Under the pieces are notes generated by a model. That model did not search any database. It saw only the letters and a program-made list of their open reading frames with translations, and was not told where the DNA came from. Both the position numbers and the translations under genes were made by a program. Positions 1 through 60,771 of a DNA stretch of 60,771 nt are shown piece after piece. Source of the DNA: Bacteroidaceae bacterium (lineage in GTDB: Bacteria; Bacteroidota; Bacteroidia; Bacteroidales; Bacteroidaceae); NCBI GenBank assembly GCA_017940605.1, contig JAGAYF010000021.1:1-60771 (forward strand), given 5' to 3'. Each line of letters opens with the position of its first letter. Positions within the stretch are counted from its first letter, which is position 1.

Positions 1-137
1 ACCTCAAGTCGCTTTATGGGGTAAGGGGATTTTGTGTCTGCGACATTTCTGTTGTGCAAGAAATATGTACAATAAAATGAATTTTGTCGCTTTGCAAGCA
101 AAATCCCACTAAACCCTATAGGTTGCGGATTTGAGGT
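1..137. repeat. Long imperfect inverted repeat downstream of the SUMF1-like genes
   Basis: The two arms of this stretch are recognisably reverse complements. ACCTCAA at 1-7 pairs with TTGAGGT at 131-137, TATGGGGT near 15-22 pairs with ACCCTATA at 113-120 with one mismatch, GGGATTTTG at 26-34 pairs with CAAAATCCC at 99-107, and GCGAC at 40-44 pairs with GTCGC at 86-90. The loop is about 40 bases. It lies just past the stop codon of the minus-strand lipoprotein gene, so its transcript would fold into a long bulged hairpin. It could be a 3' end structure or a small non-autonomous element. The window edge may cut it. Confidence 0.45.
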
Positions 138-155
138 TTATGTTGTTTGTGTTGG

Positions 156-1511
156 TTACATGGCCAGTCGCAGTCCTATAGAACTGCTCTTTGAGGTTTG
201 CTTGACGCCCGCGCGGCGGGTAATGCGGCAGTTGTATTCCACTCTGATATCGCTTCCTGCGGGAATTTCCTTGAGGAATATGTCTGTGTAGGAAGAACCG
301 CGTATAATGCGGTATGTGTTTTTGGCTTGTTCGCAGACGGGGTCGGTTGCCCCGCGGGTCAGGCTGTACGTGTCCTGTGCATAATTGTCTTGACACCATT
401 CCGCTACGTTTCCCGTCATGTCGTACAGCCCCAGTTCGTTGCAGGATTTCTGCTTGCCCTCTTGCGTGAGATATGCGTAGCTGGGCACGAGGGTCGTGTC
501 CCTGCTGTCCGTCTCGCTGTCATAGGTAATATTCAGCGAGTTGAAGCGAATGTATGAATTGTCGCCGTACCAACCGACGAAGTCCAGGTCATCCGAGCCT
601 GCATACAGGTGTCCCTCGCTCTTGTTGCCGCCCTTGGCTGCATACTCCCACTCCGCTTCCGTCGGCAGGCGGAAGGCGTAGCCTGTTATCTCGTTCAGGC
701 GCGCAATGAACGCCTGGCAGTCCTCCCAGCTGACGCTTTCGACGGGATAGTAGGGGTAGATGCGTGTGTTTTGCAGTTGTCCGAAAGGTCCTGCTTGAGA
801 TTTCAAATAGATATGATAGGCAGGGTTGTTCCCCATCACGGCTTTCCAAAACTCCTGGGTGACTTCGGCCTCGCCGATGAGGAAATCGGAGACGGTTACG
901 CTGTGCCGTGGCTGCTCATCCGCGGGATAGTAGCCCGTCCAGCAGTAATTTCCTATGTTGGGGTAGAAATATTCCTCGGGATGCTCGTCAACGCCCATCT
1001 CAAACTGCCCTCCGTCCATCTTGGCCATGTTGAACGTCACGCCTTTCACGGTAAAGGTTGTGTTTCCGCTGGGGCGCGCTTTCCTTGCTGGGTTTATGAC
1101 GTGGATATCCTCGGTCAGCGTGCGCGTGTGGTCGTCGATTTTCACCGTTACGCGCAACTGTGTGCTCTTTTTCTCGTACAGCGACGTGCTAATGCGCCCA
1201 ACGACGAACACTGAGTCGCCCGACGTGGATTTCCCTACCGCGGCGGCCGTCGCAATCGCCGGATCGTCGGTACTCCACTCGGCAACGGTGTAGTAATAGG
1301 CATGGATTCCCGTTCCCACAAAGACGCGAACTGTCGTATTCGAGGCATACTCAACGGTCAGGCTGTCCCCGGCATAAATATACCTCGCATGGTTGAAATA
1401 TGGGGGCTCATCGTCATTTCCGCTGCTGTCGGAACAGCCGCCGAAAAGGGTGATGATGCACATCAATAGGACAATGTGGCTGCCCATGCAGCCCATGCAC
1501 CGCGCTTTCAT
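156..1511 (-). CDS. SUMF1/FGE-fold lipoprotein, copy 1 (non-catalytic type)
   Basis: 451 residues. A hydrophobic leader ends in the lipobox LFGGC (Cys about 26), so an outer-membrane lipoprotein is expected. Residues about 40-145 form an all-beta Ig-like region, and 150-451 form a formylglycine-generating-enzyme (SUMF1) fold. The fold is recognised by GGQFEMGVDE, a VTQEFW segment, RLPTEAEWEYA, GLYDMTGNVAEWCQD, RIIRGSS and the terminal IGLRLAM. The paired active-site cysteines of true formylglycine-generating enzymes, which fall between the RGGS and GFR motifs, are not present. Formylglycine synthesis is therefore unlikely, and a binding or structural role like other Bacteroidota SUMF1 lipoproteins is inferred. 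It lies 13 bases downstream of a paralogous gene, presumably in one transcript. The ATG at 1511 is used; a second in-frame ATG before the hydrophobic core is possible. Confidence 0.85.
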   Translation of the reverse strand: MKARCMGCMGSHIVLLMCIITLFGGCSDSSGNDDEPPYFNHARYIYAGDSLTVEYASNTTVRVFVGTGIHAYYYTVAEWSTDDPAIATAAAVGKSTSGDSVFVVGRISTSLYEKKSTQLRVTVKIDDHTRTLTEDIHVINPARKARPSGNTTFTVKGVTFNMAKMDGGQFEMGVDEHPEEYFYPNIGNYCWTGYYPADEQPRHSVTVSDFLIGEAEVTQEFWKAVMGNNPAYHIYLKSQAGPFGQLQNTRIYPYYPVESVSWEDCQAFIARLNEITGYAFRLPTEAEWEYAAKGGNKSEGHLYAGSDDLDFVGWYGDNSYIRFNSLNITYDSETDSRDTTLVPSYAYLTQEGKQKSCNELGLYDMTGNVAEWCQDNYAQDTYSLTRGATDPVCEQAKNTYRIIRGSSYTDIFLKEIPAGSDIRVEYNCRITRRAGVKQTSKSSSIGLRLAM

Positions 1512-1524
1512 GGGAAATGAATTC

Positions 1525-2859
1525 CTACATGGCCAACCGCAGGCCGATGGTGTCGCTCTTTGAGGTCTGCTTCATGCTTCCGCGCCTTGTAATGCGCAGC
1601 TGGTAGTCAAGGTCGAGGTTTTTTTCCTTCCGTTCCTCAGTCTTGAAGTCCGATCCACGGACAACGCGGGTGCTGCCGCGTCCATCCAGGTACACGGGGT
1701 CTTTGGCGTTGTCGGTCGTCGAGTAGAAATTGGCGTTGTAGAGGTCCTGACACCATTCGGCCACGTTGCCGGTCATGTCATACAGGCCCAGTTCGTTGCT
1801 GCTCTTCTGTTTCACTTCCTGTGAAAAGCTTGCGGTCCTTGGGGTGGCGGTCGTGTCGCTTATGTTCGTCTCAGGATCGTAGCTGATGCGTAATTCCTTG
1901 TAGCTAAGGACGGTATTCTCGTAGCACCAGCCTATGTAGTCAACGTCGTCCGAGCCGGCGTACAGGTGTCCCTCGCTCTTGTTGCCGCCCTTGGCTGCAA
2001 ACTCCCACTCAGCCTCGCTGGGCAGGCGGAATGTGTAGCCAGTCAGCTCTTTCAGGCGTTCTATGAATTTCTGGCAGTCGTCCCAGCTGACCCTCTCCAC
2101 AGGCAGCTGCGGCGCCAGGCGCAGATTCCTCAGCTGTCCGTGGTTTCCCTGGTTGTCCACGAGGTTGACGTGCGATGCCGGGTTTTCTCCCATGACGGCC
2201 GTCCACAGTTCCTGCGTCACCTCGGTCTCTCCCATGAGGAAGTCCGACACGGTGACCGTGTGCTTGGGTTGCTCGTCGCTGGGGTAATGGCCCAGCCACA
2301 GGTAGCTGCCCAGGTCGGGGAAGAACACCTCTTCGGGATTTTCGTCAACGCCCATTTCAAATGTGCCGCCGGCCACCTTGACCATCTTCAGGCTGATGCC
2401 CTTGACGCTGATGGTCGTGCTGCCCTGCGGCTTGGCCTTGGGGGCGGGGTTGACCACGTAGATGTTCTCGGTCAGCGTGCGCGTGTCATCGCCGTTCTTG
2501 ACGGTGACGCGTATCTGCGTGCTTCTTTTTTCGTATAGCGATGTCTTGAGGTTGCCCACCACGAACACCGAGTCGCCCGACGTGCTTCTTCCGCCGGCTG
2601 CCACGGTGGCAATCAGGGGGTCGGCCGTAGTCCACTCGGCCGAGGTGTTGTAGTATTTCTGAATGCCCTTGCCCACAAAGACGCGTACGGCTACGCTCGA
2701 CGCGTACTCTACTTTCAGGCTGTCGCCTGGGTATACGTATTGGGCCTTGCCCAAAGTGCTGCCGTCCCCGTCGCCGTTGCTGTCGCTGGAACAGGAAGTG
2801 AACGTGCCGATGCCGATGAGCATCATGCACTGAACCAGAAAGAAGAATTTTTTCATCAT
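1525..2859 (-). CDS. SUMF1/FGE-fold lipoprotein, copy 2
   Basis: 444 residues, a tandem paralog of the downstream gene and collinear with it over the whole length. The leader ends in the lipobox TFTSC (Cys about 23), followed by a Ser/Asp/Gly-rich linker. The Ig-like region repeats the pattern GDSLKVEYASS found in the other copy. The SUMF1 fold carries GGTFEMGVDENPEE, VTQELW, RLPSEAEWEFA and GLYDMTGNVAEWCQD, and ends in IGLRLAM. As in copy 1 the catalytic cysteine pair is missing. Two adjacent ATG codons (2859 and 2856) can both start it. A -7 box lies 38 bases upstream, so this gene probably leads a two-gene operon. The ligand or function is not known; protein-protein or glycan binding at the outer membrane is inference. 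Confidence 0.85.
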   Translation of the reverse strand: MMKKFFFLVQCMMLIGIGTFTSCSSDSNGDGDGSTLGKAQYVYPGDSLKVEYASSVAVRVFVGKGIQKYYNTSAEWTTADPLIATVAAGGRSTSGDSVFVVGNLKTSLYEKRSTQIRVTVKNGDDTRTLTENIYVVNPAPKAKPQGSTTISVKGISLKMVKVAGGTFEMGVDENPEEVFFPDLGSYLWLGHYPSDEQPKHTVTVSDFLMGETEVTQELWTAVMGENPASHVNLVDNQGNHGQLRNLRLAPQLPVERVSWDDCQKFIERLKELTGYTFRLPSEAEWEFAAKGGNKSEGHLYAGSDDVDYIGWCYENTVLSYKELRISYDPETNISDTTATPRTASFSQEVKQKSSNELGLYDMTGNVAEWCQDLYNANFYSTTDNAKDPVYLDGRGSTRVVRGSDFKTEERKEKNLDLDYQLRITRRGSMKQTSKSDTIGLRLAM

Positions 2860-2896
2860 AGCTGTATGTTTACATTGTTATTATTGTCGGCCATTG

Positions 2897-2904
2897 CAAA
2901 ATTA
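2897..2904 (-). promoter_or_regulatory. Bacteroidota -7 box for the SUMF1 lipoprotein pair
   Basis: TAATTTTG on the minus strand matches the Bacteroidota -7 consensus TAnnTTTG and lies about 38 bases before the ATG at 2859. No convincing TTTG (-33) element was found at the expected distance. Confidence 0.6.
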
Positions 2905-3018
2905 GGGAAAATGTTTTGATAAAGAATGAATTTAAACCATTTTTTTCATTCCGTCCGCTGGGCTGCGGGCCGCAGGGGCGGCGTGAGCCTCAGCGTGTGC
3001 CGCGCAGGGGGAAAACCG

Positions 3019-3097
3019 AAAGGCGTAAAAGTGTGGCGAACAAGGCGTAAGCGCACGGTGGATGCGGCCTGAAAAATTTCATGCAAGGCGTAAAAAA
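3019..3097 (-). repeat. Phased intergenic array, copy 1
   Basis: Read on the minus strand this is T6-ACGCCTTG, then the marker unit ATTTTTCAGGCCGC, then TTACGCCTTG and TTTTACGCCTT. The unit starts are spaced 21, 22 and 22 bp, and the filler between cores is unrelated to that of other copies. It sits in the 383-base gap between rnr and the SUMF1-like pair. The same gap also holds the rnr terminator and the -7 box of the next gene; nothing else was seen there. Confidence 0.85.
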
Positions 3098-3178
3098 CGA
3101 GCTATGCAGGGACATTGGCCTTGGTGGAAACCCTGTTGGGAAGAAAAGAATGTTTCTGTGTGAAAAACAATGGATTGC

Positions 3179-3223
3179 AAAAACATTGCCAGCCCATGAG
3201 GCTGGGCTCGCGGGCTGGCAATG
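3179..3223 (-). terminator. Rho-independent terminator of the metG-rnr operon
   Basis: A 12-bp perfect stem, CATTGCCAGCCC at 3184-3195 against GGGCTGGCAATG at 3212-3223, is followed on the minus strand by TTTTTG. It begins about 20 bases after the rnr stop codon. Confidence 0.85.
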
Positions 3224-3242
3224 CGGCTGATGCATGGGGACG

Positions 3243-5489
3243 CTACTTCCTGCGGTTCGTGCCGTTGGGGCCGCTCGCGAGCTCGTAGTCCAGCTGGCGG
3301 CGCTCCAGGTTGGCATGGGCCACGCGCACCACGACGGGGTCACCTATGGAGTAGCGGCGATGGTGACGGCGGCCCACCAGGCAATAGTTGCGCTCGTCAA
3401 ACTCGTAGTAGTCGTCCATGAGGCTGTGCAGGCCCACCATGCCTTCGCACAGCGTTTCGTCTACCTCGACGTAGATGCCAAATTCGTTGACTCCCGAAAT
3501 CTTGCCCTTGAATTCCTCGCCCAGGTGGTCGGCCATGAATTCCACTTGCTTGTACTTGATGCTGGCCCTCTCGGCCGTGGCGGCCAGCTGCTCCATCTGG
3601 CTGCAGTGTTCGCACAGTTCCTCCAGCTTTTGCAGGTCGACGGCGCGGCCGCCCTCGTCATAGCGGGCCAGCAGCCTGTGCACCAGGTCGTCGGGGTAGC
3701 GGCGGATGGGCGATGTGAAGTGCGTGTAGTAGCGGAACATGAGGCCGTAGTGGCCTATGTTCTGCGTGCTGTACCGTGCCTTTTGCATGGACCGCAGGGC
3801 TACCTCCTGCACGACGTCTTTCTCCTTCTTGCCCTCCACGTCGGTGAGCAATTTGTTGAAACTCCTGGTCACCTCCTCCTTGCTTCCCGTGGTGCGCAGC
3901 TTGTATCCAAACTTGGCCACGAATGCCTGCAGCTTCTCCAGCTTCTCGGGGTCGGGCACGTCGTGTATACGGTATACGTAGGGCTTGGCCTTGGTCTTCT
4001 GCGTGTTCACCTTGCCTATCTTTTCCGCCACGTAGCGGTTGGCCAGCAGCATCCATTCCTCCACCAGCTTGTTGGCATCCTTGGCCACCTTGACATAGGT
4101 GCCCGTGGGGTGTCCCTTGTCATCGAGGATGAAGCGCACCTCGGGGCGGTCAAATGCGATGGCTCCCGATGCGAATCGCTTGGCCCTCAGTTTTTTTGCC
4201 AGGCGGTTTAAGGTGATCAGCTCGGTGGCAAACTCGCCTGCCGGCGTGCCGTCGGCGTTGGGGGCTACGCGCGCGGGGTGCTCGCCCGGGGCCGAGAGGT
4301 CCTCAGGCGACGCCTCGCCGTTCTGCTCCAGTATGGCCTGGGCTTCCTCGTAGGTGAAGCGGCGGTCGCTGTGAATGACGGTGCGTCCCTCGTGCCAGCT
4401 CTTCACTTCGCCCTTTTCGTCTATCAGAAAGATGGCGCTGTAGGTCAGCTTGTCCTCGTTGGGGCGCAGCGAGCAGAGGTAGTTGCACAGGCGCTCGGGC
4501 AGCATGGGGATGGTGCGGTCCACCAGGTACACGCTCGTGCTGCGCTGGCGGGCTTCGCGGTCAATGATGCTCCCTTCCTTGACATAGTGGGTCACGTCGG
4601 CAATGTGCACGCCCACTTCCCACAGTCCGTCGCCGGCGGGGCGTATGGAAAGCGCGTCATCGAAGTCCTTGGCGTCGGCGGGGTCGATGGTGAACGTCGT
4701 TACCTGGCGCAGGTCCTCGCGGCGGGCTATCTCGTCGGGCGTTATGTCGTCGGGCATTTCGTCGGCAGCCTTTTCGGCGGCCTTTGGGTAGGAGTAGGGC
4801 AGCCCGTATTCGGCCAGGATGGCGTGCATCTCGGTGTTGTTGTCGCCGGTGCGGCCCAGGATGTCAATGACCTGGCCTTCGGGGTTCTTCATGTCCTCGG
4901 GCCACGACACGATCTTGACGAGGGCCTTGTCGCCGTCCTTGCCGCCCTTGAGCTTCCGCTTGGGTATGAAGATGTCGGCGGCCAGGGTGCGGTCGTTGGT
5001 GAGCAGGAATGCAAAGTCGCGCGTGACCTTGAGCGTTCCCACGAAGTTCTTGTCGGCGCGGTGGATGATTTCAATGATTTCGGCCTCGCGCGTGTGGTTG
5101 CGCCTGCGGGCCAGGAAGACTGCCTTGACGCGGTCGCCGTCAAGGGCGTGGTGGGCATTGCGCTCCATGACCAGGATGCTCTGTTCCTCGCCGTCGGGCA
5201 GGAACGAGTTGCGTCCGTTGCGCTTGCGGCTGAACACGCCCTCCATGACTTGGTTGCGCGTGTTCAGGCGGTACTTGTAGTTGCGCGTTGCGCAGATGAA
5301 GTCGTCGGCGCGCAGGTCGGCCAGCACATCCGTGCAGAGCAACTTGAGCGGATGGTTCTTCAGTTTGAGGATTTTGGACAGTTCGGGCAGTCCGTACTCT
5401 GTTTCGGGATTGTTTTGGAACAAGTCCTTGAGCATTTGTTCCAGTTGACGCTTGTTCTTGCGCCCGATGTTCTTAGCTACATTGTCCAT
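3243..5489 (-). CDS. rnr: Ribonuclease R (3'-5' exoribonuclease)
   Basis: 748 residues, close to the usual Bacteroidota length and a little shorter than the E. coli enzyme. The order is an N-terminal winged-helix-like region (about 10-75), two cold-shock/OB regions (about 80-240), the RNB catalytic domain (about 260-585), and a C-terminal S1 domain (about 650-735) with a short basic tail. The magnesium-binding signature DPADAKDFDDA is at about residues 269-279. RNase R degrades structured RNA processively in the cytoplasm and takes part in mRNA and rRNA turnover. It is the last gene of an apparent operon with lolE, rbfA, DUF5009 and metG, 19 bases after the permease gene, and is followed by a strong terminator. 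Confidence 0.97.
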   Translation of the reverse strand: MDNVAKNIGRKNKRQLEQMLKDLFQNNPETEYGLPELSKILKLKNHPLKLLCTDVLADLRADDFICATRNYKYRLNTRNQVMEGVFSRKRNGRNSFLPDGEEQSILVMERNAHHALDGDRVKAVFLARRRNHTREAEIIEIIHRADKNFVGTLKVTRDFAFLLTNDRTLAADIFIPKRKLKGGKDGDKALVKIVSWPEDMKNPEGQVIDILGRTGDNNTEMHAILAEYGLPYSYPKAAEKAADEMPDDITPDEIARREDLRQVTTFTIDPADAKDFDDALSIRPAGDGLWEVGVHIADVTHYVKEGSIIDREARQRSTSVYLVDRTIPMLPERLCNYLCSLRPNEDKLTYSAIFLIDEKGEVKSWHEGRTVIHSDRRFTYEEAQAILEQNGEASPEDLSAPGEHPARVAPNADGTPAGEFATELITLNRLAKKLRAKRFASGAIAFDRPEVRFILDDKGHPTGTYVKVAKDANKLVEEWMLLANRYVAEKIGKVNTQKTKAKPYVYRIHDVPDPEKLEKLQAFVAKFGYKLRTTGSKEEVTRSFNKLLTDVEGKKEKDVVQEVALRSMQKARYSTQNIGHYGLMFRYYTHFTSPIRRYPDDLVHRLLARYDEGGRAVDLQKLEELCEHCSQMEQLAATAERASIKYKQVEFMADHLGEEFKGKISGVNEFGIYVEVDETLCEGMVGLHSLMDDYYEFDERNYCLVGRRHHRRYSIGDPVVVRVAHANLERRQLDYELASGPNGTNRRK

Positions 5490-5508
5490 GTTGATGGTTT
5501 AAGTGGGT

Positions 5509-6744
5509 TTATTCTTTGTTGAGCAGCCGGCGGCTCAGGTATTTCACGGGATACCACGACGCTATGAATGAAACGGCGATGACTGCCCCCAGGATGAGCA
5601 CCAAGTCGAGCGCATGGACGCTCACGGGGTAGGCATCGACGATGAATGTGCCGGCTTCCTGGCCCAGTCGCAGCAGGCCAAACTGCTGCTGTGCCCAGCA
5701 CAGCAGTAATCCTATGATGAGGCCGATGACTGCGCCCGCAACGGAAATCATGCGCCCCTCGGTGACAAATATTTGGCGGATGGTCAGGTCGTTTGCCCCC
5801 AGGTCGCGCAACGTTCCAATGTCTTGGCGCTTGTCAATGATGAGCATGGAGAGCGATGCCACGATGTTGAAGCTGGCAATGAAGAGAATGAAGATGAGAA
5901 AGATGAACGCCATGAGCTTTTCCACCTTCATGATGCGGAAAATGTCTTCCTGCTGCTCATATCTGTCCAGAATCTTGTACTTTGGGCCGGCCAGGGCGCG
6001 CAATTCCCTTTTTGCCTTTTCAATGTCTGCGCCCGATTTCAGCTTGATGGCCAGTGACGAGATTTCGCCTGGCTTTTCAAAAATCTTTTGGGCGAAGCCG
6101 AGGGCGCACAGCACGTACTCGCTGTCATATTGTTTTTGGTTGACGTTGAATACGCTGCCCGACGAGTTCAATTCGTCTTGGTTGAAACTCTGGGTCGGGT
6201 CCATCAGGTTGACACGCTCGCCGGGGCGGGGCGCATAAATCTCCAAGGGATTGACAAAGTCGGTTGTCAGGTTGAGCATCAGGGCCAAGCGGATGCCGGG
6301 GATGGCGTAGTTCAGCACGTCGGCGTGCAAGATGAATGTTCCGTTGCCGTATAGGATTTTTTCTACGTCGGTGCATTCACCAAAGTTGTCTTCCACACCC
6401 TTCAGTACGATCATGGCCTGCCTTCCGTCGTAGCGCGCCAAGGCGCGGTTCTGCAAACTGCCGCTGGCCACGGCAACGTCCTTGTATTGACGCACGGCCT
6501 TGACCGCCGACGCGTTTTCGCTGAATGTCTGTCCCTCGGCGGGCAGCATTTCCAGCTCGGGGTCGAAAGCTGTAAAGAGCGAAGCCACCAAATCGTGGAA
6601 TCCGTTGAAGACGGAAAGCACGCACACCAAGGCTGTCGTGGCCAACGCCACGCCTAGCAGGGATATCATTGAAATGATGTTGATGGCGTGGTGGCTTTTC
6701 TTGGAGAAGAGGTAGCGGCGCGCAACGTAGAAAGGAAAGTTCAC
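5509..6744 (-). CDS. LolC/LolE-family ABC transporter permease
   Basis: 411 residues starting at a GTG codon. The N-terminus MNFPFYVARRYLFSKKS is the usual start of this family, and no better ATG exists, so GTG is accepted. There is one membrane helix at about residues 20-50, then a large periplasmic MacB-like domain (about 50-265), then three membrane helices of the FtsX type. This is the topology of permeases that hand lipoproteins to the periplasmic carrier LolA. The ATPase partner is not in the window. The gene follows rbfA by 15 bases, an arrangement common in Bacteroidales. The assignment to lipoprotein release rather than another FtsX-type export is by family resemblance only. Confidence 0.88.
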   Translation of the reverse strand: MNFPFYVARRYLFSKKSHHAINIISMISLLGVALATTALVCVLSVFNGFHDLVASLFTAFDPELEMLPAEGQTFSENASAVKAVRQYKDVAVASGSLQNRALARYDGRQAMIVLKGVEDNFGECTDVEKILYGNGTFILHADVLNYAIPGIRLALMLNLTTDFVNPLEIYAPRPGERVNLMDPTQSFNQDELNSSGSVFNVNQKQYDSEYVLCALGFAQKIFEKPGEISSLAIKLKSGADIEKAKRELRALAGPKYKILDRYEQQEDIFRIMKVEKLMAFIFLIFILFIASFNIVASLSMLIIDKRQDIGTLRDLGANDLTIRQIFVTEGRMISVAGAVIGLIIGLLLCWAQQQFGLLRLGQEAGTFIVDAYPVSVHALDLVLILGAVIAVSFIASWYPVKYLSRRLLNKE

Positions 6745-6759
6745 GGCTTGGCTGCGGTT

Positions 6760-7095
6760 CTATTTTTTCAGTAATTCGTCTATGTGCTGCATGTAGTCCA
6801 ATGTCCCGTCCTTGAAGAAACGCAGCTCGGGAATGATGCGCAGCTGATGGCGCAGGCGCTGCCCAAGGTCGTAACGGATGGTGCGCACGTTGGCGGTGAG
6901 ATTGTTTACTATCTCGTCGGCGCGCTCTGATGGGAACACGCTGATGTATGCCGTGCAGTAGCTCAGGTCGGGCGATACACGGCACTCGCTTACCGAGAGA
7001 ATGACGCCGTGCGTCTTGCGCGTCTCGTCCAGGAACAGGTTGCTCAGTTCCTTTTGGATGAGTCTTGCTATTTTGTTCTGTCGAGTGGATTCCAT
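6760..7095 (-). CDS. rbfA: Ribosome-binding factor A
   Basis: 111 residues, the normal size of RbfA, a single KH-like domain protein that binds the 30S subunit during late 16S rRNA maturation and cold adaptation. Recognisable family features are the N-terminal RQNKIARLIQKELSN helix, a central VSECRVSPDLSYCTAYISV strand segment, and the ELRFFKDGTLDYMQHIDELL end. It lies between the DUF5009 membrane protein gene and the LolE-like permease in the metG-rnr operon, with 36 and 15 bases of spacing. Confidence 0.95.
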   Translation of the reverse strand: MESTRQNKIARLIQKELSNLFLDETRKTHGVILSVSECRVSPDLSYCTAYISVFPSERADEIVNNLTANVRTIRYDLGQRLRHQLRIIPELRFFKDGTLDYMQHIDELLKK

Positions 7096-7131
7096 TTTCT
7101 TGAAAGGCTGTTTGTGTTGTTTGTTGTGGTG

Positions 7132-8262
7132 TCAGATTCGTATGAATATCTTGTTTTTATACATGGTGAGCAGTAAGAGAAATATGATGCCGACATTGCC
7201 TAATTGGATAAGGACTGGATAGAAGTTTCCCGTGTATTGCTCAAAACCGTGGAGCAACGAAGTGCTTACGCTGGAGAAACTGACCAGGCTGGAAACGACA
7301 TAGGCTGTGATGCTGTTCATTCCGTACGCCTTGAGGAAGCCTAAGTTTCCGTGGTGTCCCTTGTAGTCTATCCAATAATAGAATAAACACAACAGCAAAA
7401 AGCAGTATCCGCTGCTGACAAGCACCATCGAACTGGTCCATATGTGTTTTATTACGGGGTGTACAAGGTGCATCGTCCAGCCGCAGGCTACCATTCCGAT
7501 GCCAGTGCCCAAGAGCAGCAGTATCTTTTTCCTTTGCGGCCAGCCGCCCTTGAGTATTTCACCTGCAAGGACTCCTGTCAGGACTGTCACAACAAAATTT
7601 ACACTGCTGAGAATCCAAGTGTATGTATAGCTGTCGCTAATGATGACTGCTCCGTCTACGACGTTGGCTGTGTCGCGAAAGCGGCCCAGCAGCAGGGCAT
7701 CAATACCTTCTGCCAAGTTTCCGCGCGGCGTGTAATCGCCGCCGCCGTAGCCGCCTACTGAAATCAGTTCCATGGCGGCCCAAAAAAGCAGTAGGAGTGC
7801 AGCGGCAATGCCTATCTGTGCCTTCCATTGCATATGCAGGAAGATGATGGCACTGAATATGTAGCCCACGGCGATGGCCTGCAGCGTATTGGTGTAAAGG
7901 TATATGCGATGTGGGTCAAGCGAGAGCAGGTTGCCCTGCACGGCCATGCCTAATATCCAAAGCAATACGACGCGGCGCAGCAAGCGCTCAAATAATTTTT
8001 TCCGATGGCCGTCTCCGTTGCGGTATTTCCCGAGCGAATAGGGTATGGTGACGCCTGCCATGAACATGAACAGGGGCATGACCAAGTCCCAGGGAGAGAA
8101 GCCCTCCCATTCCTTGTGGGTAAATACGGGCATGATGGCATCAAACCATGGGGTGTCAATGGCGGCTCCAAGTTTGTGAATGATCCGTCCGACAACGACC
8201 AGACAGAACAAGTCGAAACCGCGCAGCGCATCCAGTGACTCCAGTCTTTTTCCCATGCCCAT
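7132..8262 (-). CDS. DUF5009 / HGSNAT-like multispanning membrane protein
   Basis: 376 residues with about ten hydrophobic segments. The N-terminus RLESLDALRGFDLF and the following PLFMFMAGVTIPYSLGKY segment are typical of the COG4299 family, related to heparan-alpha-glucosaminide N-acetyltransferase. Members are thought to transfer acetyl groups across the inner membrane onto sugars, but the substrate of bacterial versions is not established. It is cotranscribed with metG upstream (24 bases) and rbfA downstream (36 bases); a functional link to translation is not implied. A second in-frame ATG at 8256 is equally plausible as the start. Confidence 0.85.
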   Translation of the reverse strand: MGMGKRLESLDALRGFDLFCLVVVGRIIHKLGAAIDTPWFDAIMPVFTHKEWEGFSPWDLVMPLFMFMAGVTIPYSLGKYRNGDGHRKKLFERLLRRVVLLWILGMAVQGNLLSLDPHRIYLYTNTLQAIAVGYIFSAIIFLHMQWKAQIGIAAALLLLFWAAMELISVGGYGGGDYTPRGNLAEGIDALLLGRFRDTANVVDGAVIISDSYTYTWILSSVNFVVTVLTGVLAGEILKGGWPQRKKILLLLGTGIGMVACGWTMHLVHPVIKHIWTSSMVLVSSGYCFLLLCLFYYWIDYKGHHGNLGFLKAYGMNSITAYVVSSLVSFSSVSTSLLHGFEQYTGNFYPVLIQLGNVGIIFLLLLTMYKNKIFIRI

Positions 8263-8286
8263 CCCTTTTCGTATTTCTGTTTGGGT

Positions 8287-10326
8287 TTATTGCACCTGGC
8301 TGCCGGGCTTCACGGGCTGTTCCACGGTGGTTACTTTCAGCGAACCGTCGGGGGCGACGGCGCTGAGTATCATTCCCTGGCTCTCTATGCCCATCATCTT
8401 GCGTGCCGGCAGGTTGGCAATGAAGCACACCTGCTTGCCCACGAGGTCTTCGGGCTGATAGTGCTGGGCTATACCGCTCAGGATGGTGCGCCCGCCCAGC
8501 CCGTCGTCTATCTTGAACTGCAACAGCTTGTTGCTCTTGGCTACCTTTTCACAAGCCAGCACCGTGCCGACGCGAATGTCCAGACGGGCAAAATCGTCTA
8601 TGCTGCACGGCTCGCCCACGGGGGCTGGATGCGCTTCGGCAGCTTCATTGGCCTTCTTGGTGTCGAGCAATTTCTGCACCTGGGCCTCTACTACGCTGTC
8701 CTCTATCTTTTCAAACAGCAGTGCCGCCTGTCCCAGCTGGTGTCCCTCACCCAGGAGGTCGGTGCGTCCCAAATCCTCCCACGAGAAGGCCGTAAGATTG
8801 AGCATCTCCCTCAGTCGGCGGCTGCTAAACGGCAGGAAGGGCTCGAATGCGATGCTGAGATTGGCCACCAACTGCAAACTGAGGTGCAGGATGGTCTTTA
8901 CTCGCTCGGGGTCGGTCTTCACCACTTTCCACGGCTCGCTTTCGGCCAGGTACTTGTTGCCTATGCGGGCCAGGTCCATGGCCTCTTTCTGCGCATCGCG
9001 GAAGTGAAATTTGTCGAGCAGGCTCTCCACGCGCGCTTTCACGTCGCGAAATTCGCTGATGGTCTGCCGGTCGTAGTCGGTGAGCTCGCCCAGTGCGGGC
9101 ACAATGCCATCGTAGTATTTCTGCGTCAGGACAAGGGCACGGTTGACGAAGTTGCCGTACACGGCCACGAGTTCATTGTTGTTGCGGGCCTGAAAATCCT
9201 TCCAGGTGAAGTTATTGTCCTTCGTCTCAGGGGCGTTGGCGGTCAGCACGTAGCGCAGTACGTCCTGCTTGCCCGGGAAATCGGCGTTGTACTCGTGCAG
9301 CCACACGGCCCAATTCTTCGACGTCGAAATCTTGTCGTCTTCTAGGTTCAGGAACTCGTTGGCCGGCACGTTGTCGGGCAGGATGTAGTCGCCCATGGCC
9401 TTGAGCATGGCGGGAAACACGATGCAGTGGAACACGATGTTGTCTTTTCCGATGAAGTGGATGAGCCGTGTCTCGGGGTCTTTCCACCATTTTTCCCAGT
9501 CCGTGGGATGGAGGTCGCGCGTGTTGCTGATGTAGCCTATGGGGGCGTCAAACCACACATAGAGCACCTTGCCTTCCGCCTCCGCCACGGGAACAGGGAT
9601 GCCCCAGTCCAAATCGCGGCTCACGGCACGGGGCTTCAGGCCCGTGTCCAGCCAGCTCTTGCACTGTCCGTACACATTGCTGCGCCATTCCTTGTGATCC
9701 TCCAGAATCCACTTTTCCAACCAGGGCTGGTGCTGGTCCAATGGCAAGTACCAATGCTTGGTCTTGCGCAGCACGGGCTTGCTGCCGCTCACGGTGCTGT
9801 GAGGGTTGATGAGCTCTGTGGGCGAAAGCGCCGAGCCGCACTTTTCGCACTGGTCGCCATAGGCTCCCTGGTTGTGGCAGTGGGGACACTCTCCCACGAT
9901 GTACCGGTCGGCCAGGAACGTCTTGGCTTCCTCGTCGTAGTACTGCTCCGACTCCTGCTCCACAAAGCCTCCCTTCTCGTAGATAGTCTTGAAGAAATGG
10001 CTGGCCGTATCGCGCTGGGTGTCCGACGTGGTGCGGCCGAAGTAGTCAAACTCTATGCCGAAGTCCTCAAAGCTCTTCTTGATGAGCCCGTAGTACTTGT
10101 CCACCACGTCGCGCGGAGTGCAGTTCTCCTTGCGGGCGCGGATGGTGACGGGCACGCCGTGCTCATCGGTGCCGCACACAAAGCACACGTCTTGGTGCTT
10201 CAGCCTGAGATATCTCACATAAATGTCGGCCGGAACGTACACTCCGGCCAGGTGGCCTATGTGGATGCCGCCGTTGGCATAGGGCAAGGCGGCAGTGACC
10301 ATGGTTCGTTTGAAGTTCTTCTCCAT
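8287..10326 (-). CDS. metG: Methionyl-tRNA synthetase
   Basis: 679 residues from the ATG at 10326. An in-frame ATG at 10359 exists, but it lies upstream of the -7 box at 10347-10354, so it is rejected. The class I signature HIGH is at about residues 22-25 in [13 protein letters not shown] zinc knuckle with two Cys pairs (CPHC, CEKC) lies at about 147-163, and the KMSKS-type loop reads KISTSK at about 332-337. The C-terminal domain (about 575-679, [13 protein letters not shown] onward) is the Trbp111-like tRNA-binding dimerisation module. The enzyme charges initiator and elongator tRNA with methionine. It is the first gene of a five-gene minus-strand operon ending in rnr. Confidence 0.97.
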
Positions 10327-10346
10327 TGTGTATATGATTTTGCCTT

Positions 10347-10378
10347 CAAAATTACCCATTTTCGTCCATTATGACAAG
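10347..10378 (-). promoter_or_regulatory. Promoter of the metG operon
   Basis: The minus strand has CTTG at 10375-10378, 20 bases of spacer, then TAATTTTG at 10347-10354, a good fit to the Bacteroidota -33/-7 pattern. Transcription would start near 10340, which fixes the metG start at 10326. Confidence 0.75.
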
Positions 10379-10528
10379 GTTTTCGGGAAAAAACTTGGTG
10401 TGTCGGGCACTGAAAGCGGCATTCTCGTTTGCCGCAGGAAGGTATAGCCCACGGTGGTGTTTGGAAAACGGCTGAAAATCAAGAGGAAAGCATGTGAGGA
10501 AATGCCTGGGGCAAAAACCGTGGACAAA

Positions 10529-10623
10529 AAGGCCTAAAAGGTCGTTTTTTACGCCTTGTATGGATTTTTTCAGGCCGCGTGCGCAGGCCTTTCTCGCCTT
10601 GTTCGTGCTGTTATTGCGCCTTG
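10529..10623 (+). repeat. Phased intergenic array, copy 2
   Basis: The core units start at 10551 (ACGCCTTG after six T), 10572 (marker AGGCCGC), 10594 (TCGCCTTG) and 10616 (GCGCCTTG), giving spacings of 21, 22 and 22 bp. An inverted, slightly diverged unit, AAGGCCTAAAA at 10529-10539, precedes the head and can pair with it. The last unit also forms a 9-bp perfect stem (GCCTTGCCC, 10618-10626) with GGGCAAGGC at 10640-10648. The 418-base gap holding it otherwise contains only the metG promoter. Both flanking genes run on the opposite strand. Confidence 0.85.
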
Positions 10624-10744
10624 CCCGTTCGGAGTGTCTGGGCAAGGCAACGGCCAGTCGTCTTTCCCGTCTGGTTGCAGAGGGGAAAAAGGAGTGTTGA
10701 TGTCCAGTAAGATGGGGTAATGGCCCGTGGGGTGCGCGAAAGGG

Positions 10745-11127
10745 TTATTCCTGCACGTAGATGAGTCTTTCCCGATGGTACAGCGACAGCTTTCCGTCTT
10801 GTTCCCTCAGGCTGAAAGGGCCGCTGCGCCATCCCGTGCCCTGTTGGTCCAGCAGGGGTGCGTGCTGATCGAAGGCAGGAACAGTTCCACCTGCCTGCGG
10901 TCGGGCGAGAACACGGCAAAGGCGGCGGTCGTGGCTGCCGAATCCTGTGCGTTCAGCATGCGTGTGCCGCTTTCCCACGGGCGTATGCAGTCCTTGAGCA
11001 CGGTGCTCCATGTGTAGCCGGCGGCTACAAGGCATCCGTGTGCGTCCTTGTGTCCGCCTACCATTTTATTGCTGCTGTTGCAGGATGTCATGATGATGAG
11101 GGGCAGCAGGAAGAGCCAGAGGCGCAT
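10745..11127 (-). pseudogene. Small lipoprotein gene with an apparent one-base frameshift
   Basis: From the ATG at 11127 the frame reads a lipoprotein leader (lipobox IMTSC), then HGCLVAAGYTWSTVLKDCIR and VFSPDRRQVELFLP. These match a family of about 120-residue Bacteroidales lipoproteins of unknown function. After VELFLP, near 10868-10880, the frame turns into unrelated Arg/Ala-rich sequence. The neighbouring frame continues the family instead, with PLLDQQGTGWRSGPFSL and KLSLYHRERLIYVQE, and stops at 10745. A single missing base between TTC and GAT would restore one protein of about 126 residues. Either the gene is recently broken or the read has an error. It follows purD by 9 bases at the end of the cysE operon. 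Confidence 0.72.
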
Positions 11128-11136
11128 GGGGCGTGC

Positions 11137-12420
11137 TTATTTCAGGTCGCGCCCAATGTCGCGCCTGTAGTATTTGTCTTGGTACTGAATGGCTTGTGCT
11201 CCCTGCATGGACAGGGCAAGTGCCTCGTCCTTGTCCTTTCCGTAGGACGTGACGCTGATGACGCGTCCGCCTGCGCTGACGAGTTGCCCGTCCTTGAGCG
11301 CCGTCCCGCTGTGGAAGACGATGCTTTCCCTGATGTCTTCCGTGCCGGTGATGGGGTAGCCTTTCTTGTATTCCTCGGGATAGCCGCCGCTGACCAACAT
11401 GACGTTGACGGCCGAGCGCGGGTCGAACTCAATGGTGCGTTGGTCCAAGTCCTGCAGGGCCACGCCTTCCAGCAAGTCCACGAGGTCGCTCTTGATGCGC
11501 GGCATGACGGTCTCGGTCTCGGGGTCGCCCATGCGGCAGTTGTACTCAATGACGTAGGGGTCGCCGCCCACATTGATAAGACCGAAGAAGATGAAGCCCT
11601 TGTACTCGATGCCCTCGCTCATCAGGCCCTGCACCGTGGGGCGGATGATGCGCTGCTCCACCTTGTCGAGCCATTCGGCCGTGGCAAAGCTGACGGGCGA
11701 CACGCTGCCCATGCCGCCTGTGTTGAGGCCGCAGTCCTGTTCGCCAATGCGCTTGTAGTCCTTGGCTTCGGGCAGGATTTTGTAGTGTCCTGCCCCGTCG
11801 GTGATGACGAATACGGAACACTCAATGCCGCTGAGGAACTGCTCAATGACGACGCTGGCCGAGGCGTTGCCGAACATGCCCTCCAGCATTTCCCTGAACT
11901 TGGCCTGTGCCTCTGCCAGGCTGTTCAGGATGAGTACCCCCTTGCCGGCGCACAGTCCGTCGGCCTTGAGTACGTAGGGCGGTTGCAGGGTTTCCAGGTA
12001 TTGCAGTCCGGCCTGGATGTTCGTCCCGTTGAATGTCTTGTGGGCCGCAGTGGGGATGCTGTGGCGTTGCATGAATTCCTTGGCAAAGTCCTTGCTTCCC
12101 TCCAGCAGTGCGCCCCGTTTGCTCGGGCCAACGACGGTGATGTCCTTCAGCTCGCCGTGTTCCTTGAAATAGTCGGCAATGCCCTCTACGAGCGGCACTT
12201 CAGGGCCTACGACGATGATATCGACTTTCTTGTCGCGGGCAAATTGGGCCACGGCAGGGAAGTTCAGCATGTCCATGGCTACCAGTTCACCCTGGGCTGC
12301 CATGCCGGGATTTCCGGGTGCGATATAGAGTTTCTCAAGTCTGGGGCTTTGGGCTATCTTCCATGCGATGGCGTGCTCGCGGCCGCCGCTGCCCAGCAAA
12401 AGGATGGTTTTCTTGTCCAT
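11137..12420 (-). CDS. purD: Phosphoribosylamine-glycine ligase (GAR synthetase)
   Basis: 427 residues, the standard length. The N-terminus [18 protein letters not shown] is the PurD N-domain, and the ATP-grasp fold follows, with [20 protein letters not shown], the [12 protein letters not shown] loop and [11 protein letters not shown] near the metal site. The enzyme catalyses the second step of de novo purine synthesis, joining 5-phosphoribosylamine and glycine with ATP. The other pur genes are not in the window. It lies in a minus-strand operon, 27 bases after the dipeptidyl peptidase gene. Confidence 0.97.
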
Positions 12421-12447
12421 TTTTCTGTATGTTTGTAGATATGAGTG

Positions 12448-14658
12448 TTATTTCAGGTGGTCTTCAAAGTAGCGCGTAATGTGTTCGTAGAGATGGACGC
12501 GGTCGCGCCCCATCATGTTGTGCCCGTCGCCCGGGTAGGTGAGCAGGTCGGGGTGTGTGCCGGCGTTTTCGCATGCGCGGATGAACGAAAGGGTGTGCTG
12601 GGGTACGCATACGGGGTCGTTGTAGCCGAAAATGATGAGCAGCCGCCCCTTGAGGTCGCCGGCGCGCAGGGTGAGGTTGTTGTTCTTGTAGCCATCGGGG
12701 TTATCCTGCGGCGTGTCCATGTACCGCTCGCCGTACATGACTTCGTAGTACTTCCAGTCTATGACAGGGCCGCCGGCTACGCCGACCTTGAAGTCATCGG
12801 CATAGGTCAGCATGAGGTTGGTCGTCATGAAGCCGCCGTAGCTCCAGCCGTGCACACCCAGCCTGCTGGCATCGACGTAGGGAAGGCTCTTGAGGAATGC
12901 CACTCCCTGCATTTGGTCTTTCATTTCTTCCGTGCCCAGCTGGCGGAACGTGACGTTCTCAAATTCCAGCCCGCGCTCGCTTGAGCCTCGGTTGTCCAAA
13001 ACGAAGACTACGTAGCCCAGCTGGGCCATGTAGGTCTCCCAGCCGCGCGACATGTAGTGCCATGAATCGTCGACCAGGCGCGTGTGCGGCCCGCCGTAGA
13101 CATAGATGATGGCTGGGTACTTCTTGTTGGGGTCGAAGTGGGTGGGCTGAATCAATCGGTAGTATAGGTCGGTTGTTCCGTCGGCGGCCTTTAGCGTTCC
13201 GCGGGTGATGTTGGGCACTTGACGCCCCTTCCAGGGGTCTTTGGCCTTCAGGAGCGTGGTTACCTTGCCGTTGTGGGTGTTGATGAGGTCAACCTGTCGT
13301 GGAACTTGGGGCGAAGACCACGTGTCGACCACCCATTTGCCGTCGGGGCTGAGCTGGCCGCTGTGAACGCCTGTGGCATTGCCCAATAGTTGGTGCGTGC
13401 CTTTTTCTATGTTTACGCTGAACAGGTTATGCTGCAATGGCGAGCAACCGGTGCAGTTGATGATGATGCTTTTGGTCTTGGTGTTGAAGCCCAACAGGTC
13501 GATGACGATGCCCAACTCGTTTCCTGTCAGGCAGCGGAGGGTACGCTCTTCCTTTAAACTGTATAGGTAGAGATGATCGTAGCCGTCCTTTTCGCTCCAA
13601 TAGATGAACTTGTCGTTGTCCCAAGGCAGGAACGTGAGTCCGTGCTGCGGCTGGACGTATTTGGGGTGTCGCTCTTCGTATAGGGTCTTTTCCAACGTGC
13701 CCGTGTTGGCATCAAACTGAAGTAGCTTGACATGGTTTTGGTCGCGGTTGAGATTGTAGAGGAATATCTTTCGGCTGTCGGGCGACCAAGTGATGCCACA
13801 ATAGTATTGGTCGAGATTGTTGCCTGTTTGAAGCCAAATGGTTTTTCCTGAGGCGCGGTGGTACACGCCCATGCTGACGCGATGGCTGGCTTCACCGGCC
13901 ATGGGATATTTGGTGGGGGCAACGGTGGCGATGCGGGTACTGATGTCGACGAGTGGATAGTCGGGGACCATGCTTTGGTCCATGCGGTAGAAGCAGAGGC
14001 TTTGTCCGTCGGGACTCCAAAACGTGCCCTTGGTGATTCCGAATTCGTTGCGGTGGACTTCCTGGCCGTATACGATGTCATGTGAGCCGTCTTGGCTCAG
14101 AGCATGCGGGCCGTTGGTGTCGTATATGTGCAGGTTGTCTTTTTCATTGTATGCCTGGCAGCGACCTGCGGGACTGTAGTCCTGCCAACTTTGTGGGGCT
14201 GGAAATCGGACGATATGGCTCACTCCTGACTGCCAATCGTATTCGGCCATCAGGCTGGCGGTGGTGAATCGTGCCTTTGGCTCGTCCGAATAGGGGAATG
14301 TGGCGACGGCGAGTGTGAGACTCTTGGATTCTTTCTTGTTGAGTCCGGCCTGTTGCAGGCTCTGCTCTAACTGTTTTTGGGTGAAGAGTGGTGTCCAGGC
14401 TGTCTTGCCGTCCCATTTGCTGATGCTGTCGCGGTCGATCTTTAGTAATTGGTTTCCCCACCAAGTTGTGCGCAATGTTTGGGGGATGAACTTTGCGTAA
14501 CTCCTGCCGCCAGGAATGAGATCTTCCAAAGTGAATGTCTTGTCCTGGGCCATGGCTGAAGTGGAAAGGTATAAAAAAATAACAAAAAGAGACCAGTTAA
14601 TTTTTCTTGCCCTGACGTGTGTTTTTTGTAAATGACTTGGATTTTTTGAAATCTCCAT
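12448..14658 (-). CDS. Dipeptidyl peptidase IV-like serine peptidase (S9)
   Basis: 736 residues from the ATG at 14658. This start precedes a basic stretch and the hydrophobic core WSLFVIFLYLSTSAMAQ, which forms the signal peptide. The seven- or eight-bladed DPPIV N-terminal propeller spans about 60-490. The alpha/beta hydrolase domain has nucleophile Ser606 in GWSYGGF, Asp681 in GYNDPV and His713 in PGDGHNM. Such enzymes release X-Pro or X-Ala dipeptides from peptide N-termini in the periplasm and feed peptide uptake. The 5' end overlaps the 3' end of the rlmL-like gene by 62 bases in another frame. It is third in the cysE operon. Confidence 0.95.
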   Translation of the reverse strand: MEISKNPSHLQKTHVRARKINWSLFVIFLYLSTSAMAQDKTFTLEDLIPGGRSYAKFIPQTLRTTWWGNQLLKIDRDSISKWDGKTAWTPLFTQKQLEQSLQQAGLNKKESKSLTLAVATFPYSDEPKARFTTASLMAEYDWQSGVSHIVRFPAPQSWQDYSPAGRCQAYNEKDNLHIYDTNGPHALSQDGSHDIVYGQEVHRNEFGITKGTFWSPDGQSLCFYRMDQSMVPDYPLVDISTRIATVAPTKYPMAGEASHRVSMGVYHRASGKTIWLQTGNNLDQYYCGITWSPDSRKIFLYNLNRDQNHVKLLQFDANTGTLEKTLYEERHPKYVQPQHGLTFLPWDNDKFIYWSEKDGYDHLYLYSLKEERTLRCLTGNELGIVIDLLGFNTKTKSIIINCTGCSPLQHNLFSVNIEKGTHQLLGNATGVHSGQLSPDGKWVVDTWSSPQVPRQVDLINTHNGKVTTLLKAKDPWKGRQVPNITRGTLKAADGTTDLYYRLIQPTHFDPNKKYPAIIYVYGGPHTRLVDDSWHYMSRGWETYMAQLGYVVFVLDNRGSSERGLEFENVTFRQLGTEEMKDQMQGVAFLKSLPYVDASRLGVHGWSYGGFMTTNLMLTYADDFKVGVAGGPVIDWKYYEVMYGERYMDTPQDNPDGYKNNNLTLRAGDLKGRLLIIFGYNDPVCVPQHTLSFIRACENAGTHPDLLTYPGDGHNMMGRDRVHLYEHITRYFEDHLK

Positions 14659-16159
14659 TTCTGCTTTTCTTGTCAAAAAATTTTTTGTTCTTGGGGGGAC
14701 GTCGGTCGTCATCCTCCTTGTCAAAATACCGTGGACGCCTGGGCTTTTCAAACGGCCGATCGTAGCCTTTCCAATCGGAAGAACGTCGATTGTTGCGTTC
14801 TTCGCGTTCTGCGTTTTTTTCGGCCCACATGGCTCGACGGATTTCCCTTTTTTCCTTTGCTACGAATTCGCGGTGTCGGCGTATCAGATATTCGGGAATC
14901 TCGCTGTCGGTGTCTTCAGTGACTGCATCCCGTTGAAATTCGCGGCGGGGCTTGATGCGGCGTTTCTCTGCGTTTCGTGCTCGCTCCTCATTGGTCTTTA
15001 CGATGCCGCCTCGGGCGCGGAAATCCTGGAGCTGTCCGTTGAAAATGGTGTATTTGCGGAATTCGCAATTGAGCGATCCATTATATAATGGTATCTTTAG
15101 GCTGGGCTTTAGACCTATTTGGTCAAAAGTCTCCATGCGGTAGCCGATTATCCATGCGTCGTTTCCTGCAAATTGGTGTTTGAGCCGTTCCCCAATGGTT
15201 TTGTATAGTCCTAACAAGTTAGATGTGGTGATGCGCTCACCGTAGGGAGGATTCATTACAATGATGGACTTCTCCGTGGGTTGGGTGAATTGCTGGATGG
15301 GTTGCACGGCCAGTGAAATGTTGCTGCTTAGGCCTGCTGCCTTGACGTTCTGGCGTGCGGAGATGATGGCTTCGCTTTCGCTGTCGTATCCATAGATGTG
15401 GTGTTCAAACGGTCGCTCCTTGCTGTCATCGTTGTAGATTTTTTCAAATAGGCTGCGGTCAAAATCCGGCCATTTTTCAAAGGCATAGTTTTGGCGAAAT
15501 ACGCCAGGGGCGATGTTGCGGGCAATTAATGCGGCTTCTATCAGGATCGTACCTGAGCCGCACATGGGATCGATGAAGTCGCACTCACCTTTCCAGCCCG
15601 TCATGAGTATCATGGCGGCGGCCAGGACTTCATTGATAGGGCTCTCCACGGTTGCCTGCCGATAGCCGCGCTTATGCAGGCTCTCTCCCGAGGAATCCAG
15701 GCTGAGGGTGCAGTTGTCCTCCGAGATGTGCATGTTAAAGCGTATGTCAGGGGCGGCTACGCTGATGTTGGGCCGTTGTCCTGTTTGCTCGCGGAAGAAA
15801 TCGACAATGGCATCCTTGACTTTGTATGACACGAATTTGGAATTTCGGAAGTCATCGCTATATACGACCGAGTCGACCGAAAAAGTGGTCTTGACATCCA
15901 AATATTGCGTCCAGTCCAATTGCTTTATTTTCTCATATACCTCATCGGCGGTCGTCGCCTTAAAGGTAATGATGGGCTTGAGGATGCGAATGGCCGTGCG
16001 TAGCTCAAAATTGGTACGGTACATCAACTCTTTGTCTCCGGTAAAGAAGACGATGCGGTTGCCTTTCTTTATATTTTCAGCGCCAATCTGAGCAAGTTCC
16101 TTGGCCAGGATGTCTTCCAGTCCCAGAAAGGTCTTGGCGGCGAGTTTAGTGGATTCCAT
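14597..16159 (-). CDS. RlmL/COG0116-type 23S rRNA (guanine-N2) methyltransferase
   Basis: 520 residues. The N-terminal THUMP domain (about 45-155) is followed by a Rossmann methyltransferase domain with the SAM-binding DPMCGSGTILIEAA motif and the catalytic MNPPYGER motif. This corresponds to the m2G2445 half of E. coli RlmL, without the second (RlmK) methyltransferase domain. The last 130 residues or so are a strongly basic, low-complexity tail rich in Arg, Lys and Asp, probably RNA-binding. The tail's coding end overlaps the start of the next gene by 62 bases. It starts one base after the cysE stop codon, so the two are probably translationally linked. Confidence 0.9.
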   Translation of the reverse strand: MESTKLAAKTFLGLEDILAKELAQIGAENIKKGNRIVFFTGDKELMYRTNFELRTAIRILKPIITFKATTADEVYEKIKQLDWTQYLDVKTTFSVDSVVYSDDFRNSKFVSYKVKDAIVDFFREQTGQRPNISVAAPDIRFNMHISEDNCTLSLDSSGESLHKRGYRQATVESPINEVLAAAMILMTGWKGECDFIDPMCGSGTILIEAALIARNIAPGVFRQNYAFEKWPDFDRSLFEKIYNDDSKERPFEHHIYGYDSESEAIISARQNVKAAGLSSNISLAVQPIQQFTQPTEKSIIVMNPPYGERITTSNLLGLYKTIGERLKHQFAGNDAWIIGYRMETFDQIGLKPSLKIPLYNGSLNCEFRKYTIFNGQLQDFRARGGIVKTNEERARNAEKRRIKPRREFQRDAVTEDTDSEIPEYLIRRHREFVAKEKREIRRAMWAEKNAEREERNNRRSSDWKGYDRPFEKPRRPRYFDKEDDDRRPPKNKKFFDKKSRNGDFKKSKSFTKNTRQGKKN

Positions 16160-16160
16160 A

Positions 16161-17066
16161 TTATGAAGGGTTGGGTGTTCTGTATTGTACGATGTGTGCC
16201 CCAGGAGGAACGTCTTCTGTCACCCATATGTTACCCCCGATGACAGCGCCTTTGCCAATGGTGATTCGTCCCAGGATGGTTGCATTGCTGTAGACGATGA
16301 CATCGTCCTCCAGGATGGGGTGACGCGCAATGCCCTTGATGGGATGGCCCTCTTCGTCCAGAGGGAAACTCCGTGCGCCCAGCGTTACGCCTTGGTAAAG
16401 CTTTACGTTATTTCCAATGATGCAAGTTGCACCGATGACGACGCCTGTTCCGTGGTCAATCGTAAAGTGATGGCCGATGCTGGCGGCAGGATGGATGTCT
16501 ATTCCCGTCTCGTTGTGGGCCATTTCCGTGAGCATGCGGGGAAGCAGGGGCACTTGCTGAAGATACAGCTCATGTGCCACACGGTAGTTGATGAGTGTTT
16601 TTATGACAGGGTAGCAACTGATGACTTCGCTGATGTCTGTGGCGGCGGGGTCGCCGTTGTATGCTGCCCTCACATCGGTTTCGAGCGTGCGTCGCAGCAG
16701 TGGCAGGCTTTCCACGATGTGTGTGGCTATGCCCTCGGCCTTTTGTTTGTATTGTATGGCGGTCACTCCCGTCTTGCAGGTAAAGCTGAGGCTGGCAGCG
16801 ATTTGTTTTACCAGCAGCGTGTACAGGCGTTCCACCTCCACGCCAATGGTGTATTTCAGCGTATGGCAGTTCACGTCGGGCCGACCGTAGAAACCGGGAA
16901 ATATGAGCGCGCGGCACAGGTCGCGTATCTCTCTCAGGGCCTGTGCCGACGGTATTTGGTCGCTGTTGTGGCATTCGTGGAAGAATCCCTGTTGTTTCAT
17001 TTCTGTGTAGTCTGACAGTTGGTCCACTACGTCAGAATAGAGCCTCGCAAAGTCGGTAGATTTCAT
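16161..17066 (-). CDS. cysE: Serine O-acetyltransferase
   Basis: 301 residues from the ATG at 17066; an upstream TTG at 17072 is not preferred. An all-helical N-terminal region (about 1-175) is followed by the left-handed beta-helix of hexapeptide repeats. The active-site stretch HPAASIGHHFTIDHGTGVVIGA and the VKLYQGVTLGA coil are in place. The enzyme acetylates L-serine to O-acetylserine, the precursor of cysteine. The longer N-terminus resembles the EpsC-type SATs of Bacteroidota. A promoter lies 67-98 bases upstream, so this is the lead gene of an operon continuing into the rlmL-like gene, dpp IV and purD. Confidence 0.93.
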   Translation of the reverse strand: MKSTDFARLYSDVVDQLSDYTEMKQQGFFHECHNSDQIPSAQALREIRDLCRALIFPGFYGRPDVNCHTLKYTIGVEVERLYTLLVKQIAASLSFTCKTGVTAIQYKQKAEGIATHIVESLPLLRRTLETDVRAAYNGDPAATDISEVISCYPVIKTLINYRVAHELYLQQVPLLPRMLTEMAHNETGIDIHPAASIGHHFTIDHGTGVVIGATCIIGNNVKLYQGVTLGARSFPLDEEGHPIKGIARHPILEDDVIVYSNATILGRITIGKGAVIGGNIWVTEDVPPGAHIVQYRTPNPS

Positions 17067-17132
17067 TTTCAATACTGTCCGGATATACTTAATGCAGTAT
17101 ATTTAAATATGTATATGTCTCAAAAGTGAGTG

Positions 17133-17164
17133 CAAAGTTACTGCAAATTGAGGTAATGCGCCAA
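17133..17164 (-). promoter_or_regulatory. Promoter of the cysE operon
   Basis: The minus strand has TTG at 17162-17164, about 21 bases of spacer, and TAACTTTG at 17133-17140, matching the Bacteroidota -33/-7 pattern. The leader to the ATG at 17066 is about 60 bases. Confidence 0.7.
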
Positions 17165-17194
17165 GCAAAACCACGCTTTTTCACATTGTGCCGG

Positions 17195-19918
17195 CTATTT
17201 TTGGAGATTCGTGCCGGCCGTGCCGTGCCGATGGCTGAACAGCTGGCCCGTGACGGCCATGCCTTGGGCGTTGACGCAGATGTGCTGCTTCGGACGGCAG
17301 TTGGAAAAGAGGATGACGTGCGCCTTGCCCTGTTCGTCCGTGGTCACGTTGGGACTCCAGTACAGCGTCCGCCGCGTGTCTTCCGACGTGGGCGTGTCCA
17401 CGCGGCGGTAGTCGGGACTGAAGAACTCTTCGTACTTGGAGTATCCGTGCACGACGGTAATGCGCTGCCCTTTCTTGTATTTCGTCAGGCTCTTGTCAAT
17501 TCGGCTGTACAGCAGGAAGAGAACATGCGGCCGCCCGCTGTCCGTTATGTGGCCCGACACGAATCGGTTGATGACCGAGGGCCTTTCGCAGATGATGAGT
17601 GACCTTATGTCGCTCATCAGGAAGTCAATGTCGCCGACAGGTCGTGCATTGTCAACGAGGATGCGGACAGGCCGCCCCCTGTACTGCAATATGGGATTGG
17701 CGGGCGAATGAAAGCCGCTATGATTCCCTTCATTGAAAATGGGGTTGAGGGGTGCGTTGGGGCTTAGGGATGAAGTGCCCGAGGGTATGAAGTCGCCGAG
17801 GGCTTGGTTGCGTTCACCGAGGACTCGGTTGTGTACAGAATAGCTGTTGATGGTGGGATATTCCACGATTAAATGGGGATTCTTCTTGGCCAGCCAGTCC
17901 CACAGCGACGGGTCGCGGTCGCCGTCATCGAATACCTTTTCCAGTTCATCCTCAATGTTGTAATACAGCGTGGCAAACTTCTTTCCTGCTTCCTCGCCGC
18001 CCTGCCAGGTGAAGCGCGAACCGTATTTCGGAAAGTAGTTCTTGTCTTTCACCTTGACCTCGGGCAGATGGATGATGTTGGGCAGCGTATCCTTCCATTG
18101 GAAGATGTCGGGCATCCGTCGTTGGGCGATAGATCCGTCCTGCGGCTCAGGCGAGCGCTGGAACAGCAGCTCCTGCGGTTCATAGGCCAGGGGAGCGGGC
18201 GAGAAGAGGCGGTTGAGCGACACATTGCAGGCCTGCCGCTTGTCGTTGACGGTCGTGGTGAAGAAGGCCAGGGCGTCATCATAGAACGTCGGGGCCAGGA
18301 TGGCAAACTTTCCGTCCTTGTCGCTGATGGTGCTGCCGTTGGCCACCCTCGTTCCCAACTGCAACATGAGGTTGACGTCGATTCCCTCCTTGCCGCGGTG
18401 CTTCGATGAGTTGTCCACCACGCGCCCGTCCACGAGGATGCCGTCCTCGACGGGCTGCTTCAGCTGGAACGGCTCTGTGCCGGCCATTTCCTGCCAGCGG
18501 TAGCGTCGCCACCCCTGCACCATCATGAGAAGGTCGAGTGCGCGGCGGTGGTCGGCATCGTCGGCCTCAAAATAGTATTCGGGGCGGTGGATGTATCCCT
18601 TCAGGTCAGAGCTTAGCAGCAGGTCCGTGCCTATGTCGGCGCCGTCCTTCCCCAGTTCGCCGTCGGCATCGCGCACGGCCAGCGAGAATTCCCCCCGCTG
18701 CGGCTTCCCCTTGGCATCGGTCAGGGTGAAGTCCAGGACAATGGGCTCAAATGCACCGTAGGCCGTCTTGTTCTGGGCCACATGGAACTGCATGGGGGCT
18801 TTCAGGGGCTTTATCCACGCCAGCCGTTCAGCCAGGATGCGCCCCTCGGGCGTAAAGGCGGTGATTTGTTGGATGCCACCGCGCTGCAGGCGGCGCGGCA
18901 CTGTGCAGCGTGCCTTGCCGTCAGGCCCGGGGCGCAAGGTGTCCAGGTAGCATATCGTGCCGCGGCACGTTACGCTGAGGCCTAGCAGGCGGCCGCAAAA
19001 TTCGGGCGTGCCGTGCAGGTCGATAATCAGGCTGTCGCCCTCGTGGTTCACCTGCATGGCGCAGCCGTCGGCCTCGGCCTGCGGCAGTGGGAACTGAACC
19101 TCCTTGCCGTTGGGCATCATGACCTTCACATGGCCCTCCTGTCCGTCGGCAGGGACTTCCAGCAACCCCATGCCCTCATGCAGCGGCTGGCTTGACGTGA
19201 GGGCGGTTCCGTCGGCACGGCACAGGGCGCATTTTGCCTCAAGGGGCATTCCCTTCTTGTCGATGATGCGGTAGGCCACGCGCGAGGGCAGCCCCTTCAC
19301 CAGGCTTCCGCCCTCGGGATAGAACTCCAGCAGGCAGGAGCCGCTCTTCTGCACGCCGGGTGCGGTCAGCGGCTGGGCGGCCGGGCGGGGAATGGCGCTG
19401 TCCTTGTCCTCATCGGGCTGAAACATGGTCAGCTTGCCATAGTTCAGGGAGTCCTTGGGGGGCTCGTATATGGGAATGACGCGGCTGAAGGCATAGGCGG
19501 CGTCCCAGTTCAGCATGGCGCGCGTGTAGGCCCTCACTTCATAGAACCCCGTGTGGATGATGTCCTCCAGGTGGAACTCTCCGTAGGTGCGCCCGTTCTT
19601 GACGGGAAACGTCTTGCGCTGCAGCACCTGGCCCTCGGGGGTGAGCAGCTCCACATACAGCACCTTGCTCATGTCGGTGGGCAGCAACGAGCCTGCGTTC
19701 ACCACATAGGCCTTGAACCAGATGGTTTCGCCCGGAAAGTAGCCGTTGTTGTCAATGTGCAGGTAGACTTTTTCCTGGGTGAACTGCTTATGGTAGAGGG
19801 CAATGTTGGTAAAGAAATTCTTCAGCTTCGTTAAGTCGCTTTCCTGCTGTGCCCACGTGTTGACGGCCAGGCCTGTCAGCATGCACAGGGCGAATGTGTA
19901 ACGGATTTTCTGGAACAT
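17195..19918 (-). CDS. Large secreted MG2-domain protein (carboxypeptidase-regulatory-like type)
   Basis: 907 residues from the ATG at 19918. A TTG-initiated extension to 19948 would run through the -7 box and is rejected. The signal peptide is FALCMLTGLAVNTWA. Residues about 35-140 hold the alpha-2-macroglobulin MG2-like strand pattern KVYLHIDNNGYFPGETIWFKAYVV, common in Bacteroidota proteins whose relatives end in a TonB-plug domain. Further beta domains follow, with a FYPEGGSLVKGLPSRVAY segment and repeated VVHGYSK-like stretches. Export to the periplasm or outer membrane is expected. The exact role is unknown; no thioester motif was seen, so complement-like trapping is not supported. It has its own promoter. 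Confidence 0.8.
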   Translation of the reverse strand: MFQKIRYTFALCMLTGLAVNTWAQQESDLTKLKNFFTNIALYHKQFTQEKVYLHIDNNGYFPGETIWFKAYVVNAGSLLPTDMSKVLYVELLTPEGQVLQRKTFPVKNGRTYGEFHLEDIIHTGFYEVRAYTRAMLNWDAAYAFSRVIPIYEPPKDSLNYGKLTMFQPDEDKDSAIPRPAAQPLTAPGVQKSGSCLLEFYPEGGSLVKGLPSRVAYRIIDKKGMPLEAKCALCRADGTALTSSQPLHEGMGLLEVPADGQEGHVKVMMPNGKEVQFPLPQAEADGCAMQVNHEGDSLIIDLHGTPEFCGRLLGLSVTCRGTICYLDTLRPGPDGKARCTVPRRLQRGGIQQITAFTPEGRILAERLAWIKPLKAPMQFHVAQNKTAYGAFEPIVLDFTLTDAKGKPQRGEFSLAVRDADGELGKDGADIGTDLLLSSDLKGYIHRPEYYFEADDADHRRALDLLMMVQGWRRYRWQEMAGTEPFQLKQPVEDGILVDGRVVDNSSKHRGKEGIDVNLMLQLGTRVANGSTISDKDGKFAILAPTFYDDALAFFTTTVNDKRQACNVSLNRLFSPAPLAYEPQELLFQRSPEPQDGSIAQRRMPDIFQWKDTLPNIIHLPEVKVKDKNYFPKYGSRFTWQGGEEAGKKFATLYYNIEDELEKVFDDGDRDPSLWDWLAKKNPHLIVEYPTINSYSVHNRVLGERNQALGDFIPSGTSSLSPNAPLNPIFNEGNHSGFHSPANPILQYRGRPVRILVDNARPVGDIDFLMSDIRSLIICERPSVINRFVSGHITDSGRPHVLFLLYSRIDKSLTKYKKGQRITVVHGYSKYEEFFSPDYRRVDTPTSEDTRRTLYWSPNVTTDEQGKAHVILFSNCRPKQHICVNAQGMAVTGQLFSHRHGTAGTNLQK

Positions 19919-19945
19919 GGCAAAGGAGTTTTTGTATTTGTAAGG

Positions 19946-19953
19946 CAAAGGTA
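19946..19953 (-). promoter_or_regulatory. -7 box of the MG2-like gene
   Basis: TACCTTTG on the minus strand, 28 bases before the ATG at 19918. It overlaps the TTG that would otherwise extend the reading frame, so it decides the start. Confidence 0.65.
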
Positions 19954-20175
19954 GTCAATATTTTTAAATGATGAGGACGGCGGTCCTCTTTTTTTGTTGG
20001 TTTTCAAAAAAGTAGGGCTTCTTCTGACGGTTGTGCACGGCGGGACGGGCGGCTGGCTGGCAAGGATGGCCCTATGGCGCGACATGCCGTGCCGTGGAGG
20101 TGTCTGCCCCGTGGCGGAGGGCCGCGCACATTTCCTGCCGTGCCTCTGTCTTTGTCGATGTGGGGGGAAAGTCGG

Positions 20176-20254
20176 TTTTTTACGCCTTGTTGACGGGGCT
20201 TTTACGCCTTGCCGGAAATTTTTCAGGCCGCATTGGCCAGCTTTTTGCGCCTTG
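20176..20254 (+). repeat. Phased intergenic array, copy 3
   Basis: The unit starts are 20182 (ACGCCTTG), 20204 (ACGCCTTG), 20225 (marker AGGCCGC) and 20247 (GCGCCTTG), giving spacings of 22, 21 and 22 bp. Each unit is preceded by four to six T. It is the cleanest copy. It lies in the 440-base gap between ribD and the MG2-like gene, both on the opposite strand. The rest of that gap contains only the -7 box at 19946 and no recognisable gene. Confidence 0.88.
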
Positions 20255-20358
20255 TTCTTTCGGCGCGGCAGGCACGTAGGTGGTCTTGGTGTGAATGAGG
20301 GAAAGTCTCTTCCCGTCGGGAAGGGGTGTGCGGCGGTGCAGGGGGCGTGTCGGCCTGC

Positions 20359-21417
20359 TTAGGGCATCCATGCGTGGATGAAGCGGCTGCCCAGGGCCGT
20401 TTCCTCCTCTGTGTGGGCCTGTACCGGAATGCGGGGGGCTGGCAGGCCGCTGCCCAGGCTGACGGGGCTTTTCTCTACATGGATTTCGTCCCACAGGTGG
20501 GCCTCCAGGAAACTCTGGTGCAGTCGTGCGCCGCCCTCGACCAGCAGGCTCTGTATGCCGCGGGCGTGCAGGTGGTCCAGAACCTGGGGCAGGATGCCGT
20601 CGTGGGGCTGCAGGGCAAGGAATTCATAGGCGGCCGAGGAATTTTGGCGTAGTGGGTTGTCGTGGAAACCGGCGACGAGCGTGGGCTGGCTGCCGTCGAA
20701 AAGGTGGAGGCTGGGCGGTAGCGTGCCTTGGCTGTCCAGGACGATGCGCAGGGGCTGCGGACCGTCGGTCAGCCTGACGTTGAGGCGCGGATTGTCCAGC
20801 AGGGCGGTCCTGCGGCCCACCATGATGGCCTGGCAGGCGGCGCGCAGGCGGTGGGTGCGCAGCGAGGAGCGCGTTGTGGAGAAGCGCACGGGTGTTCCGT
20901 CGGCGCGCAGGCGGTCTATGAAGCCGTCGGCGCTTTCGGCCCACTTGAGCATGATGTAGGGACGGCCCTGGGTCTGGTTGACCACGAAGCGGCGGTTCAG
21001 TTGCAGGCATTCCTTCTCCCTTACGCCCACCGTGACCTGGATTCCGGCTTCCCGCAGAATGCGGATGCCCTCGCCGTGGACGCGGGCAAAGGGGTCGACG
21101 CAACCAACGACGACCTGGCGGATGCCTTTCTCGACGATGAGGCGGGCACAGGGCGGCGTGCGCCCCCAATGGGCACAGGGCTCCAGGCTTACGTACATCT
21201 TGGCGCGCTGCAACAGGTCGGGGCGCGTCACTGAGGCGAAGGCGTTGACCTCGGCGTGGGCCTGGCCGCAACGGCGGTGGTATCCCTCGCCGATGATGTG
21301 CCCGTCGGCCACCAGCACTGCGCCTACCATGGGGTTAGGCGGCGCGCCCAATTGGCCGCACCGCGCCAGCTGGAGGCATCGGCCCATCCATTTTTCATCT
21401 TCCGTGAGTGGCTTCAT
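20359..21417 (-). CDS. ribD: Bifunctional riboflavin biosynthesis deaminase/reductase
   Basis: 352 residues from the ATG at 21417; a TTG extension to 21453 lies beyond the -7 box. The N-terminal cytidine-deaminase-like domain carries the zinc ligands: AHAEVNAF for His/Glu and EPCAHWGRTPPC for the two Cys. The C-terminal reductase domain contains LKWAESADGFID and LLVEGGARLHQSFL. The protein deaminates the pyrimidine produced from GTP by RibA and reduces the ribosyl side chain. No other rib gene is in the window. The gene is divergent from prmC, with the two promoters in a 93-base gap. Confidence 0.95.
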   Translation of the reverse strand: MKPLTEDEKWMGRCLQLARCGQLGAPPNPMVGAVLVADGHIIGEGYHRRCGQAHAEVNAFASVTRPDLLQRAKMYVSLEPCAHWGRTPPCARLIVEKGIRQVVVGCVDPFARVHGEGIRILREAGIQVTVGVREKECLQLNRRFVVNQTQGRPYIMLKWAESADGFIDRLRADGTPVRFSTTRSSLRTHRLRAACQAIMVGRRTALLDNPRLNVRLTDGPQPLRIVLDSQGTLPPSLHLFDGSQPTLVAGFHDNPLRQNSSAAYEFLALQPHDGILPQVLDHLHARGIQSLLVEGGARLHQSFLEAHLWDEIHVEKSPVSLGSGLPAPRIPVQAHTEEETALGSRFIHAWMP

Positions 21418-21433
21418 ACGATTCCTTTGTCTG

Positions 21434-21441
21434 CAAAAATA
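21434..21441 (-). promoter_or_regulatory. -7 box of ribD
   Basis: TATTTTTG on the minus strand, 17 bases before the ATG at 21417. It lies 22 bases from the -7 box of the divergent prmC operon. Confidence 0.6.
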
Positions 21442-21463
21442 GGAAAAAACCAAGAAAAATGCT

Positions 21464-21471
21464 TACTTTTG
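21464..21471 (+). promoter_or_regulatory. -7 box of the prmC-recX-comF operon
   Basis: TACTTTTG on the plus strand. Transcription would begin near 21478, so the ATG at 21481 would be almost leaderless while the ATG at 21511 has a leader of about 30 bases. Confidence 0.65.
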
Positions 21472-21510
21472 CAAAAAAGAATGTCCATCGGAATCGTCGG
21501 CCTCAGTCCC

Positions 21511-22350
21511 ATGTCAGTTTCGCAATACATAGCCCAGAGTCTCGTTTCACACTATGACGCGCCCGAGGCGCAGGCCATAGCGCGCCTGGTGCTGGAGGAC
21601 GTGCTCCGCATTCCCCGCGTGCAGGATTTGGCAGGCACGGCGCGGCCGCTGACGGCGCAGGAAAAGGAATTGGTGGGCAGCATCGTCCGTCGTTTGCAGG
21701 CCGGCGAACCCATCCAGTACATATTGGGGGCGGCTTCATTCCGCGGAAGGCAGTTCTCGGTCAGTCCGGCCGTGCTGATACCCCGTCCCGAGACCGAGGA
21801 ACTTGTTGGCGAGGTGGTCAGAAGCGTGGACCATGACGCGTCGCTTCGCATCCTAGACGTGGGAACGGGCAGCGGCTGCATTGCAGTCAGCCTTGCGCTG
21901 GAATTGCCCCATGCGCAGGTCGCCGCACTTGACGTATCGCCCGCCGCACTTGAGGTGGCGCGGCGCAATGCCCGTCGGCTGCATGCCGAAGTGCGCTTCA
22001 TGGAGGCCAATCTGCTGCAAGCGGACACCATGCCGCAGGGAGAATGGCACGCAGTGGTGAGCAATCCGCCCTACGTGCGCCGAAGCGAGCGCGATTCCCT
22101 TTCGGCGCATGTGAAAGACCACGAACCGGCACTCGCACTCTTTGTAGACGATGCCGATGCCCTGTGCCATTACCGCTGTCTGGCCCAATGGGCGCGCCTG
22201 CACCTTGTTTGGGGCGGCCAGCTCTTTGTGGAAATCAATTCCGCCCTTGCCGAGGATACCTTAGACCTGTTCCGGCACGCCGGATTCGGTTCGTGCGCCC
22301 TTTATGACGACCGATTCGGTCTGCCGCGCTTTATTCATGCCGTCTTATGA
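21511..22350 (+). CDS. prmC: Peptide chain release factor N5-glutamine methyltransferase
   Basis: 279 residues from the ATG at 21511, the family's usual length. The in-frame ATG at 21481 is possible but sits only about three bases from the inferred transcription start. The N-terminal helical region is followed by a Rossmann methyltransferase domain with ILDVGTGSGCIAVSLAL for SAM binding and the SNPPYVRRSE motif that binds the target glutamine. PrmC methylates the GGQ glutamine of release factors RF1 and RF2 in the cytoplasm. Its stop codon overlaps the recX start in an ATGA junction, which implies translational coupling. Confidence 0.93.
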   Translation: MSVSQYIAQSLVSHYDAPEAQAIARLVLEDVLRIPRVQDLAGTARPLTAQEKELVGSIVRRLQAGEPIQYILGAASFRGRQFSVSPAVLIPRPETEELVGEVVRSVDHDASLRILDVGTGSGCIAVSLALELPHAQVAALDVSPAALEVARRNARRLHAEVRFMEANLLQADTMPQGEWHAVVSNPPYVRRSERDSLSAHVKDHEPALALFVDDADALCHYRCLAQWARLHLVWGGQLFVEINSALAEDTLDLFRHAGFGSCALYDDRFGLPRFIHAVL

Positions 22351-22853
22351 GAAATAAAACAAATCCTTCCCCCGTCCCGACCCCTCAGCAGGCCCTCCGC
22401 CGGCTCAGTGCCCTGTGTGTGCGCCAGGAAAGCTGTGCCTATGAACTTTTGCAAAGGATGAAACGGAAAGGGATGGGCGAGAACGATGCCGAACAAGTGA
22501 TAAGAATGTTGCTGGACGAGGGTTTTCTGGATGAATCACGCTATTGCCGCGCCTTTGTCCACGACAAACTGGAAATTTCCCGCTGGGGGCGGCTTCGCAT
22601 CCAGCGCGAATTGCGCTTGCGCCAACTTCCGCCGGCCAAGATCCAAGCCGCGTTGGATGAGGTGGAGGAAAGCCGCTACCGCGAGGCCCTGAACGAACTT
22701 CTTGCGGCCTACAACCGCACGCTCAGCGCCCGTTCTTCCTACGAGCGTTGGGGTAAATTGGTGCGGTACGCGATGGGCCGCGGGTTTGAGCAGGACTTGG
22801 CTTCCCAGGCGGCGCGCAAATTGGTTCAGCACGCAGAGGAAGATGACCAATAG
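22347..22853 (+). CDS. recX: RecX regulatory protein
   Basis: 168 residues made almost wholly of three-helix RecX repeats. Visible landmarks are the repeat starts CAYELLQRMKRKG and LLDEGFLDESRYCRAFVHDKL, then ISRWGRLRIQRELRLR. RecX modulates RecA filament growth in recombination and the SOS response. recA is not in the window. It begins within the prmC stop codon (ATGA) and its last 11 bases overlap the comF-like start. Confidence 0.93.
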   Translation: MRNKTNPSPVPTPQQALRRLSALCVRQESCAYELLQRMKRKGMGENDAEQVIRMLLDEGFLDESRYCRAFVHDKLEISRWGRLRIQRELRLRQLPPAKIQAALDEVEESRYREALNELLAAYNRTLSARSSYERWGKLVRYAMGRGFEQDLASQAARKLVQHAEEDDQ

Positions 22854-23625
22854 CCTGCCATTTCCCATGTTTCTCTTTCCAACCCGTTGCCCCATCTGCG
22901 GAAACCGTCTCCACGCGGCCGAGCGCGACATCTGCTCCCGCTGCTGGGCGCAGATACCCCTGAGCGGCAACCGCGCCAAGGAGGGAAACATCGTGGAACA
23001 GCAGTTCTGGGGGCGCATCCCCATAGAACGCGCCGACACATTCATGATCTACCAGCGCGGAGCGCGCAGCCAGCAGCTGGTGCGCGCCATAAAATATCGC
23101 GGAGCGCGGAAAACGGGCGTTTCGCTGGGGCGTGCCATGGCCCGACAAGGAATGGAAAACGGTTTTTTCAAGGGAATTGACCTCATTGTGCCTGTTCCGC
23201 TGGCGCGCAGGCGTTTTCGCCGGCGCGGCTACAACCAGGCGGAAGCCCTGGCGCAGGGAATGGGACAGGTGAACGGCCTGCCCGTGGTGACAAAGGGCAT
23301 CCGTCGCGTCAGAAGCACGTCTACGCAGACGGGGCTGGACCGAATGACGCGCATGGTCAATGTGGAGGGTGTCTTTCAGGTGGAAGATGCCCTGCGCTTC
23401 CGCCAAAAGCACATCCTGCTCGTCGATGACGTCATTACGACCGGTGCAACGCTGATTTCCCTGGCCCAATCGTTCATGCAGGCCTGCCCCGAAATCCGCT
23501 TCAGCGTCTTTACGCTGGCTCAGGCGGCGTCATTGTACATCGTTCCCCACCACGGCGTCCTGCCCGATGAGGATGAGGACCAGCCGTGGGCGTCAGGCGG
23601 GCATGTTGACCTGAAAGAAGGATAA
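22843..23625 (+). CDS. ComF-family phosphoribosyltransferase-like protein
   Basis: 260 residues from the ATG at 22843, which lies inside the end of recX. An N-terminal four-cysteine zinc finger (CPIC and CSRC, about residues 17-36) is followed by a type I phosphoribosyltransferase fold ending in the PRPP loop VDDVITTGAT. ComF proteins contribute to natural DNA uptake in some bacteria; elsewhere, including Bacteroidota, the role is not well established. The 11-base overlap with recX supports an operon. Confidence 0.92.
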   Translation: MTNSLPFPMFLFPTRCPICGNRLHAAERDICSRCWAQIPLSGNRAKEGNIVEQQFWGRIPIERADTFMIYQRGARSQQLVRAIKYRGARKTGVSLGRAMARQGMENGFFKGIDLIVPVPLARRRFRRRGYNQAEALAQGMGQVNGLPVVTKGIRRVRSTSTQTGLDRMTRMVNVEGVFQVEDALRFRQKHILLVDDVITTGATLISLAQSFMQACPEIRFSVFTLAQAASLYIVPHHGVLPDEDEDQPWASGGHVDLKEG

Positions 23626-23663
23626 AAGTGCTGTCAAAGAGGCGCAATCACCCAAATTGTGAC

Positions 23664-23671
23664 TATCTTTG
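23664..23671 (+). promoter_or_regulatory. -7 box of the DUF3298 lipoprotein gene
   Basis: TATCTTTG on the plus strand, 33 bases before the ATG at 23704; no clear -33 element. Confidence 0.6.
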
Positions 23672-23703
23672 TCCCGAAATAGTATTATCAAAATCCATTT
23701 TAT

Positions 23704-24639
23704 ATGAAAAGCACCCATTTGTTACCCTCCCTGGCGGGGTTGTTCATGGCGGTCGGCCTGCTGTGGTCGTGCCATGACAGAAACCAGGGCGTTGCGTCGC
23801 TGAAATTTGACACCGTTGCCTTTGAAAAAACCTATTACGGCGTGAACGAGAGCGACACGCTCGGGCAGGCGGAATACTCCGTCGCAGTGGAATATCCCGT
23901 TGCAGGCGACACGGCCATGCGCAGGCTGATCCAGCAATGGCTGCTGGTGTCGCTGAATGCCTATGCCCACGTGGACACCCTGCCGCAGCCGTTGGCGACG
24001 GCCCATGACGTGGCTGAGCAATGGGCTAGGGCGGCGCGTGCCGACGATGCCCCGTTGGACTCCCTGCGGCCCTATGCCGAGAGATTCTCTTCCGACTATT
24101 TCGACATTTACGGGCGCGACAGCAAGGAGGTGGACAGGTGGCTGCAATATGAACTCACGGCCAATATGCGCGTCGATGCCCTCACGGACCGCCTGGTCAC
24201 GTACAAGACCATCGTATACAGCTACCTGAGCGGCGCGCACGGGCAGACGTTTGTGCGCTATGCCAACTTTGACATGCAGGACCTGCGCCTGCTCCGCACC
24301 GAAGACCTCTTCGTGCCCCATGCCGCCGACTCCCTGCGGCCCTTGCTGGTGGAGGGCCTGAAGGCCTATTGGAAAGAAGACGGGCAGCCCGTCATGACCA
24401 CCGAACAGCTGGATGACATCATCTGGGACAGCCCCTCCCAACTGGCCCTGCCCGAGAGCGTGCCCGGCCTCACGCCGCAAGGTATCGTGTTCCTGTACCA
24501 AAGCTATGAGATAGCGGCCTATGCCGCCGGCCTGCCCGTGGTGACGATCCCCTATCAGGACCTGCCCGACGTGCTCACGCCGCTGGGCAAGGAACTGGTG
24601 CAGCCGTTTGTGGTCCAGCCGTCGGGCGGCAGCCGCTGA
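23704..24639 (+). CDS. DUF3298/RsiV-like lipoprotein
   Basis: 311 residues with a leader ending in GLLWSC, the likely lipidation site. The middle part contains SYLSGAHGQTFVRYANFDM and the C-terminal part LTPQGIVFLYQSYEIAAYAAGL. These match the DUF4163/DUF3298 pair seen in RsiV-type proteins and in many Bacteroidota lipoproteins. In RsiV the fold binds lysozyme, but here there is no transmembrane anti-sigma segment and no neighbouring sigma factor, so that role is not implied. It stands alone, with its own -7 box upstream and a repeat array downstream. Confidence 0.87.
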   Translation: MKSTHLLPSLAGLFMAVGLLWSCHDRNQGVASLKFDTVAFEKTYYGVNESDTLGQAEYSVAVEYPVAGDTAMRRLIQQWLLVSLNAYAHVDTLPQPLATAHDVAEQWARAARADDAPLDSLRPYAERFSSDYFDIYGRDSKEVDRWLQYELTANMRVDALTDRLVTYKTIVYSYLSGAHGQTFVRYANFDMQDLRLLRTEDLFVPHAADSLRPLLVEGLKAYWKEDGQPVMTTEQLDDIIWDSPSQLALPESVPGLTPQGIVFLYQSYEIAAYAAGLPVVTIPYQDLPDVLTPLGKELVQPFVVQPSGGSR

Positions 24640-24804
24640 GGCTGAAAGCCTGCCCCCTGGGCGGATAAGGAAGAACAAGATTCATTGCCGGAACATCCAT
24701 GCCCACCCGAAGAGGTCGTCAGGGGTGGGAAAATGGGAGCATGCCCCTTGCCGTGCCTTCGCAACGGGGCTGAAGGGGTGCTGCTTCAGGGAAAACAAAA
24801 AGTG

Positions 24805-24905
24805 CAGGGCGCAAAAGCGGTACGAATGCGGCCTGAAAATTTCAGGACAAGGCGTAAAAGTTCTGCCGGCAAGGCGTAAGAAATGGACGGACAAGGCGTA
24901 AAAAA
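24805..24905 (-). repeat. Phased intergenic array, copy 4 (five units)
   Basis: Read on the minus strand, the units begin at 24899, 24877 and 24855 (each ACGCCTTG), 24834 (marker AGGCCGC) and 24812 (GCGCCCTG), giving spacings of 22, 22, 21 and 22 bp. This copy has three units before the marker, where others have one or two. It lies in the 439-base gap before the GH27 gene, on the strand opposite to both neighbours. The gap otherwise contains only the GH27 promoter. Confidence 0.88.
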
Positions 24906-25042
24906 TCCCTTCATCGGGCAAGGAATCCTTTTCTGCACTCTTTGGGTTGAATGACAGTGGGTTCTTCGTATCCTGAATGGGCAAATCCATCCCCTTATAC
25001 AGAAAAAATGGGGATAATGGCCGCAGGTTGGGGAAAATGACG

Positions 25043-25050
25043 TAATTTTG
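25043..25050 (+). promoter_or_regulatory. -7 box of the alpha-galactosidase gene
   Basis: TAATTTTG on the plus strand, 29 bases before the ATG at 25079. Confidence 0.62.
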
Positions 25051-25078
25051 TGGATAAATTATTTGAAATTTTAAAATT

Positions 25079-26656
25079 ATGAAACACAAACTAACTGTTT
25101 TCGCTTTGTCGGCGTTGGTGGCAATGCCGGCCTTTTCGGTAGAACCCCCTACCATGGGATGGAGTTCTTGGAACACCTTTGCCCTCAACATCAATGAGGA
25201 CGTTATCCGCGGCCAGGCCGATGCCATGGTCAGCACGGGCCTGTCGCGCGTGGGCTACAAGTATGTCAATATCGACGACGGATATTGGGATGGGCGCGGT
25301 GCTGACGGCAAGCTGCGCCTGAACACCAAGCTGTTTCCTCACGGTATGCGTTGGCTCACGAATTACATCCATGCCAAGGGGCTGAAGGCAGGAATATACA
25401 GCGACGCGGGCGACAATACCTGCGGTTCGGGCAACAAGCGCGCCTGGGGATTGGGCGTGGGCTTTGCCGGACACGATCAGGAGGACTGCAACCTGTATTT
25501 CAACGACTGGAACTTTGACTTCATCAAGGTGGACTACTGCGGCGGCCGCCACCTGAAGCAGGATGAGCGCATCCGCTATACGGCCATCTCAAACGCGATT
25601 AAGAACACCAAGCGTCCCGATGCGCAGTTCAATGTGTGCCGCTGGGCTTACCCAGGAACGTGGATCTCTGACGTGGCCACCTCGTGGCGTACCACGGGCG
25701 ACATTCGCAGCGAGTGGGCGTCGGTGAAGAAAATCATCAAGGAGAACCTCTATCTGTCGGCCTTCACGGGCGGCGGCCACTACAACGACATGGATATGCT
25801 GGAGATAGGGCGCACGCTGGGGCAGGACGAGGAAATTACCCACATGGTGATGTGGTGTGAGCTGAGCAGCCCGCTGCTCATAGGCTGCGACCTGACCAAG
25901 GTGCCCGAGTTCTCGCTCAATCTCATGAAGAACCGCGAGCTGATAGCCGTGAACCAGGATGTTCTGGGCCTGAGCGCCCCCGTTGTGCAGAGGCAGGGCG
26001 AGGTTTACGTGTTTGCCAAGGACTTGAAGCGGCTGCACGGTCCGCAGCGCGCCGTGGCTGTGTGCAACCTGACCGACGAGGCCCAGACAATCGACGTTTC
26101 GCTCGCCGCCGTGGGCTATGACGGCAGCGTCAAGGTGCGCGACGCCGTGCATGGCAAGGACCTGCCCGACGCAACTGGTGCAATCAAGGTGGACATCCCC
26201 GCCCACGGCAGCCGCATGCTGATTCTCAACGGCACTCAGCGCAACGAGCCCACCCATTACGAGGCTGAGTCGGCGTGGCTCAAGGAATACAACGAGATTG
26301 GCATCCCCGGCAAGGCCGTATTCCATACATCCAATGCCGCTTCGCAGGGAGCCTACGTCGGTTTCCTGGGCAACGGTGTCAATAACTACATGGAGTGGCG
26401 CGATGTGTACAGCAAGAACGGCGGCCGCTACAAGTTGACGTTCAAATACATGTCGGCCGAGCCGCGAGACATGAGACTCGCGGTCAATGGGGCTTTCGTA
26501 AAGGAGTTTACGGGGCTTGTGAGCGGCCATTACACGGATAAGATCTCCGAATGCTCGGTTGAGGTGGATTTGAAGAAAGGTTACAACACCGTTCGCCTGT
26601 CCAATCCCACGGCTTGGGCTCCCAATATTGACTGCGTCGAGGTTACGAAGCTCTGA
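25079..26656 (+). CDS. Secreted alpha-galactosidase, GH27, with C-terminal CBM
   Basis: 525 residues: signal peptide (about 1-20), GH27 TIM barrel (about 21-310), a beta-sandwich C domain (about 310-390), and a carbohydrate-binding module of the CBM6/35 type (about 398-525, starting at HYEAESAWL). GH27 hallmarks are MGWSSWNTF, the nucleophile Asp152 in FIKVDYCGG and the acid/base Asp208 in WRTTGDIRSEW. The enzyme removes terminal alpha-1,6-galactose from galactomannan or raffinose-type sugars by a retaining mechanism. It is not in a visible polysaccharide utilisation locus, since no SusC/SusD genes are near. A strong terminator follows. Confidence 0.95.
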   Translation: MKHKLTVFALSALVAMPAFSVEPPTMGWSSWNTFALNINEDVIRGQADAMVSTGLSRVGYKYVNIDDGYWDGRGADGKLRLNTKLFPHGMRWLTNYIHAKGLKAGIYSDAGDNTCGSGNKRAWGLGVGFAGHDQEDCNLYFNDWNFDFIKVDYCGGRHLKQDERIRYTAISNAIKNTKRPDAQFNVCRWAYPGTWISDVATSWRTTGDIRSEWASVKKIIKENLYLSAFTGGGHYNDMDMLEIGRTLGQDEEITHMVMWCELSSPLLIGCDLTKVPEFSLNLMKNRELIAVNQDVLGLSAPVVQRQGEVYVFAKDLKRLHGPQRAVAVCNLTDEAQTIDVSLAAVGYDGSVKVRDAVHGKDLPDATGAIKVDIPAHGSRMLILNGTQRNEPTHYEAESAWLKEYNEIGIPGKAVFHTSNAASQGAYVGFLGNGVNNYMEWRDVYSKNGGRYKLTFKYMSAEPRDMRLAVNGAFVKEFTGLVSGHYTDKISECSVEVDLKKGYNTVRLSNPTAWAPNIDCVEVTKL

Positions 26657-26664
26657 TATCCCAT

Positions 26665-26696
26665 TTTCCCCTGCTCCAAGGCAGGGGAAATTTTTC
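26665..26696 (+). terminator. Rho-independent terminator after the GH27 gene
   Basis: A 10-bp perfect stem, TTTCCCCTGC at 26665-26674 against GCAGGGGAAA at 26681-26690, is followed by TTTTTC. It begins 9 bases after the stop codon. Confidence 0.85.
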
Positions 26697-26721
26697 TTCA
26701 ACGCGGCAGCATCAGTTTTCC

Positions 26722-27354
26722 ATGGATTCCGTCCTTCTTTCAACGGCCTACCTCGCTCCCGTAAGCTACTATTGCAGGCTGGCGGCGCGCAGCCAGATTT
26801 TCTTGGAGCAGTGGGAGCATTACGTAAAGCAGTCCTATCGCAACCGATGCCTGATAGCGACCGCCTCAGGCGTGCAGGCGCTGTGCGTACCCGTGGAACG
26901 CCATTTCTCTCCCCAGTCTCCCATCCGCGACCTGCGCATAAGCGACCACGGAAACTGGCGGCATCAGCACTGGCAGGCACTCCTCACAGCCTATGACCGC
27001 AGTCCCTATTTTGAATACTATGCTGATGATTTGCGACCCTTTTACGAGCGGAAATACGACTACTTGCTGGATTTTAACGAGGCACTTCGGGAAATGCTGT
27101 GCGGCTTGCTGGACATCCATCCCAACGTAAAGCTCACGGAAACCTATGAAGCGCACCCCGCAGCCGAGGACCTGCGGCTTTCCATCCATCCAAAGAATCC
27201 CGCAGCCGATGCAGGTTTCCGCGCAGAGCCCTACTATCAGGTCTTTGCCCAGCGCCACGGTTTCCTGCCCAACCTCAGCGTGGTGGATCTGCTTTTCAAT
27301 CTCGGCCCGGAGGCGATATTCGTCCTGCAAAAGGGGATCGTGCCGCCTGCATAG
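26722..27354 (+). CDS. WbqC-family protein
   Basis: 210 residues with the start LLSTAYLAPVSYYCRLA, the segment YRNRCLIATASGVQALCVPVE and SVVDLLFNLGPEA near the end, all typical of the WbqC family. Members occur in O-antigen clusters or alone and may be involved in amino-sugar transfer, but no reaction is proven. It begins 25 bases after the GH27 terminator with no recognisable -7 box of its own, so read-through is likely. It converges on the LOG gene, with 21 bases between the stop codons. Confidence 0.88.
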   Translation: MDSVLLSTAYLAPVSYYCRLAARSQIFLEQWEHYVKQSYRNRCLIATASGVQALCVPVERHFSPQSPIRDLRISDHGNWRHQHWQALLTAYDRSPYFEYYADDLRPFYERKYDYLLDFNEALREMLCGLLDIHPNVKLTETYEAHPAAEDLRLSIHPKNPAADAGFRAEPYYQVFAQRHGFLPNLSVVDLLFNLGPEAIFVLQKGIVPPA

Positions 27355-27375
27355 GCACGGCAGCCCGCGAAAACG

Positions 27376-27912
27376 CTATCTCAGGATTTCCGTCAGCTGT
27401 GCGAAATCGCTTACTTCCTGCAAGAAATCCTCTGTCGGGCGGTAAATGAGTTTCTGCCGGCGCAAGTCGTCCAGCAAGTGCAGGAAACTGTCCCAGCAGT
27501 GGCCCACGTTGTAGAGCAGGACGCGCTTGGTGTGCTCTCCCACGGTTGCGGCCGCCACGACGCTGAGTACCTCGTCAAGCGTGCCTATTCCGCCGGGCAG
27601 TGCCACCAGTATGTCGCTCTCCTGCAGCAGTGTCTGCTTCCTGTCGGCCATGTTGGCGCAGTAGAATGCGGTGTCGACGGCATCCGATACGTGCATGTGG
27701 CCATATTCAGCCCCTTGCGGAATAACGCCGACCACGTGGCCGCCGTTTTTCCTGACCGATTGCGCCAGCTGCTCCATCAATCCCATGGCGTTGCCACCAT
27801 AGACAAGGGTCTTGCCCTGTTGGCCTATCCATTGTCCCAGCCTGAGCGCGGCTTCCACGTAGGCAGGGTCGATGTCGCTGTTTGATGAGAGAAAAACGCC
27901 TATTCTTTCCAT
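27376..27912 (-). CDS. LOG-family protein (cytokinin-type nucleotide phosphoribohydrolase)
   Basis: 178 residues, a single Rossmann-like domain. The family signature PGGIGTLDE, with the catalytic Glu, is at residues 106-114, and the second conserved stretch GGNAMGLM is near residue 40. LOG proteins hydrolyse the N-glycosidic bond of nucleoside monophosphates. The TIGR00730 group was once annotated as lysine decarboxylase. The physiological substrate in Bacteroidota is not settled. It is divergent from the thioredoxin fusion gene. Confidence 0.92.
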   Translation of the reverse strand: MERIGVFLSSNSDIDPAYVEAALRLGQWIGQQGKTLVYGGNAMGLMEQLAQSVRKNGGHVVGVIPQGAEYGHMHVSDAVDTAFYCANMADRKQTLLQESDILVALPGGIGTLDEVLSVVAAATVGEHTKRVLLYNVGHCWDSFLHLLDDLRRQKLIYRPTEDFLQEVSDFAQLTEILR

Positions 27913-27966
27913 TGTGAACCTGGGTTAAAGATGAATTGCACGGGGAAAACGCCCCCGATGCAGGTC

Positions 27967-27974
27967 CAAAGTTA
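27967..27974 (-). promoter_or_regulatory. -7 box of the LOG gene
   Basis: TAACTTTG on the minus strand, 55 bases before the ATG at 27912. Confidence 0.6.
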
Positions 27975-28047
27975 CGAAAAACGGGCCGGATGGCTTCCCC
28001 AAGGCTCATTTTATTTGCATTTGCAGATGTAAAAATGTGATTTTTCG

Positions 28048-28055
28048 TACTTTTG
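28048..28055 (+). promoter_or_regulatory. -7 box of the thioredoxin-fusion gene
   Basis: TACTTTTG on the plus strand, 29 bases before the ATG at 28084. TTTG at 28020-28023 is about 24 bases upstream, slightly farther than usual. Confidence 0.6.
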
Positions 28056-28083
28056 CAGCGTTTATGCCGATTAAAAAGAAATA

Positions 28084-29160
28084 ATGATGAGAAAGAAAAT
28101 CCTATGCCTGCTGTTTCCGGTGCTCTGCCTTGGCACAGCGGCTGCGCAAAGCGTGGATGACATGGTGGACCGCCTATTGAAGGAACACGATTCCGTGCGG
28201 TTGATGGACATATACAAGTCCTGCTTCCAGGACTTCATGGGGGCGGAACACGTGGTGGGCAACCGCGAGCAGGCCCGTGCCTACCTGGATAAGGAACTCA
28301 GTGAAACAGACACCGACGACATGCGACAGTGGTACTATGAGCCGTGCGGGACGGACAGCAACTACTTCCGCGTGAGCCTGCGCGCCGTCAAGGAAAAAGT
28401 CATCACGGCCGATGCCCTCCTGGATGCCTTTGTGCGCAGTGCCAACCGCACGCCGCGTCCCTCGGTCCAGGCCTGGCGCAAACGGTGGCAGCAAATCGAG
28501 GACGTCATCAGCGGCATGCACCTGTCCCTGCCGCTGTACTGGGAGGACAGCGCGTTCCTGGACAGCCTGCTGGCGGCGGGACAATATGCCGTCAGCCACA
28601 GCGACGGCTACCGCAGGGCCAACCATCCGCACTACCGCATTGTGGCGCGCGACATCTTTGAAAAGGAACTGCAGCCCCTGCTGGAAACCTACCAGCGGGC
28701 CGACAAAAACGGATACATCGTCTTTGAGGGCGACACGTGCCCCGACTTTACGGTGCGCCTCACCGACGGGCGCAGCCTGAGGCTGTCTGCGCTGCGCGGC
28801 CGCGTGGTGATGCTCCAGTTTACGGCCTCATGGTGCAGCGTGTGCCGCAGGGAGATGCCCTTCATCGAGCGCGACATCTGGCAACGCCACAAGGACGACC
28901 CCAATTTCGTGCTTATCGGCATTGACCGCGACGAACCGCTGGAAAAGGTGCAGGCCTTTGCCAGAGCCACAGGCGTGACCTACCCTCTGGGGCTTGACCC
29001 GGGGGCCGACATCTATGCCAAGTTTGCGCTGCGCCAGTCGGGCATTACGCGCAACGTGCTGGTGGGGCGCGACGGTACGATCATCAAGCGCACGCGCCTG
29101 TATAAGGAAGACGAATTCCGCTCGCTGGTCGAGGCCATTGACCACGAACTGGGCCGTTAG
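28084..29160 (+). CDS. Secreted two-domain protein: unknown N-domain fused to TlpA-type thioredoxin
   Basis: 358 residues. A signal peptide ends near ALAQ-like GTAAAQ (residue 22). Residues about 23-205 form a mostly helical domain (YKSCFQDFMGAEHVV, YEPCGTDSNYFRVSL) that I know only as a conserved Bacteroidales region without assigned function. Residues about 215-358 are a TlpA/ResA-like thioredoxin fold with the active site CSVC at 251-254, preceded by FTASW. A reducing or disulfide-shuffling role in the periplasm is expected, perhaps acting on the fused domain's own target. It stands alone, followed by a terminator made from a repeat unit. Confidence 0.85.
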   Translation: MMRKKILCLLFPVLCLGTAAAQSVDDMVDRLLKEHDSVRLMDIYKSCFQDFMGAEHVVGNREQARAYLDKELSETDTDDMRQWYYEPCGTDSNYFRVSLRAVKEKVITADALLDAFVRSANRTPRPSVQAWRKRWQQIEDVISGMHLSLPLYWEDSAFLDSLLAAGQYAVSHSDGYRRANHPHYRIVARDIFEKELQPLLETYQRADKNGYIVFEGDTCPDFTVRLTDGRSLRLSALRGRVVMLQFTASWCSVCRREMPFIERDIWQRHKDDPNFVLIGIDRDEPLEKVQAFARATGVTYPLGLDPGADIYAKFALRQSGITRNVLVGRDGTIIKRTRLYKEDEFRSLVEAIDHELGR

Positions 29161-29220
29161 GCGGCCGTTCTACGCCTGCAGCCCGACAGTGAGGCCGATA
29201 ATCAGGACATTCCGAAAGCG

Positions 29221-29317
29221 CAAGGCGTAAAAAGTGGGCCAACAGGGCGTGAAAGCGATGCCAACGAGGCCTGAAAAATTTCACGCAAGGCGTAAAAAAT
29301 CATTTTTACGCCTTGCG
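29221..29317 (-). repeat. Phased intergenic array, copy 5, with a palindromic head
   Basis: On the minus strand the units start at 29293 (ACGCCTTG), 29272 (marker AGGCCTC), 29250 (ACGCCCTG) and 29228 (ACGCCTTG), giving spacings of 21, 22 and 22 bp. Directly beyond the head unit the same core recurs in inverted orientation at 29308-29315, so the end of the array is a perfect palindrome. It lies in the 314-base gap before the Wzi-like gene. Besides the terminator and that gene's -7 box nothing else is seen there. Confidence 0.87.
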
Positions 29318-29323
29318 TTTTTT
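29284..29323 (+). terminator. Terminator formed by two opposed repeat units
   Basis: A 15-bp perfect stem (CGCAAGGCGTAAAAA at 29284-29298, its complement at 29303-29317), a four-base loop and a TTTTTTC tail make a textbook Rho-independent terminator for the thioredoxin-fusion gene upstream. Confidence 0.82.
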
Positions 29324-29433
29324 CGTTATCTCGTTTCGGTTGATTGTCAGCGGATTATGATTTTCTGTAATGTGAGGGATATTTTTTGTCCAACTTTGGG
29401 GGCGTGTTTTCTGTCTGTTTGAAAAATATTATT

Positions 29434-29441
29434 TACCTTTG
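29434..29441 (+). promoter_or_regulatory. -7 box of the Wzi-like gene
   Basis: TACCTTTG on the plus strand, 34 bases before the ATG at 29475. It overlaps the longer in-frame ATG at 29439, which is therefore not used. Confidence 0.65.
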
Positions 29442-29474
29442 TTTGCACAAAATAACATTGAACAAGAGTATCTG

Positions 29475-31052
29475 ATGAGACGACTGCCTTTGCTCTTGCC
29501 GTGGGTGTGCCTGCTCATGTGGCGGCCCGCCCAGGCCGACCAGGGACTGAAGCGGCTGACGACTGACGTGGAGTACCTGCTGGAGGCGCAGGCCACGGCA
29601 TCGAGCGACCGCACGCCCCTGTGGCTGAATGCCAATAAGTTTGGACTGAGTTCGCTGGACCGTACCAACGGCTACGGCCGTGCTTCGCTGGTGCGTCCCC
29701 TGCGTGCCGACACGCTGCGCCGCTGGGGCGTGGGCTACGGGGTCGACGTGGCCGTGCCCTTCCATTTCAGCAGCAACGTGGTCGTGCAGCAGGCCTTTGT
29801 GGAGGGCCGCTGGTGGCACGCCGCGCTGACCGTGGGCAGCAAGGAATGGCTCATGGAGCTATACAACAACGAACTGAGCAGCGGGGCACAGACATTGGGC
29901 ATCAACGCGCGCCCCGTACCCCAGGTCAGGCTGTCCCTGCCGCAGTACTGGACGCTGCCCGTCGGCAACGACTGGATTCACGTGAAGGGACATGTGGCCT
30001 TTGGCCGCATGAGCGACGACAACTGGCAGCATGATTTTACGCAATACCGGACGGACTATACCGACAGGCTGCTCTATCACAGCAAGGCCGGCTACCTAAA
30101 GATAGGAAACGAGGAGCGTTTCTTCCCATGGTCGCTGGAACTGGGTTTGGAGATGGCTACGCAGTTTGGAGGCACGGCCCACCTGATGCAGCCCGACGGC
30201 ACGGTGGCCACGGTGCAGGGCGGAACGGGATGGAAAGACTACTGGCATGCCTTCCTGCCCGGCGGCAATGATGCCGTTGAAACGGGCACGGCCTATGAGA
30301 ACATTGAGGGCAACCAACTGGGCAGCTGGATGCTCAGGCTGAACTATGAGGGCGATTTGTGGGATGTCCATCTGTACGGAGAGCATTTCTTTGAGGACCA
30401 CTCCTCCATGTTCATGCTCGACTATGACGGATACGGCCAGGGAGACGCATGGAACGCGCGCGCCAAGCGGCGGTATTTCATGTATGACCTGAAGGACATG
30501 ATGTTGGGTGCTGAACTGAACTGGAAGTACGGAACATGGCTGCGCTCACTGCTGCTGGAGTACATATACACCAAGTACCAGAGCGGCCCGGTCTATCACG
30601 ACCACGGCCCGGGCATGAGCGACCACCTTGGCGGCGTGGACGACTACTACAACCATGGCATCTACCCGGGTTGGCAGCACTGGGGGCAGGTCATGGGCAA
30701 TCCGCTGTACCGTTCCCCCCTGTACAACGGCGACAACAGCATCATGTCGAAGAACAACCGCTTCTGGGCTTTCCATCTGGGGGCGAGCGGCCAGCCCACC
30801 GAGGCATTGCACTACCGTTTGCTGGCCACCTTTCAGCAAAGTTTCGGGACATACCTGCAGCCCTACCGCAAGCCCTATAGCAATGCCTACGGGCTGGCCG
30901 AGGTAACCTATGCTCCGCAGAACAAATGGCGAGGGTGGAGCGTAAGGGGCGCTTTAGGACTGGATTTTGGAAAGACCGTGGGCTGCAATCAGGGATTTCA
31001 GCTGACCATAGCCCGGCGGGGAATATTCAATAAAACATGGAGAGAGGAATGA
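29475..31052 (+). CDS. Capsule assembly Wzi-family outer-membrane protein
   Basis: 525 residues from the ATG at 29475, chosen because the -7 box covers the earlier ATG. A short signal peptide ends near PAQA. The opening SSDRTPLWLNANKFGLSSL and the alternating strands rich in Tyr, Trp and Gly are typical of the Caps_assemb_Wzi family, beta-barrels of about 18 strands. In enterics Wzi binds capsular polysaccharide at the cell surface; Bacteroidota members may do the same or act as porins. The C-terminal KTWREE differs from the usual terminal aromatic residue of a barrel. It is coupled by an ATGA overlap to the next gene. Confidence 0.85.
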   Translation: MRRLPLLLPWVCLLMWRPAQADQGLKRLTTDVEYLLEAQATASSDRTPLWLNANKFGLSSLDRTNGYGRASLVRPLRADTLRRWGVGYGVDVAVPFHFSSNVVVQQAFVEGRWWHAALTVGSKEWLMELYNNELSSGAQTLGINARPVPQVRLSLPQYWTLPVGNDWIHVKGHVAFGRMSDDNWQHDFTQYRTDYTDRLLYHSKAGYLKIGNEERFFPWSLELGLEMATQFGGTAHLMQPDGTVATVQGGTGWKDYWHAFLPGGNDAVETGTAYENIEGNQLGSWMLRLNYEGDLWDVHLYGEHFFEDHSSMFMLDYDGYGQGDAWNARAKRRYFMYDLKDMMLGAELNWKYGTWLRSLLLEYIYTKYQSGPVYHDHGPGMSDHLGGVDDYYNHGIYPGWQHWGQVMGNPLYRSPLYNGDNSIMSKNNRFWAFHLGASGQPTEALHYRLLATFQQSFGTYLQPYRKPYSNAYGLAEVTYAPQNKWRGWSVRGALGLDFGKTVGCNQGFQLTIARRGIFNKTWREE

Positions 31053-31483
31053 GGCACATACCATTTGTAATGGCACTGGCGGCAGCCCTTGTGTGGCTGG
31101 GCAGTTGTACGTTGGAACACTCTGATAACGGAAAGCTGGACGGTTTTTGGTTTCTGAACAGCATTGACACGATGGCGACCGGCGGCAGGAAGCAGATGGA
31201 CGCAAGCCAGGTGACTTGGGGCTTTCAGCACCGTTTGCTGGAGGTGCGTACGGGCGAGGGCGACGCGTTCTATTTCCGTTTTGCCCAAAGCACAGATTCG
31301 CTCATCCTGTCGCATCCCGTTCAGTATGCAGGCCAGGGTGTGGAGACTGTGCTGGAAAGTGCAGGGCTGCTGCAGCCCTGGGGCGTGAACCGGCTGGAGG
31401 AGCATTTTTCCTTTGTCAAGCTGTCGGGAAGCAAGATGGTGCTGCAATCAACCGAGCTCCGCCTGAATTTTACCAAGTTATAG
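31049..31483 (+). CDS. Small lipocalin-like lipoprotein
   Basis: 144 residues from the ATG at 31049, which overlaps the Wzi-like stop in an ATGA junction; an upstream in-frame ATG at 31037 is less likely. The leader ends in VWLGSC, a lipobox. The remainder (LDGFWFLNSIDTM, then strands to LRLNFTKL) has the length and strand pattern of the lipocalin-like domains found in Bacteroidales lipoproteins. No ligand can be named. Coupling with the barrel gene suggests a shared outer-membrane function. The next gene is convergent; the 76 bases between them hold no evident terminator. Confidence 0.75.
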   Translation: MRHIPFVMALAAALVWLGSCTLEHSDNGKLDGFWFLNSIDTMATGGRKQMDASQVTWGFQHRLLEVRTGEGDAFYFRFAQSTDSLILSHPVQYAGQGVETVLESAGLLQPWGVNRLEEHFSFVKLSGSKMVLQSTELRLNFTKL

Positions 31484-31559
31484 GGGTTCGCTCCTTTTTC
31501 TGCAAAATTATTCCTACGACAATTTAGTGGAATTCCTGTTGGAAAAAATAGGATAGCCC

Positions 31560-33620
31560 TCAGCGCACGGGGAAAGCCGCGATGCGGAGCGTGGTGCAGC
31601 CGTAGGGAATGAGTTCTATGGGCTCACCCTCATCCTGTCGGGCACGTTCCTGATTATAATAGGCGATAGGTCCTGTGCTTCCGTTGTACATGTGCCATTC
31701 GGGCAGGCGCAGGCCGCGCGTTCGCAAGGTAATGGGGGCATTATCTACGTTCCAAGGATATTCTTGCGTGGTATGCTTCACTACTTCAAAGTCCTTCTGG
31801 ATGCTTTCGGCCTGGCGCAACACGTCTTTCTTGAGTGCGTAGTTCCATGGCGACTCAGTGGTCACCTCCCAGTACTTTTTTCCGTAGGCAATGTGCTCCG
31901 ATTCCTTGAAATCATGCTGTTTCCAAGTTTCTTGCAGCTTTAGGGCGTAGACTAATGGGCCGCGCTCGATGGCTGCACTGCCGCCGTACCAATAGCTTAC
32001 CTGTACGTCGGCGGGAAACTCTACTGTGAGAACATCGCCCGCTTTCCAGGTCCGTTCTATTGTGGCCAATGTTCCGGCTTTGGCTCCTACGCTGAGCATT
32101 TGCCCGTTCAGTGTGATTTTTGCGTGCTTGCACCAGCCTGGAATGCGGCAGCGGAAAGGGAATGTCAACTCTTTTTGCTTTTTGTCCTCAAAGGAAAAAT
32201 GGAAAGTCACGGTTTCGTCAAACGGATAAGCCGTTTCTTCCTGTATGCACACCCTTTTGCCTCCTGCAACGGCCGTACTTACGCTGGATGGAGCGTAGGC
32301 CACTGCTGCCAATCCCTCATCTGGCGTGGCGTACCAAAGGTGCTGCGTCAATTTGGGCCATCCCTGATGCATGTTGCTGGTGCAGCAGGCATATCCGTTG
32401 AGTACGCCGAACAGGATGTCGGTGTCGGTGTGGGGAGTGGAGAATTGGCGCACGGCGCGGGTGCATGCCACCTGGTTTACTTGCTGGTAGTACTGGCGCG
32501 CCGTGTAGTCGTCGTTGGCTTGCGTGGGCAGCGCGTTATATGCCACGCGTTCCAAGTGGTCGGCCCAGCGCATGTCGCCTGTTATCTCAGTTATGGCCTC
32601 CAATGAGTACATCATTTCCACGGCGGTACAAAGTTCGGAACCGCAGGTCGGGTCTCCGAAACGCAGCCGCTCGTCGCCGCCCCACAGTCCCGTGGGCAAG
32701 CCGATGGTGTTCCTCATGTCTTTCACCGCTTTGTCCAATGCGCGTATGTGTTGGGCGTCTTTGTCGTACTGGTAGTAGACTGCGGGCTCTTTGAATCCTT
32801 GTCCCAAGTTGACGCAGTGCAGACTGTGCTGGCGGCTCAGGTGATCGCCGTGCAGGAACACGCCTGTCCAGTCGTGGGTTTGCTTGTGAATGAGTTCGCC
32901 GAGGTTCAAAAGGAATTTTTCGCCCGTTATGTTGTACAGCCAGTACACCATCATGAGGTTGTCGCCGCCGCGGCGTTCACCCCAAAAGGTCCAATGCCCC
33001 AGGTTGTGCTTGGGAAGCTCACGCAGTTGGTATTGGAAATAGCGGGTCATGAAGGGAATGACGCGCTCATCGCCTGTGGCGGTATAGTACTGCTGCATGA
33101 TTTTCAGAACCACCATCTTGGGCCACCAATCCTGCGCGTTGTTGCGCTGCAGTCCTGGTTCGTTGGGGCGGTCCTCCGATGGGCCGAAGTACCCATCCTC
33201 TCTCTGCGAGGCCAATGCCCATTCTATCCATGGCTGCACCTTTTCCTTCAGTTGTGCGTCGTTGAGAATGTAGGCTAAGGGTAGCAATCCGTCAATCCAG
33301 TACGGTCCGCGTTCCCACACGTCGCCATCGCCGCCCAGCCAACCGTTGCGCGGGCCCATTACCTGGGGGTATATTTCATCGAGATGCCCCGTCAGGCCGT
33401 CCCGCATGCGTTCCAATTGCTGCTTGAGCCAGCCATCGGCCCTTACTTCGCCCAAATTGAGCTCCAGCAAAGGCTTTTGCAGGAGCGGAGCTTTGTTCTG
33501 CCGGTGTTCCGACGAGGGTAAAATGGGTTTGTGGGCAGCTTGCTTGCCTCGTGCCGAGAGGGTGGCGAACCCACACCATGCGGCCACAAAAAATAAGAGC
33601 ACATTTCGTAAAGTATTCAT
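31560..33620 (-). CDS. GH127-family beta-L-arabinofuranosidase-like enzyme
   Basis: 686 residues with a signal peptide (about 1-24). An alpha/alpha barrel (about 60-460) is followed by beta-sandwich domains. The zinc-thiolate active site known from the Bifidobacterium enzyme HypBA1 is complete: Glu329 and Cys331 in CGSELCTAVEMM, and Cys412-Cys413 in GYACCTSNMHQGWPK, with Cys413 corresponding to the zinc-bound/nucleophile position. GH127 members remove beta-L-arabinofuranose from plant glycoproteins or related glycans by a cysteine-based retaining mechanism. The exact substrate here is inference. It is divergent from the C10 peptidase gene, with a promoter for each. Confidence 0.93.
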   Translation of the reverse strand: MNTLRNVLLFFVAAWCGFATLSARGKQAAHKPILPSSEHRQNKAPLLQKPLLELNLGEVRADGWLKQQLERMRDGLTGHLDEIYPQVMGPRNGWLGGDGDVWERGPYWIDGLLPLAYILNDAQLKEKVQPWIEWALASQREDGYFGPSEDRPNEPGLQRNNAQDWWPKMVVLKIMQQYYTATGDERVIPFMTRYFQYQLRELPKHNLGHWTFWGERRGGDNLMMVYWLYNITGEKFLLNLGELIHKQTHDWTGVFLHGDHLSRQHSLHCVNLGQGFKEPAVYYQYDKDAQHIRALDKAVKDMRNTIGLPTGLWGGDERLRFGDPTCGSELCTAVEMMYSLEAITEITGDMRWADHLERVAYNALPTQANDDYTARQYYQQVNQVACTRAVRQFSTPHTDTDILFGVLNGYACCTSNMHQGWPKLTQHLWYATPDEGLAAVAYAPSSVSTAVAGGKRVCIQEETAYPFDETVTFHFSFEDKKQKELTFPFRCRIPGWCKHAKITLNGQMLSVGAKAGTLATIERTWKAGDVLTVEFPADVQVSYWYGGSAAIERGPLVYALKLQETWKQHDFKESEHIAYGKKYWEVTTESPWNYALKKDVLRQAESIQKDFEVVKHTTQEYPWNVDNAPITLRTRGLRLPEWHMYNGSTGPIAYYNQERARQDEGEPIELIPYGCTTLRIAAFPVR

Positions 33621-33641
33621 ATAATTGAGGTTTTATTTTGA

Positions 33642-33649
33642 CAAAGATA
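33642..33649 (-). promoter_or_regulatory. -7 box of the GH127 gene
   Basis: TATCTTTG on the minus strand, 22 bases before the ATG at 33620. Confidence 0.62.
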
Positions 33650-33692
33650 CGTAAAAATCGCAATACGCCGTTAAAAAGCGGATTTTTTTATC

Positions 33693-33700
33693 TACTTTTG
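33693..33700 (+). promoter_or_regulatory. -7 box of the C10 peptidase gene
   Basis: TACTTTTG on the plus strand, 23 bases before the ATG at 33723. Confidence 0.62.
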
Positions 33701-33722
33701 CAAAATATTAAACTAACAGACA

Positions 33723-35429
33723 ATGATAAAAAGAATTTTCATCCTATTGTTCATGTCGGTGTCCGCGGGCAGTTGGGCACAGACCGAGATACCCATGTTG
33801 ATGACTTCCATGTGGCATCAGAAAGACCCGTTCAATGCGCAATGCCCCTTGGTCAAGAACGCCGCCCCGGCCGCCGGATGCGGTGCAATTGCCGTTGCGC
33901 AGATGTTGTATTACTACAAGCAGCCTGCCCATGGCTTTGGTCGGCCTCAGTACACAACTTCCAACTATTCTGTGGACATTGATCTTACGTCCCGCACGTT
34001 TGAATATGACAAAATATACAATAAGTATTACGATTTCACCAGTACTGTGGCCAAGGATGCCGTGGCCAGCCTGGTGGCCGGTGTCGGCGCGGCCATGAAG
34101 ATGCAGTACGGAACGTCCAGTTCGCCCTCCAATTTTCCGTCCATGATGTGGGGACTCCAGCACTACCTCCACTTTTCGCCCCAATGCCGTTATCGCAGCC
34201 GGCGCTACTACTCCACGGCAGAGTGGCTGGAGATGCTGAACGGCGAACTGGAGCAAAACCGCCCCGTCTTCTATCGGGGAGTGCATACAAGCCCCGGCAG
34301 CACGGCGGCGCACCTATATGTGCTGGACGGAAGGGGCAAGGACGGAAAGTACCACGCCAATTTCGGCCACGCCAGCAGCACGCAGGATAAATATGTCGAT
34401 TTGAATGTCATCAACCAGGGCACTGACGAATACCCGGGCGTATACAGCGTATGCTACCACCACCAGCAGGCCATGATTACCGACGGCTATCCCGTGGATG
34501 GACTGACCGATGCCGATTATGACCAGTCGGCGTTCATCCTGACTTCCCCATTGGTGCTGGGCGGCCAGTCGCGGGCCACCACGGTCACGGCAAAGGGTTC
34601 GGTGCAGGCCCAGTTTAGGGCACACTATGCCAATTACGTAGGCGGTTCGGCCCAGCTTACCCTGGGTTTCTACCAAGACGGCCAACTGCGGGGAACATCT
34701 ACCACCATTCGCAATGTCACGGTGAGCGGCGGCGGTTTTTACCTGAATTTCAACCGGACTTTTGGCTTGCCTACGAACTTGCCGGCCGGCCAATACGAGA
34801 TGTCCATCATCTCGCGCGAAAATGCGGCCAGCTCCTGGGTGCGCGGCTGGGACAATGCCCCCAACCGTGTGCCTGTTCAGGTAAAGTCGGATGGCAGCTA
34901 TGTGTTTACGATGCCCAACTACCACGACAAGGAGTGCAATCTCTTCCTGGAAAAATCCATCACCGAGCCTACCGGCGGCAAAACGGGCGGCAAGACTTTT
35001 GAACTGGCAGTGCGCAACCCCACGGACAACAATTTTGAGGACACCATCCGCCTGGTCGTGACCTCGTCGCGCGGAACGAAGCAGTACGACATGCCTACGT
35101 CGGTCTATGACGGGCAGAAGGTGACCTACCGCTTCTTTGTGAGCAACTCCGATGCTGATTTCACCCAGGCCTATGAGGTAACCGCCCTGTACAAGGAGAC
35201 GGCGGCCGGCAAGTGGCTGCCTCTCACCGAGAATACCGACGGCGTGCACGCGGCCTCCCTGTCAGCAACCAGCGCCGTGCGGATATTCACCATGGACGGC
35301 CTGCTGATCCGCTCGTTTGACTATTCGCACGGGCTCAACGACTACTCCGCTTTTCTCGGCAGCCTGCCCAAGGGAGTGTATCTGGTGTCGGACAGCAGCG
35401 GCACGCGCAAGTTTGTGAAGCGCACATAG
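33723..35429 (+). CDS. Secreted C10 (streptopain-like) cysteine peptidase without propeptide
   Basis: 568 residues. The signal peptide ends near SWAQ (residue 20) and the catalytic domain begins almost at once. Catalytic Cys53 is in AAGCGAIAVAQML, and His197 is in AHLYVLDGRGKDG, followed by KYHANFG. Typical C10 zymogens carry a Spi-like inhibitory pro-domain of about 100-120 residues before the catalytic domain, and it is missing here. Residues about 275-500 are beta domains. The final stretch RIFTMDGLLIRSF to LPKGVYLV resembles Bacteroidota C-terminal sorting domains, so surface display or secretion is likely. Related enzymes such as interpain are virulence or nutrient peptidases. Confidence 0.9.
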   Translation: MIKRIFILLFMSVSAGSWAQTEIPMLMTSMWHQKDPFNAQCPLVKNAAPAAGCGAIAVAQMLYYYKQPAHGFGRPQYTTSNYSVDIDLTSRTFEYDKIYNKYYDFTSTVAKDAVASLVAGVGAAMKMQYGTSSSPSNFPSMMWGLQHYLHFSPQCRYRSRRYYSTAEWLEMLNGELEQNRPVFYRGVHTSPGSTAAHLYVLDGRGKDGKYHANFGHASSTQDKYVDLNVINQGTDEYPGVYSVCYHHQQAMITDGYPVDGLTDADYDQSAFILTSPLVLGGQSRATTVTAKGSVQAQFRAHYANYVGGSAQLTLGFYQDGQLRGTSTTIRNVTVSGGGFYLNFNRTFGLPTNLPAGQYEMSIISRENAASSWVRGWDNAPNRVPVQVKSDGSYVFTMPNYHDKECNLFLEKSITEPTGGKTGGKTFELAVRNPTDNNFEDTIRLVVTSSRGTKQYDMPTSVYDGQKVTYRFFVSNSDADFTQAYEVTALYKETAAGKWLPLTENTDGVHAASLSATSAVRIFTMDGLLIRSFDYSHGLNDYSAFLGSLPKGVYLVSDSSGTRKFVKRT

Positions 35430-35551
35430 CCATTCCTTTCTCGGCACTGCCGAAATATTTCTTCCTTTTTTCCAAAAACCTGCTTGCAGCCACTGGCGGT
35501 GATTGCCGTCGGCGCAAGGGGTGGCCATGCCCGTAGGTCGGGCGGCGTGTC

Positions 35552-35664
35552 GGCCTAAAACGACGTTTTTACGCCTTGTTTGAGGCACTTTTACGCCCCG
35601 GCTGAAATTTTTCAGGCCGCAGGGGCGGGTGTTTTACGCCTCGTCCGCAGGCGTTTGCGCCCGA
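35552..35664 (+). repeat. Phased intergenic array, copy 6 (five units)
   Basis: The unit starts are 35571 (ACGCCTTG), 35593 (ACGCCCCG), 35614 (marker AGGCCGC), 35636 (ACGCCTCG) and 35657 (GCGCCCGA), giving spacings of 22, 21, 22 and 21 bp. As in copy 2, a diverged inverted unit (GGCCTAAAA, 35552-35560) precedes the head. It fills most of the 294-base gap between the convergent C10 peptidase and glycosidase-like genes. Confidence 0.85.
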
Positions 35665-35723
35665 GATGGGATCAATTGCCAGACTTTCGGCGCTTGGAAT
35701 GAGGAAACGAAAAATAGGGAAGC

Positions 35724-38003
35724 CTACGGGCGCAACCGTTTCAAGAGCTGCTGCTCGGTGTAGCGCAGGTTGACATACTTCTCGCGCAGGTCCTGCGGCA
35801 GGTAGAAGTACTGGTTGGACGATTCGTAGCCGATGGTGGGCTCTTGCTGCAGTATGGGCATCAGCCGGCGCACCAGCTCCTGCTCCTTCCTTACGCAGTC
35901 GAGCATGGCTGCGAGGTGCTCTTTCTGGTGCGCGGCATCGGTGCGCAGGCTGTTGCGGTGCAGGGTGAATGTGGCCTGCTGCGTCACGCTTTGGAAGATC
36001 ATCTGGATGGCACGGGCCTGTCGCAGGTCGCTTTCCAGGAGGGCGCGCTGCGGTCGGGGGGCGGCGCGCAGGGCGCGTTGCAGCAGGGGAATGCCTTGCC
36101 GGAATCCCTGCGCCGTGAGCTCCATCTGCCTGATGTAGATGTCGGCAGGGTAAGGGCCTCGCCACAGCTGCAGGTCGTCATAGGGGATACCCACCATGGT
36201 GGCGCGCCACGCGGTGCTGTCCAGGTAGAACGGGTTGGCCGGGGCACTGTGCTGCGGACCTTTGTAGACCGTGCCGATGTGGTAGGGGTATTGGCTCATG
36301 CCCTTTGAGAACTCCTCCCACGCCCTTGTCACCCACGGGGCGGCCTGAGGTCCGTAGTGCCTGGCGGCCAGTTGGGTGAGCGTGAGTGTCGTGTCGGCCA
36401 GTGTTTGGGCAAACAGGCTCATGTTGAACGATGGGTAGCCTCCCAGGCTCCAGCAGTACATGATGCCGCTCATTCCCTGGCGTGCCAGGTTGCGGGCATG
36501 GGTGTGGAAAAGCTGCATGGCCGGTATGGAGGCCACCGACCCCAGTTCCCAGGAGGTGTTGACCTGAATCTTGGCCATTACGGGGAGTCCGCACCGGCGG
36601 GCTATGGCCCAGTGGTGCAATGCACGCGGCCCGGGGCCTACTGCGCTGATGGCGTATTCGCCCACGCTGGTTGCGATGCCGCCGCGGTTCAGGGGCAGTG
36701 ACCACTCGCTGACGCACATGAGGCGGCAACGCTTGTCCAGGCGGGGAATGATGGCTTCGGCCATGGGCGTGCTCCAGGCCCAGTCCCAGACTATGACTTC
36801 GGCCTGCTCATTGCCTTGTTTCACGCCCTCGGCAATGGTGTTGTTCACCTCGGCCAGAATGTCGGCCACGGTACGCCGGGCACAGCGTGGGCATTGGCTG
36901 TGCCGCCCGTGGGATGCACAGGAGGTGAGGTTTTCTGAGAAAGTAATGGTGAAGACGCCCCCCAGTCCCTTTACGTGGGTGAAGACGGAGCAATAGCCCT
37001 GGCGCAGCCAGTTGAGCGTGCGCTCGTCGCTGGTGCAGAATGCCTGCAGGTCATTTTCCTTCACTCCGCCGAGGCTGTGGCGCGCAGGCGACTGGAAGTA
37101 GGCTTGCTGGGTGGCGCGTGGCTCGTTGGCGTAGAGGAAGATGCGAATGCCGTAGCGGCCTGCGCGGTCTACCAGCCGTTGCAGGTTGTGCAGGCGTTTG
37201 TGGCTGCGGTCCGAGCCGGGGAACAGGCTGTCGGTGGACAGCAGCGAACTGAGCGAGGTGTGTATCCACAGCCCGTTGATGCCCTGGGCCGACAGTTGGG
37301 CCAAGAGGTACTCGGGCCATGATGACAGCTGCGAATCAAGCAGGGGGTCGCCAAATTCGGAGCAATAGGAAAAGGCTATGTTGAGCGGCGGTGTCTGTGT
37401 GGGCGATGGGATGGGCGCTGCGGGCGATGCAGGAGTCTCCTGCCCCATGTTGTCGAAGAAATGGTAGCGCGAAACTTCGTCCGTCTTGTATGACTTCAGT
37501 TCCCTGAGCCAGTGGGCCAGCTGGCGGGCTTGCTGCTCCTCCATGGGCGAGGGCCTGTGGTAGCGGAGTGCGGTGCACTGTGGCTTGAGCGAGCCCAGCT
37601 TGATATACAGGTAGTCATCGTCAATGAGACGCCAGGCCAGTTCGGCGGGTGTCATGTGCAGCAGCGGCGTTAGCTGTTCGTAGGGCAGCAAGTGCCAGTT
37701 GCGGCGCAGCACAGTGATGTATCCCTTGGGCGACAGCCATGTGGAGTCGATGCGTCCCTGGCGCGGCAGTCCCATGGAACGTGCTACCTGCTCCACTTCC
37801 TGGGGCGTGGCCTGCAGACAGTCGGCCAGCATTTGGGCGGGTACGACGGTCCAGTTGCGCCAAATGAAGGCGTGCATCCTGGATGGGAACCAGGGCAGCT
37901 CGAACGCGGGCTTGTCGGATGTGGCGGGCAAATGCAAAACCTGCTGTTCCTGCGCCAGCCCGCAGGCAGGCAGCAGAAACAGCAGGAACAGGAAGTGCTT
38001 CAT
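35724..38003 (-). CDS. Glycosidase-like lipoprotein of unassigned family
   Basis: 759 residues. The leader ends in FLLPAC, a possible lipobox at Cys14. Residues about 40-145 hold two similar helical repeats, compare IWRNWTVVPAQMLADCLQ with LRRNWHLLPYEQLTPLLH. Residues about 205-570 look like a TIM barrel, with NGLWIHTSLSSLL, GIRIFLYANEP, a Cys cluster (C362, CPRC at 371-374) after the SEN motif, VIVWDWAW and GIMYCWSLGGYP. A helical C-terminal region follows (about 590-759). The pattern recalls hexosaminidase- or glucuronidase-type barrels, but I cannot place it in a numbered GH family. It is last in an operon with a metallophosphoesterase and an ADP-ribosylglycohydrolase, 18 bases after the former. 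Confidence 0.72.
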   Translation of the reverse strand: MKHFLFLLFLLPACGLAQEQQVLHLPATSDKPAFELPWFPSRMHAFIWRNWTVVPAQMLADCLQATPQEVEQVARSMGLPRQGRIDSTWLSPKGYITVLRRNWHLLPYEQLTPLLHMTPAELAWRLIDDDYLYIKLGSLKPQCTALRYHRPSPMEEQQARQLAHWLRELKSYKTDEVSRYHFFDNMGQETPASPAAPIPSPTQTPPLNIAFSYCSEFGDPLLDSQLSSWPEYLLAQLSAQGINGLWIHTSLSSLLSTDSLFPGSDRSHKRLHNLQRLVDRAGRYGIRIFLYANEPRATQQAYFQSPARHSLGGVKENDLQAFCTSDERTLNWLRQGYCSVFTHVKGLGGVFTITFSENLTSCASHGRHSQCPRCARRTVADILAEVNNTIAEGVKQGNEQAEVIVWDWAWSTPMAEAIIPRLDKRCRLMCVSEWSLPLNRGGIATSVGEYAISAVGPGPRALHHWAIARRCGLPVMAKIQVNTSWELGSVASIPAMQLFHTHARNLARQGMSGIMYCWSLGGYPSFNMSLFAQTLADTTLTLTQLAARHYGPQAAPWVTRAWEEFSKGMSQYPYHIGTVYKGPQHSAPANPFYLDSTAWRATMVGIPYDDLQLWRGPYPADIYIRQMELTAQGFRQGIPLLQRALRAAPRPQRALLESDLRQARAIQMIFQSVTQQATFTLHRNSLRTDAAHQKEHLAAMLDCVRKEQELVRRLMPILQQEPTIGYESSNQYFYLPQDLREKYVNLRYTEQQLLKRLRP

Positions 38004-38021
38004 GCTGAGTGTGCTTTACGG

Positions 38022-41000
38022 TTATTTTACGTAGACCTTGCGACCGTTCAGGATGTAGATGCCCTTCTTTGGCTTGGCAACGATACGGCCTTGCAGGTCA
38101 TAGTAGGCGTTGCTCTTGTGACGCTGCACGTTGGCGGCGGCCTTGATGGCATCGATGTTGTATATCATTTTGATCTTGCTGCCCGAGTTATCGGATGGCA
38201 GGTAGGCCAGGTTGGCCTGCATGGTCGTGGCAGCCGACAGGTTGAGCACGGACTCGCCGTTGTCGGTGCTGCCCAGCAAATACATTTCATCGTCCTTGAC
38301 GGGCTTGGTGGCCAGCGTTCCTTCCAGCAGGTTGACGGTGGGAGTGAGCAGGGTGGCAGTCTCCAGGTCGGCTGCCTCCAGCGTGTAGGTCGTGTTGGGC
38401 TCGCCTTGGAGCAATACGGGGATGCCGTAGGCCACGACCTCGTCCGTTGATGCGAGCTGTGCCAGCGATACCTTGTCGTAGCTCTGGTCAGTTGCGACGT
38501 AGGCGGTCAGTCCGCTGGGCATGGCCATGGCAAATGGCATGCACGCGGTGGCATAGCCTTTTGCGTCGGTGGTGATGCTGGCCTTGGGCGTCTTGGCCTG
38601 GCTGTAGAGCAGGCTGATGTCTTCCTGCGTCAATGCTTTTCCCCACAGGCGTGCAATACTGATGTTGCCATTCCATGGGAAATCGCAGATGGTTCCGACG
38701 TTGGCCCTAGCATCGCCGCCAATGACCATCCATTGGTAGAGTGCGAAGGGGAAATCGAGATAGTCCTTCTCGTTGATGGCCGCTGAATTCTTTTGCTGTC
38801 CGTTAATGTAGATTTTGGACAGGCCGCCCAGGCGGTCGTATACAAATACGTAGTGATTGTACTGCGTATTGAACGAATTTGCGGCAGTCTTGAGGGCGGC
38901 GCGGTCGGCAACGAGTCCTGAATTGCTGTTAATGTATCCGTAGGTGTTGCAGTTCCATGCGATGATGCCGGTTGCGCGGAACTCGATGCCCACGCCTCCG
39001 CTTTGCTGGATGCTCATGGGCGAAGTGTTTACGGCCGGATTGTCGCTGTTGGGCTTGGCATACACCTCAATGCTGAACGCATCGCTCATCTGGCTCGTGA
39101 TGGAAGGTTCGTAGTAGAGCGGACGCATAAAGAAAGTCCTGGAATAGTTCTGGCTGCTTTTCCCTGTGTCGTAGCCGGAGAAGACACCCTCGTAGCGTTT
39201 TTGTTCGGCATTGTATTGCAGCACTGGTTTGCCCATGGGGTCGATGTGGCTGATGGAGTCGCCGTAGGCACTGGCGTCAATCGCGCCGTTTGCGTTGAAC
39301 ACGGCATCGATGAGCATGTCCTCTGTGCTGGGTTTCTGGGCCTCGGTGTAGTATTTCACGTCATCGTTGTACAGGGCGGCCACTTCGTCGTCTCCTTTGA
39401 TGTCATCGTAGATGCGGGCAAAGACAAAGGTGGATGCATTGGAGTTTGAGGCACTACCCAGGTTATCAGTTCCACCGGGGTCTGCCCCAAGGCAGAACCA
39501 CATGCCCGTTTCGCGTCTTGTTGTTCCGCAGTTGGGGAAACGGAACTCGTTGCCTGTGATTTTTGTCTCGCCGGCTTTCTTACCATTAATATATATGGCC
39601 AGTGTCTTGTTGTCATTGTCAACGGTGACGGCGATATGGTAGAAGCGGCCTGTGATAATGTGCGGAGTTACGAAGAGCGCGGTGTTGACAGCTGCGTCTC
39701 CGTCATTGGATGTGACGTATTGGAATCCAAGGCCCTTGTTCAGGTTGTAGCACAAGGACCAGCCGCCGTCCTGTTGGCTGCTGAAAATCTTGTGTACGCC
39801 GTCAGTGCCCTGCGGAGTGCTTTTGTCCAGGCGGAAAAGGAGTTCCCATGTGGCTTTGTGGGCGAAGGCCTGTCCCAAGGTGCTGTTCTTGTCATATTTC
39901 AGGAAGAAGTAGCTCGTGGCAGAATTGTCGGTTACGCCATAGGTGGCATCTTTCACGGGGTCCATGACGGTAGTTGCTGTTCCTCGGTAGCCTAGGTCGA
40001 TGGTGTTGTAGCTTCCTGTGTTGCGCATCCCTCCGTGGTCAAAATGGATATCGACCAATGCGTCTTCGTTGGTCTGAATGTTCTTATTGATGGTGTAGGG
40101 TATGGGGCGTTGCACCTGCTGTTCATACACATTGCCGAATGCGTCGGTGACTTTGACGGTGACGGGGGCGGTTGCCGTCTCGCATTGTACGGTGAAGATA
40201 TGCAGGGACTTGTTGCTCATGAAATCGCTGGTCAGACTGTTGTTCTGGGCCATGCGCGGTACGTCGTAAGCCAGCGTATGAAGCGGGTCTTCTATGTAAC
40301 TGCGCGTAACGGGAAGTTTTTTATTGTTTTCGGTGACCTCAATGTTCCAATTCGGGTCATAGTTGTATACATTCAACAAAAGCATGTTGTTGCCGTATTT
40401 CCCGTAGTTGGTGCGTGTGGTGTATTTCGTTAAAATGGCCTGCATGGTGGCATTTGTGTTATAAAATTCCTTCACGGTGTTGAGGTCGTAGACAATGAAC
40501 TGCGGATTGCTGGGGTCTTCTATTGAATGGTACTTCCATTTGATGTCCGTTCCATCAATATCGAAAACTTCATAACCGCCGGGAGAACCATCGCGGCAGA
40601 TGTGGCGTCCCGTCATGATGCCTGTCCACCACCATGTGGCACATACGGCGGCAATGTTGTTCTCATGGATGTTCGGATAGGCTTCTGGATAGACGTGGTA
40701 ATTGTAATGCGTGTGTCCTGTGATGATGTGTACGGTTTTAAAGTCTTTGACGATTTCACTTAATGCAACCGTGGAGTTGATACTGTTATGGTTGGTCAGC
40801 CCGGCGTAGGTGGAGAAGCTGCTGTTCAACCTCCATACGGGAATATGCATCCCAAGGAAGACGGGCGTGTCCTTGTCTACAAGAGCGAGGTCCTTTTTCA
40901 GCCAATCCAATTGTTCTTGCGTGATGTGGTTGTCGTAGTTGCGGGTCCCTACAATGCCTGTGCTGTAACTTCCGCCAGTGTCTTCATTCTTATAATAGAT

Positions 41001-41726
41001 ATCATCCAAAACAACATAATGGATCTTGCCCAAATTATAGGAATAGTAATTGGGACATACGATGTTGCGGAAAGGAGCAGAGGCGTTGAAGTCCGTGTCT
41101 GCATTGGGGGTAGTGGCACCGTCGTTGTCGTGGTTTCCCATCACGGGAAACAAGATGAGAGGATACTTGTCATTGGTCAATGTGTTCATAAAGCTGGCCA
41201 AGTCGTAGGAGTTGGCGTACCAATAATTGTCCCATGCGAGATCGCCCAATATAGTGCTGTAGATGGGCGTGTCTCCGGCATCCTTAACTTCTTGGCGCAA
41301 CCGTTTAATAAATTGGCTTCCAAATTGTACCAGGTCGCATGTGCGGGCTGCTAAATGGGTGTCAGCACCAACAATGAGACGGTGCTTGTCGTTGTTGACT
41401 TTCTTGAGTCTGAAATCATGTGTTTCGATTTCATCTATCTTTGTGGACAATTTTTCCCAGATTTTTGGCGCAAATCCATCTTTTACTTCTGGTTCATATC
41501 CGCCAGGAAGGGAGTAGAATACGTAACCATTTGTTTTTTTCGAAGTGAAGCTGTATTCGCCATCTTCATTGGTCGTTACAACTTCGTAGCCATCGCTCAC
41601 AGCAACGCCTGGAACTCCTGCACCATTGCAGGTAATAGTTCCTTTCACGTTTTGGGCCTTACTCATTACTAAGCTACATCCTAGAATGCCTATGCTAACT
41701 AATCGTAACATTTGTGGTTTCTTCAT
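38022..41726 (-). CDS. Giant secreted metallophosphoesterase with concanavalin-type domains
   Basis: 1234 residues with a signal peptide (about 1-25). Residues 26-107 form a carboxypeptidase-regulatory/MPE N-terminal domain (GTITCNGAGVPGVAVSDG). Residues 113-350 are a calcineurin-like phosphoesterase with all metal motifs: Asp121 and His123 in ADTH, GD at 161-162, GNHD at 197-200, His294 and GHTH at 337-340. An MPE C-terminal beta domain follows (to about 560), then two laminin-G/concanavalin-like lectin domains (about 570-800 and 830-1060). The end GRIVAKPKKGIYIL is a Bacteroidales C-terminal tail. The substrate is unknown; sugar- or lipid-linked phosphodiesters are inferred from the lectin modules. 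It is the middle gene of a three-gene operon. Confidence 0.9.
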   Translation of the reverse strand: MKKPQMLRLVSIGILGCSLVMSKAQNVKGTITCNGAGVPGVAVSDGYEVVTTNEDGEYSFTSKKTNGYVFYSLPGGYEPEVKDGFAPKIWEKLSTKIDEIETHDFRLKKVNNDKHRLIVGADTHLAARTCDLVQFGSQFIKRLRQEVKDAGDTPIYSTILGDLAWDNYWYANSYDLASFMNTLTNDKYPLILFPVMGNHDNDGATTPNADTDFNASAPFRNIVCPNYYSYNLGKIHYVVLDDIYYKNEDTGGSYSTGIVGTRNYDNHITQEQLDWLKKDLALVDKDTPVFLGMHIPVWRLNSSFSTYAGLTNHNSINSTVALSEIVKDFKTVHIITGHTHYNYHVYPEAYPNIHENNIAAVCATWWWTGIMTGRHICRDGSPGGYEVFDIDGTDIKWKYHSIEDPSNPQFIVYDLNTVKEFYNTNATMQAILTKYTTRTNYGKYGNNMLLLNVYNYDPNWNIEVTENNKKLPVTRSYIEDPLHTLAYDVPRMAQNNSLTSDFMSNKSLHIFTVQCETATAPVTVKVTDAFGNVYEQQVQRPIPYTINKNIQTNEDALVDIHFDHGGMRNTGSYNTIDLGYRGTATTVMDPVKDATYGVTDNSATSYFFLKYDKNSTLGQAFAHKATWELLFRLDKSTPQGTDGVHKIFSSQQDGGWSLCYNLNKGLGFQYVTSNDGDAAVNTALFVTPHIITGRFYHIAVTVDNDNKTLAIYINGKKAGETKITGNEFRFPNCGTTRRETGMWFCLGADPGGTDNLGSASNSNASTFVFARIYDDIKGDDEVAALYNDDVKYYTEAQKPSTEDMLIDAVFNANGAIDASAYGDSISHIDPMGKPVLQYNAEQKRYEGVFSGYDTGKSSQNYSRTFFMRPLYYEPSITSQMSDAFSIEVYAKPNSDNPAVNTSPMSIQQSGGVGIEFRATGIIAWNCNTYGYINSNSGLVADRAALKTAANSFNTQYNHYVFVYDRLGGLSKIYINGQQKNSAAINEKDYLDFPFALYQWMVIGGDARANVGTICDFPWNGNISIARLWGKALTQEDISLLYSQAKTPKASITTDAKGYATACMPFAMAMPSGLTAYVATDQSYDKVSLAQLASTDEVVAYGIPVLLQGEPNTTYTLEAADLETATLLTPTVNLLEGTLATKPVKDDEMYLLGSTDNGESVLNLSAATTMQANLAYLPSDNSGSKIKMIYNIDAIKAAANVQRHKSNAYYDLQGRIVAKPKKGIYILNGRKVYVK

Positions 41727-41750
41727 TTTTCTATTGTATTTTATGAATAT

Positions 41751-43286
41751 TTATTTTTGTTTCTTTTTATATACTACGTATTCATGACAGTTGACTTCTG
41801 CGTCGGTTTGTGGATTGCACCATTTTAGGCGCAACGTGTGATGGCCAGGTTTTAAGTCATAAATCCAAAAAAGTTCTGGTGTCCTGTCATGATAATTGGC
41901 AGCGGAACTTGCCGTTGAGTATAATTTGCCGTCAATGTAAACCTCTACTTGAGCCACATAGTTCTGCTGTTGAGCTTTTACCTTATTGCGCACCACGATT
42001 CCGCAACCATCAAACTCTATTTCCGTGGTTTTTTCAGTCAGTTTGCTACCTTTAATACAATAACTCGGCAACAGATGTGGAAAACTTTGTTCGTAGCGTA
42101 CGGATTTGGGGCTCTGCAAACGGATGGTTACTTTGTTGTTGCCTACGCTTCCGCCCTCACGTTCTATTAGTTTGAGTGCTAATTCAAAACTAAGTTTATA
42201 GGCCTTTTGCAAAGAAATGTCAGTGTATTTGAACGGGCGGTCTTCCACTTCTTTCAAGTTGGGCATCCACTTTTCGGGAATATTGCTATAGCCCAGAATG
42301 CATCCTAGGATGCCTGCGGCAGAGGCGGGGTTGCAATCGGAATCTTGCCCGCAGCGTGTAGCAATTTCCATGGTGCGGCCAAAGTCACCCTCGCCGTATA
42401 GCAGCCCAATCACCACATAAGCACTATTCAACGAAGCGTCAATATTTAAAGGTTTCAATATTCCCTCGGGGCAACCCACTTCATTTGACCATTTGTCTTG
42501 GCAACATTGCCAGGTACGCTTCCAATCGTGGGGATACTCCCTATGCCAACGTATTACGTCGGCAATTGTTTGGTAGAAACGGCTCTTTCTTGGAATGGTT
42601 TTTAGTGCTTGTTCCACTATGGTGGGAATATCATTGTTGACATAGGCCAGGCTGTACATCGCCCCAATGAAAACGCCTCCATACCAACCGTCACCGTAGT
42701 TCATGATATGGCCGACGCGATCGGATATCCGACTGGTGGCATTGGGCATGCCAGGACTGATAATGCCGGCAAAGTCGGCTTCAATTTGGTAGTCTATATC
42801 ATCGGCGTGGGGGTTGTTGAGCCAATGGCCTGATTTGGGGGGCATGATTCCACGCAGAATGTTATAGCGTGCCGCTTGGTTGGCATGCCACAAGCTGTAG
42901 CCAGCGTGTGCAAATGCCAAGGCCATTGAGTCTACGGGCGCATCCAATCCCAGTCGATGCAATGTGTGCAGAAAAGTGAGGTCCATGTACACGTCATCAT
43001 AGAGCTCGGGCCATTTGTCAAAGAAGTTGCGGGCATGATGTTCGGGCCATTCTATGGCCACGCTGTCGGGAATCGTTTGCCCGTGGTAGCGGAATTCTGT
43101 TGGGCCACCATATGTACAGCCTATGGTTTGGGCAGCCCAAGCCCCCTTCAGCTTATCTTGCAATGTGGACAGTTCAATAGTGACCCTGCGAGGTATTTTT
43201 TCCACACGGGCTTGCGTTGAAGTGAGTGGTAGGATGAGACAAACAGTACCAATGAGGGATCTTGATATTTTCCTGAACATTGTCAT
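41751..43286 (-). CDS. Secreted ADP-ribosylglycohydrolase-family protein
   Basis: 511 residues from the ATG at 43286 (43280 also possible). The TTG at 43310 is rejected because it lies at the transcription start implied by the -7 box. The leader SLIGTVCLILPLTSTQA is a signal peptide, unusual since most ADP-ribosylglycohydrolases are cytoplasmic. The ARH helical fold shows both dimetal acidic motifs: YDDVYMD at about 96-102 and GQDSDCN at about 313-319, next to PASAAGILG. The C-terminal 110 residues are a beta domain not found in minimal ARHs. A true ADP-ribose target outside the cytoplasm or a different glycosidic substrate are both open. It leads an operon with the giant phosphoesterase and a glycosidase-like gene. 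Confidence 0.88.
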   Translation of the reverse strand: MTMFRKISRSLIGTVCLILPLTSTQARVEKIPRRVTIELSTLQDKLKGAWAAQTIGCTYGGPTEFRYHGQTIPDSVAIEWPEHHARNFFDKWPELYDDVYMDLTFLHTLHRLGLDAPVDSMALAFAHAGYSLWHANQAARYNILRGIMPPKSGHWLNNPHADDIDYQIEADFAGIISPGMPNATSRISDRVGHIMNYGDGWYGGVFIGAMYSLAYVNNDIPTIVEQALKTIPRKSRFYQTIADVIRWHREYPHDWKRTWQCCQDKWSNEVGCPEGILKPLNIDASLNSAYVVIGLLYGEGDFGRTMEIATRCGQDSDCNPASAAGILGCILGYSNIPEKWMPNLKEVEDRPFKYTDISLQKAYKLSFELALKLIEREGGSVGNNKVTIRLQSPKSVRYEQSFPHLLPSYCIKGSKLTEKTTEIEFDGCGIVVRNKVKAQQQNYVAQVEVYIDGKLYSTASSAANYHDRTPELFWIYDLKPGHHTLRLKWCNPQTDAEVNCHEYVVYKKKQK

Positions 43287-43314
43287 TGTGTATATGGTTC
43301 TATGTTTCAATGTA

Positions 43315-43322
43315 CAAAGGTA
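43315..43322 (-). promoter_or_regulatory. -7 box of the ADP-ribosylglycohydrolase operon
   Basis: TACCTTTG on the minus strand, 28 bases before the ATG at 43286. It separates this operon from the ftsX-folK operon upstream. Confidence 0.65.
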
Positions 43323-43331
43323 AATAAAAAA

Positions 43332-43814
43332 CTAAATACGGTGTTTTCCTATGCCGTGTTTTTTCAGAAAATCAATTTTTTGCGATTTGTTCATGTTAGC
43401 AATGCGACGCCATCCCTCAGCTCCGTTTTCTTTCATTTTGTCAGCATACTGTAAATCATCTTGATGGGCATAGGCTTCCATCTCAAAGGGATTCATATAA
43501 TAATATGCCTTGCTTACGTCCCGCCAATACCTTATGGCATTCAGGCTAAAGTACAAATATTTGACATAGAAAAGCCACCAGGAGTTTCCTGTTGATTGGG
43601 CTTGTCTCAGATGAATCATTTCATGATTTTTATGGCAATCGTACGTTCTGTTCAGGTGTTCCGCCCATCTTTGCGAGTCTGTAAGGATATGTCCAAAGAA
43701 TGTCAGTGAAAATCCATTGGGACACCATGTCTTACTGTACACTGCAATCATGTTGGATAGGTCGCTGGGCCTTGGTGCTCTCCATATGAGAGGAAAAATC
43801 ATGAATGCGCGCAT
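43332..43814 (-). CDS. Small HExxH protein, putative minimal zinc metallopeptidase
   Basis: 160 residues. HEMIH at 64-68 is a canonical zinc-binding pair with catalytic Glu, and NPFEMEAYAHQ at about 108-118 offers a downstream Glu, as in gluzincins. Between them lies a hydrophobic stretch, WWLFYVKYLYFSL, which could be a membrane segment or a buried helix. No signal peptide is evident. I recognise it only as a conserved Bacteroidales protein without assigned function. It lies 5 bases after folK, at the end of the ftsX-uppP-truB-queA-folK operon, which points to an envelope or housekeeping role, but that is guesswork. Confidence 0.72.
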   Translation of the reverse strand: MRAFMIFPLIWRAPRPSDLSNMIAVYSKTWCPNGFSLTFFGHILTDSQRWAEHLNRTYDCHKNHEMIHLRQAQSTGNSWWLFYVKYLYFSLNAIRYWRDVSKAYYYMNPFEMEAYAHQDDLQYADKMKENGAEGWRRIANMNKSQKIDFLKKHGIGKHRI

Positions 43815-43819
43815 TTTTC

Positions 43820-44344
43820 TCAGTGTTGTGAATGGTTCTGTTGTGGGAAAGAATGAAGCTGTTCGGCATGTGTGGGTGCAGATTCACATTTCGCAAACAA
43901 TTCCTTGGGCGTTAGTTCAAAGATTGGATGCTTCCATGTGGGCTCTATTTGGTTTAGGGGCTGTAGCACAAAGGTGCGCGTGTGCAGCAGGGGGTGGGGA
44001 AGAATGAGACGGCGTGAATGAAATATCAGATTCCCGTAAGAAAGGATGTCAATATCGATTTCCCTGTCATGATACATGCCCTGTTTGCTCTTCTTTGTGC
44101 GGCCCATTTCGCGTTCAATGCCTTCGGTGACATCCAACAAGGATAGTGGTGGCACTGTGGTCTGCATGGTGATGACGGCGTTAAGAAATAAATGGTCAGA
44201 AGTGAATCCATCGGGCGCAGTCTCCCAAAAATCAGAACACTTCAGGAGAGTTCCTACTTTCTCCTGAAGTGTTGCGATGGCTTGCCTTAGATAGGATTCT
44301 CGGTTTCCCAGATTGGAGCCGAGACCCAGGAATATTGTGGCCAT
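43820..44344 (-). CDS. folK: HPPK (hydroxymethyldihydropterin pyrophosphokinase)
   Basis: 174 residues from the ATG at 44344, one base after the queA stop. An upstream TTG at 44356 is not needed. Family signatures are FLGLGSNLGNRESYL at the start, the pterin/ATP region around ETAPDGFTSDHLFLNAV, and the metal-binding block DREIDIDILSYG with LPHPLLHTRTFVLQPL. FolK transfers pyrophosphate from ATP to 6-hydroxymethyl-7,8-dihydropterin in folate synthesis. The C-terminal 25 residues, rich in His and Gln, are an extension beyond the usual end. Confidence 0.95.
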   Translation of the reverse strand: MATIFLGLGSNLGNRESYLRQAIATLQEKVGTLLKCSDFWETAPDGFTSDHLFLNAVITMQTTVPPLSLLDVTEGIEREMGRTKKSKQGMYHDREIDIDILSYGNLIFHSRRLILPHPLLHTRTFVLQPLNQIEPTWKHPIFELTPKELFAKCESAPTHAEQLHSFPQQNHSQH

Positions 44345-44345
44345 T

Positions 44346-45404
44346 TCAGTCGACAATCAGCATGACATCCCCGTAAGCACCGAATTTATAGCCATTCTTG
44401 AGCGCGTCCTTATATGCAGCCATGGTGTAGTCGTATCCTCCGAATGCTGCTGTGAGCATTAGCATGAGACTTTCCGGCATTTGGAAGTTGGAGAACATGG
44501 CATCCGCAACGTTGAACTCATAATCGGGGAATATGAACTTGTTGGTCCACCCCACGTAAGGAGTGATGTGGTTCAATGTGTCGCAAGTGGTTTCCATGGC
44601 GCGCTGTACGGTGTTGCCTACGGCCACGATTTTGTGTCCTGCGTCCTTGGCGGCATTGACTATCTTGCAATTATCCTCGGTGATAAGCATTTCCTCTGAG
44701 TCCATCTTGTGTTTGGTGAGGTCCTCCACGTCAGTGGTGTCAAAATTGCAGAGACCGCAGTGCAATGTGATGAAAGCACTGTCAATACCGGCAATTTCCA
44801 TCTTCTTCAGCATGATGCGTGAAAAATGCAGGCCTGTAGCAGGAGCTGTAACCGCCCCTTCGTTCTTGGCAAACAGGCATTGGAAGCGTTCCAAGTCTTC
44901 TGGCTCGGTCGGTCTGTGTTTGCGCACGTTGTCGGGTATGGGAGCTTCACCCAAGGCATAGAGTTGCTGCTTGAATTCATCGTGTGGTCCATCATAGAGG
45001 AAGCGAAGGGTTCGTCCCCTGCTGGTTGTGTTGTCGATTACCTCGGCAACGATCGATTCGTCTTCGCCGAAATATAGCTTGTTGCCGATGCGGATTTTGC
45101 GGGCAGGGTCAACCAGCACATCCCACAGGAACAAGTCGGGGTTCAGTTCGCGGCGCAGGAACACTTCTATGCGAGCCCCGGTCTTTTCCTTGTTTCCGTA
45201 CAGTCGGGCAGGGATTACCTTGGAGTCGTTGAAGACAAAGACATCTTTTTCATTGAAATATTCCAGTGCGTCCCTGAACATGCGGTGTTCTATCTCGCCC
45301 GTTCTGCGGTGCAGGACCATCATGCGGCATTCATCGCGGTTGGGGGCAGGGTAGAGTGCGATACGGTCTTCCGGTAATTTGAATTTGAATTGGGAAAGTT
45401 TCAT
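44346..45404 (-). CDS. queA: S-adenosylmethionine:tRNA ribosyltransferase-isomerase
   Basis: 352 residues, the family norm. The N-terminus LSQFKFKLPEDRIALYPA and the motifs VFNDSKVIPARLYG and TAPATGLHFS (read here as APATGLHFSRIML) are characteristic. QueA transfers the ribosyl moiety of SAM to preQ1-modified tRNA, giving epoxyqueuosine. Other queuosine genes are not present in the window. It lies between truB (17 bases) and folK (1 base) in a common operon. Confidence 0.96.
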   Translation of the reverse strand: MKLSQFKFKLPEDRIALYPAPNRDECRMMVLHRRTGEIEHRMFRDALEYFNEKDVFVFNDSKVIPARLYGNKEKTGARIEVFLRRELNPDLFLWDVLVDPARKIRIGNKLYFGEDESIVAEVIDNTTSRGRTLRFLYDGPHDEFKQQLYALGEAPIPDNVRKHRPTEPEDLERFQCLFAKNEGAVTAPATGLHFSRIMLKKMEIAGIDSAFITLHCGLCNFDTTDVEDLTKHKMDSEEMLITEDNCKIVNAAKDAGHKIVAVGNTVQRAMETTCDTLNHITPYVGWTNKFIFPDYEFNVADAMFSNFQMPESLMLMLTAAFGGYDYTMAAYKDALKNGYKFGAYGDVMLIVD

Positions 45405-45421
45405 AGTCTTGTGAGATATTG

Positions 45422-46120
45422 CTATTTTTCAATTTTTATGTCGATTTCATCGAGCCATTTGGGCACATCTTCCAGTTGCAGGCAGTCTTCTGCACGGTAT
45501 TTGCCAATGCGTGTGCGCCTTAGTGCCGTCAGGTAGGCACCGCTGTGCAGCGCTTGCCCAATGTCGCGCGCCAATGCACGTATGTAAGTCCCTTTGCTGC
45601 ATACGATGCGCAGTGTCAGTAGGGGCATTTCAAAGTATTGGATCTCTATTTCGTCGATGACCAGCTTCTTGGGCTTCAATGTGACTTCCTTGCCCTGGCG
45701 GGCCAGGTGATAGGCGTGTGTGCCCTCTATCTTGCAGGCGGAATAGACGGGCGGTATTTGTTCAATTTCTCCGATGAAATCGGGTAAAATGGATTCGATG
45801 AGGCTGCGGGTAATATGCTCCGTAGGGAAATGGGCATCTTCGGGATGTTCCATGTCGAAGCTGGCGGTTGTTGCTCCCAGCTTCAGCGTGGCAATGTATT
45901 CCTTTGTCCCTGCCTGCAGTTCTTCAATTCGTTTTGTAGCCTTGCCTGTGCATAGGAGTATGACCCCTGTTGCCAATGGGTCGAGCGTGCCTGCGTGGCC
46001 CACCTTAATCTTGCTTTGCAGTCTTTCGCTCAACATGCCCCTGATGCGCGACACCACTCCGAACGAAGTCCATTCGTAAGGTTTGTCAATTGCGATGATT
46101 TCACCCTTTTGGAAATCCAT
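45422..46120 (-). CDS. truB: tRNA pseudouridine-55 synthase
   Basis: 232 residues, the short TruB form usual in Bacteroidota, without a long PUA extension. Catalytic Asp47 is in GHAGTLDPLATGV, and the KPYEWTSFGVV start and CSKGTYIRALARDIG block are in place. The enzyme makes pseudouridine 55 in the T-loop of tRNA. It begins 6 bases after the uppP stop in the ftsX operon. Confidence 0.96.
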   Translation of the reverse strand: MDFQKGEIIAIDKPYEWTSFGVVSRIRGMLSERLQSKIKVGHAGTLDPLATGVILLCTGKATKRIEELQAGTKEYIATLKLGATTASFDMEHPEDAHFPTEHITRSLIESILPDFIGEIEQIPPVYSACKIEGTHAYHLARQGKEVTLKPKKLVIDEIEIQYFEMPLLTLRIVCSKGTYIRALARDIGQALHSGAYLTALRRTRIGKYRAEDCLQLEDVPKWLDEIDIKIEK

Positions 46121-46126
46121 TTTGGT

Positions 46127-46930
46127 CTAGCAGAATGAACAAATGATGGTGACTGCCCCTGCTATGGCGCAGTAGACAGCGAAGTAGATAAGTTTTCCTT
46201 TCTTGACGATGTCGATCATCCACTTGCACGCCAGGCAGCCGAAGACAAATGCGGCACAGAAGCCGACAGCCAACGCTGTGACGGAGATGTCGCCCAGTGC
46301 TGCCGCCGTTCCGCCTTTTATCACCTTGACAGTGTCCAGGAGTGCTTCGCCCAATATGGGCGGAATGACCATCAAGAATGAGAATTGTGCCAATGTCTCT
46401 TTCTTGTTGCCCAAAAGGAGTCCCGTTGCAATGGTGCTGCCTGAGCGGGACAGGCCGGGCATGACGGCAGCGGCTTGCGCCAGGCCGATGACAAGCGCAT
46501 CCTTTGCGCTGATCCTGTCCTTGATGCGTGGCCGGGCATAATAGGAGAATGCCAGCAGGGCGGCCGTGAGCAGAAGCATCAGCCCAACGATGAGCAGGCC
46601 CGAACCGAAGATGGCCTCCACCTTGTCCTTGAAGAATAGCCCGACAATGCCCACGGGTATCATGGAAATGACGATGTTGACGACGTATTGTGTCTCATCG
46701 TTCCACCGACACTTGGCCAATCCCTTGAGAAGCCACATGACTTCCCGTCCCAGTATGACCAATGTGCTCAGTACGGTGGCCACGTGCACGGTAATGGTAA
46801 AGGTGAGGTTCTCTTCGCCGTCGATGCCGAAGAGATAGGCACCTATGGCCAAGTGCCCGCTGCTGCTGACGGGCAGGTATTCAGTCAGTCCCTGGATAAT
46901 GCCCAGGATAAGAGCCTGTAGCCAATCCAT
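46127..46930 (-). CDS. uppP: Undecaprenyl-diphosphatase
   Basis: 267 residues with about eight membrane helices. The BacA/UppP signatures are the Glu-rich motif [11 protein letters not shown] at about 17-27 and the second motif PGLSRSGST. The enzyme recycles the C55 lipid carrier for peptidoglycan and other cell-wall polymers and gives bacitracin tolerance when abundant. Its ATG directly abuts the DUF3098 stop codon with no spacing, so the two are probably coupled. Confidence 0.96.
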
Positions 46931-47200
46931 TTAGTCCTTTTTCGGTAGGTTGTCCTCGGTTTTGGTATCTTGCGGCTCGTCTTTTGCCTTATACATGATG
47001 GCATAGAGCATGAACAGGAAGCCAAACAGGCTGACCAGCGGGGCAACCTTGATGCGTGTGGCATTGAAGATGCTGGGGTCGAAGGCTTGTTCGTTGGAGC
47101 CCCCTCCTGCCATCATGACAAAGCCTATCACGACAATGACCACGCCGATGGCGAGCAACGTGAAGTTTCTTTTCTTGAAAGCAAAATTACTGTGGTTCAT
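46931..47200 (-). CDS. DUF3098 small membrane protein
   Basis: 89 residues with two membrane helices (about 14-31 and 54-70) joined by a loop containing FNATRIKVAPLV, and a charged C-terminal tail. This is the DUF3098 family, which sits between ftsX and uppP in many Bacteroidota. No function is known. The conserved neighbourhood suggests an accessory role in division or envelope assembly, which is inference. It is 30 bases downstream of ftsX. Confidence 0.9.
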   Translation of the reverse strand: MNHSNFAFKKRNFTLLAIGVVIVVIGFVMMAGGGSNEQAFDPSIFNATRIKVAPLVSLFGFLFMLYAIMYKAKDEPQDTKTEDNLPKKD

Positions 47201-47230
47201 GTTATTATGGGTTGTGATTTTCTCAATGTG

Positions 47231-48109
47231 TCAATAGCGGTACAGGTGGCTGGTCTTCATCCTCAGGGTGCTGTTCACTGTAAGGTAGGCGCAAATCAAT
47301 GTCAGCAGGATGCCGCACAGGAAGATGATGCCAAAGGAGCAAACCCACACGTCCCATGTGATGAGCGTCCTCATCTGGGGTTCATACTGGATGAGTGCGT
47401 AGATGCCGCCGCCCAGCACACTGGCTGCCAAAATGGCTGAGACCAATCCGATACCCAAGGCCTGGATGAGGAATGGCTTCCTGATGAAACCCCAGCTGGC
47501 CCCCACCAGTTTCATGGTGTGGATGAGGAAACGGCGTGAAAATACGCTCAGGCGAATGGTGTTGTTGATCAGGACAAACGAAACAATTGTCAGGAGCAGT
47601 GCCACGATGAGCATGACGCTGCTGATGCGGCTGATGTTCCTGTTCAGGCTCTCCAGCAGGCTCTGCGGATAGGACACGTCCAGCACGCCGGCTCTCTTTT
47701 CCAGTGCGGGCAGGATGTGTGCCAAGCTATCCTTGTTGGCATAGTCGGCCTTTAGGTGTATTTCAAATGAAGCAGGCATGGGATTGACCCCCATGAACTC
47801 GCTGGGGTCGCTTTGCAGGGCTTCGCTTTGTTCCTTGAGTGCCCGTTCCTTCGATATATAGGTCACTAGTTTGGCGCAAGGCATGCTTTTCAGGTCAGAT
47901 TGCAGTTGGAAAGCATCTTTTTTCCCGATTTCATCGTCAAGAATCAGTGTCACCGTAAAGTTTTCCTTCAATGTATTGGAGAAGTGTACGGCAAATATGA
48001 CAAAAAACACAACCGTACCCAGCAATACCAGCATGAGCGTGGTGCTGATACAACTGGTAATAGCGTTTACGCTGGCGCGTCCTCGGTTTTGTCCTTGCTT
48101 GTGGGCCAT
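47231..48109 (-). CDS. ftsX: Cell division protein FtsX
   Basis: 292 residues with the FtsX layout: a cytoplasmic N-terminus, membrane helix 1 (about 20-45), a periplasmic domain (about 50-165) and three C-terminal membrane helices. Landmarks are VTLILDDEIGKKDAFQL, YISKERALKEQSEAL and the MKLVGASWGFIRKPFL segment before the last helices. FtsX with the ATPase FtsE regulates septal peptidoglycan hydrolases. ftsE is not adjacent. It leads a seven-gene operon with a good promoter. Confidence 0.94.
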   Translation of the reverse strand: MAHKQGQNRGRASVNAITSCISTTLMLVLLGTVVFFVIFAVHFSNTLKENFTVTLILDDEIGKKDAFQLQSDLKSMPCAKLVTYISKERALKEQSEALQSDPSEFMGVNPMPASFEIHLKADYANKDSLAHILPALEKRAGVLDVSYPQSLLESLNRNISRISSVMLIVALLLTIVSFVLINNTIRLSVFSRRFLIHTMKLVGASWGFIRKPFLIQALGIGLVSAILAASVLGGGIYALIQYEPQMRTLITWDVWVCSFGIIFLCGILLTLICAYLTVNSTLRMKTSHLYRY

Positions 48110-48159
48110 CTTGGTACTGCGGGGTTTTGCGGCAGGTGTCTTCTGTACCTAATTTGATG

Positions 48160-48191
48160 CAAAATTAATAAAAATGCAGGGAAAATGCAAG
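48160..48191 (-). promoter_or_regulatory. Promoter of the ftsX operon
   Basis: The minus strand has CTTG at 48188-48191, 20 bases of spacer, and TAATTTTG at 48160-48167. The leader to the ATG at 48109 is about 45 bases. Confidence 0.72.
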
Positions 48192-48292
48192 GAAAAACCT
48201 CAATTCCTCGGAAAAACTCTTGAAAAAGCTTGAAATGAGTGCAAAAAAATATCATCAAACAGGTTAATATACAGTATGTTGTATGGGCTTAA

Positions 48293-48371
48293 TTTTTTAC
48301 GCCTTGTCGATGGAATTATTACGCCTTTCCCTGTGTTTTTCAGACCGTGTTCGACGGCCTTTTGCGCCTTG
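48293..48371 (+). repeat. Phased intergenic array, copy 7
   Basis: The unit starts are 48299 (ACGCCTTG), 48321 (ACGCCTTT), 48342 (diverged marker AGACCGT) and 48364 (GCGCCTTG), giving spacings of 22, 21 and 22 bp. It lies in the 542-base gap between ftsX and pepO, on the strand opposite to both. The rest of the gap holds the ftsX promoter and the hairpin at 48592; 48376-48590 shows nothing recognisable. Confidence 0.85.
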
Positions 48372-48591
48372 TTGGTGCGGCTTTTCCCTGCTAGTGTTTT
48401 TCGCTGTGGCTTCATGCGGCCGTCGGGTATTGCCGGAAATCCTACGGCATGCGAAAGGGAGTGCATCGGAAGGAAGCTTGTCATAAAACAGAGTATCCTG
48501 TGTCTTGTTTTTGTCTAAAACCGTCGATTTTATCGTAGGATTTTGCATGTTTTCCATCAGTGGTATGTCTGTTTGTTTTGTCCGATTTCAT

Positions 48592-48627
48592 CGAGAAGCC
48601 CCGCCTGGAATCAGGCGGGGCTTCTCG
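48592..48627 (-). terminator. 16-bp perfect hairpin downstream of the M13 peptidase gene
   Basis: CGAGAAGCCCCGCCTG at 48592-48607 pairs perfectly with 48612-48627 around a four-base loop. It begins 25 bases past the pepO stop codon. No run of T follows on the minus strand, so it may stabilise the 3' end or terminate inefficiently. Confidence 0.65.
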
Positions 48628-48651
48628 TGTATGCGTCGCGGGGACAGGCGT

Positions 48652-50679
48652 TTACCAAATGACGACGCGATCCTCGGGTGCAAGGAACATTTTGTCTCCC
48701 TCCTTGATGTCGAATGCCTTGAAGAAATTGTCAATGTTGCGCAACGTGGCATTGACGCGCCAACGGCCCAGGCTGTGCGGGTCGCTCTTGGTGCGCTGGA
48801 ACGCATCTTCCTCGGTGATGTTCTCAGCCCAGATGCGGCCGTAGCTTAGGTAGAAGCGCTGGTCGGGAGTAAAACCATCGATTTTATCGGAAGATTGTCC
48901 CTGTTCCGTCTTCTTGAAGGCGGTGTAGGCTATGCGCAGGCCGCCCTGGTCGGCAATGTTTTCGCCGAGCGTCAGTTGACCGTTGGCGTGCTCGTTCTTG
49001 ACCACGATGATTTTATCGAACTGTCCGGCCAACTTTTGGGTCGATGCCTTGAAGTTTTCCTTGTCCTGGGCACTCCACCAGTTGCGCATGTTGCCATTCG
49101 GGTCGAACATGCTGCCCTGATCGTCAAATCCGTGGGTCATTTCATGACCGATGACTACGCCGATAGCCCCATAGTTGACGGCATCGTCGGCCTTGGGGTC
49201 GAAGAAAGGCGGTTGCAGGATGGCTGCGGGGAACACGATTTCGTTGCCCTGCGGATTGTAGTACGCATTGATGGTCTGGGGCGTCATGAACCATTCGTCG
49301 CGGTCAACGGGCTTGCCGTTCTTGGCCAGGTCGCGCTTGGTTTCATACACGCCTGCGGCTTTCAGGTTTTCATACAGCGACTTGCCGGCATCTATCGTGA
49401 GTCCGCTGTAGTCGCGCCATTGATCGGGGTAGCCCACCTTGACGCTGAATGCGTTCAGCTTGACAAGCGCGTTGATTTTGGTGCTGTCGCTCATCCAGGT
49501 AAGGGCGGCAATGTGCTCGGCAAGGCTCTTGCGCAGGTTGTTGACCAGCTTGAGTATCTTTGTCTTGGCATCCTGGGAGAAATACTTTTCTACGTAGAGC
49601 TGCCCTACGGCTTCACCCAACAAACTGTTTGGAAGAGCCTGGGCGCGTTTCCAACGGGGCTGGCGTTCCTTCTGCCCGCTGAGTGTGCGGCCGTAGAAAT
49701 CGAATGAAACTTCGGCAATATCGTCGCTCAGGTGGTTGGCGGAGCTCCGGATGAGCAGTCCGCTGACGTAATCGCGTATTTCCTGCTCGGTCATCTTCTG
49801 CATGTATTTCTGTGCAACGGCCATGACCTTGGGCTGGGGCAGTATGACCTGCTTTACTTCAGGTACGCCCATCCCCTTGAAGTAGGCGGCCCAGTCCACT
49901 GCTGGATATTCGTTCTGCAACTTCTCCAGCGGGTAGATGTTGTACTGCTTTGTGTAGTCGCGGGCTTCGGCGCGGCTCATCTTGGCTTCCGCAAAATCGT
50001 ATTCAATCTGATAGATGGTCTTGACGGCGCGCAACGCCTCTTTCTTGCTGTATCCGCAGAGCATGAACAGCTTTTGCATGCATTGACGGTACTGCTCTTG
50101 GGTTTTCTTGGCATCGTCGTCAGTTTTTAGGTAGTAGTCGCGGTCGGGCATGCCGCTTGTGCCTGCGCCCAGATACATGACGTTGATGCTGGAATTGGCC
50201 ATGTCGGGGCTGACACCGATGCCAAAGAACGCATTGGTGAGTTCCATGTGGCACTTTACGAGGAAAGCTGTCAAGTCCTCTTTCTTCATCTGGTTAATCC
50301 AAAGGAGGTCCTGTTTCAATGGCGTCGTTCCTTCGTTGTTCAACCTTACGCTGTCCATGGCAAGGTTGTAGAGGTCGATAACCTTCTGGCCTACGCTCCC
50401 CTGAGGTTGCTGCTGGGCCGCCAAGGTATTGAACAGTTCGCGCAATTGCTCGCGGTTCTTTTCGTTGAGTTCGTTGAAGACGCCGTAACGTGAGTATTCG
50501 GCTGTCAAGGGGTGGCTTTTCATCCATCCGCCGCCGGCATACTGATGGAAATCCTGTCCGGCAGGGACGGTGGGGTCTAAATCGGCAATGTTGATGCCGT
50601 GCTTTTCTTCTTGCGCTTGCATGGTGGGAATCGAAACGGCTACTGCGGCCGTGATTAACAATAATTTTTTGAGGTTCAT
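48652..50679 (-). CDS. pepO: M13-family zinc metallopeptidase (neprilysin/PepO-like)
   Basis: 675 residues with a signal peptide (about 1-22). The two-lobed M13 fold has the zinc motif HEMTH at 512-516 within VVIGHEMTHGFDDQGS, and the third ligand Glu573 in GENIADQGG. The substrate-positioning NAYYNPQGNEIVFPA motif precedes the zinc site. The family's C-terminal Cys-x-x-Trp end is replaced by RVVIW, ending in Trp but without the Cys. These peptidases cut small peptides on the hydrophobic side in the periplasm or at the cell surface. It has its own -7 box, divergent from the phosphoesterase operon. Confidence 0.95.
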   Translation of the reverse strand: MNLKKLLLITAAVAVSIPTMQAQEEKHGINIADLDPTVPAGQDFHQYAGGGWMKSHPLTAEYSRYGVFNELNEKNREQLRELFNTLAAQQQPQGSVGQKVIDLYNLAMDSVRLNNEGTTPLKQDLLWINQMKKEDLTAFLVKCHMELTNAFFGIGVSPDMANSSINVMYLGAGTSGMPDRDYYLKTDDDAKKTQEQYRQCMQKLFMLCGYSKKEALRAVKTIYQIEYDFAEAKMSRAEARDYTKQYNIYPLEKLQNEYPAVDWAAYFKGMGVPEVKQVILPQPKVMAVAQKYMQKMTEQEIRDYVSGLLIRSSANHLSDDIAEVSFDFYGRTLSGQKERQPRWKRAQALPNSLLGEAVGQLYVEKYFSQDAKTKILKLVNNLRKSLAEHIAALTWMSDSTKINALVKLNAFSVKVGYPDQWRDYSGLTIDAGKSLYENLKAAGVYETKRDLAKNGKPVDRDEWFMTPQTINAYYNPQGNEIVFPAAILQPPFFDPKADDAVNYGAIGVVIGHEMTHGFDDQGSMFDPNGNMRNWWSAQDKENFKASTQKLAGQFDKIIVVKNEHANGQLTLGENIADQGGLRIAYTAFKKTEQGQSSDKIDGFTPDQRFYLSYGRIWAENITEEDAFQRTKSDPHSLGRWRVNATLRNIDNFFKAFDIKEGDKMFLAPEDRVVIW

Positions 50680-50710
50680 AATATTATAAATCTTTCTTCA
50701 TTTGAGGGAG

Positions 50711-50718
50711 CAAATTTA
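50711..50718 (-). promoter_or_regulatory. -7 box of the M13 peptidase gene
   Basis: TAAATTTG on the minus strand, 32 bases before the ATG at 50679. Confidence 0.6.
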
Positions 50719-50832
50719 GCACAAAGCATTTGGAAAAATGTCTTTAACGGGAAAAACTTTCTCCTTTTAGGCCGTTTTTGTGCCAAAATCGATTTTTTAA
50801 ACCTAAAGAAGAGAATTTTAAAAAGTTTTTCG

Positions 50833-50840
50833 TAGCTTTG
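50833..50840 (+). promoter_or_regulatory. -7 box of the BACON-phosphoesterase operon
   Basis: TAGCTTTG on the plus strand, 36 bases before the ATG at 50876. Confidence 0.62.
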
Positions 50841-50875
50841 CAAGGTATTAATTTAAAATAGTAACAATAGGACTT

Positions 50876-52723
50876 ATGAATAGAATCAGGAAAGCGATGA
50901 TTGTACTAGGGGGCTTGCTGCTGTGTGGCAATGCCTCGGCGGAAAATTACCTGACATCGGTTGCGCCTTCAGATGGCTCGTGGATAGAGGTTGACCGCCA
51001 GTATGCAAATTATGTCTTGCAGCCAGCTGCCTGTGTAAAGACATTGAAGGTGAAATCCAACTTGAATGTAACGGTTTCCAACCGACCCTCGTGGGTGAAG
51101 TATACGAAGTTGGATAACGAGACCTTTGAACTGGAAATCAAGGCCAATACGGCTGCCGCTGCCCGAACGGGCAGCCTGGTTTTGAGGGCGAAGGACAGGA
51201 AAACCCTGACGCTCAATATGACCCAATTGGGCAGCAAGGGCGCAGTAATGGTGGACAAGGATGTTCTGAACGTGTATGGCGACAGACTGGTGGACAGCTT
51301 GTATATTTCGGCCAACATGTCGTATACAATGGAACTTCCGGAATGGCTGCGCCAGCAGAATGTGGACGGTGACAAGTACTATTTTGTGGCAGACAAGCTG
51401 TATGATGCCTATGAACGCACGGGTACGATTACTTTGAAGGATTCCACGGGGGCTGTGGCCAAAACCGTGACGGTAAATCAGAAGTATGCCACCTCCAATT
51501 GGTTTGAAAAACCCTGTTTCGCCGTGATCTCCGATATTCATATTGGTAATGATCTGGCTCAGACATGGCATAACCGTATTACGCGCATCCTGAAAACCTT
51601 GAGCAACCATGATCCCAAGATCCAGACCATTATTATCATAGGTGACTTGGCTGACCACGGATTGGAGGACGAATACAAGAGCATAGTAAGCTATTTCTCC
51701 AATCCTGAGTACAGAGACCAGAACATTGACGTACAGTTTATCCGCGGAAACCACGACAATATTAAAGGAGCAAGCGGACGCACGTATTTTAGCAACATCA
51801 TTAAGCAGTCGCAGATGCGCTATATTGACATTAAGGGCTATCCCTTCATTATGTTGGGCAGCGACGCGACGGACTATCGCGGTGATAATTGCTACAATGC
51901 AACGACGCTCAGTTTCTTGCAGCAGTCATTGATTGACGCCAACGACAAATATCCAGGGAAACCTATCTTTGTTTTTCAGCATGTGCTGCCAAAGAACACC
52001 ATGATAGGCTCAACGGAGGATACCGGCCTTATGGCCTATGCCAATGGCCTGACCGAAATCTTTGAAAAGTATCCGCAGGTCATCGACTTCAGCGGCCATA
52101 CCCATTCATCCATTACCGATCCGCACCAAATATGGCAAGGAACATTTACAGCCGTGAATGACGGAAGCGGACGAACGGACAATAATCCCACAAAGTGGGC
52201 GGGCTACCGCCAAGTCGGCCTGGGTAACGAGATAGACTCAGGCGCAGTTACCGAAGGCTTGGTTGTTTACGTAGATCAGGACGACCGCGTTGTGATGGAG
52301 CGTTGGAATACCGCCCGTGGCATCAAATACGACAAGGAATGGGAGGTGATACCTCCGTTTGACGGCAGTACTTTTACTTACAAGAGCCGTACGGGCGGAA
52401 GGAATCCTCAGTGGCCGTCGGGTGCCAAGGTTACGGTGAAGCGGATAGCCAGTGACAGCATTCATGTCACGTTCCCCGTGGCCTCCGACGACGATGACGT
52501 GTGCCGATACTTGGTGAACGTCGTCAACAGCGCGGGGACGAAAGTCGTCAGCCAGCTCAATCAGTTCTCGCTGATAACCTACGGGTCGCAAATGCCCAAG
52601 GAAATTACCGTTCCCTTTGGCGGCGTTCCTGCCGGCATCCCTTTGAACGCCACTGTGTACGCTCAGGATTTTTATGAATTGAATTCAACGACGCTAAAGT
52701 CGGATGCCTTTACCTTAGAATAG
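50876..52723 (+). CDS. Secreted BACON-metallophosphoesterase, copy 1
   Basis: 615 residues: signal peptide (about 1-22), two BACON-type beta domains (about 25-118 ending in LNMTQLG, and 122-205 ending in TVNQKYA), a calcineurin-like phosphoesterase domain (about 212-480) and a C-terminal fibronectin-like domain (about 510-615). Metal motifs are complete: SDIH 219-222, GDLAD 256-260, RGNHD 290-294, His369 in QHVLP and GHTH 407-410. BACON domains usually bind glycans or mucin, so a surface phosphoesterase acting near glycans is inferred. It heads a three-gene operon whose third gene is a close paralog. Confidence 0.9.
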   Translation: MNRIRKAMIVLGGLLLCGNASAENYLTSVAPSDGSWIEVDRQYANYVLQPAACVKTLKVKSNLNVTVSNRPSWVKYTKLDNETFELEIKANTAAAARTGSLVLRAKDRKTLTLNMTQLGSKGAVMVDKDVLNVYGDRLVDSLYISANMSYTMELPEWLRQQNVDGDKYYFVADKLYDAYERTGTITLKDSTGAVAKTVTVNQKYATSNWFEKPCFAVISDIHIGNDLAQTWHNRITRILKTLSNHDPKIQTIIIIGDLADHGLEDEYKSIVSYFSNPEYRDQNIDVQFIRGNHDNIKGASGRTYFSNIIKQSQMRYIDIKGYPFIMLGSDATDYRGDNCYNATTLSFLQQSLIDANDKYPGKPIFVFQHVLPKNTMIGSTEDTGLMAYANGLTEIFEKYPQVIDFSGHTHSSITDPHQIWQGTFTAVNDGSGRTDNNPTKWAGYRQVGLGNEIDSGAVTEGLVVYVDQDDRVVMERWNTARGIKYDKEWEVIPPFDGSTFTYKSRTGGRNPQWPSGAKVTVKRIASDSIHVTFPVASDDDDVCRYLVNVVNSAGTKVVSQLNQFSLITYGSQMPKEITVPFGGVPAGIPLNATVYAQDFYELNSTTLKSDAFTLE

Positions 52724-52762
52724 CACAAACAAATATTAATACGAACAAAAATAATTTCAATC

Positions 52763-54367
52763 ATGAACAAGATAATCAAAATAACCTTTCTCGCATTGTT
52801 GGCAATCGCTCCTGCAATAGCTAATGCCAATTGGAATGACCCAACCGTGGTGCTGAGCCAAAATCGCGTGAAGTTGAACGCAAGTCTCAAGGTCAGCTAC
52901 TACAATGCTCCCACTGGGGCATCCGTGGTGGTGTATAATCAAAGTGCTACGGCAGCCGATGCCATCATTACCCAGGCTGTGACGGCCGGCAAGGGGCATG
53001 CCACGGTCACAGTGCCGACCAGCGCAGGCGCTCACGGCTATTATGTCGCGCTTGCCACGGGTTCGGGCAACAGCACGACGCTGGTCAGCGAACCTGTCCT
53101 GTTTGTGGCCGATGCTGTCGGGGCAGATTTCAAGATGACGACCGACAAGGCAATTTATTCGCGCAATGGATCGGTCAGCATCACCTTCGAGAATGCACCG
53201 GCGTGCACCAATGACAAGATTGTCCTGTATCCCACATCCTATAAGCTGGTTCCCCGCACCGATGCCAAGTATGCCGCACCCACCCTTTCGGCCGACGTTA
53301 CCACTGCCAGCGGCAATGTCATCTTGAAAGCAACTACGGCAGGCTACTACAATATCTATTATTTGTTGGATGGGCTTCATACCACCATCTTTGACTACAA
53401 GACTATCCTTGTGGGCACTCCCGCCACGGTTAAGTCCGATAAGACCAAGTTCGTGCCTGAGGAAAACCTCACGTTCACGTTCAGCGGTTTGTCCAAGACG
53501 GGCGATGACTGGATCGGTATCTTCGCCAAGGATTCCAGCATAGCGACATCCACGCCGGCCTACAAGGTGTCGATGAAAGGCAGGGCCAGCGGAAAATTGA
53601 CCGTGCCGGCAGGCACGTTGCCCAGCGGCACATACATCTGCGCTGCGTTCTTCAACGAGAACCGCACGCCCAGTTCCACCTCCTCGCGCTTCATAGTAGG
53701 ATATGACAAGGAGTCCCTGCAATACTCCACCGACAGTGTCGAAACCTACTACACGATTCAGAGCGCATCCGACAACCGGTTCATCACGGGCGCAACCTCT
53801 TCGGCCAAGTTGAAGAACATGACGCTGGGAACTGACGGCACTGCCCAGACCGCCCAGTGGAAACTCGTGACCCGTCCCGACGGAAAGGTGGACATCATCA
53901 ACCGCGCCACCAAGGACTACCTGCTGACCACATCCGTACTGTCGGGCAATTACAACCTCACCAAGTCAGGTGCAACCCCCGACGAGACTTACCACGGCTG
54001 GGGCATCTCCAAAATCGAGGATGACCAATACAGCATCCACGGATTTGAGGAGGACGGAGTCATGCGCTACCTGGCAAACGCCAACATCACCTCGGGCAGC
54101 ACCCCCGAGAGCCTCAACCTGCAGAAAGGCACTAACTTCGCCTGGAAGCTGAACGCCGTCGAGACCGTCGTCACCAGCATCAAGGGCCATCACGCCAAGG
54201 GCGAGAACGTCAAGGTCGTGAACGGCAAAATCGTCGTCTCCGGCAATCAGGACTACACCACCTGGAACGCCTCCGGCCTGCGTGTAGAGAACAACAAGGA
54301 GCTCCCGTCGGGCGTCTACCTGCTGAAGTGGAAGGACGGCCGCAGTGCCAAGGTCAATGTCAGGTAG
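52763..54367 (+). CDS. Secreted Ig-repeat protein with a trefoil-like domain and sorting-type tail
   Basis: 534 residues: signal peptide (about 1-22), three beta domains with a related core (about 23-115, 118-215, 220-312), then a ricin-type trefoil-like region (about 325-445, YYTIQSASDNRFITGA and later KVDIINRATKDYLL). A C-terminal tail follows, with LPSGVYLLKW. The third beta domain has GDDWIGIF, a pattern I associate with the N-terminal domains of purple acid phosphatases. There is no catalytic motif, so a binding or scaffold partner for the flanking phosphoesterases is inferred. Spacing is 39 bases before and 43 bases after; no internal promoter is seen. Confidence 0.8.
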   Translation: MNKIIKITFLALLAIAPAIANANWNDPTVVLSQNRVKLNASLKVSYYNAPTGASVVVYNQSATAADAIITQAVTAGKGHATVTVPTSAGAHGYYVALATGSGNSTTLVSEPVLFVADAVGADFKMTTDKAIYSRNGSVSITFENAPACTNDKIVLYPTSYKLVPRTDAKYAAPTLSADVTTASGNVILKATTAGYYNIYYLLDGLHTTIFDYKTILVGTPATVKSDKTKFVPEENLTFTFSGLSKTGDDWIGIFAKDSSIATSTPAYKVSMKGRASGKLTVPAGTLPSGTYICAAFFNENRTPSSTSSRFIVGYDKESLQYSTDSVETYYTIQSASDNRFITGATSSAKLKNMTLGTDGTAQTAQWKLVTRPDGKVDIINRATKDYLLTTSVLSGNYNLTKSGATPDETYHGWGISKIEDDQYSIHGFEEDGVMRYLANANITSGSTPESLNLQKGTNFAWKLNAVETVVTSIKGHHAKGENVKVVNGKIVVSGNQDYTTWNASGLRVENNKELPSGVYLLKWKDGRSAKVNVR

Positions 54368-54410
54368 AACCCTGCCGGTTTCGGTATGTTAATCAAATAA
54401 GGCCCATTCA

Positions 54411-56261
54411 ATGAAACAGAAAAACGTTTTTTTGTTTGTCCTGCTCTCCCTTTTCGGCATCTCCCCCTGCCTGGCCGACCACTACGTCACCTCCGTGGCC
54501 GCCCCTGACGCGTCATGGCTGACCGTTTCCCTCTCGGCCAACGGGTCCAAGGAGGTTGTGCTGCCGGCCGCGGCGGGAACATACAGCGTCCCCCTGAATA
54601 CCAACCTTAATGTCTCGGTGACGGCCCGTCCCACCTGGGCCAAGATTACCCAGGCCGCCAAGGGAGTCATCGCCGTCGAGGCCAAGGCCAACACCGATGC
54701 CGCAGCCCGCAAGGGCATCCTGACGCTCAAGGCCAAGGACGGTAAATTATTGTATCTCTACCTGTGCCAATACGGCACGGGTTCAAGTGCCTACGTCAAC
54801 AAGGACGGTCTGAACCTCTACGCCGACGATCCCGTTGACAGCTTCTTCGTGCAGAGCAATGCCTCCTACGTCCTGGAAAAGCCCTCCTGGCTGCGCGTCA
54901 CCACCGACGCCAGTGGGAAATACGTCTGCACGGCCGATAGAATCTACGACGCGGCGCAGCGCACCGGCGACATACTCATCAAGGATTCCACGGGCGCAGT
55001 GCTCAAGACCGTTGCCGTTACGCAGCATTACCATGGCACTGCCTGGTTCAGGAAGCCCTGTTTCGCCGTCATCTCCGACATCCATTTCGGCGACACCGAC
55101 GCTCAGGGCTGGAACAACCGCATGCCCCGCGTGCTCAAGACCCTCAGCAGCCACATTCCCAAGGTACAGTACGTCTTTGTCGTGGGCGATTTGGCCAATA
55201 ACGGGCTTGAGAGCCAGTACAACAGCATTGTCAGCTATTTTGGCGACCCCGGCATGATGGATCAGTCCATCAAGGTCGTCTTTATCCGCGGCAATCACGA
55301 CCACTACAACGGTGAAACGGGTTTGGCGGCCTATGACCGCATCATCGGCCAGCCTGCCAACCGGTACATGGACATCCACGGCTATCCCTTCATCACCCTG
55401 GGAAGCAATTCCGGCGATTACCGCGGTTGGTATTGCTACAATGACGCCACGATGAACTTCCTGAAGCAGTCCCTCAAGGATGCCGACGAAAAATACCCAG
55501 GCAAACCCATCTTTGTCTTCAACCACGTGCTGCCCTACCACACCGTAATCGGCTCCTACGAGAGCGACTACGCCGCCTATGCCCTCGGGCTCGACGAGGC
55601 CCTGCAGCCCTATCCGCAGGTCATCGACTTCAGCGCCCACACGCACATGGGCATCACCGACCCCCACCAGATATACCAGAAGCACTACACCGCAGTCAAC
55701 GACGGAAGCCAGAAGCGCGACAGCAACCCCTCCCATTTCCCCGGCTGGTATCAGCTCAATGCCGACAAGGAGATTGACTACGGCGCAGTGACCGAGGGCT
55801 TCGTCGTCCATGTCGACGACGACGACCGCGTCATCATAGAGCGCTGGAACACCTCGCGCAACCTCAAGTACGACGAAGATTGGGTGCTGCCGCCCCCGTT
55901 CGACGGCACCAACTTCACCTACAAGGACCGCGACGGCGGCAAGAAGCCTTGGTGGCCCGACGGCGCAGCGCTCACCGTGACCAACCAGACCGCCACCTCG
56001 TGCCGCATTACGTTCCCCCATGCCATGGACGACAACGCCGTCAACCGCTATCTCATCACCGTGACCAACGCAGCGGGCACCACCGTCCGCAGCATCAACC
56101 AGTGTGCCCTGCTCAACATGGGCTCGCAGCGGCCGTCCCAGATGGTCATCCCCATTGCCGACCTGCCCAGTGCCACGCCGCTGACCGTCAAGGTCTATGC
56201 CCAGGACTTCTACGACCAAAACAGTCCCACGCTCAGCACGACATTCACCCTGCCCAAGTAA
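54411..56261 (+). CDS. Secreted BACON-metallophosphoesterase, copy 2
   Basis: 616 residues, collinear with copy 1 over the whole length and plainly paralogous (shared KPCFAVISDIH and QVIDFS stretches). Domains are the signal peptide, two BACON-type beta domains, a phosphoesterase domain and a fibronectin-like C-terminus. Motifs: SDIH 222-225, GDLANN 259-264, RGNHDH 293-298, NHVLP near 371, and AHTH at 409-412 where copy 1 has GHTH. The Gly-to-Ala change leaves both metal-binding histidines in place. Codon choice is more C-ending than in copy 1, which suggests the paralogs are not a very recent duplication. It ends the operon, followed by a terminator. Confidence 0.9.
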   Translation: MKQKNVFLFVLLSLFGISPCLADHYVTSVAAPDASWLTVSLSANGSKEVVLPAAAGTYSVPLNTNLNVSVTARPTWAKITQAAKGVIAVEAKANTDAAARKGILTLKAKDGKLLYLYLCQYGTGSSAYVNKDGLNLYADDPVDSFFVQSNASYVLEKPSWLRVTTDASGKYVCTADRIYDAAQRTGDILIKDSTGAVLKTVAVTQHYHGTAWFRKPCFAVISDIHFGDTDAQGWNNRMPRVLKTLSSHIPKVQYVFVVGDLANNGLESQYNSIVSYFGDPGMMDQSIKVVFIRGNHDHYNGETGLAAYDRIIGQPANRYMDIHGYPFITLGSNSGDYRGWYCYNDATMNFLKQSLKDADEKYPGKPIFVFNHVLPYHTVIGSYESDYAAYALGLDEALQPYPQVIDFSAHTHMGITDPHQIYQKHYTAVNDGSQKRDSNPSHFPGWYQLNADKEIDYGAVTEGFVVHVDDDDRVIIERWNTSRNLKYDEDWVLPPPFDGTNFTYKDRDGGKKPWWPDGAALTVTNQTATSCRITFPHAMDDNAVNRYLITVTNAAGTTVRSINQCALLNMGSQRPSQMVIPIADLPSATPLTVKVYAQDFYDQNSPTLSTTFTLPK

Positions 56262-56294
56262 GCCACGCCCCGCAGGGGCTGAACAATAATCCAC

Positions 56295-56331
56295 ATAGGG
56301 GAGCACCTCAGGCGCTCCCCTATATATTTTA
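56295..56331 (+). terminator. Terminator of the BACON-phosphoesterase operon
   Basis: A 10-bp perfect stem, ATAGGGGAGC at 56295-56304 against GCTCCCCTAT at 56314-56323, has a 9-base loop and an AT-rich tail ATATTTT. Confidence 0.8.
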
Positions 56332-56399
56332 AATATGAATTCATATATTATTATATAGGTCCTGTGCAAGGAACACTTTCCCTGTGTTAGTGAAGCCAC

Positions 56400-56592
56400 C
56401 CCGTTGAATGGGCATCCTCTTTCAGATATCAGGAGAAGACTCCCCCTCTAAGTTAGAGGGGGTGGGCCGCAGGCTCGGGGGCGTGTGTGGCGGTGAACCA
56501 CCGCAGGCATCAAGCTGCGCCCTATGACATGGGTGGTAAACGGTCATACTCCTCCGTCGCTTCGCGCCACCTCCCCTATCTTAGGGGAGGAG
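56400..56592. repeat. Hairpin-rich intergenic repeat, unit A
   Basis: It starts with CCCGTTGAATGGGCATCC and contains three short palindromes: CCCCCTCTAAGTTAGAGGGGG, GCGGTGAACCACCGC, and CCTCCCC paired with GGGGAGG at its end. A second copy lies 62 bases downstream. The style matches the abundant palindromic intergenic repeats of Bacteroidota genomes. The 1150-base gap from 56262 to 57411 contains no credible gene: a terminator, this repeat pair, array copy 8 and a promoter account for most of it. Confidence 0.8.
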
Positions 56593-56653
56593 TTGGCGGG
56601 TTACGGTTCATGTTCCTCAGTAGCCATAATGTCTCCTGACTTAGGGGAGCAAT

Positions 56654-56885
56654 CCCGTTGAATGGGCATCCTCTTTCAGACATCAGGAGAAGACTCCCCC
56701 TCAAAGCGGGGTCCCCTTTGGGGAATATCAGACATCTTGCCGACGTAGTCGGGGGTGAGCCGCAGGCTCGGGGGCGTGTGTGGCGGTGAACCACCGCAGA
56801 CATCAAGCTGCGCCCTATGACATGGGTGGTAAACGGTCATACTCCTCCGTCGTTTCGCGCCGCCTCCCCTGGCTCAGGGGAAGAG
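56654..56885. repeat. Hairpin-rich intergenic repeat, unit B
   Basis: The same sequence as unit A from CCCGTTGAATGGG to the paired CTCCCC/GGGGA end, but with about 45 extra bases after ACTCCCCCTC. The insert contains another small palindrome, GGGGTCCCC. The shared right half (GCAGGCTCGGGGGCGTGTGT onward for about 110 bases) is nearly identical. Confidence 0.8.
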
Positions 56886-56917
56886 TCTCCTGGCCCGCCC
56901 TTGGGCCGTGTGCGCCG

Positions 56918-57017
56918 TTTCTTACGCCCTGTTCGGGATGCTTTTGCGCCTTGCCCGGGATTTTTCCTGCCCCGTCCGCAGTGCTTTTGCGCCCTGTCCT
57001 GCGTCGTTTGCCCCGCG
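56918..57017 (+). repeat. Phased intergenic array, copy 8 (most diverged)
   Basis: The unit starts are 56924 (ACGCCCTG), 56946 (GCGCCTTG), 56967 (diverged marker, CTGCCCC after TTTTTC), 56989 (GCGCCCTG) and 57010 (GCCCCGCG), giving spacings of 22, 21, 22 and 21 bp. The cores have drifted but the spacing is intact. It begins 33 bases after hairpin-rich repeat unit B. Confidence 0.75.
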
Positions 57018-57226
57018 TGGCCGGCGGTTCAGGTCCTTGTTGCCTCCCCCTGTGCCGCTTGGCCCGGGCCCTGCACCCATCGCGCCACTTACCGTCGGTC
57101 GGTGCGTCCCGCCCGTGGCAGCCGGAGCGACGGGCCGTGCCCGACCGTTCCCCCTGAAGCGTATAAATGTGAAAATGTTAATAAAACAAAAAAAACGACC
57201 CTCAGTCTCTTTTTGTTTCAAAAATA

Positions 57227-57258
57227 TTTGGAAGAACAGGGCGGATTTCGTAATTTTG
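57227..57258 (+). promoter_or_regulatory. Promoter of the giant terminal gene
   Basis: TTTG at 57227-57230, 20 bases of spacer, then TAATTTTG at 57251-57258, the best -33/-7 match in the window. The leader to the ATG at 57412 is about 150 bases, long for this window. Confidence 0.75.
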
Positions 57259-57411
57259 GAGGTGCGTATCCCTTGGCCTGCCGTGCTGAAAATGGCAACT
57301 CCATGTGGCAAAAGCGGCCTTTGTCAGGGGGTTGTGCAGCGTGTCACAGTGAATCTATGAATAAAGAGTGAAGATAGAAAAATTTTTGTTATTAACCTTA
57401 TTATTAATTAA

Positions 57412-60400
57412 ATGCGTATGAGAAAGTTTACTCATTTCATGCTTCTTTTAGCATGCGGCTTGTTCGCTTTGCCCGCAGCGGTGAACGCACAAGTCTGGGC
57501 TCCTCAGGACAGTATCATTGAGGAGGGGTACTATCGCTTGCACATCATTGGTGGCGGACGCGACAGCGTTATGTACACCGGTGACTTGGGCACAGCGTCC
57601 AGTACCTATTACGGCTATACGGGTTTGATGGTCAAGAGCGCCGCCCTGGTCGGCCCCAATGACTTGGATGCCATCTACAAGATTACCCGTGGCGGTGACA
57701 AGAACGGCAGCCCTACGTGGCACTTGCGTAACTGCCGCGAGGACGGTCTGGCATGGTTCTTCCCCAACAAGACCATGATTGGCCAGTCCACCTACATCTT
57801 CAGCATTGGCGAGGAGCGCGACAGCGTCTACCTGCGCACACAGGACTGGGGATCGTCTGCCAGCATTGGCGAGGGCACGCGCGTGGGTTCGCTCACCCGT
57901 AAGGATGTCCCTAGTGACGGTGCCGTGTTCATCGTGCCCACGTGCAACGTGTGGCGCTTCCGCCTGGGTGCCAACAGCCTCATGAAGATCAACAGCTACG
58001 ACTCCCGCGCCTATGCGTCGTTCTTCCTTGAGAAGGTAGACATGACGGGCCGCGAAGCCTGGATGCTGCTCAACGAGGCCATTGCTGACGCACGCGGCCT
58101 GGGCTACGGTGTCGAGGCCGGCGATGCCCTGGGCCAGGTGACTTCGCAGACGGCCCTCGACGCCTTCAACAAGGTGATTGACCAGGCAGTCTCGCTGTCT
58201 GAGGAAGGCGCAGCCAACGACGAGCTCTACAACAACAAGACGGCCGAAGTGCGCGACGCCATCACCGAAATCAAGAAGTATGCCGTCCAGCTGAGCGATG
58301 CCTACGTGGCCATTGCCAACCACGGCCGCTCGGCCTCATGGCCTGCCGGCATGAGCAAGTGGATGGCACCGTTCAACGACTTTAGCACCCGCGCCGGACT
58401 GAGCGGCTCAGGCACGCTGAGCAGCGACGGTCAGGCAGAAGTCACGTACATGAACTCCAGCAAGTACTATCCCTGCTGGTATCTGGGCTACCTGGAGGTA
58501 GCAGACGGTACGACCAGCAACCTGCCCTGGCACTACATCTGGCACATCAAGCCAGCAGCCGACGGCAACTTCACCATGAAGAACTGCGGCGAGAGCGGCG
58601 TATGGACCGACTCGACCTACTTCATCCCCATGGTGCCCGGCGATCCCAACCTGACGGCCACCACCACCAACTCGGGCCGCTCGCTCACAACCGACGTGTG
58701 GAGCCAGTTCGGTATGGTCGGCACGCCCCGCCGCACTGTGTCCCTCAAGCACATCCAGACCAACCAGTACTGGATTTGGCTGCAGGACAACCCCTACTTC
58801 ATGAACATGGGAGTCCAGCACTTCAACACAGCCAACCCCATGAACGCCATGACCTATGCATGCTGGGAGTTCTACACAGTCCCCGCCGACCGCATCACGC
58901 CCAAGTTCAAGCTGAACGAAGCCATTACCGATGCAGCCGGTGTCTTCATTGACTGGACACCTGGCGTGAGCCCCGGTCAGCTCAAACTGAGCGTGGCCGA
59001 GCCCCTGCAGAAGGCATTGGCCGATGCACGCGCCGTCTATGCCAAGGAGGGCGCAAGCGATGCCGACTACACCGCAGCCGAAGCCGCGCTGCGCGAAGTG
59101 TACAACGCTACATGGGAGCAGCTCAAGGATACAGCCAACGTGCTCAACCCCATGGAGGAAGGCTACTACCACATCGTGGGTACGAGCTATCAGTTCAGCT
59201 ATCGCCAGGGCGACAGCCGCTACGTCGATACAGCCGACTTCACCATCAAGCAGAACTGGTATGCCGACGAGGAGAACATCCTGAAGTGGCAGCTCTATCA
59301 GGACCGCACCAATCCCAACGAACTGTGGAAGATCTCCAAGATGGACGACGGCAAGTGGTCCATCCAGAACGTGGGTACGGGCCGCTACGTTGACGGTGTG
59401 GCCGCCACGAACACCAAGATTCCTATGATACAGGAGCCCAGTCCGCAGACCCTGACGCAGGACACTCCGGGCAACTACGGAAACTACAGCCGCTGGAAGA
59501 CCAACGGTTACTGGAACATCTTCGGTCCTTACAATGACAAGTATCCCCACTACCTCTACCAGCATCAGGACGGTCTGGGCACGGGCAGCTACTGCACCGA
59601 GTGGCAGACCTATTGGAACGCATGGCACTTCTTGGAGAAGGAGACCGACATCCAGCTCATCGACAGCTTGGTTGCCGTGGGCGCACAGAAGGCCCGCAAC
59701 ACCGAGGTCCTGACCGCCCTTGACGAAGCCGTGAATGCCAAGGACCGCACCGTGGCCTACACCTTCAACAACACCGACTCCCTCTTGTATGAGGCAGGCG
59801 CAGTGTACGGACTCAAGGACGTGGACGGCAACGACTCCATCGGCTACGACATCACCAAGAACCAGTTCAGCAGCAACAACAAGGCTTGGAACGAAGGTAC
59901 TTACCGTTCGCTGATTGACGGCGATCCCGGAACCTACTTCCACACCCGCTACAGCGCAGCCGGCGGTCCGCAGATTACTAACTACAGCTATCTGCAGGTT
60001 GACTTGCGCGACAAGCCGCAGAAGTCGTTCTGCTTCCGTTTGAACCTGCGCGGTGAAAGCAATCCCTACTATGGTAACTACGGTGGCATGCCTACGACCT
60101 ACGGGCGCACCGACTATGGCCAGAACTACCGTCCGTTGGAAATCGTGGTCTACGGTGCGAACGATACCATCGAGGGAACGGAATGGACCGAGGTTAAGCA
60201 TATCCAGGGCATCCCGACCCACCAGAACTTCCGCACCTACTGGTCGCCGCTGATCGAGAGCGAGACGGCCTACCGCTACTACCGCTTCGAAGTTCCCAAC
60301 ACGTTTGGCAACAACCAGTGGTATGGATTCCCCACTTGGTGCTTCGGTGACTTCCAAGTCTATCCCGCTGTGGCCAACAGCGCCAAGTCTTCTTCCGTAT

Positions 60401-60771
60401 ACGATGCAGCCACCAAGGCAGCCGTTGACGCACTGGACGCTCTCGTAGCCCAGGCCAAGACCGAGCAGGCCGCCGAGAAGGTAACCCAGGAAACACTGGA
60501 TGCCCTCTATGCAGCCGTTGCCAAGGTGAACGAAGTCGCTCCCGACTCCATGCAGTTGGTGGGCCGCATCCTGGATGCCCAGGTACTGGCCGACTCCAGC
60601 TATGTTGAGGACAACGTTGCCGACCAGCAGTACGGCGACGTGACGGCCGCCCAGAAGTCCGTGCTCGAGGCCGCCATTGCCAAGGCAAAGAGCGTCATCG
60701 GAACGAACTTCAGCCAGGCCGACCTGGATGCCGCCTACAACGAACTGGACGCCGCCTTCTGGACACTGAAC
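57412..60771 (+). CDS. Very large secreted modular protein, 3' end beyond the window
   Basis: 1120 codons are open from the ATG at 57412 (57418 also possible) to the window edge without a stop. A signal peptide ends near VNAQ (about residue 28). Trefoil-like blocks with the theme GYYRLHIIGGG or GYYHIVGTSYQ recur at about 38-200 and 581-760, alternating with helical segments of FIVAR type (about 220-300, 510-575, 993-1120). A discoidin/F5-8C-like domain spans about 793-982 (LIDGDPGTYFHTRYS, YLQVDLRDK). Such proteins bind glycans at the cell surface and may carry a catalytic domain farther on. No catalytic motif is visible in this part. It has its own strong promoter and stands alone. Confidence 0.88.
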   Translation, partial: MRMRKFTHFMLLLACGLFALPAAVNAQVWAPQDSIIEEGYYRLHIIGGGRDSVMYTGDLGTASSTYYGYTGLMVKSAALVGPNDLDAIYKITRGGDKNGSPTWHLRNCREDGLAWFFPNKTMIGQSTYIFSIGEERDSVYLRTQDWGSSASIGEGTRVGSLTRKDVPSDGAVFIVPTCNVWRFRLGANSLMKINSYDSRAYASFFLEKVDMTGREAWMLLNEAIADARGLGYGVEAGDALGQVTSQTALDAFNKVIDQAVSLSEEGAANDELYNNKTAEVRDAITEIKKYAVQLSDAYVAIANHGRSASWPAGMSKWMAPFNDFSTRAGLSGSGTLSSDGQAEVTYMNSSKYYPCWYLGYLEVADGTTSNLPWHYIWHIKPAADGNFTMKNCGESGVWTDSTYFIPMVPGDPNLTATTTNSGRSLTTDVWSQFGMVGTPRRTVSLKHIQTNQYWIWLQDNPYFMNMGVQHFNTANPMNAMTYACWEFYTVPADRITPKFKLNEAITDAAGVFIDWTPGVSPGQLKLSVAEPLQKALADARAVYAKEGASDADYTAAEAALREVYNATWEQLKDTANVLNPMEEGYYHIVGTSYQFSYRQGDSRYVDTADFTIKQNWYADEENILKWQLYQDRTNPNELWKISKMDDGKWSIQNVGTGRYVDGVAATNTKIPMIQEPSPQTLTQDTPGNYGNYSRWKTNGYWNIFGPYNDKYPHYLYQHQDGLGTGSYCTEWQTYWNAWHFLEKETDIQLIDSLVAVGAQKARNTEVLTALDEAVNAKDRTVAYTFNNTDSLLYEAGAVYGLKDVDGNDSIGYDITKNQFSSNNKAWNEGTYRSLIDGDPGTYFHTRYSAAGGPQITNYSYLQVDLRDKPQKSFCFRLNLRGESNPYYGNYGGMPTTYGRTDYGQNYRPLEIVVYGANDTIEGTEWTEVKHIQGIPTHQNFRTYWSPLIESETAYRYYRFEVPNTFGNNQWYGFPTWCFGDFQVYPAVANSAKSSSVYDAATKAAVDALDALVAQAKTEQAAEKVTQETLDALYAAVAKVNEVAPDSMQLVGRILDAQVLADSSYVEDNVADQQYGDVTAAQKSVLEAAIAKAKSVIGTNFSQADLDAAYNELDAAFWTLN

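Follow-up and report, generated by a model that had tools for sequence, protein, structure and literature searches.

Plasmid-origin iterons and the ends of Tn7 and Mu carry several direct ~22-bp sites that are bound on one helix face; a replicon has a few of them, next to its rep or transposase gene. The arrays described here resemble them in their direct ~22-bp sites but are dispersed over the chromosome. Of the known repeats compared, the nearest in kind is BrickBuilt, a MITE of Porphyromonas gingivalis with a 23-nt tandem repeat and 19 copies in one strain (PMC4596501). Both repeats are found in Bacteroidales, are intergenic and dispersed, and consist of tandem units with conserved and variable halves. 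They differ in unit length (23 versus 21/22 bp), and BrickBuilt copies are far fewer; BrickBuilt also has a leader, a tail and terminal inverted repeats, none of which we found in our arrays. REP/BIME elements share high copy number, intergenic location and lineage-specific sequences with our arrays, and are known to bind protein (PMC2817692). A REP is palindromic, starts from a GTAG-like head and goes with a Y1 transposase, whereas our unit is directional and the transposase profile PF01797 was not found in its genome. Direct repeats of TAACTGA, present in Beggiatoaceae, Cyanobacteria and five Bacteroidetes, also form many intergenic sets (169 sets of 2-6 copies); they differ in being heptamers, mostly a few nt from start codons, with a proposed RNA action (PMC4679880).

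We analysed a 60,771-nt stretch of DNA (the window), which is a contig of a 2,014,376-bp MAG (G000; 66 contigs, 73% complete). For RNase R, the closest named relative among the matches listed, at 77% identity, was RUG11179, the MAG of an uncultured Bacteroidales bacterium. The first-pass annotation had reported eight copies of one array design. All eight are present in the sequence; the units do not all share one core, and most arrays contain a distinct special unit (GAAATTTTTCAGGCCGC) reached by a 21-bp step. Four units each make up array 1 (3019..3097, reverse strand; special unit 3064-3080), array 2 (10547..10623, forward; special unit 10562-10578 with 2 mismatches), array 3, the copy given here (20176..20254, forward; special unit 20215-20231), and array 7 (48293..48371, forward), in which the special unit has diverged and is not among the six window matches to GAAATTTTTCAGGCCGC. 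Array 2 had been drawn from 10529; its end stands, and its chain begins at 10547. Array 4 (24805..24905, reverse) has five units, with the special unit at 24828-24844 (3 mismatches). Array 5 (29177..29317, reverse) chains five units over 29177-29297, of which the outermost has decayed, and has its special unit at 29266-29282. Array 6 (35552..35664, forward) has five units from 35567 and a special unit at 35604-35620; the earlier start at 35552 takes in an upstream inverted half site. Array 8 (56899..57017, forward) has six chained units, several of them decayed, and had been started at 56918. The window also encodes a beta-L-arabinofuranosidase domain protein (31560-33620, reverse strand), which shares 64% identity with a counterpart from a 169-kb Parabacteroides distasonis plasmid record.

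The scan suggested in the first-pass annotation placed the pattern far above chance frequency across G000. We observed nine window matches to the two-unit pattern TTTTRCGCCYTG-N10-TTTTRCGCC (≤3 mismatches) compared to a mean of 0.02 in shuffles, and six matches to the special unit (≤3 mismatches) compared to 0.25. Over the whole genome, the two-unit pattern gave 198 matches and the special unit 131, against 4 and 2 for reversed-pattern controls. Chains of at least three units formed 78 arrays in the 780,630 bp analysed first (the window plus nine further contigs or parts), whereas Markov-2 controls gave 1, 1 and 2. These 78 arrays served to train a position weight matrix, with which we scanned 1,117,059 bp of G000; 115 arrays scored at least 25 (one per 9.7 kb), and one shuffled copy gave 0.

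We found no match to an already described family in Rfam (searched with the window), in plasmid and phage records (searched with array 3) or in viral contigs (searched for the exact pattern). The exact pattern was also absent from one genome per species across 84,980 species, a set that G000 itself may fall outside. With ≤2 mismatches, it was absent from 59 of 60 relatives, including all 18 congeners listed; the sole exception, G042, had two matches, and the reversed-pattern control gave single matches in three of the 60 genomes. A literature search, mostly without subscription journals, returned no recognisable description of the repeat or of a comparable genus-wide class.

The repeat unit is TTTTRCGCCYTGTTGG-N6, with core positions 6-8 at 99% identity (160 units). 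The filler, earlier called not conserved, was near-random overall; it was nonetheless weakly conserved: of 160 units, 84% have T at position 12 and 76% have G at position 15. The 21/22-bp spacing was borne out by 160 steps of 22 bp and 87 of 21 bp, with 10 others, as was the count of four or five cores per array (106 of 115 arrays). Exactly one 21-bp step occurred in 62 of 78 arrays, two in 11, three in 1 and none in 4. An AAAT-like lead marked 62 of the 87 units after a 21-bp step compared to 8 of the 160 after a 22-bp step. At ≤1 mismatch, 22 of 78 arrays had an inverted half site, GGCGYAA or GGCGTGA, immediately upstream, compared to 6 with one further upstream and 0 with one downstream (50, 24 and 19 at ≤2 mismatches). 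Beyond about −15 and +27 bp, only isolated flanking columns rose above background, and we found no distant conserved ends in G000 (78 arrays; an alignment of 60 agrees). Fillers were no more alike within arrays (4.20 of 10 matches) than between them (4.11 of 10), so the units do not come from recent local duplication and we rejected local tandem amplification. Identical fillers in different arrays (7 pairs versus 1.2 in column shuffles) were in small excess, a hint of some recent copying. On one contig, C22 (169 kb; L197-L201, L272-L275), the mean array score was 49, compared to 66-88 on other contigs; either its arrays have decayed or the contig has another history.

As the first-pass annotation stated, the arrays lie between genes. 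None of the 78 arrays in the first 780 kb of G000 overlapped a gene called by our own codon-usage script, which is not a published caller. We searched between arrays and start codons for TAnnTTTG, which we take to be the Bacteroidota −7 promoter element. It was present on 87 of 99 start sides, compared to 14 of 99 for the reverse-strand control and 2 of 105 stop sides. Thus, G000 arrays clearly sit outside promoters. A terminator-like hairpin (dG ≤ −12) separated the array from the stop codon in 52 of 115 cases, compared to 10 of 99 start sides read backwards, 32 of 99 read forwards and 53 of 144 array-less stop codons; at dG −8 the respective counts were 61, 24, 59 and 82. Because hairpins are also frequent on forward start sides and at array-less stops, the arrays only probably sit beyond terminators. 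In two congeners the promoter motif again lay between array and gene (10 of 11 in G008, 17 of 17 in G011; 1 and 1 on the reverse strand). Matches to the first motif fell inside called genes in 8 of 52 cases in G011 and 1 of 48 in G008; these were left out of later counts, and we make no claim that congener arrays are never in genes.

We then considered the spacing of arrays along the chromosome. The shortest of 68 intervals in the first 780 kb of G000 was 3,920 bp. Permutations that chose at random among intergenic regions, weighted by class, expected 8.1-19.6 of the 68 intervals to be <3.8 kb, depending on the region length required, and fewer than 2 came out in none of 5,000 runs. For larger regions, the intervals had a coefficient of variation that by itself was not unusual (p 0.03 to 0.68); what we see is therefore an exclusion zone and not general evenness. 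Contigs fetched later repeated the exclusion at score 25 (28 intervals, minimum 4,217 bp); at score 20, 1 of 29 intervals was 1,043 bp. Across all G000 contigs sampled, intervals <3.9 kb numbered 0 of 96 at score 30, 2 of 99 at 25, 4 of 103 at 20 and 7 of 105 at 18, and shuffled sequence gave 0, 5 and 10 matches at scores 25, 20 and 18. Weaker arrays break the 3.9-kb minimum in G000 too, a point against anchoring. Among intergenic regions of at least 200 bp, arrays occupied 2 of the 41 that had another array within 3.9 kb and 40 of the 54 at 3.9-6 kb from one. Holding the array accounts for part of the greater length of array regions, but the array-to-array distance is independent of it. The exclusion was absent in G008 (7 intervals <3.9 kb versus 5.7 expected) and partial in G011 (4 versus 9.1 expected, p 0.002; 4 versus 5.9, p 0.052, with only regions of at least 200 bp eligible), which counts against a role as anchors.

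Topological domains in E. coli and Salmonella are reported to measure roughly 10 kbp, with a range of 2-66 kbp (PMC3820752). Three observations lead us to favour boundary anchoring: the arrays stay out of genes and promoters, they are metered in G000, and their mean distance matches these ~10-kbp domains. Our reading, tentative and at slightly under an even chance, is that each array is a docking platform for a putative sequence-specific DNA-binding protein and a predicted chromosome boundary anchor. The putative protein would bind cooperatively at several sites on one helix face, bound arrays would pin, bridge or insulate DNA, and the specificity of the protein would have changed between clades. 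The chromosome would thereby be split into ~10-kb units. The helically phased protein-binding array proposed in the first-pass annotation fits the kept 21/22-bp steps, the constrained core amid varying filler and flanks, and the non-promoter placement.

The family with its own sequence was private to G000 among the genomes searched, and the same design with other cores recurred in congeners, which makes the class wider than first described. Intergenic self-similarity peaked at 21 or 22 bp in several congeners. Core-blind detection of three units found 41 of 437 intergenic regions in 15 congeners, compared to 6, 1 and 1 when three control spacings were used; we excluded 5 of these 41 regions (7-bp simple repeats and similar). 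No arrays were seen in the little sequence sampled from G018, G017, G002 and G001. G008 carries the core word TCCGACCTTGTTTAAACT (24 loci across 290 kb), G011 and G015 share GAAACGCCGTTTC (22 loci across 135 kb of G011), G007 and G016 share TCTAATCGCGCCGAAA, G004 has GCAGGCCTGC and TTCACCGATG, and G012 has ATCTCGGCGGAGATA. A second G007 motif drifted to A/T-rich sequence and was dropped. Whole-genome counts of the G008 word were 156 in G008 and ≤1 in each of 18 other genomes, and those of the G011 pattern were 242 in G011, 273 in G015 and none in 17 others. Array core words are clade-specific. Units in G011 are palindromic, unlike the directional G000 unit. A wider scan of other Bacteroidota (78 loci) picked out 10 of their 287 intergenic regions versus 4, 3 and 3 at control spacings, a weak signal on which we base no claim. 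One congener contig (L211, contig C5 of G007) carries many intergenic 7-bp tandem repeats (GTTTACG and TATAACC, for example) at 12316-14700, unlike the 21-bp arrays.

Array positions were not shared with distant congeners. Gene ends that face a congener array faced one in G000 in 12 of 46 cases, compared to 32 of 146 without, and we rejected shared positions; such turnover is odd for essential anchors. In five congeners (L064, L068, L071, L073, L077), the metG match had one stop codon within the matched stretch, maybe the terminal stop. We also inspected six matched regions of the sister pair G011/G015. The array was kept in both genomes at L316 and L250 and was present in both at L315, where the region aligned poorly; at L304 the opposite side held a G011 array of a different word, and at L302 and L319 there was no array in the G011 stretch compared. 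The dyad of the L250/L327 array was kept by matching changes on both arms (GTCTC..GAGAC versus GTTTC..GAAAC), a point for the docking reading. Separately, more than 300 bp of intergenic sequence including the array was nearly identical between L316 (560-960) and G011 contig C15 near 128,300 (also L341), with flanks at 90-94%; this may reflect strong conservation, recent transfer or mixed binning.

The arrays could instead be MITE-like non-autonomous elements, a serious possibility that we nevertheless place clearly below even. Their phased sites would then bind the recombinase that mobilises them. Insertion immunity around an existing copy would account for the 3.9-kb gap, and selection would tolerate copies only between genes. 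Position turnover between G000 and distant congeners agrees with such elements. In G011, moreover, arrays lie within a fixed-length dispersed element (L326-L355, L212-L215) bounded by direct repeats of the 13-mer AAAAATTTTGACA, which also speaks against anchors. Of 29 aligned copies, 19 had the 13-mer (≤3 mismatches) at either end, at a distance of 163 bp in 18 copies and of 162 bp in the other; the aligned copies were a chosen set (11 of 22 loci of one contig plus 18 of the 30 loci fetched). The 17 G008 loci that we aligned, out of 24, shared a conserved block of ~190 bp. Three comparisons at two syntenic array sites gave G000 regions of 457 bp versus 81 and 127 bp in congeners, and 269 versus 10 bp, so arrays come and go with short inserts. 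Insertion immunity explains the exclusion zone as well as anchoring does, yet G008 has copies and no exclusion. G000 arrays are without conserved ends, and their constrained core and near-random filler are not expected from neutral decay of old copies. PF01797 was not found in G000, G008, G005 or G004 (it was present in 4 of 19 genus genomes, G012, G018, G010 and G003), and the TnsB/MuA-type transposase profile PF09299 was not found in G000 (present in 1 of 19, G003); G000 is 73% complete, and PF09299 was also silent in 14 control genomes. We rejected REP/RAYT, given that PF01797 was not found in G000 and that the unit is directional and folds no better than shuffles in seven of eight window arrays, as well as Tn7/Mu ends, given that PF09299 was not found in G000, for which the control genomes gave no positive control. 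Overall, the arrays have probably spread as small dispersed elements, and they are either elements that also serve as anchors or elements alone.

It is improbable, in our view, that the arrays are preferred DNA gyrase sites that, like BIME-2, would drain positive supercoils at the ends of transcription units. Among intergenic regions of at least 100 bp, arrays occupied 18 of 41 convergent, 50 of 144 co-directional and 9 of 66 divergent regions (one array was unclassified), and both the enrichment between convergent genes and the rarity between divergent ones agree with gyrase. So does the GC/AT alternation near the helical repeat in G000, where the 10.75-bp harmonic was strongest (5.5-fold over shuffled, compared to 3.9-fold for the 21.5-bp term). 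In 36 congener arrays, however, the 21.5-bp term led (5.5), and the 10.75-bp term (2.5) was no higher than the 7.17-bp term (2.8). Clade-specific cores are also unexpected for a conserved enzyme. With the helical harmonic leading in G000 only, we also rejected intrinsic curvature as a class-wide property, the part of the first-pass proposal that did not stand.

That the arrays are operators through which a global transcription regulator would act on adjoining promoters is least probable of all, for although they lie upstream of promoter-like motifs and their phasing is operator-like, 18 of the 77 arrays classified are in convergent regions, where no start codon faces them, divergent regions are the least occupied, orientation in co-directional regions is even (25 and 25), and a 3.9-kb minimum spacing is unexpected for a regulon.

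Seven of the eight window arrays folded no better than shuffles (z −1.6 to 1.1), and two folded on the other strand gave z −0.3 and −2.4. Array 5 (z −4.8), with an inverted unit just past 29297, was the only window array with strong predicted hairpin folding. Given this ordinary folding and the lack of an Rfam match in the window, we rejected RNA structure. The first-pass annotation had also raised orientation relative to replication. We observed no such polarity across 112 arrays (r = −0.08 with GC skew; skew sign agreed in 43%), which led us to reject a replication-polar signal of the KOPS or Chi type. We found no link between the orientations of neighbouring G000 arrays.

Returning to boundary anchoring, we consider it rather unlikely, though conceivable from the sequences compared, that the genus as a whole partitions its chromosome in this way. 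Phased docking arrays would lie between transcription units, 6-12 kb apart in the three best-measured genomes, and would be read by a fast-evolving specificity factor with core words of each clade's own; in one species they would be metered, with no two strong anchors within 3.9 kb. Dispersed intergenic repeats are usually taken for debris or hairpins. The G000 repeat is instead metered (none <3.9 kb apart at the strict score), sits outside promoters, and is replaced in relatives by equally phased, differently worded repeats. If a protein reads the arrays, the genus would offer a natural series for the turnover of global DNA-binding specificity and a genetic route to the determinants of topological domain size in bacteria. 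If the partition reading is true, the arrays would constitute a bacterial insulator system with clade-private addresses.
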